Source of the DNA: a virus
Length of the DNA: 36,761 nucleotides
Strand: one strand, 5' to 3'
Virus record (IMG/VR): IMGVR_UViG_3300006119_000029
Coordinates: 1-36,761 of that record
The translations under genes and the position numbers were made by a program. This document shows, one piece after another, positions 1-36,761 of this stretch; within the stretch, counting starts at the first letter, position 1; the number at the start of each line of letters is the position of its first letter. A model generated the notes under the pieces. That model was not told the DNA's origin, ran no database searches, and saw only the letters and a list, made by a program, of their open reading frames with translations.

Positions 1-104
1 GATTGCCGTCAGGGCCATATGCTCCTTCTACATTACCAAACATAGGCGGTGGCATTTCGTGACCAATGTGTCGTTCAGCACGGCTGACTTTGGGACAATA
101 AAAA
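1..104. repeat. Terminal direct repeat, left copy (104 bp)
   Basis: Bases 1-104 are identical to 36658-36761. The repeat lies inside the methyltransferase gene, and the reading frame continues correctly when the two ends are joined. This is what an assembly overlap of a circular or circularly permuted genome looks like. A true short terminal repeat is possible but less likely, because it would cut a coding gene. Confidence 0.97.
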
Positions 105-931
105 TACTTTTGGTAATCTGGGATCTCTCCGATGACATTGGCTGGAAATCGACCATCTACCGTGCCAACATCTTCATAGGTGTCCCAATTCTTCTTACCA
201 TCTCCGTGATGAGTAAATGCCTTGCCATCATCCTTTTTAAGATGACGCACTATCATAGGATCATCTCCTACACGAGCTGCATCAATGTTGATGGCTCCTG
301 TTCCATACTTCTCACAGTTGGCAGCTATGTTCTTTTCTGACAGTGGTTTACGGGCCATAACAATGGGCTCGTGTGCGGGTTTGAGTTGTGTGCCCCAACC
401 TGACCAGGGATTATCTACCACAATGACTTCTTCATACACAACTCCATACTTGTTGCCTTCGTGACTTTGTGCCAACTTGTTACCATTGATGTCAGGCAAA
501 GCACGATATAGTTTGCCTGTGTTGGGATGTTTAAAGTTATTACCTGTTTGAATCATAATGGCAGGATCAAAGCGTTGTTTGTCAGGCTTGCCATTGGCCT
601 TCTTGTGCAGTTGGCGTCCAACGTCCTGACTCTTAGGAAAGCCTGAACTATAGATCCACATAATCTGATCACGGATTTCAAATCCGGCACGCTCAATGGT
701 TGTGGCCAGATGGTGGTAGGTCCTTGCTGCCGAGAAAGCCAGGATATGGCCTCCGGGTTTTAGAACACGCAGGCATTCTTGGTAGGTCTCCAATGAACCA
801 GTGTCACTGTCCCAGGCCTTGCCCAGAAAATCAATGCCATAGGGTGGATCTGTGACTATGCTGTCAAAATGGTTATCGGGAAATGTTTTAAGTGTGGCAA
901 CATTGTTGCCCTGTAACAGTTGATATTTCAT
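1..931 (-). CDS. DNA methyltransferase (N6-A or N4-C, beta-class order), N-terminal part; continues at 36657
   Basis: Starting at ATG 931 on the minus strand, the frame is open to base 1 and continues in phase at 36657 down to the stop at 36359, giving one 409-aa protein. This part holds the catalytic motif IV, DPPYG at residues 28-32, followed by an LKPGGH segment near residue 70. The SAM-binding motif DPFNGSGSTG lies in the C-terminal part (residues 352-361). Motif IV before motif I is the beta-class arrangement of N6-adenine/N4-cytosine methyltransferases (N6_N4_Mtase family). No restriction endonuclease gene is adjacent, so it is probably a solitary enzyme protecting phage DNA or marking it for packaging; target site unknown. 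It follows the 105-aa gene by 26 nt and overlaps the terminase start by 11 nt. AGGAGA lies 7 nt before the ATG. Confidence 0.93.
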   Translation of the reverse strand, partial: MKYQLLQGNNVATLKTFPDNHFDSIVTDPPYGIDFLGKAWDSDTGSLETYQECLRVLKPGGHILAFSAARTYHHLATTIERAGFEIRDQIMWIYSSGFPKSQDVGRQLHKKANGKPDKQRFDPAIMIQTGNNFKHPNTGKLYRALPDINGNKLAQSHEGNKYGVVYEEVIVVDNPWSGWGTQLKPAHEPIVMARKPLSEKNIAANCEKYGTGAINIDAARVGDDPMIVRHLKKDDGKAFTHHGDGKKNWDTYEDVGTVDGRFPANVIGEIPDYQKYFYCPKVSRAERHIGHEMPPPMFGNVEGAYGPDGN

Positions 932-957
932 TTGTTTCTCCTGTAGCAAATATCATT

Positions 958-1275
958 TTAGAATCCTCGTCGGATATCGTTTAAGAGTTGTGCAGTTTGA
1001 GCCAACTGTTCAAGTTCAGCAGGTGTCATACGCCAGGTATCAGGATTGCTCACATCCACATCACCACGTTTGTCAAGGCCCGCTTGGAGCCTTTCCATTG
1101 TTAGACGTAGGCAGTGTTCAACCTGTCCTGGATACTTTTCAGCGAATGCTTCACGATGAGCACTGTTTACTTTTTGCAAGATCTTGACATCAGCAGTTTG
1201 CTCCTGGGCCAGGCGCTGTCGGGACTCAGCAACAGTTTCCATTTGTCTAGCAATGTCGTTGGTGTGTAACCCCAT
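958..1275 (-). CDS. Hypothetical 105-aa helical protein just upstream of methyltransferase and terminase
   Basis: The start ATG overlaps the stop of the SOD-like gene by one base (TAATG), a typical translational-coupling junction. The protein is charged and predicted largely helical, with Glu/Gln/Arg-rich stretches and a C-terminal segment MTPAELEQLAQTAQLL that resembles a helix-turn-helix or a packing helix. I do not recognise a family. Because it lies immediately before the methyltransferase-terminase pair it is an alternative candidate for the small terminase subunit, but the 107-aa gene at 4911-5234 has the better motif. Confidence 0.75.
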   Translation of the reverse strand: MGLHTNDIARQMETVAESRQRLAQEQTADVKILQKVNSAHREAFAEKYPGQVEHCLRLTMERLQAGLDKRGDVDVSNPDTWRMTPAELEQLAQTAQLLNDIRRGF

Positions 1276-1784
1276 TACATTAGACCCAATCTATCTTCGA
1301 TATGGTTCCAATCAATGATCTTCCAAATGTTGTCAAAGTATTCTTCTTTGCGCCAAAGGTAGTCAGGATTCCAAGCGTGTTCCCACCAATCGATGAGTAG
1401 CACAATGTCATCACGCACTTCGTGGTTCTTTATGGTCTTGATGGTGCCGTCGGTGGCCAGGTAAACCCAACCAGAACCCTGTATCCGCATAGCAGCATCT
1501 TTCATTAGGGCTTTGAGGCCAGTTAGGCTGCTTGAATGTTTACGGATTAGGTCCATTGTGAGTTCACCGGGCTTAGATCCTGTGTTGGGACGTGTGAACT
1601 GTGTGAAGTAAATGTCGTGTAGGAAAGCGCCAGCACGATTGAACTCTGGTGAGCCCTCGTGCTGATTGAAACGATCCACATAACCTCGATACAAATGCCC
1701 GTAATGGTAATCAATGTTGGCCCGGCTCAACACTGGCTCTAAGGCATCACGTGGCACTGGCAGGGGTGATTGTTTCAATAGCAT
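1275..1784 (-). CDS. Fe/Mn superoxide dismutase-like protein (169 aa)
   Basis: Start chosen at ATG 1784, which overlaps the upstream stop (TAATG); a TTG at 1794-1796 is an unlikely alternative. The sequence aligns with Fe/Mn SOD at both ends: an N-terminal DALEP...HYGH...Y block and the hallmark IDWWEHAW-x2-DY block at 131-142. All four metal ligands can be placed by alignment with E. coli MnSOD: His27, His56, Asp132 and His136, with the gate Tyr35 and the QGSGW core at 102-106. Odd points: the helical hairpin between Tyr35 and His56 is about 25 residues shorter than in E. coli; the second-sphere His30 position is Leu31; and the metal-tuning Gln146 position is His121 (KNHEV), as in some cambialistic SODs. 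The family dismutates superoxide to H2O2 and O2; activity here is an inference. It sits in the late cluster, between unknown genes and the packaging genes. Confidence 0.85.
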   Translation of the reverse strand: MLLKQSPLPVPRDALEPVLSRANIDYHYGHLYRGYVDRFNQHEGSPEFNRAGAFLHDIYFTQFTRPNTGSKPGELTMDLIRKHSSSLTGLKALMKDAAMRIQGSGWVYLATDGTIKTIKNHEVRDDIVLLIDWWEHAWNPDYLWRKEEYFDNIWKIIDWNHIEDRLGLM

Positions 1785-2590
1785 TATGCACCCCAAGGAT
1801 TGTCAATGGCGTTGTCACCAACAACAACGAAGTCACGGTCAATCCATACATCCCATTGATTTGACTTGTTCACACGTTGGCGTTGCATAAAAGTGCGTAG
1901 ACGTGTGCCCAATGGTGTGAAGCTGCCATCAGCACGGCGAATGATCTGTTCTCCGGTGCGTGGGTCAACCCAGGTCAGGCGTTCAGGTTGTTTGACACCA
2001 AACTTGTTGATCTTGGTGCCAATGGCCTTCTTGGCAATGGGTCCTGTGATCTCATATGTAATGATGCCGTTGTCGTATTTGCGAAACACCACGTTGGCCT
2101 TGATGTCCTGTGCTCGCCATTCTGGTTCTGGATGTGGGAATGTGTTTGTGCCAAATCGTGTCACAAGGTTAAGGCCTTCTAGTTCACGTGGACGGGCTGG
2201 AGGATCACGTAGTGGATCTTCTGGAATGATCTCAGTCTTGTCAACATAGGGATTCTCGCTACCAACAAATGCTGCGTCTGGTTCTGCACCATTCAGCACA
2301 TCCATAGCAATCTGATATTTCAGTTTGTTGCTGCGGCCTTTTAAATTCAATACCACGCCAGTTTGGTCATAGACAAAGCGTTGTAGTTCTGTGGCTGTAG
2401 GAAAGTCGGTCATAAGGCCTTCCATATCAAAGCCACTGTCCAATAACACTGCTTCTACTTTTTTCTTTGTCTTTGGTTTGGCGTCAGCTTCAGCTGTGGT
2501 CCAGCTTACTTCTTTTGCTGCCACTGCTGTGGCGTCTTCTTCGCCTGTGCCCCAATCGAGGTCGGCGGCGGGTTGTGTTTTCTTTTGCAT
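1784..2590 (-). CDS. Hypothetical 268-aa late protein
   Basis: Start placed at ATG 2590, preceded by AAAGGAACAGAA; an upstream in-frame start at 2632 would run into a hairpin and has no ribosome site. The N-terminal third is acidic and Ala/Lys-rich (probably disordered). The middle has an alpha-helical segment with FDMEGLM and FVYDQTG motifs reminiscent of small DNA-binding or adaptor domains, and the C-terminal half is beta-rich, ending in a WDVWIDRDFVVV segment. No family recognised. Its last codons overlap the start of the SOD-like gene, so the two are probably translated together. Confidence 0.8.
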   Translation of the reverse strand: MQKKTQPAADLDWGTGEEDATAVAAKEVSWTTAEADAKPKTKKKVEAVLLDSGFDMEGLMTDFPTATELQRFVYDQTGVVLNLKGRSNKLKYQIAMDVLNGAEPDAAFVGSENPYVDKTEIIPEDPLRDPPARPRELEGLNLVTRFGTNTFPHPEPEWRAQDIKANVVFRKYDNGIITYEITGPIAKKAIGTKINKFGVKQPERLTWVDPRTGEQIIRRADGSFTPLGTRLRTFMQRQRVNKSNQWDVWIDRDFVVVGDNAIDNPWGA

Positions 2591-2614
2591 TTCTGTTCCT
2601 TTAAAATAAAATGT

Positions 2615-2656
2615 GCCACTGGTCAAAACCAAAACAGGAGCTCCTACCCCAGTGGC
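2615..2656 (-). promoter_or_regulatory. Intergenic stem-loop with a palindromic loop
   Basis: GCCACTGG (2615-2622) pairs perfectly with CCAGTGGC (2649-2656), and the loop holds the perfect palindrome AGGAGCTCCT (2636-2645). On the minus strand the stem is followed by ACATTTTATTTT and then the ribosome site of the 268-aa gene. It could be a weak attenuator or an mRNA processing or dimerisation element; function unknown. Confidence 0.5.
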
Positions 2657-2674
2657 CCGATAGAATCTATACTA

Positions 2675-3016
2675 TTACTTACGTAATTTCTTCACAGCAG
2701 GTCGAATACCTTGAGCCTTATGGAAAGTCTCTTTGGTATTGTCGTGGATTGAACCACCGTTGGTGTATTCGTAATCCTCATACTCGTGTTGGCGTGCTGC
2801 GTAAGCGTCTTCAATCATTGTTGCCAATGGTTCACGTGACTCTTTGGCTGCAATGAAATCGCTGCGCTTTTTCATATCCAGGTTACGGTTGCCTGTGCGT
2901 GGACCCTGTGCTACGTTGACGTTGTCTACGGCGTGAGGGTTGGCACAAGTCCAACTACGTGCGCCTGTGTCCTTGTCCATCTTAACTGGACCTCGTGTTT
3001 TACTGTTGCTGATCAT
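2675..3016 (-). CDS. Hypothetical 113-aa basic protein
   Basis: Start chosen at ATG 3016, which has AAGGAACAACAAG directly upstream; an upstream in-frame start at 3040 lies inside the preceding gene without a ribosome site. Rich in Lys/Arg and Asn, with a central acidic Tyr-rich patch (EYEDYEY) and a basic C-terminus ending KKLRK. No membrane segment or known domain. Its context among small head-associated genes suggests a minor virion or DNA-binding protein, but no function can be assigned. Confidence 0.75.
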   Translation of the reverse strand: MISNSKTRGPVKMDKDTGARSWTCANPHAVDNVNVAQGPRTGNRNLDMKKRSDFIAAKESREPLATMIEDAYAARQHEYEDYEYTNGGSIHDNTKETFHKAQGIRPAVKKLRK

Positions 3017-3027
3017 CTTGTTGTTCC

Positions 3028-3513
3028 TTATTCGATCCAACCGCTGACAACGCTAACAGTAGCAGTGGCATTGGTTAATTGGTTTGGATAGTCCCAAGTC
3101 AATGGTAGTGTTGGGCGGCAAACTGCTGCTGTCAATACCACTGTGGTATCCTGTGCGGGACGGTATGTTGTCACGTTGGTGTAGTCAACGGGCACTGGTT
3201 GTCCAACTACACCACCAATGGTTTTATCAACCCAGACTAGAGCTGGAGGCTCACCTGCTGGAGCTTGATAGCTGTCAATTCTAGCACTGGCAACCAATTG
3301 ATATGTAACGTTGGCATTCAAACTGAATACACCTGTTGTGCTGTTGTAGCTGACGTTGGCGCCAGTTGTAACATCCACTGTGTCAAACACAATGGTCTTA
3401 ACGCGACCCGGAGTTGTGTAAACTGTTTTACCAAATTGGTCAGTTGTTGTGTTGTATAGGTTAATGTCTGTGCTGTTGTGAACTGACACTACACCTTGAT
3501 TACTTGTGGCCAT
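3028..3513 (-). CDS. Beta-rich putative virion protein (161 aa), C1q-like appearance
   Basis: ATG 3513 follows the ribosome site AAGGGATT. The protein is rich in Thr, Val, Asn and Ser with alternating hydrophobic residues. The segment YNSTTGVFSLNANVTYQL (about 55-73) resembles the strand pattern of C1q/TNF-like jelly rolls found in phage decoration and fiber proteins. It stands directly after another small beta-rich gene in the same operon. Most likely a head decoration or accessory fiber protein, inferred from composition and context only. Confidence 0.75.
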   Translation of the reverse strand: MATSNQGVVSVHNSTDINLYNTTTDQFGKTVYTTPGRVKTIVFDTVDVTTGANVSYNSTTGVFSLNANVTYQLVASARIDSYQAPAGEPPALVWVDKTIGGVVGQPVPVDYTNVTTYRPAQDTTVVLTAAVCRPTLPLTWDYPNQLTNATATVSVVSGWIE

Positions 3514-3516
3514 TTT

Positions 3517-3852
3517 TTAATCCCTTACTGGAGTGACTAGCACGTTGAAGCTGCCTGTTGACACAGCACAGCAATAGATTGTGTTGGTGTTCTGTGCACC
3601 AAAGTTACCTGACACTGTTTCTTGCCAACCTGGAGCAATGGCCACGCATCCTGGAACGCTGGTGCCAGCTGTGGGTTTGACAAAGGCATTGGCCTGTGTC
3701 TGACTGTTGTAGACTGCAACATAGATTGTGGCAGTTGCACTTTCATTCACAAAACGGAATGTGTTTGAAACGTTAGGACCGTAAGTCACGCTGTTTGGAC
3801 TAGTGCTGACTGCCAAATACTGACTACTACCTACTGGAACGATACCGCTCAT
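3517..3852 (-). CDS. Small beta-rich putative virion protein (111 aa)
   Basis: ATG 3852 overlaps the upstream stop by one base (TAATG) with GGGAG 7 nt before it. The sequence is Thr/Ser/Val/Asn-rich with aromatic residues spaced as in beta-sandwich domains (YGPNVSNTFRFVNES, IYVAVYNS). It is similar in character to the 161-aa neighbour; the two may be decoration proteins or head stabilisers. No catalytic motif seen. Confidence 0.75.
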   Translation of the reverse strand: MSGIVPVGSSQYLAVSTSPNSVTYGPNVSNTFRFVNESATATIYVAVYNSQTQANAFVKPTAGTSVPGCVAIAPGWQETVSGNFGAQNTNTIYCCAVSTGSFNVLVTPVRD

Positions 3853-4211
3853 TATTTGCTCCCTACATTAATCTTGTCTGGGTTGCCTGGATATTCGCAA
3901 TGTGCGCCACCGTTAATGCGACCACCTTGGCTGGCAGTAGCAATAGTTAGTTTACGCTTGTCACGTGTCACACTAGGACCAACATCCATAGGACTGTCGC
4001 TGGTGTTACCTTTGCGTTGGCTCTGCATTAGACCATAGTTCTCTTTCATTGCTGTAGAGAAATGGTTACCAGCATACTTGTTGCCAGCGCGGTTAACACC
4101 ATCACCCATTTGACCGTTAAAGGCAAAGTCTTCACCATCGCCAGCTTGGTCACTACGGCGTTTTGGCATTGTTTCGCCTGCGCCTTTTGTCATACCATTC
4201 ATTTTACTCAT
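3852..4211 (-). CDS. Hypothetical 119-aa Gly/Lys/Asn-rich protein
   Basis: ATG 4211 overlaps the previous stop as ATGA and has AAGGAAAAC upstream. Low-complexity, polar, rich in Gly, Asn, Lys and Met, with no hydrophobic core apparent, so probably extended or disordered. The operon position among head-associated genes suggests a capsid-internal or DNA-bound protein. No family recognised. Confidence 0.7.
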   Translation of the reverse strand: MSKMNGMTKGAGETMPKRRSDQAGDGEDFAFNGQMGDGVNRAGNKYAGNHFSTAMKENYGLMQSQRKGNTSDSPMDVGPSVTRDKRKLTIATASQGGRINGGAHCEYPGNPDKINVGSK

Positions 4212-4372
4212 TTTGTTTTCCTTGTTGTAGCCTTTGGCGGCTTGACCTTTTTAAAACCTTTTACGTTACCAGTCTCAGCCTTGCGACTCATTCCGGATCC
4301 TTGCTTCAGCACCATCTTGGTTGGGTTTAAGTTATAAACACCTTTTAATATTGACGCTTTAGAGTTTGCCAT
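4208..4372 (-). CDS. Small basic hypothetical protein (54 aa)
   Basis: Start chosen at ATG 4372 (MANSKASIL), with GAGGAAG 12 nt upstream; ATG 4396 is possible but has no ribosome site. The protein is strongly basic, ending KPPKATTRKTK. It overlaps the end of the upstream gene by 14 nt and the start of the next gene by 4 nt (ATGA), the close packing typical of a real phage gene. Function unknown; nucleic-acid binding is plausible. Confidence 0.6.
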   Translation of the reverse strand: MANSKASILKGVYNLNPTKMVLKQGSGMSRKAETGNVKGFKKVKPPKATTRKTK

Positions 4373-4631
4373 CGCTGAAACGATCTTCCTCATCATTGAT
4401 CATTTGGCCTTGTGCTCTAGTCATCATTGTCGCACCTTTTACAACCTTTTGGGCTGCAACTGATTTGTGATAATGTTCACTACGCCGCTTGCTATGATCG
4501 CTGTGATGTTCAGCTTCACGCTTGGTTGAGTAAGCAATGGCAACGGCTTGTTTAGGAGGCCGGCCTGCTGCTATCTCAGTTTTGACATTCTTTTGGAACG
4601 CCTGTTTGCTTGTGCTTTTAGTTAATGGCAT
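4359..4631 (-). CDS. Small conserved-type phage protein (90 aa), DUF6496-like
   Basis: The N-terminus reads MPLTKSTSKQAF followed by a KQAVAIAYS motif near residues 27-35. This pattern is common in short phage and bacterial proteins of unknown function often annotated DUF6496-like. The middle is His/Lys/Arg-rich (EHHSDHSKRRSEHYHK). AGAG lies just before ATG 4631, and a CTAAATA element ends 19 nt before it. Family recalled from pattern, not searched. Confidence 0.75.
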   Translation of the reverse strand: MPLTKSTSKQAFQKNVKTEIAAGRPPKQAVAIAYSTKREAEHHSDHSKRRSEHYHKSVAAQKVVKGATMMTRAQGQMINDEEDRFSDGKL

Positions 4632-4649
4632 CTTGTTCTCTTTTATACT

Positions 4650-4697
4650 TTATTTAGTGTGCTTGTGACCGCACACTGGGCAGGCTTCATCGTGCAT
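4650..4697 (-). CDS. Micro-ORF, 15 aa, with a zinc-knuckle-like CPVCGHKH motif
   Basis: ATG 4697-4695 lies one base after the stop of the 70-aa gene and is preceded by TAGGAGGTTGAT, the strongest Shine-Dalgarno sequence in this cluster at ideal spacing. The peptide reads MHDEACPVCGHKHTK with Cys6, Cys9, His11 and His13 able to hold a zinc ion. Its stop codon lies inside the CTAAATA element of the next gene. The ribosome site plus a metal-binding motif make chance unlikely, but 15 residues is too short for certainty. Confidence 0.5.
   Translation of the reverse strand: MHDEACPVCGHKHTK
4651..4657 (-). promoter_or_regulatory. T4-late-like element CTAAATA upstream of the 90-aa gene
   Basis: Minus-strand CTAAATAAAG, ending 19 nt before ATG 4631. 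It overlaps the micro-ORF stop codon, so on its own it is weaker evidence than the other copies. Confidence 0.4.
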
Positions 4698-4698
4698 A

Positions 4699-4911
4699 TC
4701 AACCTCCTAATCCTGTCTGCGGATAGCGCCGAGCGTTGTCCTTACGTTTGCTAGGATTCATCCGGTTTACAATCTTACCGTGGTAGTCGGCTGAGATTTC
4801 AGCTTGGCGTGCGCTGTGTGGTTCGACTTCAAATGTCTTGTGTTGTTTTGCAACGCCACGTTCACTATGTCCTGTGATGCCTAGACGGCCGGTAGTTAAA
4901 ACTTGTGCCAT
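4699..4911 (-). CDS. Small basic hypothetical protein (70 aa)
   Basis: ATG 4911 overlaps the stop of the 107-aa gene by one base (TAATG). The protein is basic and polar, rich in Arg, Lys, His and Gly, with no predicted membrane segment. Its final codons (GGA TTA GGA GGT) also supply the ribosome site of the micro-ORF that follows, an economical coupling. Function unknown; a minor DNA-associated virion protein is a guess. Confidence 0.7.
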   Translation of the reverse strand: MAQVLTTGRLGITGHSERGVAKQHKTFEVEPHSARQAEISADYHGKIVNRMNPSKRKDNARRYPQTGLGG

Positions 4912-5234
4912 TATTCTCGGGTCTTTCCGGCCAGGGCGGCCAATGCTTCAGCAAATGCAGCCTGCTTGGCAGCTATGGCGTCTTCTGAATCAGAGATTTC
5001 AGCTTCTACCAAGGTGGTTGCTACTTTGTCTAGGATCATCTTCTCGTATGTGGTTCTTAACTTCTTGTCATCAGCATAGATACTGTCTCGATATCCTTCC
5101 AGTAAGGTGACCACAAAGGGTTTGCCTACTATGAGATCAGCAGTTTCTAATAATTCACGGGCAGTAACACGGTTGGTTGAACCTCGGGGTCTACCAGCTC
5201 CAGGCCTTGCGCCACCATTCTTTTTCTTTTCCAT
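4911..5234 (-). CDS. Putative terminase small subunit (107 aa)
   Basis: The N-terminus carries GGARPGAGRPRGSTNRVTA (residues 7-25), the Gly/Arg-rich DNA-contacting motif frequent at the start of phage small terminase proteins. It is followed by helices (ARELLE, KLRTTYEKMILDKV) and an Ala-rich acidic C-terminal helix. It is the first gene after a terminator and a late-type CTAAATA element, where packaging genes often begin. The large terminase lies about 5.2 kb further on around the circle. The alternative small-terminase candidate is the gene at 958-1275. No good ribosome site precedes ATG 5234. Confidence 0.55.
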   Translation of the reverse strand: MEKKKNGGARPGAGRPRGSTNRVTARELLETADLIVGKPFVVTLLEGYRDSIYADDKKLRTTYEKMILDKVATTLVEAEISDSEDAIAAKQAAFAEALAALAGKTRE

Positions 5235-5267
5235 ATCGATACTTTCTGAATCCTTTTCAGTTTAGTT

Positions 5268-5274
5268 TATTTAG
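5268..5274 (-). promoter_or_regulatory. T4-late-like element CTAAATA at the head of the late cluster
   Basis: Minus-strand CTAAATAAACTAAACTG, 33 nt before ATG 5234 and just downstream of the terminator at 5293-5316. This is the likely start of the long minus-strand late transcript. Confidence 0.6.
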
Positions 5275-5292
5275 TCCGAACCGATGGTCAAG

Positions 5293-5316
5293 AAAAAGCC
5301 CAGCATCAACTGGGCC
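5293..5316 (-). terminator. Rho-independent terminator ending the minus-strand block 10978-5349
   Basis: On the minus strand GCCCAG (5315-5310), a six-base loop and CTGGGC (5303-5298) are followed by TTTTTC. It lies between the stop of the 91-aa gene and the late-type element at 5268-5274, separating two transcription units. Confidence 0.8.
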
Positions 5317-5348
5317 AAAACCTATAAACGGGGAGGCTTTAGGTTTTA

Positions 5349-5624
5349 TTATTTTTGCCATTTACGCTTTTCGTCATAATCAGGTTGCTGGCTAATCCAA
5401 TTATGCTGTTCTCGGATTTCAGCATCAATAAATTCCTGACTACATCCAGCATCTTGACACAGATATATAAATCTCCAAGGATACCTACCTTCATACAGAT
5501 CATCAAACAATTTCAAAAATTCTGCTTTTAACTTTGGATAAGCCTCTTCACGAGATATATTATATTTTTTAACATATAAATCTACCAATAATGTTTGTTG
5601 TTCTTCAAGTTTATCTTTTTTCAT
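5349..5624 (-). CDS. Hypothetical 91-aa acidic/aromatic protein
   Basis: Start at ATG 5624, preceded by AAGGAATTGAA; an upstream in-frame start at 5645 has no ribosome site and falls in a hairpin. The sequence is helical and charged, with aromatic clusters (YPWRFIYLCQ, HNWISQQP). Noticeably more AT-rich in codon use than the structural genes. It ends just before a strong terminator, so it is the last gene of its transcript. No family recognised; likely an early host-interaction protein by position. Confidence 0.75.
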   Translation of the reverse strand: MKKDKLEEQQTLLVDLYVKKYNISREEAYPKLKAEFLKLFDDLYEGRYPWRFIYLCQDAGCSQEFIDAEIREQHNWISQQPDYDEKRKWQK

Positions 5625-5642
5625 TTCAATTCCTTTATAGGA

Positions 5643-5662
5643 CAAAGCCCTTTCGGGCCTTG
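5643..5662 (-). promoter_or_regulatory. GAAA-tetraloop hairpin between two minus-strand genes
   Basis: The minus-strand RNA reads CAAGGCCC-GAAA-GGGCTTTG, an 8-bp stem containing one G-U pair that exists only in the minus-sense RNA, capped by a GNRA-type loop. It lies between the 167-aa and 91-aa genes and has no following T-run on that strand. An mRNA stabiliser or weak attenuator is likely. Confidence 0.6.
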
Positions 5663-5671
5663 TTTATTTTT

Positions 5672-6175
5672 TTAGTTATCTTGTCTTTTAAGTATTTCAA
5701 ATAGAAAGTCGGGATCTTTGCGAACATAAGCATCTTCAAACTCGCGTAGAACTGAATGCACAAGGGCAATGTTGAGATCAAGTTGTTGTCTGCGTTGACC
5801 TTGTGTCCCGTAATAATCCATATCTTCAACCAACTGTTTTAAACACTCATAATCAGGCAAACCCAAATAACAACATTCATAATGATATTGGCTGTAGGTA
5901 GCAAAGTGTGCAGCCAGTATGGCTCGTTGATGTGCTTGTGTCATACACGGCATTGGCTGACCGCAGCCACCTGTTCCTACTGTAGTGGTCCAAGAATTAT
6001 CGGGATCAAACTCTGTAGTGTGTTGCAAACTATCTTGACAGCTCTGTGACATCAAAATAACTGCCAGTTGTTCTGCTACTCGTTGATTGCGAACAGCAGC
6101 ACCGTGTCGGGGTTCGAAACTAAACCAATCAAAATCCACTACAGGGTGACCATATTTTTTGTTGAAACTGTCCAT
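5672..6175 (-). CDS. Hypothetical 167-aa Cys/His-containing protein, first gene behind a perfect sigma70 promoter
   Basis: ATG 6175 has the strong ribosome site AAGGAGG 7 nt upstream. Nothing matches a family I know. Visible features: aromatic N-terminus (DFDWFSFEPRHG), a Cys-rich middle (TGGCGQPMPC, HYECCYLG, YECL) that could bind a metal, and a charged helical C-terminus. Transcription from a perfect consensus host promoter suggests early, strong expression, as expected of host-takeover proteins. Confidence 0.8.
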   Translation of the reverse strand: MDSFNKKYGHPVVDFDWFSFEPRHGAAVRNQRVAEQLAVILMSQSCQDSLQHTTEFDPDNSWTTTVGTGGCGQPMPCMTQAHQRAILAAHFATYSQYHYECCYLGLPDYECLKQLVEDMDYYGTQGQRRQQLDLNIALVHSVLREFEDAYVRKDPDFLFEILKRQDN

Positions 6176-6209
6176 TGTAAGCCTCCTTAATGTTTAACAA
6201 TGTGTGTTT

Positions 6210-6238
6210 ATTATACTGCTTTTATTTATTTATGTCAA
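6210..6238 (-). promoter_or_regulatory. Perfect sigma70 promoter, TTGACA-N17-TATAAT
   Basis: On the minus strand TTGACA (6238-6233) is followed by exactly 17 bases and TATAAT (6215-6210). Transcription would start near 6203, about 28 nt before the 167-aa gene. A full-consensus host promoter like this marks early phage transcription. Confidence 0.9.
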
Positions 6239-6256
6239 GTCACAGATTTTGCCGTT

Positions 6257-6622
6257 TTATTGATAGTGACTACAGGTCCACTGTAGTAATGTCATTTCGG
6301 GTGTGTCGGGCACAGCGTATTGCCAAACATTATTATTGTCACGCATTTGATAAACCACATCTGTGTGTTCGTAGCGCACTTCATAGGTGGTTCTAATGCT
6401 GAGACTGGGACAATGCAGCTCATATCTTGTTTGTTGTTGCACTTGATCGTTTATGACTGTTCTGCTCCAAACTATCAAGGCTTTGCCGTCGAGATCGTGA
6501 TGTGTGATCAGGGTGGGTTCATACTCATAACTGGCTCTATTGCTGTGTGCATATTCAAGCCAAGTTGCTGCTGGCGCTGCCACAGTTATGGTTAACGCTA
6601 TAAACCCCAGCAGTCGTTTCAT
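6257..6622 (-). CDS. Small exported protein with signal peptide (121 aa)
   Basis: The N-terminus is a classic signal sequence: MKR, then a hydrophobic core LLGFIALTITVAA, then a likely cleavage site after AAPAA near residue 19. The mature part is about 100 residues, beta-rich, with two cysteines (about 79 and 117) that could form a disulfide. ATG 6622 overlaps the preceding stop (ATGA) with GGAGG 8 nt upstream. A periplasmic or outer-membrane role, such as superinfection exclusion or lysis, is possible; neither is shown. Confidence 0.8.
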   Translation of the reverse strand: MKRLLGFIALTITVAAPAATWLEYAHSNRASYEYEPTLITHHDLDGKALIVWSRTVINDQVQQQTRYELHCPSLSIRTTYEVRYEHTDVVYQMRDNNNVWQYAVPDTPEMTLLQWTCSHYQ

Positions 6623-6861
6623 TCTGCTGCCTCCAACTCTTTGCGAAGTTGGCGATGTTCTTCAACATCAAGATATTGTTCTGCTATGTTCCATTTTACA
6701 AAGTTCATATCATCTTCAAACCAATCCCAAGCATCATCTAAACTGGTATAGGTTTTACCAAGATATGTTGCCTTGCCTTTGACCATTTTGGGTTTATTGG
6801 CAATCATAGCCAGGCATATTCTCTTTACGGTGTCTTTTGGTGATAATACGCAATGGGTCAT
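6619..6861 (-). CDS. Hypothetical 80-aa protein
   Basis: ATG 6861 is preceded by AAGGACCCCAA. The protein has a basic first half (MVKGKATYLGKTY) and an acidic, Trp-containing second half (DDAWDWFEDDMNFVKW) ending in a charged helix. It is the first gene after a sigma70-like promoter and is coupled to the secreted-protein gene by ATGA. No domain recognised. Confidence 0.75.
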   Translation of the reverse strand: MTHCVLSPKDTVKRICLAMIANKPKMVKGKATYLGKTYTSLDDAWDWFEDDMNFVKWNIAEQYLDVEEHRQLRKELEAAE

Positions 6862-6890
6862 TTGGGGTCCTTGTGTGTTGTTAAGTGTTT

Positions 6891-6919
6891 ATTATAGCGC
6901 ACTTGCCTTTTTGGAGCAA
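6891..6919 (-). promoter_or_regulatory. Sigma70-like promoter, TTGCTC-N17-TATAAT
   Basis: On the minus strand a perfect -10 TATAAT (6896-6891) lies 17 bases from TTGCTC (6919-6914). The sequence after the -10 (AAACAC) is the same as in the promoter at 6210-6238. It would drive the 80-aa gene and the secreted-protein gene. Confidence 0.75.
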
Positions 6920-6947
6920 ATGTAGTGTTGTTTTTTAACAACTACAA

Positions 6948-7247
6948 TTATTCACTTACCACTACAGGATGGTCTAGTGTGGCTAGGTATTGCCGGAATA
7001 GGCTTTCGTCGCGCCGTTTGGGTGGACGTCCTGTTTTTCGACTGTGCATACGATTGTCTATGGGGTTGGCAGTGAGTGTTCCTCGACACTTGTGTGCGTC
7101 CGCAAGATAGCCCAAGTTCTTGCCGCAGCCTGGACAGCTTGCAACTGCCAGAGTGCGTCCTTCGGCATCTTGTGGGAATGGCCATTTGTAGTATTGTTGA
7201 ACTGGCACCAAACCAGGATATGTTACTTGATAAATTGTGACTAGCAT
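6948..7247 (-). CDS. Zinc-ribbon-like protein (99 aa), probably leaderless
   Basis: Start set at ATG 7247 (MLVTIYQVTY), because the longer open frame would run through the divergent plus-strand gene. A possible zinc site is formed by Cys38, Cys41, His52 and Cys54 (SCPGCG...HKC). The C-terminal part is basic (HSRKTGRPPKRRDE), suggesting nucleic-acid binding. There is no Shine-Dalgarno; instead CTAAATA ends exactly 5 nt before the ATG, so the mRNA may begin at the start codon. It could be a small regulator, but that is inference. Confidence 0.75.
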   Translation of the reverse strand: MLVTIYQVTYPGLVPVQQYYKWPFPQDAEGRTLAVASCPGCGKNLGYLADAHKCRGTLTANPIDNRMHSRKTGRPPKRRDESLFRQYLATLDHPVVVSE

Positions 7248-7252
7248 ACAAT

Positions 7253-7259
7253 TATTTAG
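7253..7259 (-). promoter_or_regulatory. T4-late-like element CTAAATA, 5 nt before a start codon
   Basis: The minus strand reads CTAAATA-ATTGT-ATG. The spacing equals the distance from the T4 late octamer to its transcription start, so transcription would begin at the A of the start codon. Confidence 0.65.
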
Positions 7260-7285
7260 GCTTTTTGGTCCCACCCGAGCACATA

Positions 7286-7292
7286 ATAAATA
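7286..7292 (+). promoter_or_regulatory. T4-late-like element ATAAATA upstream of the 108-aa gene
   Basis: TAATAAATACTTG on the plus strand, 18 nt before ATG 7311, with a ribosome site (AAGGAA) in between. It is divergent from the element at 7253-7259. Confidence 0.5.
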
Positions 7293-7310
7293 CTTGTTTA
7301 AGGAATAGCT

Positions 7311-7637
7311 ATGAATCGTAAAATTAAGTATGCCGCAGAAGACAACCGGTTTCTGGGCAACAAGCGTCCAACATTGAGTGTAATGCACGCCTTTGAAACT
7401 GCTGTGCTGCTAATGGAGCAGGCAGGTTGTAGTGAGGAAGATATTATGAAATATGTGCATTTGGTGCATATGGGCTGGATACGTGATGGTCAGTTTAGTC
7501 CTGAGTATTTGGAATTGGTCAAACAAGTTGAGATTGAGCGCAAGCGTGAGGAAATGCAGTTGGCCGAAACAGAAGCTAGACTTAAGGCCTTGCGTGAATC
7601 GGTATCAAGTTCTATCATCACCCGCGTGCAGGGCTAA
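7311..7637 (+). CDS. Hypothetical 108-aa helical protein
   Basis: ATG 7311 has AAGGAATAGCT upstream. A helical N-terminal domain (HAFETAVLLMEQAGCSEEDIMKYVHL) is followed by a charged coiled coil (KQVEIERKREEMQLAETEARLKALRES, about 72-98). It is the only protein gene on the plus strand in the left third, and its stop lies inside a CTAAATA element that precedes a possible small RNA. No family recognised. Confidence 0.75.
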   Translation: MNRKIKYAAEDNRFLGNKRPTLSVMHAFETAVLLMEQAGCSEEDIMKYVHLVHMGWIRDGQFSPEYLELVKQVEIERKREEMQLAETEARLKALRESVSSSIITRVQG

Positions 7638-7640
7638 ATA
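7634..7640 (+). promoter_or_regulatory. T4-late-like element CTAAATA before the 7641-7782 RNA candidate
   Basis: CTAAATAAAAATG on the plus strand at the end of the 108-aa gene. With T4-like spacing the transcript would begin near 7646, exactly where the GTAGCAGG stem begins. Confidence 0.45.
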
Positions 7641-7782
7641 AAAATGTAGCAGGCACTAAACACTTTTTTTCTACTGCCATAGTTTATTGTCCGGTTCGGT
7701 CCTGCTACACTCGAGTCAGAAGTCCTTTTTCCTGCTAGTCACAGGAATAAAAAAGCCCAGCGTCATTTCTGGGCTTTTTTTT
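7641..7782 (+). ncRNA. Candidate small RNA with 5' stem and intrinsic terminator
   Basis: The plus strand has TGTAGCAGG (7645-7653) perfectly complementary to CCTGCTACA (7701-7709). A second CCTGCTA copy at 7731-7737 could compete for the same pairing. The region ends in the strong terminator at 7749-7782. I see no convincing ORF, and the fold does not satisfy a tRNA cloverleaf although GGTTCGGTCC is superficially T-arm-like. A regulatory RNA of about 135 nt is the best reading. Confidence 0.45.
7749..7782. terminator. Strong bidirectional rho-independent terminator
   Basis: AAAAAAGCCCAG, an 8-base loop, then CTGGGCTTTTTTTT. The A-run and T-run make it work on both strands: for the plus-strand RNA at 7641 and for the glycosyltransferase gene, whose stop codon overlaps its edge. 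Confidence 0.9.
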
Positions 7783-8881
7783 AGACTGTATACCAACCAT
7801 CCCTATTATAGACATCCAACACATCTGAGAAGTAACGTTCATAACGTGGTGCTATCTTCTCTAGTGTAAACTGTTCGGCGTGTGCTAGGCAATCACTTGA
7901 TTTTAATTGATCAACCGTTTTAAGCGCAGTGACAAAGTCTCGAAATGTGTTGCATCTATATCCAGTTACGCCATCTACGTTGAGTTCAGCAAACGCTGCC
8001 CAGTCTGGAGTAATCACAGGCGTGCCACTTAGCCAAGCCTCTACCTGCACTCCGGCAAATGGCTCCAAATATCCACTTGCAACCACAACTGCACTGGCAC
8101 GGCTTAGTAACATCTTGCGTTGTTCAGCATCAGCATAGCCCACTTCAGTTACGTGACTAGGAGTAGAGGCATAGCCCATTTGTGCCAGTGTGCCCTGTCC
8201 TGCAACAATCAGCTTTCGCTTGGCACGTTCAGTTGCCTGTATGATGATGTCTAATCCTTTACCTGAATAGACACGTCCAAGATATAGCACTGTGTCTGTT
8301 TTGTCCTCGCTGTAGACAAAGTCTTCGGGATCAAAGTAGTTGGGGATAACTCTGTGATACCAATCCATATCACAAGTGCCAATCGATTTGGCCCCATACA
8401 TAGCGTTCATTATGGCGTGGCTTTCGTAAATGCGCCAACGTGCAAATGCACTAGGATAGCCAATGCCTGGTTCAATGAATATGCAGTTTGGGCAAGCATC
8501 GTGTATGGCTCGGTGTCCCCAACCCCAAAATCCCAAGACCAATGTGTTGTTGTCTGCGTGTGTGTTAATGTAATCTATGGCGCCTTGCGTGAATGTTTGG
8601 TGTGCATAGTCACGTATATCATAGTAGTGTGCAAAACCATTTGTCTTCCAAGCACCCGACAGATACTCGGCACCATAGGCAATGTTTAGTGTGGTGTCAT
8701 CTGTGACTGCTATGTTGGTGACGCCTGCTGGCACAATGCTGTCTCGATGTCCTATGTGAACAATCTCGTGTCCACGACCGCTCATCATTTTTAAAAACTT
8801 TAGCACCTTACCTGTAAATGCACAGCCCTGCCAATCAGGATGTGTCTTAGTGTGCGGTATCGCCAATACTATTATTTTCAT
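7781..8881 (-). CDS. Glycosyltransferase, GT4/GT-B type (366 aa)
   Basis: Start at ATG 8881 (MKIIVLAIPH); a GGAAAG sequence lies just upstream and the gene overlaps its neighbour by 35 nt. Two Rossmann-like halves are visible. The second has the GT4 donor-site pattern: LGRVYSGKGLDIIIQA (about 201-216), then EPFAGVQVEAWLSGTPVI (273-290), whose Glu273 and Glu281 form the E-x7-E motif. The family transfers sugar from a nucleotide-sugar. Phage enzymes of this kind glycosylate DNA, virion proteins or host surface glycan; the substrate here is unknown. The 3' end meets the bidirectional terminator. Confidence 0.88.
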   Translation of the reverse strand: MKIIVLAIPHTKTHPDWQGCAFTGKVLKFLKMMSGRGHEIVHIGHRDSIVPAGVTNIAVTDDTTLNIAYGAEYLSGAWKTNGFAHYYDIRDYAHQTFTQGAIDYINTHADNNTLVLGFWGWGHRAIHDACPNCIFIEPGIGYPSAFARWRIYESHAIMNAMYGAKSIGTCDMDWYHRVIPNYFDPEDFVYSEDKTDTVLYLGRVYSGKGLDIIIQATERAKRKLIVAGQGTLAQMGYASTPSHVTEVGYADAEQRKMLLSRASAVVVASGYLEPFAGVQVEAWLSGTPVITPDWAAFAELNVDGVTGYRCNTFRDFVTALKTVDQLKSSDCLAHAEQFTLEKIAPRYERYFSDVLDVYNRDGWYTV

Positions 8882-9221
8882 TTCTTTCCATTTCAATAAT
8901 TTTAAATTCAATCACAGCTATGAGTTCGTCCTTTGTAAGAGGTTCAATCATCTGTGGATAGCTGTCTGCACTTATAACTGGCATACCTGTCTTGGTGCGT
9001 TTGGCAGTTCTCACAAGTCCAGTGTAGATGCCATAAGGTGTATCTTGGTAATAACACAAGGTATGCCAATTACTTCTAGTGAAGTTTCTGAAGCTCTCAT
9101 CCACGATTGTAACATACTCCTCCATATCCTCCAAGTCAAGGAAGTAGATCTTGTGTATGCTGTTTGAATTCATTTTTCCAAACTCGTGTTCTATCTTGGT
9201 CAGTAAATATTGTCGAGCCAT
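8847..9221 (-). CDS. Hypothetical 124-aa protein
   Basis: ATG 9221 has the good ribosome site AAAGGAGACTTT. The protein is mixed alpha/beta and acidic, with a helical C-terminus ending NENNSIGDTAH. It lies directly upstream of, and overlaps, the glycosyltransferase gene, so the two are probably co-expressed. No family recognised. It is preceded by an exact TATAAATA element. Confidence 0.75.
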   Translation of the reverse strand: MARQYLLTKIEHEFGKMNSNSIHKIYFLDLEDMEEYVTIVDESFRNFTRSNWHTLCYYQDTPYGIYTGLVRTAKRTKTGMPVISADSYPQMIEPLTKDELIAVIEFKIIEMERNENNSIGDTAH

Positions 9222-9240
9222 AAAGTCTCCTTTGTTTATT

Positions 9241-9265
9241 TATTTATACAAAATCAACTATTTAG
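9241..9265 (-). promoter_or_regulatory. Exact T4-late octamer TATAAATA plus an adjacent CTAAATA
   Basis: The minus strand carries TATAAATA at 9248-9241, 19 nt before ATG 9221, and CTAAATA at 9265-9259. TATAAATA is the T4 late consensus itself. Confidence 0.6.
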
Positions 9266-9720
9266 GGCTACTTGAGAGTCCTATGAGGATCTCAATGAGA
9301 TCCGTTCTTCGCTGAGCATCGCTCCGCTCGAACTTATGACTTCTCTTATTTTGTGCGGTAGCAGAACTGGATTAGGCCAAAGGGCGAGCGCCAGCGACGC
9401 TTGGACTAACACAAGACTGAACGCATAGCGTTTGGTCTTGATTTAATAACTACACAACAGATGCCAAGAGAGAACTCAACCCCTCCCCCCATTTGATTTT
9501 TAATACCAGACAAGATCCTGGAAGCTCAAACCGTGATACTAGGTATCGGACGCCTAACGCTTGTGCTCGTGAGAATACCCTTCCCACGGAGTTGCCACGA
9601 GCGGCTTGTTCATTTATAGTCGTTGCTTATAATCGGAAATCCTGATTAAACATTAATGTTCAGGGCCAATCAAGGTTTAGACTCTTCCACGCACAGAGGG
9701 GATTTGTGACGCTGGGTTGC
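9266..9720 (+). ncRNA. Gene-free, highly structured region; candidate non-coding RNA
   Basis: No credible ORF or ribosome site on either strand. Hairpins are dense. GGATCTC-AAT-GAGATCC lies near 9288-9304. A 13-bp stem is formed by 9412-9424 and 9428-9440 with a three-base ATA loop. GATAC-TAG-GTATC is at 9535-9547, GCTCGTG (9565-9571) pairs with CACGAGC (9596-9602), and CCTGA/TCAGG lie near 9641-9664. The 13-bp stem has two G-U pairs that exist only in plus-strand RNA, so a plus-sense transcript is favoured. I cannot match it to tmRNA, RNase P, 6S or a group I intron from memory. Alternatives are a replication origin or a packaging site. Confidence 0.45.
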
Positions 9721-9726
9721 TATCTA

Positions 9727-9978
9727 TTATCGTTTAAAGTGTTTGATTATTTGTTGAGCCACAATGCTTTTTGGTTCGTTTTCCAACACCCAGTCGCAAT
9801 ATCTGGGATCTGCCTTAATGATGTCCTTGATTTTTTTGCCAAAGTATTTGCCACGAATGAAACAAGTTTCTTCGTGTATTGTTCGAGCCAAGCCGGTATT
9901 AGAAGATCTGAACTTAACCTTTTGCCAAGGTTCTTTTTCGTATCCGCCGTTTGGTCTGTTGTAGTTGAGTCTGCTCAT
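9727..9978 (-). CDS. Small 83-aa protein with a DUF3820-like GKYFGKKI segment
   Basis: The central stretch FIRGKYFGKKIKDIIKADPRYCDWVL (about 41-66) resembles the FGKYKGK-x-D-x-YL-W pattern of the DUF3820/exonuclease-tail type module, which is often attached to DNA-processing enzymes. The rest is basic. ATG 9978 lies inside an 11-bp inverted repeat arm and has no ribosome site, so translation may be structure-controlled. Family call from pattern only. Confidence 0.6.
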   Translation of the reverse strand: MSRLNYNRPNGGYEKEPWQKVKFRSSNTGLARTIHEETCFIRGKYFGKKIKDIIKADPRYCDWVLENEPKSIVAQQIIKHFKR

Positions 9979-10062
9979 TTATTACTGTTTAAGGATTCCG
10001 TTTCGCACACAACTACGGAATAAGAGTTGCCCTGGGCAGTAATAAATCTACGTTGCGTAGAT
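9977..10062. repeat. Nested inverted repeats upstream of the 83-aa gene
   Basis: ATTTATTACTG (9977-9987) pairs with CAGTAATAAAT (10037-10047). Inside it ATTCCG (9995-10000) pairs with CGGAAT (10016-10021). Just beyond, ATCTACG (10046-10052) pairs with CGTAGAT (10056-10062) around a 3-nt loop. The outer arm covers the start codon of the 83-aa gene. This may be a translational switch or a protein-binding cruciform. Confidence 0.65.
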
Positions 10063-10083
10063 GAAAATGTTCCCTGTGCTTTT

Positions 10084-10090
10084 TATTTAG
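10084..10090 (-). promoter_or_regulatory. T4-late-like element CTAAATA upstream of the inverted repeats
   Basis: Minus-strand CTAAATAAAAAG, 105 nt before ATG 9978, so the leader RNA would contain the inverted repeats at 9977-10062. Confidence 0.4.
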
Positions 10091-10130
10091 CAATGTTAGC
10101 AAAATAACTACTTTTTGCATACCAAAAAGG

Positions 10131-10355
10131 TTAAATGCCCATTTCGCCTAATGCTTGACGACGAGCTACCAAGCGTTCAATGTCTCGGTCCAAACTGGCA
10201 GCTTCGCGTTCAGCTTCTATTTCCCGGCGTATTCGTGCCACCGCATCTGCTACCTGCTGGCCAGTATACTCCTGATAGATTTCACGCATCTTTTGATAAA
10301 GTTTCTCGTCGATTACAGGCTCGACAGGTGCCTTTTTTGTGCTTTTCGTTGCCAT
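10131..10355 (-). CDS. Small coiled-coil protein (74 aa)
   Basis: ATG 10355 has AGGAACTTT upstream. After a Lys/Pro-rich N-terminus the protein is almost entirely helical and charged (VADAVARIRREIEAEREAASLDRDIERLVARRQ, about 35-68), a clear coiled coil. No catalytic motif. It may be an oligomerising DNA-binding or regulatory protein. Confidence 0.7.
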   Translation of the reverse strand: MATKSTKKAPVEPVIDEKLYQKMREIYQEYTGQQVADAVARIRREIEAEREAASLDRDIERLVARRQALGEMGI

Positions 10356-10408
10356 AAAGTTCCTATAAATATTGTTGTGGCTGGTGTTAACTAGACTACT
10401 GAGGAAGG

Positions 10409-10417
10409 TGTGGATAA
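10409..10417 (-). promoter_or_regulatory. Perfect DnaA-box sequence TTATCCACA
   Basis: The minus strand reads TTATCCACA in the gap between the HNH gene and the coiled-coil gene. A second copy in the same orientation lies at 10726-10734, inside the HNH gene. A third at 25542-25550 lies in fiber coding sequence, so chance occurrence is possible. Confidence 0.35.
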
Positions 10418-10447
10418 GGTTTTTCTAGTTTCTCCCACAAACCCAAA

Positions 10448-10978
10448 TTAGTCCAGCCACTTGTAGCCTTGACGTAAAGCCCAGCGCAGTTTGCCTGCAT
10501 AGTTCTTTGTGACATTATACTTGGCAGCAATGTCATCTGTCGAGGCCGAACGGATCCAACGCATATCATCATCTGTGTAACGATACTGTCTGTTTTGTTT
10601 GACCAGACCAGTATTGGTTGCACCACGGTTCACATACTTGCCTAGATCAATGTGAAACTGACTCTTGCCCATTTTGTCTGTAAGCTCAAGGTGGTCTGGA
10701 TTCACACACAATGGGTTGTCGCACTTGTGGATAATGTATTCATCTCTGGTTAGTTCTCTATCCAACTTCAACATCATAGCAACTCGGTGTGCCACTGTCA
10801 TTGTGCTAGTTCGAGTATCTTCTTTTCTCACGCTGAGGAATCCATAGCCCTGAACGTGCCGAGCACCAGTCCACGGCCAGCAGTCACCTGACCGGTCTAT
10901 ACGTGCGTTGTAGTTGTCCAGGTCAAAGCTGGTGTTGCCTATCACGGCTCTGTTGGTTGTTTTAGATTTTCTGCCCAT
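10448..10978 (-). CDS. HNH homing-type endonuclease (176 aa)
   Basis: The core is a typical phage HNH module: DCWPWTGAR (32-40), AHRVA with His64, then HKCDNPLCVNPDHL (84-97) with His84, Cys86, Cys91, Asn93 and His96. This is the HNH_3 pattern in which one His acts in catalysis and the others bind metal. The C-terminal quarter (STDDIAAKYNVTKNYAGKLRWA) looks like a helix-turn-helix that would give DNA target specificity. ATG 10978 has AAGGAAATGCA upstream. It is free-standing, not inside another gene, so it is probably a mobile homing endonuclease. Confidence 0.9.
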   Translation of the reverse strand: MGRKSKTTNRAVIGNTSFDLDNYNARIDRSGDCWPWTGARHVQGYGFLSVRKEDTRTSTMTVAHRVAMMLKLDRELTRDEYIIHKCDNPLCVNPDHLELTDKMGKSQFHIDLGKYVNRGATNTGLVKQNRQYRYTDDDMRWIRSASTDDIAAKYNVTKNYAGKLRWALRQGYKWLD

Positions 10979-11008
10979 TGCATTTCCTTGTGTTATTTGT
11001 TATATTTA

Positions 11009-11015
11009 CTAAATA
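11009..11015 (+). promoter_or_regulatory. T4-late-like element CTAAATA before the plus-strand operon
   Basis: TTTACTAAATACATTATACAGG, 19 nt before ATG 11035. It is the only promoter-like element seen for the five-gene plus-strand operon. Confidence 0.6.
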
Positions 11016-11034
11016 CATTATACAGGACTTTGAA

Positions 11035-11571
11035 ATGAACGGAACAGAACGATTTTTACCTAAACCTGGTGACTCGTGGCATTGGCAGTTGGCCACCTAC
11101 GAAGACATACCAGAATTGGTTGCACTGGCAGTTGCAGAATATCAACGAGAGATTGATGGCCTGCTGGAACCCAGCCCAAGAGCATTCCAATACAACTTAA
11201 CACAGGCCATAACTGAACAAAGTTTTGAATTGAGTCGTGAACAGGTCATTGTGGCACGTAACAAAACTACTGGCGCATTGATGGCCTATGCTTGGTGCAA
11301 GCGTGGTCACTACACGCCCTACAGCACAGAAGAAATGGCCGAAGCTGCCATTGCACACGTTTGTTTAGATCTGCCTGTTCGCACACGCATAACTATAATA
11401 GCACAGATGCTGCATCAATGGATTCTTTGGTGTCACATCTGTGGCATACCAGTTCTAGTCAGTTCAAGTATACGTCAAGAGCAAGCGGCCTTTATGCGCT
11501 TGCACGAACAGTTTGGTTTTCGATTGGTTGGTTTATTGGCAATGAAACGTATTACACAGGACTTGAAATGA
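11035..11571 (+). CDS. GNAT-like acetyltransferase-fold protein (178 aa)
   Basis: Start at ATG 11035 behind AGGACTTTGAA; an upstream in-frame start at 10978 lies in the promoter region. The N-terminus (ATYEDIPELVALAVAEYQ, 20-37) and the C-terminal QAAFMRLHEQFGFRLVG (about 151-167) match the ends of the GNAT fold. The central acetyl-CoA pyrophosphate loop is not clear, so activity is doubtful. GNAT-like genes are common near head and ejection genes of podoviruses and cyanophages. ATGA overlap with the next gene. Confidence 0.7.
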   Translation: MNGTERFLPKPGDSWHWQLATYEDIPELVALAVAEYQREIDGLLEPSPRAFQYNLTQAITEQSFELSREQVIVARNKTTGALMAYAWCKRGHYTPYSTEEMAEAAIAHVCLDLPVRTRITIIAQMLHQWILWCHICGIPVLVSSSIRQEQAAFMRLHEQFGFRLVGLLAMKRITQDLK

Positions 11572-11861
11572 GCTTCTCACACAGACCACAAACAATGACA
11601 CAATCACTATCAGCAAATCCCATATCTTCATTGACTGCACAACAAATCGCACAGATGTATACGGGTTATAGCAGTCAGTCGTCACAGCAACAGGCCGCTA
11701 ATCAATATGGCCAAATGATAGCAGGGCTGGGTCGTAGTCAAGCAGCCACAGCACGTTGGATGTATGATGGTCGAGTAATGGATACGGTAGCATTTGCCAA
11801 TGCTGTGTTTGGAGAAGACACACCAGAGGCAACACATTTTGTATTGAAGCATAGCAAATGA
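11568..11861 (+). CDS. Hypothetical 97-aa protein, member A of a tandem paralogue pair
   Basis: ATG 11568 overlaps the previous stop (ATGA). A Gln/Ser-rich N-terminal half (SSQSSQQQAANQYGQM) is followed by a conserved C-terminal module WMYDGRVM-x6-FANAVFG-x4-EATHFVLKHSK that also ends the next gene. The module may be a small protein-binding unit such as a tether to a virion or chaperone component. No family recognised. Confidence 0.75.
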   Translation: MSFSHRPQTMTQSLSANPISSLTAQQIAQMYTGYSSQSSQQQAANQYGQMIAGLGRSQAATARWMYDGRVMDTVAFANAVFGEDTPEATHFVLKHSK

Positions 11862-12061
11862 GCAATCCCATAGAGATATTAAAACAAATGGGACTGTTAG
11901 AACCATCAGGAAATAAAGCATACAAAGCATTGGCTGATATGCAATGGGAGCCACCAAAATGGATGTTTAATGGTCAGACAATGACCTTGGAACAGTTTGC
12001 ACAGGCAGTCTATGGAGACTCAGCCGAGGCAACACATTTTATATTAAAACATAGCAAATGA
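11858..12061 (+). CDS. Hypothetical 67-aa protein, member B of the tandem paralogue pair
   Basis: ATG 11858 overlaps the previous stop (ATGA). The last half, WMFNGQTM-x5-FAQAVYG-x3-EATHFILKHSK, is clearly homologous to the end of the 97-aa protein, and the final 30 nucleotides are nearly identical at DNA level. The N-terminal half (NPIEILKQMGLLEPS) differs. This looks like a duplication followed by divergence of the front half. Confidence 0.75.
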   Translation: MSNPIEILKQMGLLEPSGNKAYKALADMQWEPPKWMFNGQTMTLEQFAQAVYGDSAEATHFILKHSK

Positions 12062-12074
12062 AAGGAAAAGAACT

Positions 12075-12344
12075 ATGTCAGACGTAGTAGCAGTAAAAAC
12101 TCGCGTAATTTTCACACGCAAAGAAGTTCAAAAGCAGACCGACAGCGGTATCATATTGAGCAATCCAAACCAAGAGCATAATCCCTTGGGCTATGTTCAC
12201 AGCATTGGAGACAAGGTAGATATTGATGGACTTGCAGTAGGAGATGCCATCAGTGTCAACTGGCAGTCAGTGGGTATGTTGGAACACGACAACACCAAAT
12301 ATTACATTGTTGATCAAAACAACATCAACGCCATCATAAAATGA
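12075..12344 (+). CDS. GroES-like co-chaperonin (89 aa)
   Basis: AAAGGAAAAGAACT precedes ATG 12075. The sequence follows the GroES plan: N-terminal strand KTRVIFTRKE, a mobile-loop region with DSGIIL (23-28) matching the GroEL-binding hydrophobic triplet, GYVHSIGD at about 39-46, VGDAISVNW, and a C-terminal YYIVDQNNINAIIK. Its length matches GroES (about 95 aa) and is shorter than T4 gp31 (111 aa). It would replace host GroES on host GroEL to help fold a phage protein, typically the capsid protein. Confidence 0.85.
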   Translation: MSDVVAVKTRVIFTRKEVQKQTDSGIILSNPNQEHNPLGYVHSIGDKVDIDGLAVGDAISVNWQSVGMLEHDNTKYYIVDQNNINAIIK

Positions 12345-12553
12345 GATACAAAGTAGAACACCGGGGCAGCGTTGATGCAACGCCAGTAACTGCATTGGAT
12401 ATCAACAAGATTGAAATTGTTGTGGACGATGACACACCTGACAAGATTGAATTGTATATGTTAGACGAACGTGGCACACGCATTGAAGGTGGCACGTTTG
12501 ACAAAGAAGCCTTTATGGCTGCTGTGAGGCAATTTTACGAAGCGAACTTTTGA
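12341..12553 (+). CDS. Hypothetical 70-aa acidic protein
   Basis: ATG 12341 overlaps the GroES-like stop (ATGA), indicating translational coupling. The protein is acidic with a likely beta strand-rich centre (KIEIVVDDDTPDKIELYML) and a helical end (EAFMAAVRQFYEANF). It is the last gene of the plus-strand operon and its 3' end overlaps the convergent minus-strand coiled-coil gene by 41 nt. No family recognised. Confidence 0.7.
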   Translation: MRYKVEHRGSVDATPVTALDINKIEIVVDDDTPDKIELYMLDERGTRIEGGTFDKEAFMAAVRQFYEANF

Positions 12554-12695
12554 TATCGATCAAGATATTTTCAATAACATCCATACGGTTCTCAAGACGG
12601 TCTAATTTACAGACAACGTCTTGGAACCGTTTTTCACATTCTTCTAGATGATCTTCTAGTGTGGGTTCAATAGTCTTGAGATTCGTCGCGTTCAT
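12513..12695 (-). CDS. Small coiled-coil protein at the end of the late cluster (60 aa)
   Basis: Almost the whole protein is a heptad-type helix (EECEKRFQDVVCKLDRLENRM, 18-38) with two cysteines. It starts inside the end of the Dps-like gene (29-nt overlap) and converges on the plus-strand operon. No ribosome site is obvious, so expression would depend on coupling. Confidence 0.5.
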   Translation of the reverse strand: MNATNLKTIEPTLEDHLEECEKRFQDVVCKLDRLENRMDVIENILIDIKSSLRKIASQQP

Positions 12696-13140
12696 CTAAG
12701 GTGGCCTCAATCATCCAGCGGAACTTGGCAATAACGCCAATCTGATCCTGTGCATAGTTGCTGATATCAACATAGTTGACTTCTTCAGCGGCTGTGTTTA
12801 ATTCGTGGTATTGATCAATCAAGGCCTCTAGTGCTTCCTCAATCATTTCCAACAAAGCCATTGCATCGCCTGTGACTGGCATATCAATGATAGGACTAAT
12901 ACCTACAACTGTGCTGAGGCTATCTGGAACGTAGGCACGTGTTGAACGAATCTTTTCACCAAGGGTGTCTATGTTGTCCTGCAGGCTCTCATAGATCTTC
13001 TGTAATAGTTTGTGATCTTGGTAAAAAGTTCTGCCTTTGATATTGATATGTGCCACGTGAGCACGATAGTAAGCAACAAAGTTTGCGGCAAAAGTGTTTT
13101 CCAAAACTGTGTGTAGGTGTTGTAGGTCCATATCCATCAT
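12667..13140 (-). CDS. Dps-like ferritin (157 aa)
   Basis: Residues 31-62 carry the Dps/ferritin ferroxidase signature with exact spacing to E. coli Dps: His31 (HINIKG), His43 (DHKLL), Asp58 and Glu62 (NIDTLGEK). The extra Asp67 of E. coli is Gln47 here. Length and the four-helix pattern (about 10-38, 40-66, 92-120, 125-150) fit the family. Dps proteins form 12-mers that oxidise Fe(II) with H2O2 and store iron, and some bind DNA; the N-terminus here is not Lys-rich, so DNA binding by a tail is not expected. It is the penultimate gene of the late cluster, after the ejection proteins. ATG 13140 has only a weak GAAAGAT ribosome site. Confidence 0.85.
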   Translation of the reverse strand: MMDMDLQHLHTVLENTFAANFVAYYRAHVAHINIKGRTFYQDHKLLQKIYESLQDNIDTLGEKIRSTRAYVPDSLSTVVGISPIIDMPVTGDAMALLEMIEEALEALIDQYHELNTAAEEVNYVDISNYAQDQIGVIAKFRWMIEATLDERDESQDY

Positions 13141-13145
13141 TTCAA

Positions 13146-13712
13146 TTATCTTTCATTAAGTGGCTTCCAGCCTTGTGCTCTGCGTTGTGCTTCGGCAGCT
13201 CGCATTGTAGCAATTTCTTCTGGACTTGTATAGAACAATCCTTGACCTATTGCACCGGCTGCGGCTGCTGCTGGCAAATATCTGCTGGCCAATTGACTCA
13301 TACGACCCATAAAGTTTGCTGCGCTCGGTGGCTGTGGTGCAACGTTCATTGGACTAGCTTGTGGATGTGGTTGACTTAGTGCTGCATCCCACGCTGGATT
13401 TGCTCCGCCAGTAAATGTTGTTTGTGGTGCTGGAGCAGGCGCAGGCGCAGGAGCAGGCTGTCCACGGAAAGCATTACCTGCTGCATTGACTAATCCTTTG
13501 GCTACTTGATAGCCGCCATATCCTTCTAGACCATATTGCGCTAGTTTAGCAGCGCCAGTTTCAGCCATACCTACATTTTGTTCGTGACGTTTGTTTTCAT
13601 CTGCGGAAGTCAATGGTTGGCTGTGCTCACGGATATATTGATCAATTTCTTCATCACTATATCCATTGGCACGTGCTTCTTCTCTTAACTTATCAAAGTT
13701 TTGTTCGTCCAT
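13146..13712 (-). CDS. Putative internal virion/ejection protein (188 aa)
   Basis: N-terminus EEARANGYSDEEIDQYIREH (about 11-30) is a helical motif often seen at the start of podoviral internal proteins. The middle has (PA)n repeats (GQPAPAPAPAPAP) and a Gly/Ala-rich hydrophobic stretch (YLPAAAAAGAIGQGLFY) that could enter a membrane. One base separates it from the preceding 860-aa gene. Probably ejected with the DNA or part of the core stack; function inferred from context. Confidence 0.7.
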   Translation of the reverse strand: MDEQNFDKLREEARANGYSDEEIDQYIREHSQPLTSADENKRHEQNVGMAETGAAKLAQYGLEGYGGYQVAKGLVNAAGNAFRGQPAPAPAPAPAPQTTFTGGANPAWDAALSQPHPQASPMNVAPQPPSAANFMGRMSQLASRYLPAAAAAGAIGQGLFYTSPEEIATMRAAEAQRRAQGWKPLNER

Positions 13713-13713
13713 C

Positions 13714-16296
13714 TTATCTTCCCATATCTGCTAGTGGTTTAGTTTTAATCCAAGTTTCTGTATTTGGATCATATTCGGGCACTGGATAACGCAAGTATCC
13801 TTGACGGACTGCGCTGGTAGTGCCACCATTTTTACTGATCCACTCAGCACGTTTCTTAGCAATGTCAGCATACATACTGATCAGATTCTGTTGTTCTTTG
13901 CGCCAGGCTTTGTCTAGTTGCAATGCGTTGGCAGCTGGACTTGTTTCAGCCCAGTCACCTTTGTAACGAGCCAAGTCGCCATTGAACTGACTTTGTGCCA
14001 TTGCGTTGTATGCACCCAATGCAGGTATCTTGGTTGGATCAACGTTGGTTTCTCTATTCATACGTTGTTCAGCGTCGCTGACAGAACCAGGACCAGCAGT
14101 GGCACGTAGTGTTGCGCTGTTGATACGTTGGTTGGCAATGTTGTATTCGGCCAATGCTGACTTTTCTTGTGGAGTCAAATCTAGCTGTGCAAGACGTTGG
14201 CTAACTTCTGTTTCGGGTTTGAATGTGCCACCAATGATGTCACGGATAATGCTTAGTTTCTGATCATTTGGATTTTCATTTGCAGAATTATACAAACCAA
14301 ATAGTTTATCAACATTAATACCTGGACGGTTAAAGATTTGGAACTGTTGTTTACGAGTGTTGACAATAGTGTCACCTTGTTGTGCTTGTGAACGAACTTC
14401 TTCATCAAGTATCTTGTTGAATGCTTCGCTACGTGCTCCGCCAACTTTGGCAGCTTGTTCACGTTGACGTGTAAGTTCAGCAATGCTGGTTCCTGCTGCT
14501 GGTGCAGTAGCTGCACCTGGTGGAGTGTAACCTGGCACACGTTGCCAATGCACACTGTCTGTGCCTTCGGGTTGGTAGTAACCTTTTTGTGCAAGTTCGG
14601 CACGTTCATCACGTGTTAGATTACGTGGCAAATCAATTGCTCCACCACGTTCGTGTGCGCTTGTTCCTGGTTTAGCAATCGGCAAATTACCTGCTGTTCT
14701 ACCAGGACGTCCGGCTGCAACACTTTCATCCCACAAGGCTTGTTGTTGATCTGCGCTACGGTTTGCACTAACAATTTTACCACGCAAACTTTCGCTTAAA
14801 TCTTGTCCAATAGCAGCACCAGCTGATGGTGCTGCATTACCGCGTCCACTAACAAATTCACCTTTGTCGTTCATACCAATGTCATCATAAGATACGGTTG
14901 GCTGACCTTCAGCTTGTAGTTTCTTGTTGAGGTCGCCCAACACTGAAACTGCTTCTGCACCTTTTTTGCCTGACAATGCAACCTGTGCTCTTTGGATAGC
15001 AAGTTGACGTTGTAGTGCAACATCGCCGCCAACTGTGATAGGCACTGTTCTGCCTGTTGGCACGCCTGACTTACCACTGTTGTCAAAGAACTGTGAGCCG
15101 CGTGTGGTTGGAACAACGCTCCATTCATTACCAGCTTCGTCGCGCACACGGGTAGCACCTGCGTGTCCAACGTTGCCTTTGGTTGTCATACCAAACGCAC
15201 CAATCTTAGACAATACATCATTGCCAACTAAGTTACCTTGGCTATCAAACGCACGTTCAACATTGCCGTCCTGGTCACGAATAACATTGTAACGATCACC
15301 ATCAACCATTTCGCTACCAGCTGTTTTAGGACCATATCCCAATTTGTTTAATTCATCTTGTGCTTGCTTGCTGAATCCAAGGCGTTGGAATAAGATAGCA
15401 CGAACCCAGCTGCCATCTTTCTTGTTTGCATTCATATAACGACTGTAGTCGTTAGGAGTCATCTCATCAACTTTACGAACTGCTTCTTCGTAGTTGCGTT
15501 GTTTTTCACCATCTTCGGCAAGTAATCTAAATGCTATTTTCTTTTGTGCTTCATTACCTGTGGCAATCAACTGTGCCATTTTGACACGGCGTTGTTCAGG
15601 ATTAGTTTCGTTGTGTGCTTCAATCACTGCTTGCTCTTCGGGCGTAGCTGTAGGAGCCGCTGTTGTTGCAGGTGCTGTCTCTGGAGCCTGATTTGGTTGA
15701 GGTGCTGTGCTTGGTGTGTTTGGCACAGCGCCAGCAGGCATTGGACCATTTGCAGCCAACTGTGTGGGAGCACCTGGTGCGGGTGGTGTTCCAATGTTAG
15801 GAGGAGTTGGTGCTTGTGCAGCTTGTGCTGACTGTGCCAATTGTGCTGGCAACTGTGCTTCAGCTTGTGCTTGAGGTGCTGGCACGGGTGCTGTTGGTTG
15901 TTCAGTCACAGGAGCAGCACCACCTACATTGAATGTTGGTTGTGTTTGTGCTTGTGGTTGGGCCATTGGTTGTGGCATTTGCACACCTTGACCTGGAGCA
16001 ACTTGTCCTAAGCTCTGAATACCTTGACCTGGCGCTGCCGTTGGTGGTGCCAAGTTGTAGTTCATTGCACTTGATGTATCTGGTTCACCAACTGCGTGTT
16101 TGGTTGTTACAGTGTCAGGTTGACCTTGGTCGTTGTAGTTAATGGTTGTTGACTGTGGAGTCAAGTTGGCATTAACACCAAGGTATTGACTCATATCTTG
16201 ATTAAGTCTGTTGTTGAAATAGTTAGACGCAACATCACCCATACTTTGTGGATTGTCAGACATTGCGTTTCCGATTAGTGATCCTAATAATGCCAT
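13714..16296 (-). CDS. Ejection/internal virion protein with an M15-type peptidase domain (860 aa)
   Basis: Residues 1-230 are Pro/Gln/Ala-rich low complexity. A compact region around 500-590 matches the VanY/M15 D-Ala-D-Ala carboxypeptidase-endopeptidase pattern: SANRS (510-514), GTSAHERGGAIDL (544-556) with zinc ligands His548 and Asp555, and SVHWQ with His583. The rest is helical with a charged C-terminal part. A wall-cutting domain in a large late protein next to ejection genes suggests local opening of the peptidoglycan during DNA entry. No separate endolysin is evident. ATG 16296 follows AAGGATTACAA. Confidence 0.8.
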   Translation of the reverse strand: MALLGSLIGNAMSDNPQSMGDVASNYFNNRLNQDMSQYLGVNANLTPQSTTINYNDQGQPDTVTTKHAVGEPDTSSAMNYNLAPPTAAPGQGIQSLGQVAPGQGVQMPQPMAQPQAQTQPTFNVGGAAPVTEQPTAPVPAPQAQAEAQLPAQLAQSAQAAQAPTPPNIGTPPAPGAPTQLAANGPMPAGAVPNTPSTAPQPNQAPETAPATTAAPTATPEEQAVIEAHNETNPEQRRVKMAQLIATGNEAQKKIAFRLLAEDGEKQRNYEEAVRKVDEMTPNDYSRYMNANKKDGSWVRAILFQRLGFSKQAQDELNKLGYGPKTAGSEMVDGDRYNVIRDQDGNVERAFDSQGNLVGNDVLSKIGAFGMTTKGNVGHAGATRVRDEAGNEWSVVPTTRGSQFFDNSGKSGVPTGRTVPITVGGDVALQRQLAIQRAQVALSGKKGAEAVSVLGDLNKKLQAEGQPTVSYDDIGMNDKGEFVSGRGNAAPSAGAAIGQDLSESLRGKIVSANRSADQQQALWDESVAAGRPGRTAGNLPIAKPGTSAHERGGAIDLPRNLTRDERAELAQKGYYQPEGTDSVHWQRVPGYTPPGAATAPAAGTSIAELTRQREQAAKVGGARSEAFNKILDEEVRSQAQQGDTIVNTRKQQFQIFNRPGINVDKLFGLYNSANENPNDQKLSIIRDIIGGTFKPETEVSQRLAQLDLTPQEKSALAEYNIANQRINSATLRATAGPGSVSDAEQRMNRETNVDPTKIPALGAYNAMAQSQFNGDLARYKGDWAETSPAANALQLDKAWRKEQQNLISMYADIAKKRAEWISKNGGTTSAVRQGYLRYPVPEYDPNTETWIKTKPLADMGR

Positions 16297-16305
16297 TTGT
16301 AATCC

Positions 16306-17028
16306 TTAAATGCTAATACCAAAACTGGTTTTATCGCTGGTGCTTGTTGAGCCTTGTGTGCCGCTGAAGTTTGGATTGTAAGCTGCGCTTGGTGTTCCAA
16401 ACAACACGCTTGAATATTGATTATACAACTGTTGTGGAGTCATAGCTGCTGTAACACCAGTTTGTGCTGCACCTAATGCCTGTCCAAGTCCTGCTTGTCC
16501 TGCACCAGTTAGGCTTTGGCTTGCTGCAATACGTTGTTGGTTGATGTTGTTTTCAACTGTTGCTGCGGCTTGTTCTTGTGCTGCTTGTGTTTGTCCAGCA
16601 GTTTGTGCTTGAGCGAGAGCTTGACGTGCTGAACCTAATTCGCCTGTGCCACCAAATTGTGCTGCTTGGTTTTGCAAGTTTTGTGCATACTGTGCTTGTG
16701 CAGGAGCCAGTGCTGCTGCCAACTGTTGTTGTTCGTAACCTGCACTGTTGACGTTTTCCAAACCTTGTATGCCAGTCTGAACTGCGCTTTGGCCTGTGGT
16801 GCCCAGGACGTTTTGTGCTTGTTGTGCAGTGCCAGCCAGGTTTTGTGCTGCCTGTGTTACACCAGGTGCTTCTGCGTTGTATAGGTTAGTTGCGCCAGTA
16901 ACTGCTTGTTGATATGTAGGTTCAACAGTTCCGGTAAAGAAACCCGTTTGTGCCGCAATCTGAGCATTTTGCTCTGGGCTTAGTGTTGGTATTGTGGTTG
17001 TTGTTCCACCGCTTTTTCCGAAACTCAT
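16306..17028 (-). CDS. Ala/Gln-rich ejection-type protein (240 aa)
   Basis: Starts MSFGKSGGTTTTIPTLSPEQNAQ, an N-terminus seen in many marine podovirus DNA-ejection proteins (P22 gp7-like position). The remainder is low-complexity helix rich in Ala, Gln and Gly. ATG 17028 has GGAGAACACAA upstream, and two late-type elements lie 24 and 35 nt before it. Likely part of the channel or core that guides DNA into the cell. Confidence 0.7.
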   Translation of the reverse strand: MSFGKSGGTTTTIPTLSPEQNAQIAAQTGFFTGTVEPTYQQAVTGATNLYNAEAPGVTQAAQNLAGTAQQAQNVLGTTGQSAVQTGIQGLENVNSAGYEQQQLAAALAPAQAQYAQNLQNQAAQFGGTGELGSARQALAQAQTAGQTQAAQEQAAATVENNINQQRIAASQSLTGAGQAGLGQALGAAQTGVTAAMTPQQLYNQYSSVLFGTPSAAYNPNFSGTQGSTSTSDKTSFGISI

Positions 17029-17062
17029 TTGTGTTCTCCGTTGCTCATAGTATATTTACTCT

Positions 17063-20000
17063 TTATTTAGATGGAGCAACAGGTCCGCCTGCTGCTGCTT
17101 GGCCTAAGCCTAATGTTTGGTTTACCAAAGTATTAATGCTAGGGAAGTTGGTATAGTTTGCTGGCACAACAGGTGCAAGGCTAGCACGAGGATACGCACT
17201 CAATGCTTGGCTTTGTCCCAAAGATTCTGCAATCAAATCTTGTATGTTCATAGTGTTTGAACCAACTCCTTGTGCGCTGGCGGCACCCCAACCTTGTGCA
17301 TTGGCCGGAATCTGTGTGTTCCAGTTGTTGACATCTGCTGGATTTTGAATCAATGGACGTCCGCCCCAATAGTAATTGGCCTGTGTGCCTGTGGCTGGTA
17401 GTTGTGGTTTGACAACATTAGGTCCCATTAGCAGGCCTGGGTTGGCACCAGGATTGATAGGTGCTACGGCTGTGCCTAGTGGATAAGATCTGTTGTTGTA
17501 GTTGGCTGAACCTGCTGTGCCAGTTCCACTTAATAATGCACCTGCTGCTGCACCTGCTAGGGCTGGCAATAACCAACCTGGTGTTCCACCGGCTGCTGCT
17601 GTAGTTCCTGCTGTAGTTGGTGCAACTGCACTTGTGCCTGGAGGAATCACAGTTTGATCAACTGGACTCAATGGTGCTGGTGTTTCAACTGGTGTTACGG
17701 CACTTGTTCCTGGTGGAATAACAGTAGATTCAGGAGCAACTGGTGCAGGAGCGGTAACTGGTGTTGCGACAGGAGCAGCGGGTGCGGGTGCTGTAACTGG
17801 AGCAGTAGGTGCAACCGGAGTTGGTGTTGTAGCCGGTGCTGATATTGGACCTGCACTGGTGCCTGTTCCTGTTGTGCCTGTTCCTGTTCCAGATACTGGT
17901 GTTCCAGTAGTTGGTGGTGTTGCGACAGGTGCGGTTGGAGTAACTGGTGTTGCTGCTGCGGGAGCGGCTGCTACTGGTGCTGCTGCGGCTCCACCGCCAC
18001 TTGCGGCTGCTGCCAATGCACCTGCGCCTAATGCGGCTGCTGTGGTTGGTGCAATGGCTGCTGGTGCTGCTACTTCTGGTGTTACTGCGCCAGTTACATC
18101 AACTGGAGTAACTTGACTAATGCTGGCGGCACCTTCGGGCACTGCTGGAGTGGCTGCCGGTGTAACAGGAGACAACTCACCGGTGCCACCTACAACTCCT
18201 GGTTCGTTTCCAACGCCACCAACTTCAATACGCACTGCACCATTTTGAACAGGATATGTTTGTCCACTGGCATCTGTCCAAGTTGTTCCTGTGGCATTGT
18301 AGCCGCCAGTGCCTGGTGTTACTTCAGCAACTTGTGTGCCTGGACCAGGTGTTGGCATTTGTGGTGCTAGACTAGATTGGGCACCTGTGGCATCCAAAGT
18401 TTCACCTGTGGTTAGATTGTAGGTGCCCACACTACCATCAGGCAATGTAACTGGCACTGTGTTGCTGGCTGCTGTTGTTGTAGCTGCTTCGGTAGTTGGA
18501 GCAACTGGTGCTGCGGCTGCTGGTGCAGCTTCAGCTGGTGCTGCCGCTGAAGGTAATGCTGTTTCAGTAACAGTTCCTGCACTTGGTGCAACTGGTGCTG
18601 CTGTTGCTGCTTCTGGTGCAACTGCACCTGTTGTAGCACCTGTTGTTTCAGCAGCCGGAGCCACTGTGGCAGCTTGTTCTGTGGTCAAGCCAACTTCAGT
18701 TGATGGAATGCTGCCTGAGGCAACACCATTTTGTAATGCTGTGCTGACTTCAGCTGGGTTTACGCCAGCGTTGGTTAATGCAGTGTCTGTCAATGTGCCA
18801 CTGTCGGCCATACCTAATAGTTCAGGATTGGTAATACCTACTGCCAACAATGCACCAGCAGCCACACCTGCCCAGCCACCTGGAATGGTTGACTTGACAA
18901 AGTTGTTGATACCACTTAGGGCACTGGTAAGTGCTTCGGGTGCAGGAGCACGGCTGGCCTGGCTTGCTGCTACCGAGGCAGCTTCTTGCTGAGCACTGAC
19001 AGCGTTTTGTGCTTGCTGATTTGTTGTTTGTGCTTGTTCAAGCGCAGTCTGTGCTGATGCTGCATTTTGTGCAGCCGCAGGATAGTTGGCAGCAAGGTCG
19101 CCTGTGACTGTTCGATTTAGCTCAGCAGCTTGATTTAAGTTTTGTGCCAACTGAGCAGTTACGGCAGGATCAGTGCTCTTGTTATTTTGATATGCAGTCA
19201 ATGCTGATTGATAGGCATTTTGTGCATTGGTGATAGCATCTTGTGGACTGTTGTAAGTGCCTAACAAACTGGTTGCAGCTGGACCCAATGTTTTTAGATC
19301 TTGCTGAATTGTGCTCATAGCACTGTTATCAGTTTTGGCTTGTGTTGCGGCTGCGGCTTGTTTTTCAGCAGCTTGTTGTGCTGCTTCTTGTTGAGCACTG
19401 ACAGCATTTTGTGCTGCCATTAGATTTTTGCCAGCAGCACCAGTTTGTTGTTGTGCTAGGCCAGCTGTGTATTGACCGCTGCCATATGTTTTGTTTACAG
19501 CATCAGATGCAGCCTGTAATTTTTGTGCCAATTGAACTTGTGTAGCAGGATCAGCTGAGCCAGCATTTTGATATGCTGTCAATGCCTGTTGATATGCTTG
19601 TTCTTCTGGACTGGCATTGAACGCATTTACTGCTGATGTTTGTGCTTGTTGTTGAGCATAGTTAGTAACATCAGTTTGTGTTGTGTTTAATTGTTTTTGG
19701 AATGTTGTAGTTGGAACAACAGGCGCATTGGCCTGTGCATTGCCTTTGGCATCAACTGCCTGCATACCACCGCCACTGCTTTTATACCATTGGCCAGGTG
19801 TATTAGTTGTAGGATCAGCAGGCACATAGGTATAAGAACTACCACTTGGATCAGTGACTGTTTGAGTAGTTGTGGTGTTGTCATTACCAGTAGGCAATGA
19901 AAACTTGGCCTGTGCGGCTGTTGTTGCAGCTTGTTTGGCTGCTGCTGCATCAGCTTGTTGTTGAGCAAACTGTTGTGCTGCTGCTTGTTGTGCAGCCTGA

Positions 20001-20500
20001 TTGGCTGCTTGTTGTTTGGCATTGGCCGCAGCATTGGCTGCTTGTTGTGCTGCTAAATTTTGTGCAGCAATATCTGCGGCAGTTGGTGCAGCTGGAGCCG
20101 CAGGTGCTACTGGTTTGGCAGCTGCCTGTGCTGTAGCATAAGCAGTGGTGCCAGGAATGGTTGGAGCAATACTCTTGTTGTAAGCAGCCATCTGTGCGCC
20201 AGGACCTTGGCTGGCCGTGGCACCCAATTGTTGATATGTGCTGGTCTGTTGTGCTGCTGGCAATTTGGCAATGGCAGCTTGATCAGCAGGACTTAGATAT
20301 TGTCGGGCAAAAGCCTGTCCAGCAGTCAATGCTTGTGATTGTGCCTGTGCCGCTGCCTGCTGTGATGCCACAGCCGCAGCCTGTGCCTGAGATTTTTGTT
20401 GTGCGGCTGCTTGAGCTGCTGCCTGTTGTGCTAGTGCAGCTTTTTGTGCTGCTAGGTTTGCAGCGGTCTGGGCTGCGTTGAGAGGTTTTGCTGTGGCCAT
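17063..20500 (-). CDS. Very large Ala/Gln/Pro/Thr-rich ejection-type protein (1145 aa), probably leaderless
   Basis: About the first 540 residues are Ala/Gln helix, including two tandem copies of a roughly 115-aa unit (AYQxALTAYQN...QLAQ...AQNAVSAQQEAA). The middle and C-terminal parts are Pro/Thr/Ala-rich. There are three hydrophobic stretches (GWAGVAAGALLAVGI, ALGAGALAAAASGGG, PGWLLPALAGAAAGALL) that could span a membrane. No enzyme motif. Such proteins in P22-like phages (gp16, gp20) leave the virion to form the DNA channel. There is no ribosome site; ATAAATA ends 5 nt before ATG 20500. Confidence 0.75.
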   Translation of the reverse strand: MATAKPLNAAQTAANLAAQKAALAQQAAAQAAAQQKSQAQAAAVASQQAAAQAQSQALTAGQAFARQYLSPADQAAIAKLPAAQQTSTYQQLGATASQGPGAQMAAYNKSIAPTIPGTTAYATAQAAAKPVAPAAPAAPTAADIAAQNLAAQQAANAAANAKQQAANQAAQQAAAQQFAQQQADAAAAKQAATTAAQAKFSLPTGNDNTTTTQTVTDPSGSSYTYVPADPTTNTPGQWYKSSGGGMQAVDAKGNAQANAPVVPTTTFQKQLNTTQTDVTNYAQQQAQTSAVNAFNASPEEQAYQQALTAYQNAGSADPATQVQLAQKLQAASDAVNKTYGSGQYTAGLAQQQTGAAGKNLMAAQNAVSAQQEAAQQAAEKQAAAATQAKTDNSAMSTIQQDLKTLGPAATSLLGTYNSPQDAITNAQNAYQSALTAYQNNKSTDPAVTAQLAQNLNQAAELNRTVTGDLAANYPAAAQNAASAQTALEQAQTTNQQAQNAVSAQQEAASVAASQASRAPAPEALTSALSGINNFVKSTIPGGWAGVAAGALLAVGITNPELLGMADSGTLTDTALTNAGVNPAEVSTALQNGVASGSIPSTEVGLTTEQAATVAPAAETTGATTGAVAPEAATAAPVAPSAGTVTETALPSAAAPAEAAPAAAAPVAPTTEAATTTAASNTVPVTLPDGSVGTYNLTTGETLDATGAQSSLAPQMPTPGPGTQVAEVTPGTGGYNATGTTWTDASGQTYPVQNGAVRIEVGGVGNEPGVVGGTGELSPVTPAATPAVPEGAASISQVTPVDVTGAVTPEVAAPAAIAPTTAAALGAGALAAAASGGGAAAAPVAAAPAAATPVTPTAPVATPPTTGTPVSGTGTGTTGTGTSAGPISAPATTPTPVAPTAPVTAPAPAAPVATPVTAPAPVAPESTVIPPGTSAVTPVETPAPLSPVDQTVIPPGTSAVAPTTAGTTAAAGGTPGWLLPALAGAAAGALLSGTGTAGSANYNNRSYPLGTAVAPINPGANPGLLMGPNVVKPQLPATGTQANYYWGGRPLIQNPADVNNWNTQIPANAQGWGAASAQGVGSNTMNIQDLIAESLGQSQALSAYPRASLAPVVPANYTNFPSINTLVNQTLGLGQAAAGGPVAPSK
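17064..17070 (-). promoter_or_regulatory. T4-late-like element CTAAATA before the 240-aa ejection gene
   Basis: Minus-strand CTAAATAAAGAGTAAATATAC, with a second, weaker GTAAATA at 17059-17053. It overlaps the stop codon of the 1145-aa gene in a different frame, so it is not just a by-product of a stop codon. Confidence 0.6.
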
Positions 20501-20505
20501 AGTAA

Positions 20506-20513
20506 TATTTATT
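20506..20513 (-). promoter_or_regulatory. T4-late-like element AATAAATA, 5 nt before ATG 20500
   Basis: The minus strand reads AATAAATA-TTACT-ATG, the same geometry as at 7253-7259 and 29461-29467. It predicts a leaderless transcript for the 1145-aa ejection protein. Confidence 0.6.
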
Positions 20514-21378
20514 GTTTTACAACCTGGGCACTTAGGCTACGCAAACCCAAAGCACTTTGGCTTATTTGTAAGTTGCCAGTAACATCAAATTCAACTTCAA
20601 GAATATACCAATAGTAGTTTGGTGCTGGTTGATCAATTACTGTGCTAAACACAGTTTCTATTTCATCTAAGGTGCCCGGACCCGACAAGCCTGTGCGTGT
20701 GTAGACTTTTTGACTTAATGTAGTATCAAAGTTAAACAAATAGTCTGGGTTGGTTGGATCATTGTTTAAAAATCCAACATAACGGTTGACTTGAACTGTA
20801 TAAGTTAGATCTCCCGATCCAACATAACTGATGGTATCACTCAATTGAGCACTAATAAACACACGGTCAGTTCCGCCTTGCACTGTGACACGAGCATTGC
20901 AATCAGTAGAGTTTAATGTGTTGCTTATACGATAATACACATTACCTGTTGTAACGTTGGCAATGTTGCTGTAAGTTGTGCTGGTTCTAACAATCACATT
21001 GGTTGTGCTGCAACTAGCAACACCAATAGGACCCCAACCACCATTCCAAAAATCTTCAACCTGTGGAGTTGTGACATTGGCAAAGTTTTCACTGCGTATT
21101 GGATTACCTTGACTGAATGGTGGTGTGCTTTGAACCGATGCAAAGTTGAATTGAAAAGTATTGCCGTTCAATACCACAGCACTGCTACAAGGAATACGAG
21201 CAATATACCCGTTGGCAGTATTGGCTTGTGTAAATGGAGTTCTAAAGTTACCAGTTAGATATTTGGTATTGTAATCACTGTAGCCTTGAAAGTTTTGTCC
21301 AAGGCCACTGGGTCCACTTGCAAGATAGTTCACAGCGGCATACAGGCCCTGTGGTGTATTGATTGGAAATTGACTCAT
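20509..21378 (-). CDS. Putative tail/virion protein (289 aa)
   Basis: Beta-rich, Thr/Asn/Ser-rich, no repeats, with paired cysteines (about 64, 123 and 159). It follows the gp10-like gene with an ATGA overlap and precedes the ejection genes. This matches the place of a tail hub or knob component in podoviruses. No named family recognised. Confidence 0.7.
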   Translation of the reverse strand: MSQFPINTPQGLYAAVNYLASGPSGLGQNFQGYSDYNTKYLTGNFRTPFTQANTANGYIARIPCSSAVVLNGNTFQFNFASVQSTPPFSQGNPIRSENFANVTTPQVEDFWNGGWGPIGVASCSTTNVIVRTSTTYSNIANVTTGNVYYRISNTLNSTDCNARVTVQGGTDRVFISAQLSDTISYVGSGDLTYTVQVNRYVGFLNNDPTNPDYLFNFDTTLSQKVYTRTGLSGPGTLDEIETVFSTVIDQPAPNYYWYILEVEFDVTGNLQISQSALGLRSLSAQVVKQ

Positions 21379-23225
21379 TAACGATCATCCTCAACCTGTG
21401 TTACTTGCCAAGTGGCTGCGCTACACATCCAAATATTTGTGCTGCTGACATTGCTTAATTCAATGGTGCTGACACGACTTTCGTTTTGATTAATCTGTGT
21501 CCAAGGGTAATTGGTGTCAATCTGCATTGTTACAGGCACACTATAAGCTGGGCTTGACCCCACGCTGAGTGCGCCTTCGACTGTGACACTGATGTTACCT
21601 GTTGATGGATACACAGGCAAACCTTTGCTGGTCAAGTTGACCACTTCGGGCAAGATACGATGCACAAAAATATGATTGTTATAATCAGGGGCAATACGAA
21701 TATTGTCTCTTCTGAACTGACTTGATATTGCTGTATTACCAACAAAACTATATCCTTGATCTTTCTGAACAATTTGAACATTGGCAGCACCTTGTGCATA
21801 GACTACGCAACGTGTGCTGGCAGCGGCCACGTTACTGGTATAAACGGGACTTTCAGTAGCAAATGTGGCCAATGAAACATCACGTGGAGCATTCCAGCAA
21901 TCCAAATCATATCTATAGCTCAACATCTTGTTGGGCACGCCATTTACAGCATCCGCCGTTGAATAATAGATCTCAATCTGATTCTTTTCAGTGTTGGTTT
22001 CCATATAGGTGCGGTCCGAATATTGCGGAGCCAACTGATCAAAGAACCAGTTCTTAACACGTTGGTTACCAATGCCTTTGAAACTTTGTCCATCAAAGAC
22101 CCAAATGTCACGTGCATCAAGCCCGTAGACTTTGTTGTCGGCAATGGCCCAACAGTTGCTACTTAACATACCACGACCTTTGCTGAACAAGCTGACACCT
22201 AAGATAGGTGCTGCTGTTGTTGAATAGTTGATTGGACTAAACACAACTGTGTCCCAATAGCTGCATAAGAAAAACTGTCCATTGCTGGGAAACGCATCTA
22301 CACAAGCACCACGTAAGGGAACTTCTAACTGGTTGGCCACGTTGGTCACAGTTGGAGTCCAAGTTGCTGGTGCTTGGTTAAGTCCAAATGCTTGACTCCA
22401 TTGCACAGTTACAGGATAATTGATGGTGTTATTGTTCAAGTCAACTGCTGTCAAGTTACCAGCAATCAAAATTGATCCCACGTTGGGAGTTGAATACATA
22501 CGCATCCAACCTGCACTAACGCTAATCCAGTTGGGATTGTAGTTCCAAGCATACAATGGAGCAACAGTGCCGCCATTGCCAGGATAAGCTGATCCAGGGC
22601 TGGCTGTGTAATTGATGGTTGATGTGGTTGAACTTACAACTGTGAATGTGCCATCATAGTAACTTGATCCAGTGCCACTGATAACAATCTTTTCGCCAGC
22701 AGCATATGGTGCCACAGCCAATGGTGTGCTCAATTGTATTTGTTGCGTGGTTGGATTGACGTAAACAATATTACCAATACTTTGTTGTAGCGTATTGCTA
22801 TACAAAGTCATTGTGGCATCACCATTTCCCCAAAACATTGGAGGATTGATACTATCATTAAAAAATGGCACTGTGCCATTCCACCATTCGGTAATGTTCA
22901 ATGCTTGGTTATATCCAGAGAATGTTCCGCCTGGCGGTGTAATGTCTGTCCAACCTGTGGCATCTTTTGCAGCCCACCAATGGCCTTCATCTGTGGCTAC
23001 AATGAACCAAAAGTTGCCATCTTCACGATAGCCACCTGATATGTAGTTGGGTGTGCCTGGCACGTGAGCAAAGAATGTTTGATCACCGCTGATACTGCGA
23101 ACTCCACGCACATCAGTTTCCACATTGAAACCAGCATTGTATTCTGTTGGGCCTAGTGCTGTGCTTGGAACATCCGGTGTAAAGCTCATATTGGCAAACG
23201 GAGTTCTAACTGATTTCATTGGCAT
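21378..23225 (-). CDS. Tail protein, P22 gp10-like packaged-DNA stabilisation type (615 aa)
   Basis: Start at ATG 23225 (MPMKSVRTPFANM), overlapping the upstream stop by one base (TAATG). The long beta-rich protein has recurring FxxW/WxxG segments (FWFIVATDEGHWWAAKD, FFLCSYWDTVVF, CWAIADNKVYGLDARDIWVFDGQ) typical of the beta-propeller fold of P22 gp10, which plugs the portal after packaging. Length and position between adaptor/fiber genes and ejection genes fit. Recognised by pattern, not search. Confidence 0.65.
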   Translation of the reverse strand: MPMKSVRTPFANMSFTPDVPSTALGPTEYNAGFNVETDVRGVRSISGDQTFFAHVPGTPNYISGGYREDGNFWFIVATDEGHWWAAKDATGWTDITPPGGTFSGYNQALNITEWWNGTVPFFNDSINPPMFWGNGDATMTLYSNTLQQSIGNIVYVNPTTQQIQLSTPLAVAPYAAGEKIVISGTGSSYYDGTFTVVSSTTSTINYTASPGSAYPGNGGTVAPLYAWNYNPNWISVSAGWMRMYSTPNVGSILIAGNLTAVDLNNNTINYPVTVQWSQAFGLNQAPATWTPTVTNVANQLEVPLRGACVDAFPSNGQFFLCSYWDTVVFSPINYSTTAAPILGVSLFSKGRGMLSSNCWAIADNKVYGLDARDIWVFDGQSFKGIGNQRVKNWFFDQLAPQYSDRTYMETNTEKNQIEIYYSTADAVNGVPNKMLSYRYDLDCWNAPRDVSLATFATESPVYTSNVAAASTRCVVYAQGAANVQIVQKDQGYSFVGNTAISSQFRRDNIRIAPDYNNHIFVHRILPEVVNLTSKGLPVYPSTGNISVTVEGALSVGSSPAYSVPVTMQIDTNYPWTQINQNESRVSTIELSNVSSTNIWMCSAATWQVTQVEDDR

Positions 23226-23569
23226 TATTCTGCATCCCAGGTTTGAGTTGATTCGTTCCAACGATATTTTTTACCATCAGTGGGCATTGGGGTTGGAGCT
23301 TCCCAGATCCAAGTTGATTGATTTAAATTCCAGCTATTGTAAGGCTTTGGAGGATAGAATACATCATTGACGGCGTCGTATGTGTATCCTATTCCAGCAT
23401 AGTTACCACGTAATGGTGTTCCACCTTGTGTGTGAACATTGGCTTGTGTGTTGTAACTGGTCTGTATCCAAGTGCCAGGACTGGTGTCACGGAAGGTTGT
23501 AAAAAAATCAGCGTCGGCTACGATTACTTTTACAACTCGACCATCTAAGACTTTTGCGTAATGACTCAT
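23225..23569 (-). CDS. Fiber-associated protein (114 aa) of the type found in cyanophages and pelagiphages
   Basis: ATG 23569 follows AAGGAATAAAA. MSHYAKVLDGRVVKVIVADADF, TSPGTWIQTSYNT and NYAGIGYTYDAVNDVFYPPKPY are segments I recall from small proteins next to fiber genes in aquatic cyanophages and pelagiphages. Probably a fiber assembly chaperone or tip cap. This is the best ecological clue in the genome. Confidence 0.75.
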   Translation of the reverse strand: MSHYAKVLDGRVVKVIVADADFFTTFRDTSPGTWIQTSYNTQANVHTQGGTPLRGNYAGIGYTYDAVNDVFYPPKPYNSWNLNQSTWIWEAPTPMPTDGKKYRWNESTQTWDAE

Positions 23570-23578
23570 TTTTATTCC

Positions 23579-26500
23579 TTATGCTGTATAGCTACCTGAG
23601 CTTGTAAATTTAATAATAGTGTTACTACCATTAGTTGTCACTGTTGGGCTACCAGTTGTAGTTCCAGTATATTTGCTGGTTGGCACTGACAAAATTACCA
23701 CGCCTGATCCACCATTATATCCACTACTACCGCTGCCGCCATATTCGCCAGCTCCACCACCACCGCCACCAGTGTTGGCAGATCCTGCAGATCCTGCACC
23801 ATATGATCCGCCATATTGGTTACCAGTAGCACCTGTTCCTCCACCACCAGTTCCGCCAGCACCACCTGCTGATCCTCCACCAACGCCGTTGCCGCCACCG
23901 CCACCGCCACCGCCACCGGCATAATAAACACTTGATCCAGTAATATTGGTGGCAAGACCCACGCCACCGGCACCACCATTAGTTGTTGATGAAGCACTAC
24001 CAACGGCTCCAGCACCACCGCCACCGCCGCCATTGCCCCAGGCGCCATTGTTTCCACTTACACCACCGGCATATCCTTGGCCACTTGTTCCGCTTCCAGG
24101 GGCAGTAGAATTACTAAAGTCTCCCATACCGCCACCAGAGCCGCCGTTGCCGCCACCATAAAAAATACCGCCAACTGCATCGCCACCACCACCGCCACCA
24201 CCAACTGAATCAATGGCAACTGCTGCAATGGTAGAGTCAGTTCCATTTACTGCTTGAGTAGATGTTATCTGTCCAGCTCCGCCAGCACCAACAACTATAG
24301 TATAAGTAGTGCCAGAATTTAATGTGACGTTACCTTCCAGATAACCACCGGCGCCGCCGCCGGCACCTTCACTTGTGCTACTTGATGATCCGCCACCGCC
24401 ACCACCACCAATTGATAGATACCAGGCATTGTAACTAGCTGGTGCTGGAGTGTATGTCTGACTAAAGTTTTTCCAAGCGGCATCAATAGCATCATACCAT
24501 TCAGGATTGCTTGTGTCTGAATTAAATCTCACAGTGCCAGGACTTGGATTTGATGGACGACTGCTGTTGCCGCCTATTGGTAATCCCAATCCACCTGTGT
24601 TAACACTCATATCAACTGTGTTGCTTGCAGCAGTAATGGTAGTGTTACCACTAACTGTTGACAAGTTACCACCAAAGTTTACTGTGCTGGTTGGCAAATA
24701 GCTGGCCACATTGGCATTGCTGTAGGTTGAACCACCACCTGTTGCAGCAGTTGTCATACTGGTGCCATCGCTAAACACAATGGCTTTGCCAGACCCAGGA
24801 GCCAACACAATATTGGCATTGGTTTGAATCAGGCTGTTGCTATCTTCGTTCAAGACAGCATAACGGTTTGTGATAGCACCACCACCGGCAGCGCCAGGAG
24901 CTGTTACCCAACCACTTGGAGTATGTAAACCAACAGCATTGGTAATTGCAACACTGTTTGATGCTGGACCAATTTGTGGCAAGAAACCACGTGCATAGAT
25001 CACGTTGGCAGTGTTGGTAGCGCCGTAAGTGGTCTGACTTTGAATCTGACCTGTTACCCCAGTAACATAGTTTACGTTGGCAACCAAGCCGCTACCAAGA
25101 GCAGTTCCTTCGGGTATGAGATACACAGTGCCAGTTACTGCACCAGCAGTGCCCAATGTTCCGTTACCGTATATGCTTAAAAAGTTTTGCTGTGTGGCCA
25201 CAGTAGTTTGCAATTGAGCCTGGCTACTGGCCCAACTGATACCATTCAAGTTAACTTCAAGAGTGTTTTCTGAATGACGATAACGGTCAGTGTTCTGCAT
25301 CACGTTGGCTGTTACTGGCCAAATGCTCTGATAGTTTAAGATACCATTGGTAAATCTTGTATTGGTAGTTTGATAGCTGGACTGTAGACCCACATTGCCC
25401 ACAGTTTGCATCAAGTAGCTGTTTTGGTTGATTAGACCGTTGACGGCCGTGCCAGCAGCTGGTTGCAATACTCCGTTTACATAAACTGGAGGATTGTTTT
25501 TAATGTTTTGCCACATTGGTGGCTGTGTGCCTGGATCGCTTTGTGGATAAGCATTGGCCAGGATACGACCGTTAACACTGTCAAACAGGGTTGATCCAGC
25601 CAGGTTGCCAGTGAATGCAATGCCGCTTGCACCTGTAGCTCCAGTAGCGCCTGTTGCACCTGTTGCTCCCACTGGTCCTGTAGCTCCAGCAGGTCCTGTG
25701 GCACCTGTAGCTCCAACGGGTCCAGTTGCGCCAGTAGGTCCTGTGGCTCCTGTTAGGCCAGTAGCTCCGGTTGCACCTACGTTACCTTGAATACCTGTAG
25801 CGCCAGTAGCACCTGTTGCGCCTGTAGGTCCTGTGGCTCCGGCTGGTCCAGTGGCTCCAGTGGCTCCCGTTGCACCTGTAGGTCCTGTTGCGCCTGTAGC
25901 GCCTGCTGGTCCTGTGATAGGAACACCAACGCTCCAAGCTAGTGTAACGTTGCTGGTTGATGCCCATTCAGGACTATTAAGTGCAACTGATACAATAGCA
26001 TTACCGCCAGCAATAAGCAAACCATTAGAAGTTCCTACTGGAAGACTTACTGAAGTCCAGTTAATAGCGTTTGAACTTGTGATTGCTGTGTTGGCCACTG
26101 AACCATAAGTTGAGAATAAACCATTACCAAATGCAATGGCGTGACTATCATTGGAAGTCTGAGAGATTGGCGCGTAGTATTCAGTCCAATTTGAACCATC
26201 ACTACTGATACAAACTGTTGAAGTTCCTGTGGCAACAAATATACCATTACCATATGCAACACTGTCATATTGATCGGCAGGAATAGTATTTGCAGCAGTC
26301 CAGGTGCTACCATCATATGAATAATAGATTGCAGTAGAACCTGAGTTATAACCAAGTGCAACAAAACGACCATTGCCATAAGCAACGTCAGTTAGATATC
26401 CAACTGGCATAGTTACGGTGGTCCAAGTAACGCCACCATCTGAACTGATTGCACTAGAAGTTGACCCAAACGCCAATGCAAATACTGTATTGTTTCCATC

Positions 26501-28096
26501 ACAGGCCAATGCAAAATATGAACCACCACCAGGGCTAGGAATACCGCTGGCCAGCGTCCAACTAGCGCCATTGTTTGTAGAATACATTGTGTAGGCTGAT
26601 GTGCCAGCAGCAATCAAACGACCATTGCCTGGAACATAAACAATATCTTTCCAAATTTTACCAAGGTTGGCTGCAAGACTATTGTTGGTCCAGGTGATAC
26701 CATTGCTACTGGTCCAGGCTGCATTGGTTCCACCTGACGGACTTGTAGTTACAATAACATAACTGCTGTTACCAAATCCAGTAGTAGTATAAGCACCACC
26801 TGTGCCTGGCAATGTCACGTTGGCAAAGTTTGTTGCTGTTGAAGTTTGAATGTAGACATTGCTACGATCAGTTGCTAGATATGTAAATCCTGGTGCTGAG
26901 TTAGCATAGTTGCCAATGTTGGCATAAGTGCCAATAGCATTGAATGTCAGACCCATACCAGTTGCGCCTGTAGCGCCAGTGGCTCCACTTGCACCTGTAG
27001 CACCCGCTGGACCTGTTGCGCCAGTAGCACCCGTTGGTCCAGTAGCTCCAGTTGCACCCGCTCCGGTAGCACCAGTTGCGCCAGTGGCCCCGGCAGGTCC
27101 TGTTGCGCCTGTTGGTCCTGTAGCTCCTGTAGCTCCTGTTGCTCCTGCACCTGTAGCTCCAGTTGCACCTGTGGCTCCAGCAACTCCTGATGCGCCTGTG
27201 GCACCTGTGGCTCCGGCAGGTCCTGTTGCGCCAGTAGCGCCAGTTGGTCCAGTTGCACCTTGAGGTCCTGTAGCACCTGTAGCACCAACGCCGCCAGAGA
27301 ATGGCTGACCGTTGGCCCATAGATAATGATTGCTAAAGAAGTTTGCTGCTGAAACATTACCTGCATAAGTTGGCAAGTAAGCAGCAACGTTGGCATTGCC
27401 ATAACTGCTGACAGTAAATGTAGCATTGGCATAGGCTTCAAATGCAGCCAGGTTGGCATTTGTGCTGTTGACCTGTGTTTGTAGCCCAGCAGTTTGTGCA
27501 GCCAAATTGATAATGCTAGTGCTGTTGTTTAGACTACCTGAGTAGTATGGCATATAGGCAGCAACGTTGGCATTGCCATATGCGTTAACTAAGTTAGCAC
27601 TGATGTATGGTTGGCCATTGGCCCAATAGAATCCATTTGTGCTGCTAATATTGCCAACACTAACGCTGCCAGCCAAATAGGCAGTAACGTTGGCGTTGCT
27701 ATAGGTAGTTCCTGTGGCAGTAATAGCAACGTTGGTAATGCTGGTCACTTGACCCTTCTGATTAACAACAACCTGTGCCACGTGTGTGCCATCACCATAG
27801 GTGCCAGCTGTAACGCCACTGTTGGCCAGTGTAGCTGTGATAGGTAACCCGGTAACGCCAAATGCAGTTACGTCACCAACAAGGTTAACAATAGGACTAA
27901 TGTTGCCACCACCTCCGCCACCTGATCCAACAAAGTTAGAAATGATTGTGGTGTTGTTGGTTAATGGATCCAAGGCAAAGTTAACATTGCCGTAGTTGTC
28001 CAACAGTGTCAATAACTGTTGGGCTGAAGTTAATACAGGTGTTGCACCGGTTGTGCCGTATAAACCTGTTGTATTGCTGACTGCAACGTTTGCCAT
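23579..28096 (-). CDS. Tail fiber with collagen-like, propeller-like and Gly-rich tip regions (1505 aa)
   Basis: ATG 28096 follows AAGGAAGCATAA. Order: an N-terminal virion-binding part with repeated Y-x-NANV-x-x-YL motifs (132, 173, 232, again near 1135); collagen-like Gly-x-y repeats, mostly GAT/GPT/GPA, at about 270-381; a 280-residue region with four to five GNGxFVAxG...SSDGxxWT repeats (440-720), like Asp-box propeller blades; a second collagen-like block (729-825); and from about 1228 a Gly-rich end with GGGGGGG and GGAGG runs like the adhesin tips of T-even-type phages. Likely the host-binding protein; the Gly-rich loops would set host range. Confidence 0.85.
25620..25920 (-). repeat. 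Collagen-like coding repeat, second block of the fiber
   Basis: Imperfect 9-bp repeats encoding Gly-Ala-Thr/Gly-Pro-Thr/Gly-Pro-Ala triplets. Synonymous codon differences keep exact repeats short. Confidence 0.85.
26955..27290 (-). repeat. Collagen-like coding repeat, first block of the fiber
   Basis: The same 9-bp-type repeat family as at 25620-25920. The two blocks are similar enough to recombine, which would shorten or swap the propeller-like region between them. Confidence 0.85.
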
Positions 28097-28109
28097 TTAT
28101 GCTTCCTTA

Positions 28110-28838
28110 TTATCTTGCTGTGTAGCGTTGATCTCTGCGTGGTTGAAAAATACTTGTCAATCGAGTATGTCCACCTGACCATTTGCCTTTGTTGTTCTGA
28201 TCTTCAACTGTGTTCCAGGCTTCAGTAAACTTAGCTGCCCAATAAGCAGCATCTTCAGCCATTTTGCGTTTTAGATAGTATTCGCGTAGTGTGCCATAGA
28301 TGTAACCTTCACTCCAAGTGCTCAGCACTACGTTATTTAATACTGTGCTACCATTAGACTCTAAACTGAACAACAGTGGCCAAGTGGTATAGTAATACAT
28401 ATTGATCTGTGCGCCTTCGCCTAGCTTGGGCAAGAACTCATACTTTTGTCCTACTTCACCAAACTTGCCACGATACACTTGTGGAATGTTTACAGGAGTC
28501 AAATACAAGTTTTGAATCATCTCTTGTGTAATGATGTCACGATCACCAATACGATCATAAACGATCCAAGGTCCAGCCAAGTTACCTGAGTTGCCAGGTT
28601 GTCCTTGGTTAAAGAACACAATGGGTTTGTTCATATCAGGTGGGATTGGCACTGAACCATATTGATCCGCAACACCAATTGTGGTATAAGGGTCAGTGCG
28701 TAGAGCTGGCAGTTCAATGTTACGCATTGAAAGTTCTGCTAGATAGATACACTGTTTAATTTCGGTATCGTTTGTGCTGCCAGTAAAGCTCTCAATATAT
28801 GAGACCAGTGCATTGGCGTCAGGGATCATCGTTGACAT
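28110..28838 (-). CDS. Head-tail adaptor, P22 gp4/phage adaptor-like (242 aa)
   Basis: Starts MSTMIPDANALVSYIESFTG, then helices EIKQCIYLAELSMRNI, and ends with YGTLREYYLKRKMAEDAAYWAAKFTEAW, a helical C-terminal pattern typical of adaptor proteins docked under the portal. ATG 28838 overlaps the upstream stop by one base (TAATG) behind AGGAAAAC. The role is inferred from length, pattern and location between capsid and fiber genes. Confidence 0.65.
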   Translation of the reverse strand: MSTMIPDANALVSYIESFTGSTNDTEIKQCIYLAELSMRNIELPALRTDPYTTIGVADQYGSVPIPPDMNKPIVFFNQGQPGNSGNLAGPWIVYDRIGDRDIITQEMIQNLYLTPVNIPQVYRGKFGEVGQKYEFLPKLGEGAQINMYYYTTWPLLFSLESNGSTVLNNVVLSTWSEGYIYGTLREYYLKRKMAEDAAYWAAKFTEAWNTVEDQNNKGKWSGGHTRLTSIFQPRRDQRYTAR

Positions 28839-29455
28839 TATTGTTTTCCTGCAAAGTTTGCGCCTTCAAAAAAGGCTTTTTGTCCAACTGCTGTGGGATA
28901 GGGCACTTCAATTGGTATTGGTAGTTTGCCGCCTGGGTAGCAGACAAAGTCATTGTATTCTTGTTGCACCACACGATAGAACTGTGCTTTCATACTCTTA
29001 TCGCGTTTGATTGTGTGCCAGCTTAGACCACCAAAGTATTTGTTACCAATATCTTGTGCAAGGATCTCTGGTAGTTCAATCCATTTGTAGCCAATAGTGC
29101 CATCTGGCATAAGTGGCGCTAGTGGATCCAAGTATCCAGCTTCTGCACGTTTGCGATATTCTTGGCACTGTTCGCGGATGTATTCTACGTTGAACTGTTC
29201 ACGTCGGATGTAGAACTTACCATCTTCGCGACCTGTTGTGGTCAGAATGTTTTTACTCTTGTTGTAATCGCTGCGTTTCCAATCACCTTTAAGGGTGTTG
29301 TATAACTTGTCGTTTTGTAGCAAGCGATCTGCAATTCCATTATCAGTTGTAACTAGTCCACCGCGGTCCATACGGAACTGATCTGCATTGTGTTCAGGAT
29401 CTTCGTCTCCAATGTAACTCTTGCGGTTACCAGCGTGGTCAAATTCATTATTCAT
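28838..29455 (-). CDS. Hypothetical 205-aa late protein, probably leaderless
   Basis: Mixed charged protein with many Asp/Glu/Lys/Tyr (REQFNVEYIREQCQEYRKRAE) and a hydrophobic C-terminal third. It lies between capsid and adaptor genes, behind the terminator at 29476-29494, with its own late-type element 5 nt before the ATG and no ribosome site. Possibly a head completion protein; no family recognised. Confidence 0.75.
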   Translation of the reverse strand: MNNEFDHAGNRKSYIGDEDPEHNADQFRMDRGGLVTTDNGIADRLLQNDKLYNTLKGDWKRSDYNKSKNILTTTGREDGKFYIRREQFNVEYIREQCQEYRKRAEAGYLDPLAPLMPDGTIGYKWIELPEILAQDIGNKYFGGLSWHTIKRDKSMKAQFYRVVQQEYNDFVCYPGGKLPIPIEVPYPTAVGQKAFFEGANFAGKQ

Positions 29456-29460
29456 ACTGT

Positions 29461-29467
29461 TATTTAG
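29461..29467 (-). promoter_or_regulatory. T4-late-like element CTAAATA, 5 nt before ATG 29455
   Basis: The minus strand reads CTAAATA-ACAGT-ATG, immediately after the terminator that follows the capsid gene. It restarts transcription for the adaptor and tail genes. Confidence 0.65.
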
Positions 29468-29475
29468 CGCAATGG

Positions 29476-29494
29476 AAAAGGGGCATATAGCCCC
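29476..29494 (-). terminator. Terminator after the major capsid gene
   Basis: The minus strand reads GGGGC-TATAT-GCCCC-TTTTCC, starting 28 nt after the capsid stop. Termination here would keep capsid mRNA in excess over downstream tail mRNA. Confidence 0.75.
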
Positions 29495-29521
29495 TCTTCC
29501 CGTTTACTACCGATCCCGAGA

Positions 29522-30838
29522 TCAGAACGATTGTGCGTCCCACGCATTGAGACGTTGGACGTATGCGCTTGCACGCAATTGGCCTTCGGCTCCGTAGTTG
29601 TTTGTAGAACCACCAGAAACACCAACGTATGTGCCGCTTGCAGAGATGTCGTGCAATACAGCAACACCAGCTGGGTTACGAACAATCAATGTTCCTTCTA
29701 GCAAGAACTGGTCAAGAGACGCATCAGCGTTCGAGAACACTTCGTTGTTAGGTCCTAGGTCACGCAAGCTACCCCATTGTAGAACTTCTTCGTTCAAGAA
29801 ATAGATTTGGTTGGAAGCACCAACTTGGTCCATAATCCAAGAATCGAAAATTTCGTATGTGTAGTTGAAGTCACCTTCGTATGTAGCGATAGTGTCACCA
29901 CGTTCGCTGTTCACACGGTTGATACCACGGCTTGTTGGCATTGTGTCGCTCAAGTGAGTGCGTAGACTTGTTGGGCAAACGATTGTGCGGATTTTAGCGT
30001 TGAAACGTTTTTCAGCAGTTGTAACCAATTGCTTATACAAGCTAGGTGCAAATTGTTGCAAGTTGCTTGTGTATTCATAGAAGCTGCTTCCTAGACCTTC
30101 ACCGTTGTTAGTGATGGTAGTAGAACCAGCTGCTGCTGCTGTTCCGCCGATTGTGAATGCGCTTGTTGCGCCTACTGCGTTGGCAGCAAAGCCCAATGTG
30201 TCGCTAGACTCAAAGTTATACAAGGTTGTAATTTGGTTGCTTGTAACAGCCAAGTTACCTGTGCCGTCACCAGCGTTAAAGCTGTGTGTGCCAGCGAAGC
30301 TGTTCAACGAACCCATACGACGACCAGTTTGGCTTGAACCAGTAACTTGTGTGTTACCAGAAACTGCTGTTCCGATGAAAGCAGCGCCGCTTTGTCCAGC
30401 GTATTTTGTGCCCACTTGGTCGTTACGAACCAATTGTGCTTCAACGTCAAACATCAATTCGATCAACTGTTTGACTTCTTGGTATGCTTGAGGATCGCCA
30501 CCAGATTGTTCCACTGCACGAGCAGTGCCAGTAGCACCAACTGTGGTTTGGAAAATTTGTGTGTAGTTACCCAAGTTAGCACGTTGGTTAGATTCAGCGT
30601 TGCCTGGACTAACTGTTGCACCTTCTTGCACAGCTTGAACAGCTGGTGCGCGGTAAACGTCATTGGTCCACAAAGGCAAAGTAGAAACTACTTTACGCTT
30701 TTTAGCCATACACATATTCAGAACGGGTGTGTCATCTTTGACACGGTTGGACACGTCTAAGTCCAAATCTTTTACGACGATATCTGTCTGGTAAGCACCT
30801 GTGCCGTTACCAATCGCCGAGGTTGTAATAGTTGCCAT
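29522..30838 (-). CDS. Major capsid protein, SU10/DUF5309-like (438 aa)
   Basis: The N-terminal region (SNRVKDDTPVLNMCMAKKRKV, then WTNDVYRAPAVQAVQEGA) and the C-terminal FNYTYEIFDSWIMDQVG...FLNEEVLQWGSLRDLG are typical of the DUF5309/SU10-type HK97-fold capsid protein. Length is usual. A central Gly/Ala/Thr/Ser-rich insertion (about 170-250) may form a surface loop. It lies directly after a scaffold-like gene, has the strong ribosome site TAGGAG and is followed by its own terminator. Confidence 0.88.
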   Translation of the reverse strand: MATITTSAIGNGTGAYQTDIVVKDLDLDVSNRVKDDTPVLNMCMAKKRKVVSTLPLWTNDVYRAPAVQAVQEGATVSPGNAESNQRANLGNYTQIFQTTVGATGTARAVEQSGGDPQAYQEVKQLIELMFDVEAQLVRNDQVGTKYAGQSGAAFIGTAVSGNTQVTGSSQTGRRMGSLNSFAGTHSFNAGDGTGNLAVTSNQITTLYNFESSDTLGFAANAVGATSAFTIGGTAAAAGSTTITNNGEGLGSSFYEYTSNLQQFAPSLYKQLVTTAEKRFNAKIRTIVCPTSLRTHLSDTMPTSRGINRVNSERGDTIATYEGDFNYTYEIFDSWIMDQVGASNQIYFLNEEVLQWGSLRDLGPNNEVFSNADASLDQFLLEGTLIVRNPAGVAVLHDISASGTYVGVSGGSTNNYGAEGQLRASAYVQRLNAWDAQSF

Positions 30839-30871
30839 TATAATCTCCTATATTAAGGCTTCAATTTGTAT

Positions 30872-32023
30872 TTAACGTCTTGCTGCTCGAATACCCTGTA
30901 GTCGGGCCACAAGTAAGTTATGTGCGGCTTTTTTATCACCGCTCCTCGCTTTTTCGCGAAGGCTTGATTCTTGGTCACGGTCTCCACTTGGTATGGCAGT
31001 TCCTGGTTTGCGGTTAGTCAGTGCGGCTAAACTGCCACCTGCTGACTTGGCCTTGGGACGGTCTCTATACTTCAATCCATCACGCAACAAACTTAAAATA
31101 TGTTCATCGCTTGAGATTAGATCAATGTTGTCAACACCTGGCACTAATTGCGCCTTGGCCCCACTCCAATCCTTAGATACTTTATCACGGATCTCGTTAT
31201 ACACATAACTGTTCTTCAACTCCTTGTCTTGAAAGTTCTTGCGATTGTTTTCAAGAATCTCGTTCACCTGGTTCTTACGAATTTGGTAGAACTGATCAAC
31301 GTTGGGTTTCAACTGATTGATTGTTGCACTCTGTTGTTGAATGTAACGTTCATTCTGTTGAATACTGGCTTGAATACGAGCTACTGTAGCTGCATCTGTT
31401 GCCTGTGCCAACTGTTGCTGGAAAGTTGCCTGATAGCTTTGTGTTTTCAAAATCTCGTCATAGGCTTTTTGTAGCTGAGGACGAACTGTAAACTCCATTG
31501 CCAATAAGAGTCCTTCGGTTTCCGAACGTTTGTTGTTTAAATATTCATCAAACTCGGCCCGCTCGACTTTTAATTGTCTAGCATCTTCGCTAATTGCTGC
31601 CCCTTGACCTAGAATGCTTGCTGCCTTTTTGGCGTCAATAACGACTTCTTTACCATTTCGCATAAACTTGAACTTGGCGTTCGGGTTTTCATTTGCGAAA
31701 TCGATAAAGTCTATCAACTCCTCTTTGGTCGAATCCGCTGTGCTTACCTCTTCAGGGGCTTGGGCTTCATCAACTGCATCTGCATCGTTGGCGTCTAGCG
31801 CATCAACTTCTGGCTCAGCGTTGTCATCGACAACTCCTTCTGGTGCCACAGGGGTTTCATCAGCCGCCGCTGGTGCTACACCTGTCTCAGTTGGGTTAGT
31901 AGCTGCTACCTGGTTACGCATTGCGGCCATTTTTGCTGCTATTGCATCTAATCCTGAACTGACTTCTTGGACAGGGACCGTCTCGGGAACGAGATTAGGT
32001 TTATCCTGGACTTGTATATCCAT
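30872..32023 (-). CDS. Putative scaffolding protein (383 aa)
   Basis: Acidic Ala/Glu/Asp/Val-rich N-terminus up to about 105, then a long coiled coil (about 130-275, Gln/Glu/Lys-rich) and a basic C-terminus ending ARLQGIRAARR. This acidic-coil-basic layout just before the capsid gene is characteristic of phage scaffolding proteins, which guide capsid assembly and then leave. AAAGGTAACAT precedes ATG 32023. No protease domain seen. Confidence 0.75.
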   Translation of the reverse strand: MDIQVQDKPNLVPETVPVQEVSSGLDAIAAKMAAMRNQVAATNPTETGVAPAAADETPVAPEGVVDDNAEPEVDALDANDADAVDEAQAPEEVSTADSTKEELIDFIDFANENPNAKFKFMRNGKEVVIDAKKAASILGQGAAISEDARQLKVERAEFDEYLNNKRSETEGLLLAMEFTVRPQLQKAYDEILKTQSYQATFQQQLAQATDAATVARIQASIQQNERYIQQQSATINQLKPNVDQFYQIRKNQVNEILENNRKNFQDKELKNSYVYNEIRDKVSKDWSGAKAQLVPGVDNIDLISSDEHILSLLRDGLKYRDRPKAKSAGGSLAALTNRKPGTAIPSGDRDQESSLREKARSGDKKAAHNLLVARLQGIRAARR

Positions 32024-32035
32024 ATGTTACCTTTC

Positions 32036-32383
32036 TTATGTGTTGGGCTCTTGAGATCGCTCTTGCTGAGTTACCACACGATTTTTCAATACAACCTGTC
32101 TCTTCAACAGGTTGATAAAAGTGTCCATAGCATTGAAATTGTTTGCAAATGCTATACGCTTTGAATTGTCTTCTTCAGTGTGGCCAGTTATCTCAGTTAG
32201 AAAATCCATATTCTCTAATTGGAACTGCCTTACGAATAAGACAAAGTCTCTGTTCTTCAACAGATTCTCAGCAGCACTGCCCAATTGTTTCACACGGTCC
32301 GCTTGCGCTGGACTTAGCTTGCTCAATTCGGTAGCACTTACAAGGCGATTATTAAACGCCTCATATACATCATTTTCAATCAT
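32036..32383 (-). CDS. Hypothetical 115-aa helical protein between portal and scaffold
   Basis: Helical, charged protein (ATELSKLSPAQADRVKQLGSAAENLL). ATG 32383 follows GGAATTGAA and a CTAAATA element 19 nt earlier. A head-assembly accessory role is likely from position; no family recognised. Confidence 0.7.
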   Translation of the reverse strand: MIENDVYEAFNNRLVSATELSKLSPAQADRVKQLGSAAENLLKNRDFVLFVRQFQLENMDFLTEITGHTEEDNSKRIAFANNFNAMDTFINLLKRQVVLKNRVVTQQERSQEPNT

Positions 32384-32402
32384 TTCAATTCCAATCTATG
32401 TT

Positions 32403-32409
32403 TATTTAG
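32403..32409 (-). promoter_or_regulatory. T4-late-like element CTAAATA after the portal gene
   Basis: Minus-strand CTAAATAAACATAG, 19 nt before ATG 32383, outside coding sequence. Confidence 0.6.
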
Positions 32410-32410
32410 T

Positions 32411-34705
32411 TCATCTGTAGGCTGTGGCCTTGTGTTCGCCTATTAAGGCAACACCTTCTAATTGTTTGCCAGCACTGGTGCCCTGCACGTCTGCTTGTAT
32501 TTCCATTGCTTTGGCTTGATCCAACTGTGCTTTTGCAGCCACGCCTTGCGCTTGTGCTGTGAGCAACTGTTCTTGTGGACTTGGGCCTTGTGCTTTTTTG
32601 GCAGCTTGTGCTTGGCTGATCATCTCTTTAACTTCATCTTCAGTTGGCAAGTAAGCATCTGGATTCTTAACTCCCAATGCAAACAGGCTGTCTTCGAATG
32701 GCTTACGAATCTTCTTAAACATTTCTGGAGTTAGCGTGCCCGAAGCAACCAATTGCTGTGTTGTCTGATACAGTTGTGTTTGTCCCTGGATGATGGCTTG
32801 TTGACGTTGCAATTGGTTTTCGTCACTCATCATACCCAATGCCAAATCAATGTGAATTGTCTTACGGTCATTGAAGTTCATATCGTCAAATGCTTCATAG
32901 TCCATAAACACAGCTTTGCCTTCTGGGTGGAACTCTTGTGCAAGTTTACGCACACCATAATCATCACCATATTGAATTAGAGTGCGCCACACTAACCAAA
33001 TGGCAGCTTTCAATCCTTCAGCACAATTCTTAACTGTGTTGTCTTGAATGATTTGGTTTGGTGTTAGGGCCAATTGCAACTTGATGCCACTGTTGCCTGG
33101 AGCCATAACTTCTGGGTTGAATGTGTCTGTTGGCATTGTCATACCAACCATAGCCATTGTGTCTTGCTGGATACGATTCATAGCAGTGTCAATAAACTGC
33201 AAGTTACCTTGTGGCAATGGCAATGGGTAAATGTCTTTTTGTGGATCAAACTTCGAATCCAAAATAAAGATAGCAGCTTCACCGTCCTGGATCATTTCAA
33301 AGTCCAGCTTGTCGGGTTTGACACCAATACGTGGAGTTGCTTGCAGCAAGCCCATCATAATTTCACTGCGATGTCCCGACGTTGCATACTCTTGCATTGG
33401 CACAACTGATTCAGCAATGGCCATACCATAGAAGTTTTGCGCCAATGGTTTTGGAACCATATTGGCAATTGGTATAAACTCTACTTCACGTGCTGAAATA
33501 ACATACTGACCACTGTAGATTAGTTCTACTAGCTCCAGTTCACCATCACCGTCAATGTCGTAACGGTTGTAAACTGTCAACACAGTGACTTGGCGTGCTT
33601 CTGGTTCTTGGGCGGCATAGCCCTGAGCGGGTAGTCCATTGATAGGCACCGAGTCACGTGCGTGTAATGCTAAGTTGTTTAGCAAGCTACCCGCTTGATA
33701 TGCTCCAACGTTGCTATACTGTGCATAGACTTTGAATTCTTCTAGGTCAATGTCTGGATATAGCTCTGTGGCTTCTTGGATACTCATTGGCTTGTAGTAT
33801 CCGCAGAAACTTTGTTCTTCAATGCTGATGATTGTTGGGTCACACATCCAATAGTGTTGTGCAATTGGACGGAACTTGACGTTTAGTTTGTAACCAGTTA
33901 ACTTATACTTTGCTTCGTAGATTGTGTTACGTGCAAGACTTGCACGGATTTCGTCTTCGGTATCACGTAGGTCAACATCTTCGCTTGATTCATCTAGACT
34001 TGAGAAATCACCTTCGGCTGCGGTCTGTGCTTGACCAATGATATGGTCCAGGTTCTCACGACGTTGTTCTTCTGGAATGCCTTGTTGATACTGTGCAATT
34101 TCTAATTGGACCTTGTCCATATCCACAGTGTGTTTGCGACGACTCTGACGGAATGGTTTTAGGCCAGCTTCTTCGGCTTGCTGTTCAAATGCACGTAGTT
34201 GGTCCAATGTTCCGTGTGTTGTGACATAGCGCACAAACTGTTCACGCATTGGGCTGACCATCATCTCACCGTTCTTGTGCAAGGCTGCGTCCATTACCCA
34301 GTGTTGCAAGATTTGGTGTGGATCATTGTTTTGGTTAATGATCTTGTGAACCATTTGCGTTGCTTGCTTGGCTGCTGCTGCGTCAGCTTCATTGTCGGCC
34401 ACAAACTCAAACTTGATCTCGCCATTCTGTGCAAGTCCTTTGGTGATCACTGCTGTAGCGTAGTCGACAACGGGTTTTACGACCGGATGGATATAGTCAA
34501 TGCCGTTTACTGGTTCAGTAGATTGTGTTACTGCAAGCACCAGGTAGTGGTAATCGCTTGCACGGTTAATGTTATTCTTAGTGGCCAACAAACGTAGGTT
34601 AGCTGCACATTTTGCGTCCAGCAAACTTTTCATTTTAACAAAGCGAGCCATTTGCCCACTGTGGTTGTTTAAGTTGCTGATGACGACGTTTTTCAAATCC
34701 AACAT
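32411..34705 (-). CDS. Portal protein, P22/phiEco32-like (764 aa)
   Basis: A large portal of the podovirus type: N-terminal helical region, a stem-crown part with YWMCDPTIISIEEQSFCGYY and VTVLTVYNRYDIDGDGELELVELIYSG (about 295-420), a PLAQNFYGMAIAESVVPMQEY helix, a DTFNPEVMAPGNSGIKLQ clip segment, and a long Gln/Ala-rich C-terminal barrel helix. The length fits P22-type portals (725 aa) and exceeds siphovirus portals. It directly follows the large terminase gene. Confidence 0.88.
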   Translation of the reverse strand: MLDLKNVVISNLNNHSGQMARFVKMKSLLDAKCAANLRLLATKNNINRASDYHYLVLAVTQSTEPVNGIDYIHPVVKPVVDYATAVITKGLAQNGEIKFEFVADNEADAAAAKQATQMVHKIINQNNDPHQILQHWVMDAALHKNGEMMVSPMREQFVRYVTTHGTLDQLRAFEQQAEEAGLKPFRQSRRKHTVDMDKVQLEIAQYQQGIPEEQRRENLDHIIGQAQTAAEGDFSSLDESSEDVDLRDTEDEIRASLARNTIYEAKYKLTGYKLNVKFRPIAQHYWMCDPTIISIEEQSFCGYYKPMSIQEATELYPDIDLEEFKVYAQYSNVGAYQAGSLLNNLALHARDSVPINGLPAQGYAAQEPEARQVTVLTVYNRYDIDGDGELELVELIYSGQYVISAREVEFIPIANMVPKPLAQNFYGMAIAESVVPMQEYATSGHRSEIMMGLLQATPRIGVKPDKLDFEMIQDGEAAIFILDSKFDPQKDIYPLPLPQGNLQFIDTAMNRIQQDTMAMVGMTMPTDTFNPEVMAPGNSGIKLQLALTPNQIIQDNTVKNCAEGLKAAIWLVWRTLIQYGDDYGVRKLAQEFHPEGKAVFMDYEAFDDMNFNDRKTIHIDLALGMMSDENQLQRQQAIIQGQTQLYQTTQQLVASGTLTPEMFKKIRKPFEDSLFALGVKNPDAYLPTEDEVKEMISQAQAAKKAQGPSPQEQLLTAQAQGVAAKAQLDQAKAMEIQADVQGTSAGKQLEGVALIGEHKATAYR

Positions 34706-34731
34706 TTAGATGGTCCTATCAAGTTATACAT

Positions 34732-34738
34732 TATTTAG
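34732..34738 (-). promoter_or_regulatory. T4-late-like element CTAAATA before the portal gene
   Basis: Minus-strand CACTAAATAATGTATAAC, 26 nt before ATG 34705 and just after the terminase stop. Confidence 0.6.
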
Positions 34739-34743
34739 TGTTG

Positions 34744-36369
34744 TTAGGCTCGGGGGTTCCAGGCCTGCTTCCACTCAGGCTTTTCTCGTTCTCTGTTCCA
34801 GGATTGAGCTTGGAATTGGTGTCTGAAATCACGCATTCGTTGCTGTGGACTGCGTCCGTCCCAAGGTTCGGCGTAACCGTTAAGGCAACCAAGAAGGGCA
34901 TAACGAGCGGAATCAATAGCATCATCAGGATCACTAAATCTTCCCTTGTCATCAGCGTAATAGTTTTGTGCTTCACGTAAGAAAGTAGTGCAGTTTTCAT
35001 TGACGTGTAGTGTTCCCAGTTCCAGCATTTGCCGCATAATATTTATACCATAGCTCTTGTGGTTGGTGCGTCTGCCCTGATCGTCTGGCGGATTCATAAT
35101 GGGCTCACTGACAACGTTGAGTTCGTATTCTTCAAACAAGGTGCGAATACTCTGACTTGACATTGTATATCGACCCGCTGTTGAAGCATCTGCTGGCAGC
35201 ACAATAGGCGTGCCAAACACTTCTGGACGCATCAGATGGTTGATATAGTTCATTGGGTTGGCTTCTTCAATGCCCTTGACCACTATCTGGTGATGCAGCC
35301 AAGCCTCTTTTTCTGTTGGGTGCCAATACATTAGACTGATAACTGTCTTGTCGTTGACCAAGCCCAAGTCTAGCGCAATAACTCGTTGTATGCCAGTAGT
35401 GTTACGCAGATCATACTCACCAGTCTTGTAAGTGGGCCAGCTTCGGATTTGGAATACAGCTCCTTTGCCCATAACAGGAATACCGTTGCGGCGAGCGTCA
35501 CGTTCGTGAGGAAGGTAATCTCGTTCAAGTTGTTGCCTAGTAGACATAAGCAAGAATGGTTCGCCCCAAGGATCGTATTCTGGCACATCATCCCAAGACA
35601 CTCTAATATGTTCATATCCATCTTCGTGGTTCCAAAACTTTGACACCAGTCCGTTAAGACCCTTTAGTGGGGTAAACGAGCAAAGAACTTGGCCTTGCGT
35701 TGTGGCAGTTCGCGTGACAATCTCGCTAAAGAAATCGTCAGGCGGTTGTTCATCAAACACTGCCAGGTTGAGTTTGAAACCCTGCATTTGTCTAACTTCC
35801 TGTGTGTAGTTAGCAAATAGTAGATAGCTGTTTTGACCGCTTGTGTGACGGATTTCAATACCCACACAGTTAGGCCCATCGCTACGCATAGTGTCAAACA
35901 CAATAGCATCACGAGGTATAGCGCCAGTGCCAACAGCGTCCGTAATCTTAACATCATTTGTTCCTAATAGTTCTGCTTGCAATACCAATGCAACCTGACT
36001 CCAACCTTCACCAGCAACCATAGCTGTGATGGCCTTGTTGAAACGTTTGCCAGTCCACCAGGCAGGATATTGTCCAGTTAGGTGCATTGCTGTTTCATAA
36101 CAGGTTGACACAGTTTTACCAATACGGTTGGCAGCAAGGATACCACGACGATCACAAGTGCCTGTGGCAAAGAAACGCCGTTGGTGATCAAAAGGTCTAA
36201 AATATCGGAGCTGGTTGTAGCGCATATCCTCCTGCACATCAAAAGCCAAGGCTTGAAACTTTTCTCGGACCGCAAGAGGCAAGCGTGGAACTGCGGCAGG
36301 ATCCATACCATTTTGTTCACACACATAGCGAATGCTGCGGCGCATCAACAAGGCTGCATCAATTGTCAT
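34744..36369 (-). CDS. Terminase large subunit (541 aa)
   Basis: Start at ATG 36369 (MTIDAALLMRR), overlapping the methyltransferase stop by 11 nt; the longer open frame would run through the methyltransferase. Motifs: Walker A GILAANRIGKT (76-86), Walker B LAVFDEQPP (202-210) with the catalytic Glu, and a C-terminal RNase H-type nuclease with acidic residues in IALDLGLVND (Asp334), LPADAS (Asp394) and DPDDAIDSARYAL (about 480-492). It pumps DNA into the head through the portal and cuts concatemers. Confidence 0.93.
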   Translation of the reverse strand: MTIDAALLMRRSIRYVCEQNGMDPAAVPRLPLAVREKFQALAFDVQEDMRYNQLRYFRPFDHQRRFFATGTCDRRGILAANRIGKTVSTCYETAMHLTGQYPAWWTGKRFNKAITAMVAGEGWSQVALVLQAELLGTNDVKITDAVGTGAIPRDAIVFDTMRSDGPNCVGIEIRHTSGQNSYLLFANYTQEVRQMQGFKLNLAVFDEQPPDDFFSEIVTRTATTQGQVLCSFTPLKGLNGLVSKFWNHEDGYEHIRVSWDDVPEYDPWGEPFLLMSTRQQLERDYLPHERDARRNGIPVMGKGAVFQIRSWPTYKTGEYDLRNTTGIQRVIALDLGLVNDKTVISLMYWHPTEKEAWLHHQIVVKGIEEANPMNYINHLMRPEVFGTPIVLPADASTAGRYTMSSQSIRTLFEEYELNVVSEPIMNPPDDQGRRTNHKSYGINIMRQMLELGTLHVNENCTTFLREAQNYYADDKGRFSDPDDAIDSARYALLGCLNGYAEPWDGRSPQQRMRDFRHQFQAQSWNREREKPEWKQAWNPRA

Positions 36370-36761
36370 CGGTAGTGAATAACTGGTTGAAGTTGTTTTT
36401 GTGCGTGGTCCGATACCAGGCTTCAATGCGCTGGCGACTGATCTCAACATAGGCTGGATCAAGTTCCAGGCCTGTGTATTCATAGTCCAGCTCCACAGCA
36501 GCACAGCCGGTTGATCCAGAACCGTTGAATGGATCCAACACCGTGCCACCTGGTGGAGTGACAAGTTTGATCAAATACTTCATTAGTTCAATGGGTTTCA
36601 CGGTGGGATGGTTGTTGCCTACATTACCGGTGCGGGCATCTAACCCAACTGCCATTCGATTGCCGTCAGGGCCATATGCTCCTTCTACATTACCAAACAT
36701 AGGCGGTGGCATTTCGTGACCAATGTGTCGTTCAGCACGGCTGACTTTGGGACAATAAAAA
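36359..36761 (-). CDS. DNA methyltransferase, C-terminal part; continuous with 931-1
   Basis: This is the end of the 409-aa methyltransferase. It contains HPTVKP (327-332) and the SAM-binding DPFNGSGSTG (352-361), then YTGLELDPAYVEISRQRI, the usual C-terminal helix of N6_N4_Mtase enzymes. An ATG at 36712 is internal. The terminase start overlaps its final codons by 11 nt. Confidence 0.93.
   Translation of the reverse strand, partial: FYCPKVSRAERHIGHEMPPPMFGNVEGAYGPDGNRMAVGLDARTGNVGNNHPTVKPIELMKYLIKLVTPPGGTVLDPFNGSGSTGCAAVELDYEYTGLELDPAYVEISRQRIEAWYRTTHKNNFNQLFTTDDN
36658..36761. repeat. Terminal direct repeat, right copy (104 bp)
   Basis: Identical to bases 1-104. Joining the copies gives a 36,657-bp circle. 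Confidence 0.97.

Follow-up and report, generated by a model that had tools for sequence, protein, structure and literature searches.

Predicted minimal Fe/Mn superoxide dismutases form a widespread, phage-restricted variant of a known enzyme family

A gene in the freshwater phage record IMGVR_UViG_3300006119_000029 (36,761 nucleotides, analysed in full and referred to here as the window) encodes what is, by sequence and predicted fold, a real and minimal member of the Fe/Mn superoxide dismutase (SodFM) family. Superoxide dismutase (SOD) is a superoxide-removing enzyme, and sequence comparison identifies the compact form found in the window as a widespread, phage-restricted variant of this known enzyme family. 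Its sequence and structural model predict that the window protein likely acts as a SOD. The account that we consider quite probable is that a minimal SodFM belonging to a phage clade removes superoxide in the infected cell, paired with iron and peroxide handling; we observed the family membership, the predicted fold, the conservation of ligands, gate and bridge, purifying selection, the monophyly of the phage forms and their shared gene neighbourhoods.

The reading frame starts with an ATG at position 1784 and stops at 1277-1275 (Table 1). Its product matched the Pfam families Sod_Fe_C (6.4e-18) and Sod_Fe_N (6.9e-8), both passing the curated cut-offs, and its best PDB sequence match was the Porphyromonas gingivalis SOD (E = 2e-21); among PHROGs, no family rose above noise. 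An AlphaFold2 model of the monomer only, built on an alignment of 65 sequences that included cellular SODs and was without rows from annotated phage records, has the SodFM fold with pLDDT 96 and pTM 0.91, consisting of a shortened two-helix hairpin (helices 21-40 and 46-61) and an alpha/beta C-terminal part. In the Foldseek comparison that the initial annotation had called for, the 50 PDB matches listed were SodFMs or SOD-like plastid RNA polymerase subunits, with query TM scores of 0.84-0.91. The closest viral model in BFVD was A0A6J5L7W0, a 182 aa protein from an uncultured Caudovirales phage (TM 0.95, 50% identity) whose name, superoxide dismutase, comes from an automatic entry only. The Pfam, AlphaFold2 and Foldseek results rule out a chance match or a mis-framed ORF. 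Pfam and PDB alignments agree on the three His and one Asp that serve as SodFM ligands, and the residue numbers first given for the ligands (His27, His56, Asp132 and His136), the gate Tyr35 and the signature WEHAW..DY were all confirmed by alignment. So were a Leu at the position of E. coli MnSOD His30 and a His at the position of Gln146, which are Leu31 and His121 in the window SOD.

Table 1. Features of the window discussed in the text, with coordinates, strand and basis or remarks.
Feature	Coordinates	Strand	Basis or remarks
Compact Fe/Mn superoxide dismutase (SodFM), 169 aa	1275..1784	-	ORF, Pfam, PDB match, AlphaFold2, alignment
105-aa gene, cluster C5, possibly small terminase by position	958..1275	-	Directly downstream of SOD; overlaps SOD stop as TAATG
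269-aa gene, cluster C4	1784..2593	-	Conserved upstream neighbour; overlaps SOD start as TAATG
N6/N4 DNA methyltransferase, next gene before terminase	2..949, across circular junction to 36359	-	Family searches
Dps/ferritin-like protein, 157 aa	12667..13140	-	PF00210, 4.5e-11
SU10-type major capsid protein	29522..30838	-	PF17236, 4e-33
SU10-type portal protein	32411..34705	-	PF23899, 2e-45
Terminase large subunit	34744..36564	-	Family searches
Terminal repeat	1..104 = 36658-36761	.	Exact overlap

The exact 104-base repeat at the two ends leaves 36,657 unique bases and indicates that the genome is circularly closed or terminally redundant, and the portal and capsid types make the window phage an SU10-type podovirus. 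No host was found for it; its capsid protein matched only a metagenomic relative and a distant Cronobacter phage. The product of the downstream neighbour (C5) had no Pfam or NCBIfam family above cut-off, and none of the family libraries used matched that of the upstream neighbour (C4) above cut-off. In related podoviruses C5 is kept between SOD and terminase, and the 27 podovirus-type loci, the window among them, share the gene order C4, SOD, C5, (methyltransferase), terminase, portal. Because the SOD gene overlaps its neighbours just upstream of the terminase and portal genes, late expression is likely in the window phage by position, and the tight linkage to packaging and structural genes suggests that the enzyme probably acts in the late phase. 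The late-cluster placement proposed from the sequence alone therefore holds for the window phage and the podovirus-type loci, but not as a general rule: the SOD of jumbo phages neighbours ClpX, ClpS, Hsp20, FtsH, gyrase and similar genes, and on T4-like contigs it adjoins UvdE, Fe-S carrier and fibre genes. Collagen-like GAT/GPT repeats occur in a fibre-like protein of 1505 aa, also encoded in the window (23579-28096, minus strand). Separately, two records of 50-54 kb, IMGVR_UViG_3300002091_000037 and IMGVR_UViG_3300002098_000052 (L270/L274 and L275/L288), each carry two different terminase copies (81-82% to that of the window) about 35 kb apart, as joined phages or a mixed assembly would.

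The compact architecture is uniform among the phage forms. The first two His ligands lie 29 residues apart in the window SOD, against 55 in E. coli MnSOD and 47 in E. coli FeSOD, so the loss of about 25 hairpin residues originally described is accurate relative to MnSOD (26 residues) but overstated relative to FeSOD (18 residues). The beta domain, too, is shorter (76 against 83-86, a difference of about 7-10 residues), a point that had gone unremarked. Across all 96 compact phage loci, the window copy counted, 28-29 residues separate the first His ligand from the second and 75-76 separate the second from the Asp, compared with 45-57 and 79-89 in the complete cellular SodFMs sampled. The four ligands and Tyr35 are invariant in the same 96 loci, and the residues equivalent to MnSOD Tyr34 and the Glu170-His171 bridge (Tyr35, Glu135 and His136) do not vary among the phage forms. 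The 73 distinct phage sequences share further substitutions without exception, namely Leu at the His30 position, His at the Gln146 position and Gly (Gly52 in the window SOD) at the position of FeSOD Gln69. Two residues before the ligand Asp, 72 of them have Leu and one has Ile; the position equivalent to E. coli MnSOD Tyr174 holds Asn139 in the window SOD and is Tyr in none of the 73. Pairwise dN/dS values of 0.07-0.20 among the podovirus-type SOD genes indicate purifying selection.

At least 553 IMG/VR stretches encode relatives of the window SOD. SOD matches were present in 20 of 50,697 phage records, 12 being compact jumbo-phage copies and the others cellular-looking and, where inspected, of canonical length, and a SOD was found on none of 45 arbitrary IMG/VR contigs. 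The stated rarity of Fe/Mn SODs in tailed phages is thus correct as a frequency, but the window gene is no one-off. Using tblastn, compact relatives were located in 11 PA5oct-type jumbo phage records (Pseudomonas) and in Vibrio phage 2.275.O, and a search with the Vibrio SOD as query retrieved no further subgroups. Among the genomes sampled and the plasmids listed, no compact SOD occurred outside phage-like contigs; the listed plasmid SODs are of canonical length, and the two candidates in cellular genomes (L099 and L100) both sit on phage-like contigs binned in MAGs. On one of these, from a Methylophilaceae MAG (L100, 9953-11666), the SOD frame is broken near the N-terminus by a frameshift or an assembly error. 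At two other loci (L077 and L083; about 9920-10963 in L077) the compact SOD is in-frame with an SGNH/GDSL-hydrolase-like domain, giving 347 aa from the first start and possibly a fusion.

The HXXXLY motif was considered as a mark of phage SODs and was ruled out, being present in full-length SodFMs of Actinomycetota and Patescibacteria; in the sample examined, compaction alone is phage-restricted. The full-length proteins with HXXXLY-type motifs replacing HXXXHH (L414-L418 and L448-L462) come from these two phyla and one Pseudomonadota genome and apparently form an FM4-like clade.

A phylogeny against the SodFM subfamilies, also suggested at the outset, was run with the sampled cellular SodFMs. 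In the maximum-likelihood tree, which is unrooted, with bootstrap values not fully settled and two jumbo-phage rows as long branches, all phage SODs fall on one branch with support of 100/99 and a stem length of 1.47, separate both from the HXXXLY proteins of cellular Actinomycetota and Patescibacteria (99/97) and from the remaining cellular SodFMs sampled. Following the subfamily definitions of Sendra et al. 2023 (PMC10172142), the phage forms have neither the C-terminal Gln that holds water in SodFM1 and SodFM5 (His121 in 73 of 73) nor the N-terminal Gln that does so in SodFM2 (Gly52 in 73 of 73). The C-terminal His of SodFM3 is present, but the intact HXXXHH that should accompany it reads HXXXLY or HXXXLA. 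By motif the phage SODs would fit SodFM4, in which a C-terminal His is combined with an HXXXHH motif that has lost its last His, though here both HH residues are replaced and the phage clade is separate from the FM4-like clade in this unrooted tree, where FM4-like labels were assigned by motif and not by reference sequences. Viruses and phages are absent from the text of the reference classification (PMC10172142), and no paper describing a compact phage SOD clade was found in the open-licence literature searched. Whether the clade would constitute a sixth, phage-exclusive SodFM subfamily is a proposal to which we give even chances. It would be the smallest functional form, of single origin and moved between podovirus-like, T4-like and jumbo phages, with active-site entrance and dimer interface rewired through loss of the His30-Tyr174 pair and the hairpin, and would serve as an antioxidant module with Dps or Fe-S repair genes, possibly in some virions.

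Comparison with known SODs places the window protein nearest to no single one of them in all features. With SodFM2 (E. coli SodB, the FeSOD), whose hairpin is short among cellular forms, it has in common the four ligands, the gate Tyr and the overall fold; it differs in Gly52 for the N-terminal Gln69, in Leu for His30, in a first-to-second His spacing shorter by 18 residues and in a beta domain shorter by 7. As in the tetrameric SodFM3 and SodFM4, a C-terminal His is the predicted water holder, and HXXXLY is common to the phage SODs and the divergent Actinomycetota and Patescibacteria SodFMs that are FM4-like by motif; the phage SODs nonetheless form their own clade, have hairpins 16-23 residues shorter than the FM4-like set, and keep GSGW where that set has ARGW or GIGW. 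The jumbo-phage SODs (sodB in MIJ3 and Callisto, gp223 in PA5oct) and the SOD of Vibrio phage 2.275.O belong to the same compact clade and have the same motifs at 37-41% identity, but lie on deep long branches, in another gene neighbourhood and in phage types unrelated to that of the window. The Cu,Zn-SOD of Megavirus, cited in PMC9405923, is also virus-encoded but is of a different SOD family, uses other metals and comes from a eukaryotic virus.

The window Dps, which the initial annotation had not connected with the SOD, has a ferritin-like fold with the ferroxidase His, His, Asp and Glu (equivalents of His51, His63, Asp78 and Glu82), the position of E. coli Asp67 being Gln, and it matched the NCBIfam Dps model below that model's own cut-off. 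Among close relatives of the window phage Dps is near-universal with or without SOD, and SOD is present in 3 of 30 near-full-length relatives; SOD is therefore the added part in this clade, and the idea of SOD and Dps as a specific two-gene system there is weakened, Dps being present regardless. More broadly, 16 of the 43 records that carry SOD have a ferritin-like gene above cut-off, as does 1 of the 45 controls (p = 2e-5); outside the podovirus group 10 of 37 SOD-bearing records have one (p = 0.002), and in records of at least 40 kb the figures are 10 of 19 against 1 of 14 controls (p = 0.009), p-values that ignore relatedness and rest on controls unmatched for phage type or habitat. Two records (G008 and G109; L138 and L354) have Dps-like matches with one internal TGA each.

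In the T4-like-type loci, a large group carrying T4-like fibre genes, the UV endonuclease UvdE lies within five genes of SOD in 20 of 31 distinct loci with enough upstream flank, and an A-type Fe-S carrier is near SOD in 40 of 52 with enough downstream flank; anywhere on arbitrary IMG/VR contigs of at least 12 kb, the frequencies are 1/45 and 0/45. We would like to note that these synteny counts are not independent, since the SOD loci come from related phages. SufC-like ABC genes follow SOD in three further loci, and on L100 a SufB-like gene (identified by sequence reading, not by family search) and then a SufC-like gene come right after it. Downstream of SOD in L066, L081 and L082, a SufC-like ABC ATPase and a 273-276-aa gene lie between SOD and a fibre gene.

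On the mechanism that we favour, one Fe or Mn ion would be bound by His27, His56, Asp132 and His136, with His121 holding the metal-bound water, and the enzyme would turn two superoxide ions into oxygen and hydrogen peroxide inside the infected cell. The window SOD is most likely a dimer formed through the kept Glu135-His136 bridge, with iron or either metal. With the window Dps taking up iron and peroxide, the two proteins together would clear superoxide with no need for catalase, shielding phage DNA and iron-sulfur enzymes; in the T4-like relatives, UvdE and the Fe-S carrier or SUF-like genes beside SOD would fit the same role. As for the metal, a C-terminal His was linked to Fe preference in 9 of 13 enzymes (PMC10172142), and Gln142His turned the C. 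elegans MnSOD cambialistic (PMC8190026), from which we predict Fe-leaning or dual-metal use for the window SOD.

The phage SODs have neither member of the His30-Tyr174 pair. In MnSOD, His30 stands at the substrate entrance and is bonded to a Tyr of the other subunit; among animal MnSOD mutants H30N retains 22% activity, H30V works more slowly and shows stronger product inhibition, H30F has almost no activity, and the double change H30N/Y166F is no worse than either single change (PMC9208312, PMC8190026). Since replacing His30 lowers the activity of animal MnSOD, the natural Leu could mean slow turnover. A protein that kept the SodFM fold and metal site for another main activity (metal storage, a peroxidase-like reaction or a binding scaffold) would account for losing both residues in all 73 distinct sequences, given the reduced activity of His30 mutants, and a SOD-SGNH-like fusion exists. 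Nevertheless, we find this improbable: the ligands, gate Tyr, water-holding His and Glu-His bridge are strictly kept, as expected under selection for SOD chemistry, and cellular SodFMs with HXXXLY exist too. That phage forms are without both partners of the pair fits coordinated rewiring and not decay. Recent capture of an ordinary host SodFM now decaying by truncation, which would suit a SOD shorter than every complete cellular form sampled and matching common SodFM families, is strongly disfavoured, because the compact form is common to one deep clade (stem 1.47, support 100/99), the phage genes are under purifying selection, and no compact cellular form exists among the sampled genomes or listed plasmids.

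A place in or on the particle, protecting it or bringing the activity at entry, had been raised alongside late expression, and the SOD gene does adjoin terminase in podovirus-type loci and fibre genes in T4-like ones. The PA5oct homologue gp223, annotated as hypothetical, bears the note 'ESI-MS/MS', so it is made as a protein and possibly co-purifies with or sits on the particle. In the PA5oct record this tag is chiefly on structural proteins, and in two other stretches it is absent from DNA polymerases, PhoH, ClpA and DnaJ; but GTP cyclohydrolase, QueD, FtsH, ligase and a MazG-like protein, which are unlikely to be structural, carry it too, so the tag does not demonstrate packaging, and the jumbo-phage SOD gene lies among metabolic genes. 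We therefore regard a virion component as a minority possibility, rather unlikely beside removal of superoxide in the infected cell.

SodFMs rank with the most widespread and most thoroughly studied metalloenzymes, and a monophyletic phage branch whose scaffold is cut down and which does without the His30-Tyr174 pair is a natural experiment on catalytic needs. That unrelated phages keep the same minimal enzyme, along with genes for iron storage, Fe-S and UV repair, suggests that superoxide often matters in infection. If active, the compact SOD would offer an example, open to testing, of redox chemistry that a phage controls inside the infected cell.

Follow-up and report, generated by a model that had tools for sequence, protein, structure and literature searches.

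Dps-type mini-ferritins have been described both in bacteria and in bacteriophages. The bacterial proteins (Dps, NAP, Dpr and MrgA; PF00210) are four-helix bundles with a BC helix and bear the same four ligands as the protein analysed here, and some Dps proteins are known, from the title of PDB 1o9r, to give protection without any DNA binding. In the accessible text of the published reports, Dps is encoded by gut 'Gratiaviridae' and other gut phages (PMC8008677) and Dps-like proteins by Lactobacillus myophages, where the gene lies near DNA-metabolism genes (PMC6669764), and a part in oxidative stress or iron handling has been proposed for both (PMC8008677, PMC6669764). Ferritin is likewise included in the 'phage-mediated ROS defense' of freshwater phages, the genes of which are treated as host-protecting in the available portion of that report (PMC6802176).

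Here we analyse a Dps-type gene in a 36,761-base IMG/VR virus record (IMGVR_UViG_3300006119_000029), the whole of which is referred to below as the window. In dozens of related phages it occupies the same place and has kept its iron-binding residues unchanged, and on that account it appears to be a functional core gene of its lineage.

Gene order around the Dps locus

Most window genes lie on the minus strand, among them those encoding the terminase, the portal, an SU10-type capsid protein, a 1505-aa tail fibre and further virion proteins. The minus-strand run ends in the order 17063-20500, 16306-17028, 13714-16296, 13146-13712, the Dps ORF (12667-13140) and a 60-aa ORF (12513-12695), and is followed by a convergent plus-strand block (10978-12553). 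The features on which the analysis draws are listed below, with the basis of each assignment in brackets.

12667..13140, minus strand: Dps-type mini-ferritin gene, 157 aa (PF00210, phrog_3636, PDB sequence and fold matches, invariant ligands)
13146..13712, minus strand: upstream gene of the same run, encoding a variable protein of 188 aa (position, relatives, C-terminal motif in common with the product of MW202484 23487-24815)
13714..16296, minus strand: probable virion protein of 860 aa with a VanY-type peptidase domain (PF02557, 7.7e-6; syntenic in relatives)
16306..17028, minus strand: conserved lineage protein of 240 aa, used as the upstream marker (present in relatives; without a family match)
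12513..12695, minus strand: coiled-coil-like ORF of 60 aa, last of the minus-strand run (relatives in many loci)
10978..11571, plus strand: convergent gene, 197 aa, used as the downstream marker (within 4.5 kb downstream of Dps in relatives)

A sequence-only reading of the window had described 12667-13140 as an ORF with His31, His43, Asp58 and Glu62 at Dps spacing and as the penultimate gene of the late cluster. Both points were borne out: the ORF lies on the minus strand and encodes 157 aa, the ligands H31, H43, D58 and E62 are spaced by 12, 15 and 4 residues, and only 12513-12695 comes after it in the minus-strand run. A gap of 5 nt lies between the stop codon of 13146-13712, the upstream gene, and the Dps gene, whose 3' end overlaps the 60-aa ORF by 29 nt. 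Since most relatives begin at the equivalent of window Met4, the true start may be at 13131, giving a protein of 154 aa. The same reading placed the gene after ejection-protein genes. The terminal position within the virion-gene run holds and is conserved, but the 'ejection' label is inferential: 13714-16296 carries a VanY domain (7.7e-6), whereas family profile searches returned no informative match for 16306-17028 and 17063-20500.

In the same type of search all coiled-coil matches of the 60-aa ORF were sub-threshold, and a Pfam search with 10978-11571 returned no match; by eye, the product of the latter appears N-acetyltransferase-like. Within the convergent block, 12075-12344 (plus strand) encodes a small GroES-like protein (best NCBIfam match 2.4e-8, below cut-offs) that is kept in many relatives, and elsewhere in the window 7781-8911 (minus strand) encodes a glycosyltransferase (phrog_3408, 1.6e-119) shared by few of the relatives examined (L009, for one, at 56%). 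Promoter and terminator scans around the Dps gene gave no decisive signal, a terminase scan of genome_contigs for a host yielded zero matches, and no tRNA gene, a possible host clue, was found in the window.

Family membership and predicted fold

The Pfam Ferritin profile (PF00210) matched residues 13-150 of the Dps ORF product at 4.5e-11 (43.3 bits, cut-off 24.5), and phrog_3636, labelled 'DNA binding protein', aligned with it over its full length (2.1e-25; residues 4-148 on 3-147 of 149). Its sequence relatives in the PDB are Dps/NAP proteins, with H. pylori NAP as the best (2e-11), and its identity to solved Dps proteins is about 13-27%. Scores against the NCBIfam Dps equivalogs are below their cut-offs (for NF006975, 33.6 bits against 114), and the window protein is therefore a divergent member of the Dps group. 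DUF5856 (PF19174) also scored below its cut-off (26.5 bits, 1.4e-5; cut-off 34.6), a match that makes a distant relation between the two families possible.

An AlphaFold2 monomer model, built from 28 aligned sequences, reached a pLDDT of 95.1 and a pTM of 0.89. Its helices (2-33, 39-66, 75-81, 93-120 and 124-155) form a four-helix bundle in which 75-81 is the short BC helix. The sequence-only reading had named any fold other than a four-helix ferritin bundle as grounds for giving up the identification and had proposed a Foldseek comparison; the predicted fold is that bundle, and Dps/NAP structures head the Foldseek matches (HP-NAP, TpF1, and the Dps of Vibrio and of Bacillus brevis). VIA-align scored the model at Z 22.4 against both T. 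elongatus Dps and dodecameric MrgA, and with Z values of 20-22 against solved dodecamers the best structural matches of the model are dodecameric. Structural alignment with Listeria Dps sets residues 7-150 onto 7-152 and leaves the numbering nearly unchanged, so that H31 and H43 coincide with or neighbour the positions at which 2bjy, 2bk6 and 2bkc are mutated.

Four BFVD matches (A0A6J7WPK9, A0A6J7XDU5, A0A6J7WIS1 and A0A6J5LAB8) are Dps-like domains inside longer uncultured-phage proteins, annotated either as prohead protease (333-763 aa) or, at 754 aa, as ParB/Sulfiredoxin. Provided that these names are right, such proteins would represent fusions of Dps to capsid-maturation proteins.

Conservation and position among relatives

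Relatives were collected by scanning IMG/VR with the protein (19 loci), with the family alignment (87 loci, 80 of them kept) and with an independent neighbouring marker (8 loci), and the resulting alignment set comprised 70 distinct phage Dps sequences, four deposited phages among them. H31, H43, D58 and E62 are identical in all 70, F39 and Y50 are likewise unvarying, and N33, N128 and W142 show one variant each. The residue after the first ligand His is Trp in bacterial Dps but mostly V, I, F or M in the phage set, and where a fifth acidic residue is usual the phage proteins mostly have Q or K; because of these replacements, the kinetics of the phage proteins may differ from those of bacterial Dps. 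Codon alignments of 40 pairs of relatives, some of them near saturation, gave a median dN/dS of 0.16 by substitution counts, which shows purifying selection on the Dps gene among close relatives.

Sequence, predicted fold and the invariance seen in the 70 relatives all strongly support the proposal of a Dps-like ferritin with intact ferroxidase ligands. A chance occurrence of the motif is ruled out by the profile matches, the fold and the invariance of the ligands. Recent capture of a host gene was also rejected, no close cellular relative having been found among those scanned: when genome_contigs was scanned for the pattern of the family alignment, a method insensitive to distant relatives, no cellular relative came up. 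Plasmid-borne Dps proteins match the window protein at 26-30%.

The surroundings of the gene are similarly constant. A virion-run gene lies within 4.5 kb upstream of Dps in 34 of the 36 distinct loci with enough flank, and in the two exceptions (L150 and L166) the 16306-type marker is present slightly beyond that distance; a 10978-type gene lies within 4.5 kb downstream in all 54 distinct loci whose flank is long enough. The latter gene runs opposite to Dps in most loci and shares its strand in three. Loci found by Dps always have Dps, and the 36 and 54 loci, collected in that way, are uninformative on the frequency of its absence; we offset this bias by sampling with the 240-aa marker and with the terminase as baits. 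Terminase sampling gave 41 records. Dps is present in all nine that hold both the 16306 and the 10978 markers and in 8/8 of those longer than 30 kb, counts that include near-duplicates (e.g. the 50.4- and 54.5-kb records) and hence stand for fewer independent lineages. Terminase-sampled records without Dps are mostly shorter than 25 kb, and none holds both flanking markers. Dps is thus lineage-specific, yet apparently fixed in this uncultured podovirus-like lineage, the nearest deposited relative lacking it at this place.

Two of the longer records contain duplicated genes: a 54,495-nt record (L036, L040) carries the terminase twice, and a 50,398-nt record carries the 10978-type gene twice, approximately 34 kb apart. 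Both contigs therefore seem to exceed one genome unit, through end redundancy or joined genomes.

The nearest deposited phage is Podoviridae sp. ctfne034 (MW202484, Manatee Spring), with 50% identity in the terminase and 45% in the portal. Relatives of both marker genes, 16306 and 10978, are present in it, and the product of its 23487-24815 gene has a C-terminal motif in common with the window 13146-13712 protein, but it lacks Dps at the corresponding place, where the 13146-like gene is followed by one for a short coiled-coil protein that includes a hydrophobic segment, and then by probable lysis genes. Dps was therefore either gained in the lineage of the window or lost from that of MW202484. 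Away from the Dps site, MW202484 38492-38848 (L191) encodes a DUF5856 protein (3e-20) with the pattern H-x8-H-x14-D-x3-E, in a ferritin-like register; judged by sequence, DUF5856 may be a shortened relative of Dps, a truncated kind of phage mini-ferritin.

Proposed role and comparison with known systems

We put forward, with somewhat better than even confidence, that the Dps of this lineage is a catalytically competent mini-ferritin made late, together with the virion proteins, for the detoxification of Fe(II) and H2O2. The intact ligands, the predicted fold and the purifying selection argue for working iron chemistry. Gene order suggests that the protein would be synthesized late, alongside the virion proteins. 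Twelve subunits would then assemble into a cage, with Fe(II) held between subunits by H31 and H43 of one and D58 and E62 of its neighbour, and oxidation of the bound Fe(II) by H2O2 (or O2) would yield a mineral core. Fenton reactants would in this way be removed while new genomes and virion proteins build up and host iron proteins are dismantled, a protection that would be chemical in nature rather than a coating of DNA. We count against such late detoxification that the nearest deposited relative, MW202484, manages without Dps at that site. The sequence-only reading had suggested protection of phage DNA, detoxification of iron, or packaging and ejection as roles, and sequence by itself does not discriminate among these three.

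Virion packaging is the main rival. Dps would here be a minor constituent of the virion, carried inside the particle or on it and possibly ejected, that protects encapsidated DNA or acts at entry. In nearly all relatives the gene comes immediately after probable internal or virion protein genes of the same run; structure predictions place Dps domains in proteins of uncultured phages that bear the name prohead protease; and the proteins identified by mass spectrometry of a Vi01-like phage include a ferritin-like one (PMC10892097), although that study warns of cell-debris contaminants and found no dependence on the iron pathway. The window Dps is, however, a free protein of 157 aa with no targeting signal and no fusion to a virion protein, and S-EIVl, S-SRM01, LAh_8 and Gilson carry their Dps gene among non-structural genes. 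We consider packaging unlikely, if the strongest of the alternatives.

Ranking behind it, and also improbable, is an accessory function in which Dps would aid the infected host against external oxidative stress, such as photochemical H2O2 or grazer phagosomes. The available text of two reports speaks for this function, one counting ferritin among the ROS-defence genes of freshwater phages (PMC6802176) and the other making a similar argument for gut phages (PMC8008677). One would nevertheless expect an accessory gene to vary in presence and site from genome to genome, whereas Dps is here fixed at one site, and production late in infection, just ahead of lysis, would bring little gain for host survival. 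We give slightly less credence still to Dps being a true virion protein of this lineage, or one associated with capsid assembly, whose cage would travel with the particle or be built on it and shield encapsidated DNA from iron-driven damage, with the Dps domains in the proteins named prohead protease of other uncultured phages acting likewise.

The charge of the protein bears on a last alternative. The window Dps has a net charge of -16 and a pI of 4.5, its C-terminal tail (DERDESQDY) is acidic, and its N-terminus is not Lys-rich, with a mean of 0.3 Lys/Arg before position 13 across the lineage. For an acidic protein without a basic tail, direct binding or coating of DNA is unlikely, and DNA coating via a basic tail is unsupported for the window protein. 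Basic C-terminal tails are found in some relatives (e.g. EIEGRHTDRGRRG), so DNA contact may vary between clades. That Dps acts as a classical DNA binder, compacting the host nucleoid or phage DNA, is very improbable given this acidity and the near absence of Lys/Arg from lineage N-termini, even with the label of phrog_3636 and the basic tails of those relatives in its favour.

Set against known systems, the late-made mini-ferritin that we propose differs from bacterial Dps in that its Trp is mostly replaced, its fifth acidic position is Q or K and its N-terminus is not Lys-rich. A Dps of uncultured Caudovirales (A0A6J7WGJ1) has 45% identity to it and the same fold, and is already named Dps. 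The Dps proteins of S-EIVl, S-SRM01, the Aeromonas LAh phages and Streptomyces phage Gilson bear the same four ligands but are only 28-33% identical, often across half the protein, and are encoded in larger genomes, among non-structural genes. The 'Gratiaviridae' and the Lactobacillus myophages are phage groups, with hosts, other than those of the window lineage. A fixed position in the virion run is not described for freshwater phage ferritins in the accessible text of PMC6802176, nor did we find lineage-wide fixation beside virion genes stated in the available portions of the literature on phage Dps. Phage-encoded Dps is already known; the present analysis adds a fixed location for it, locked to one site where a virion-gene run ends. 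Phage Dps genes have so far been treated as accessory stress genes, whereas here the gene is apparently fixed and retains an invariant ferroxidase site, so that iron/peroxide chemistry during virion production becomes a testable core need of these phages.
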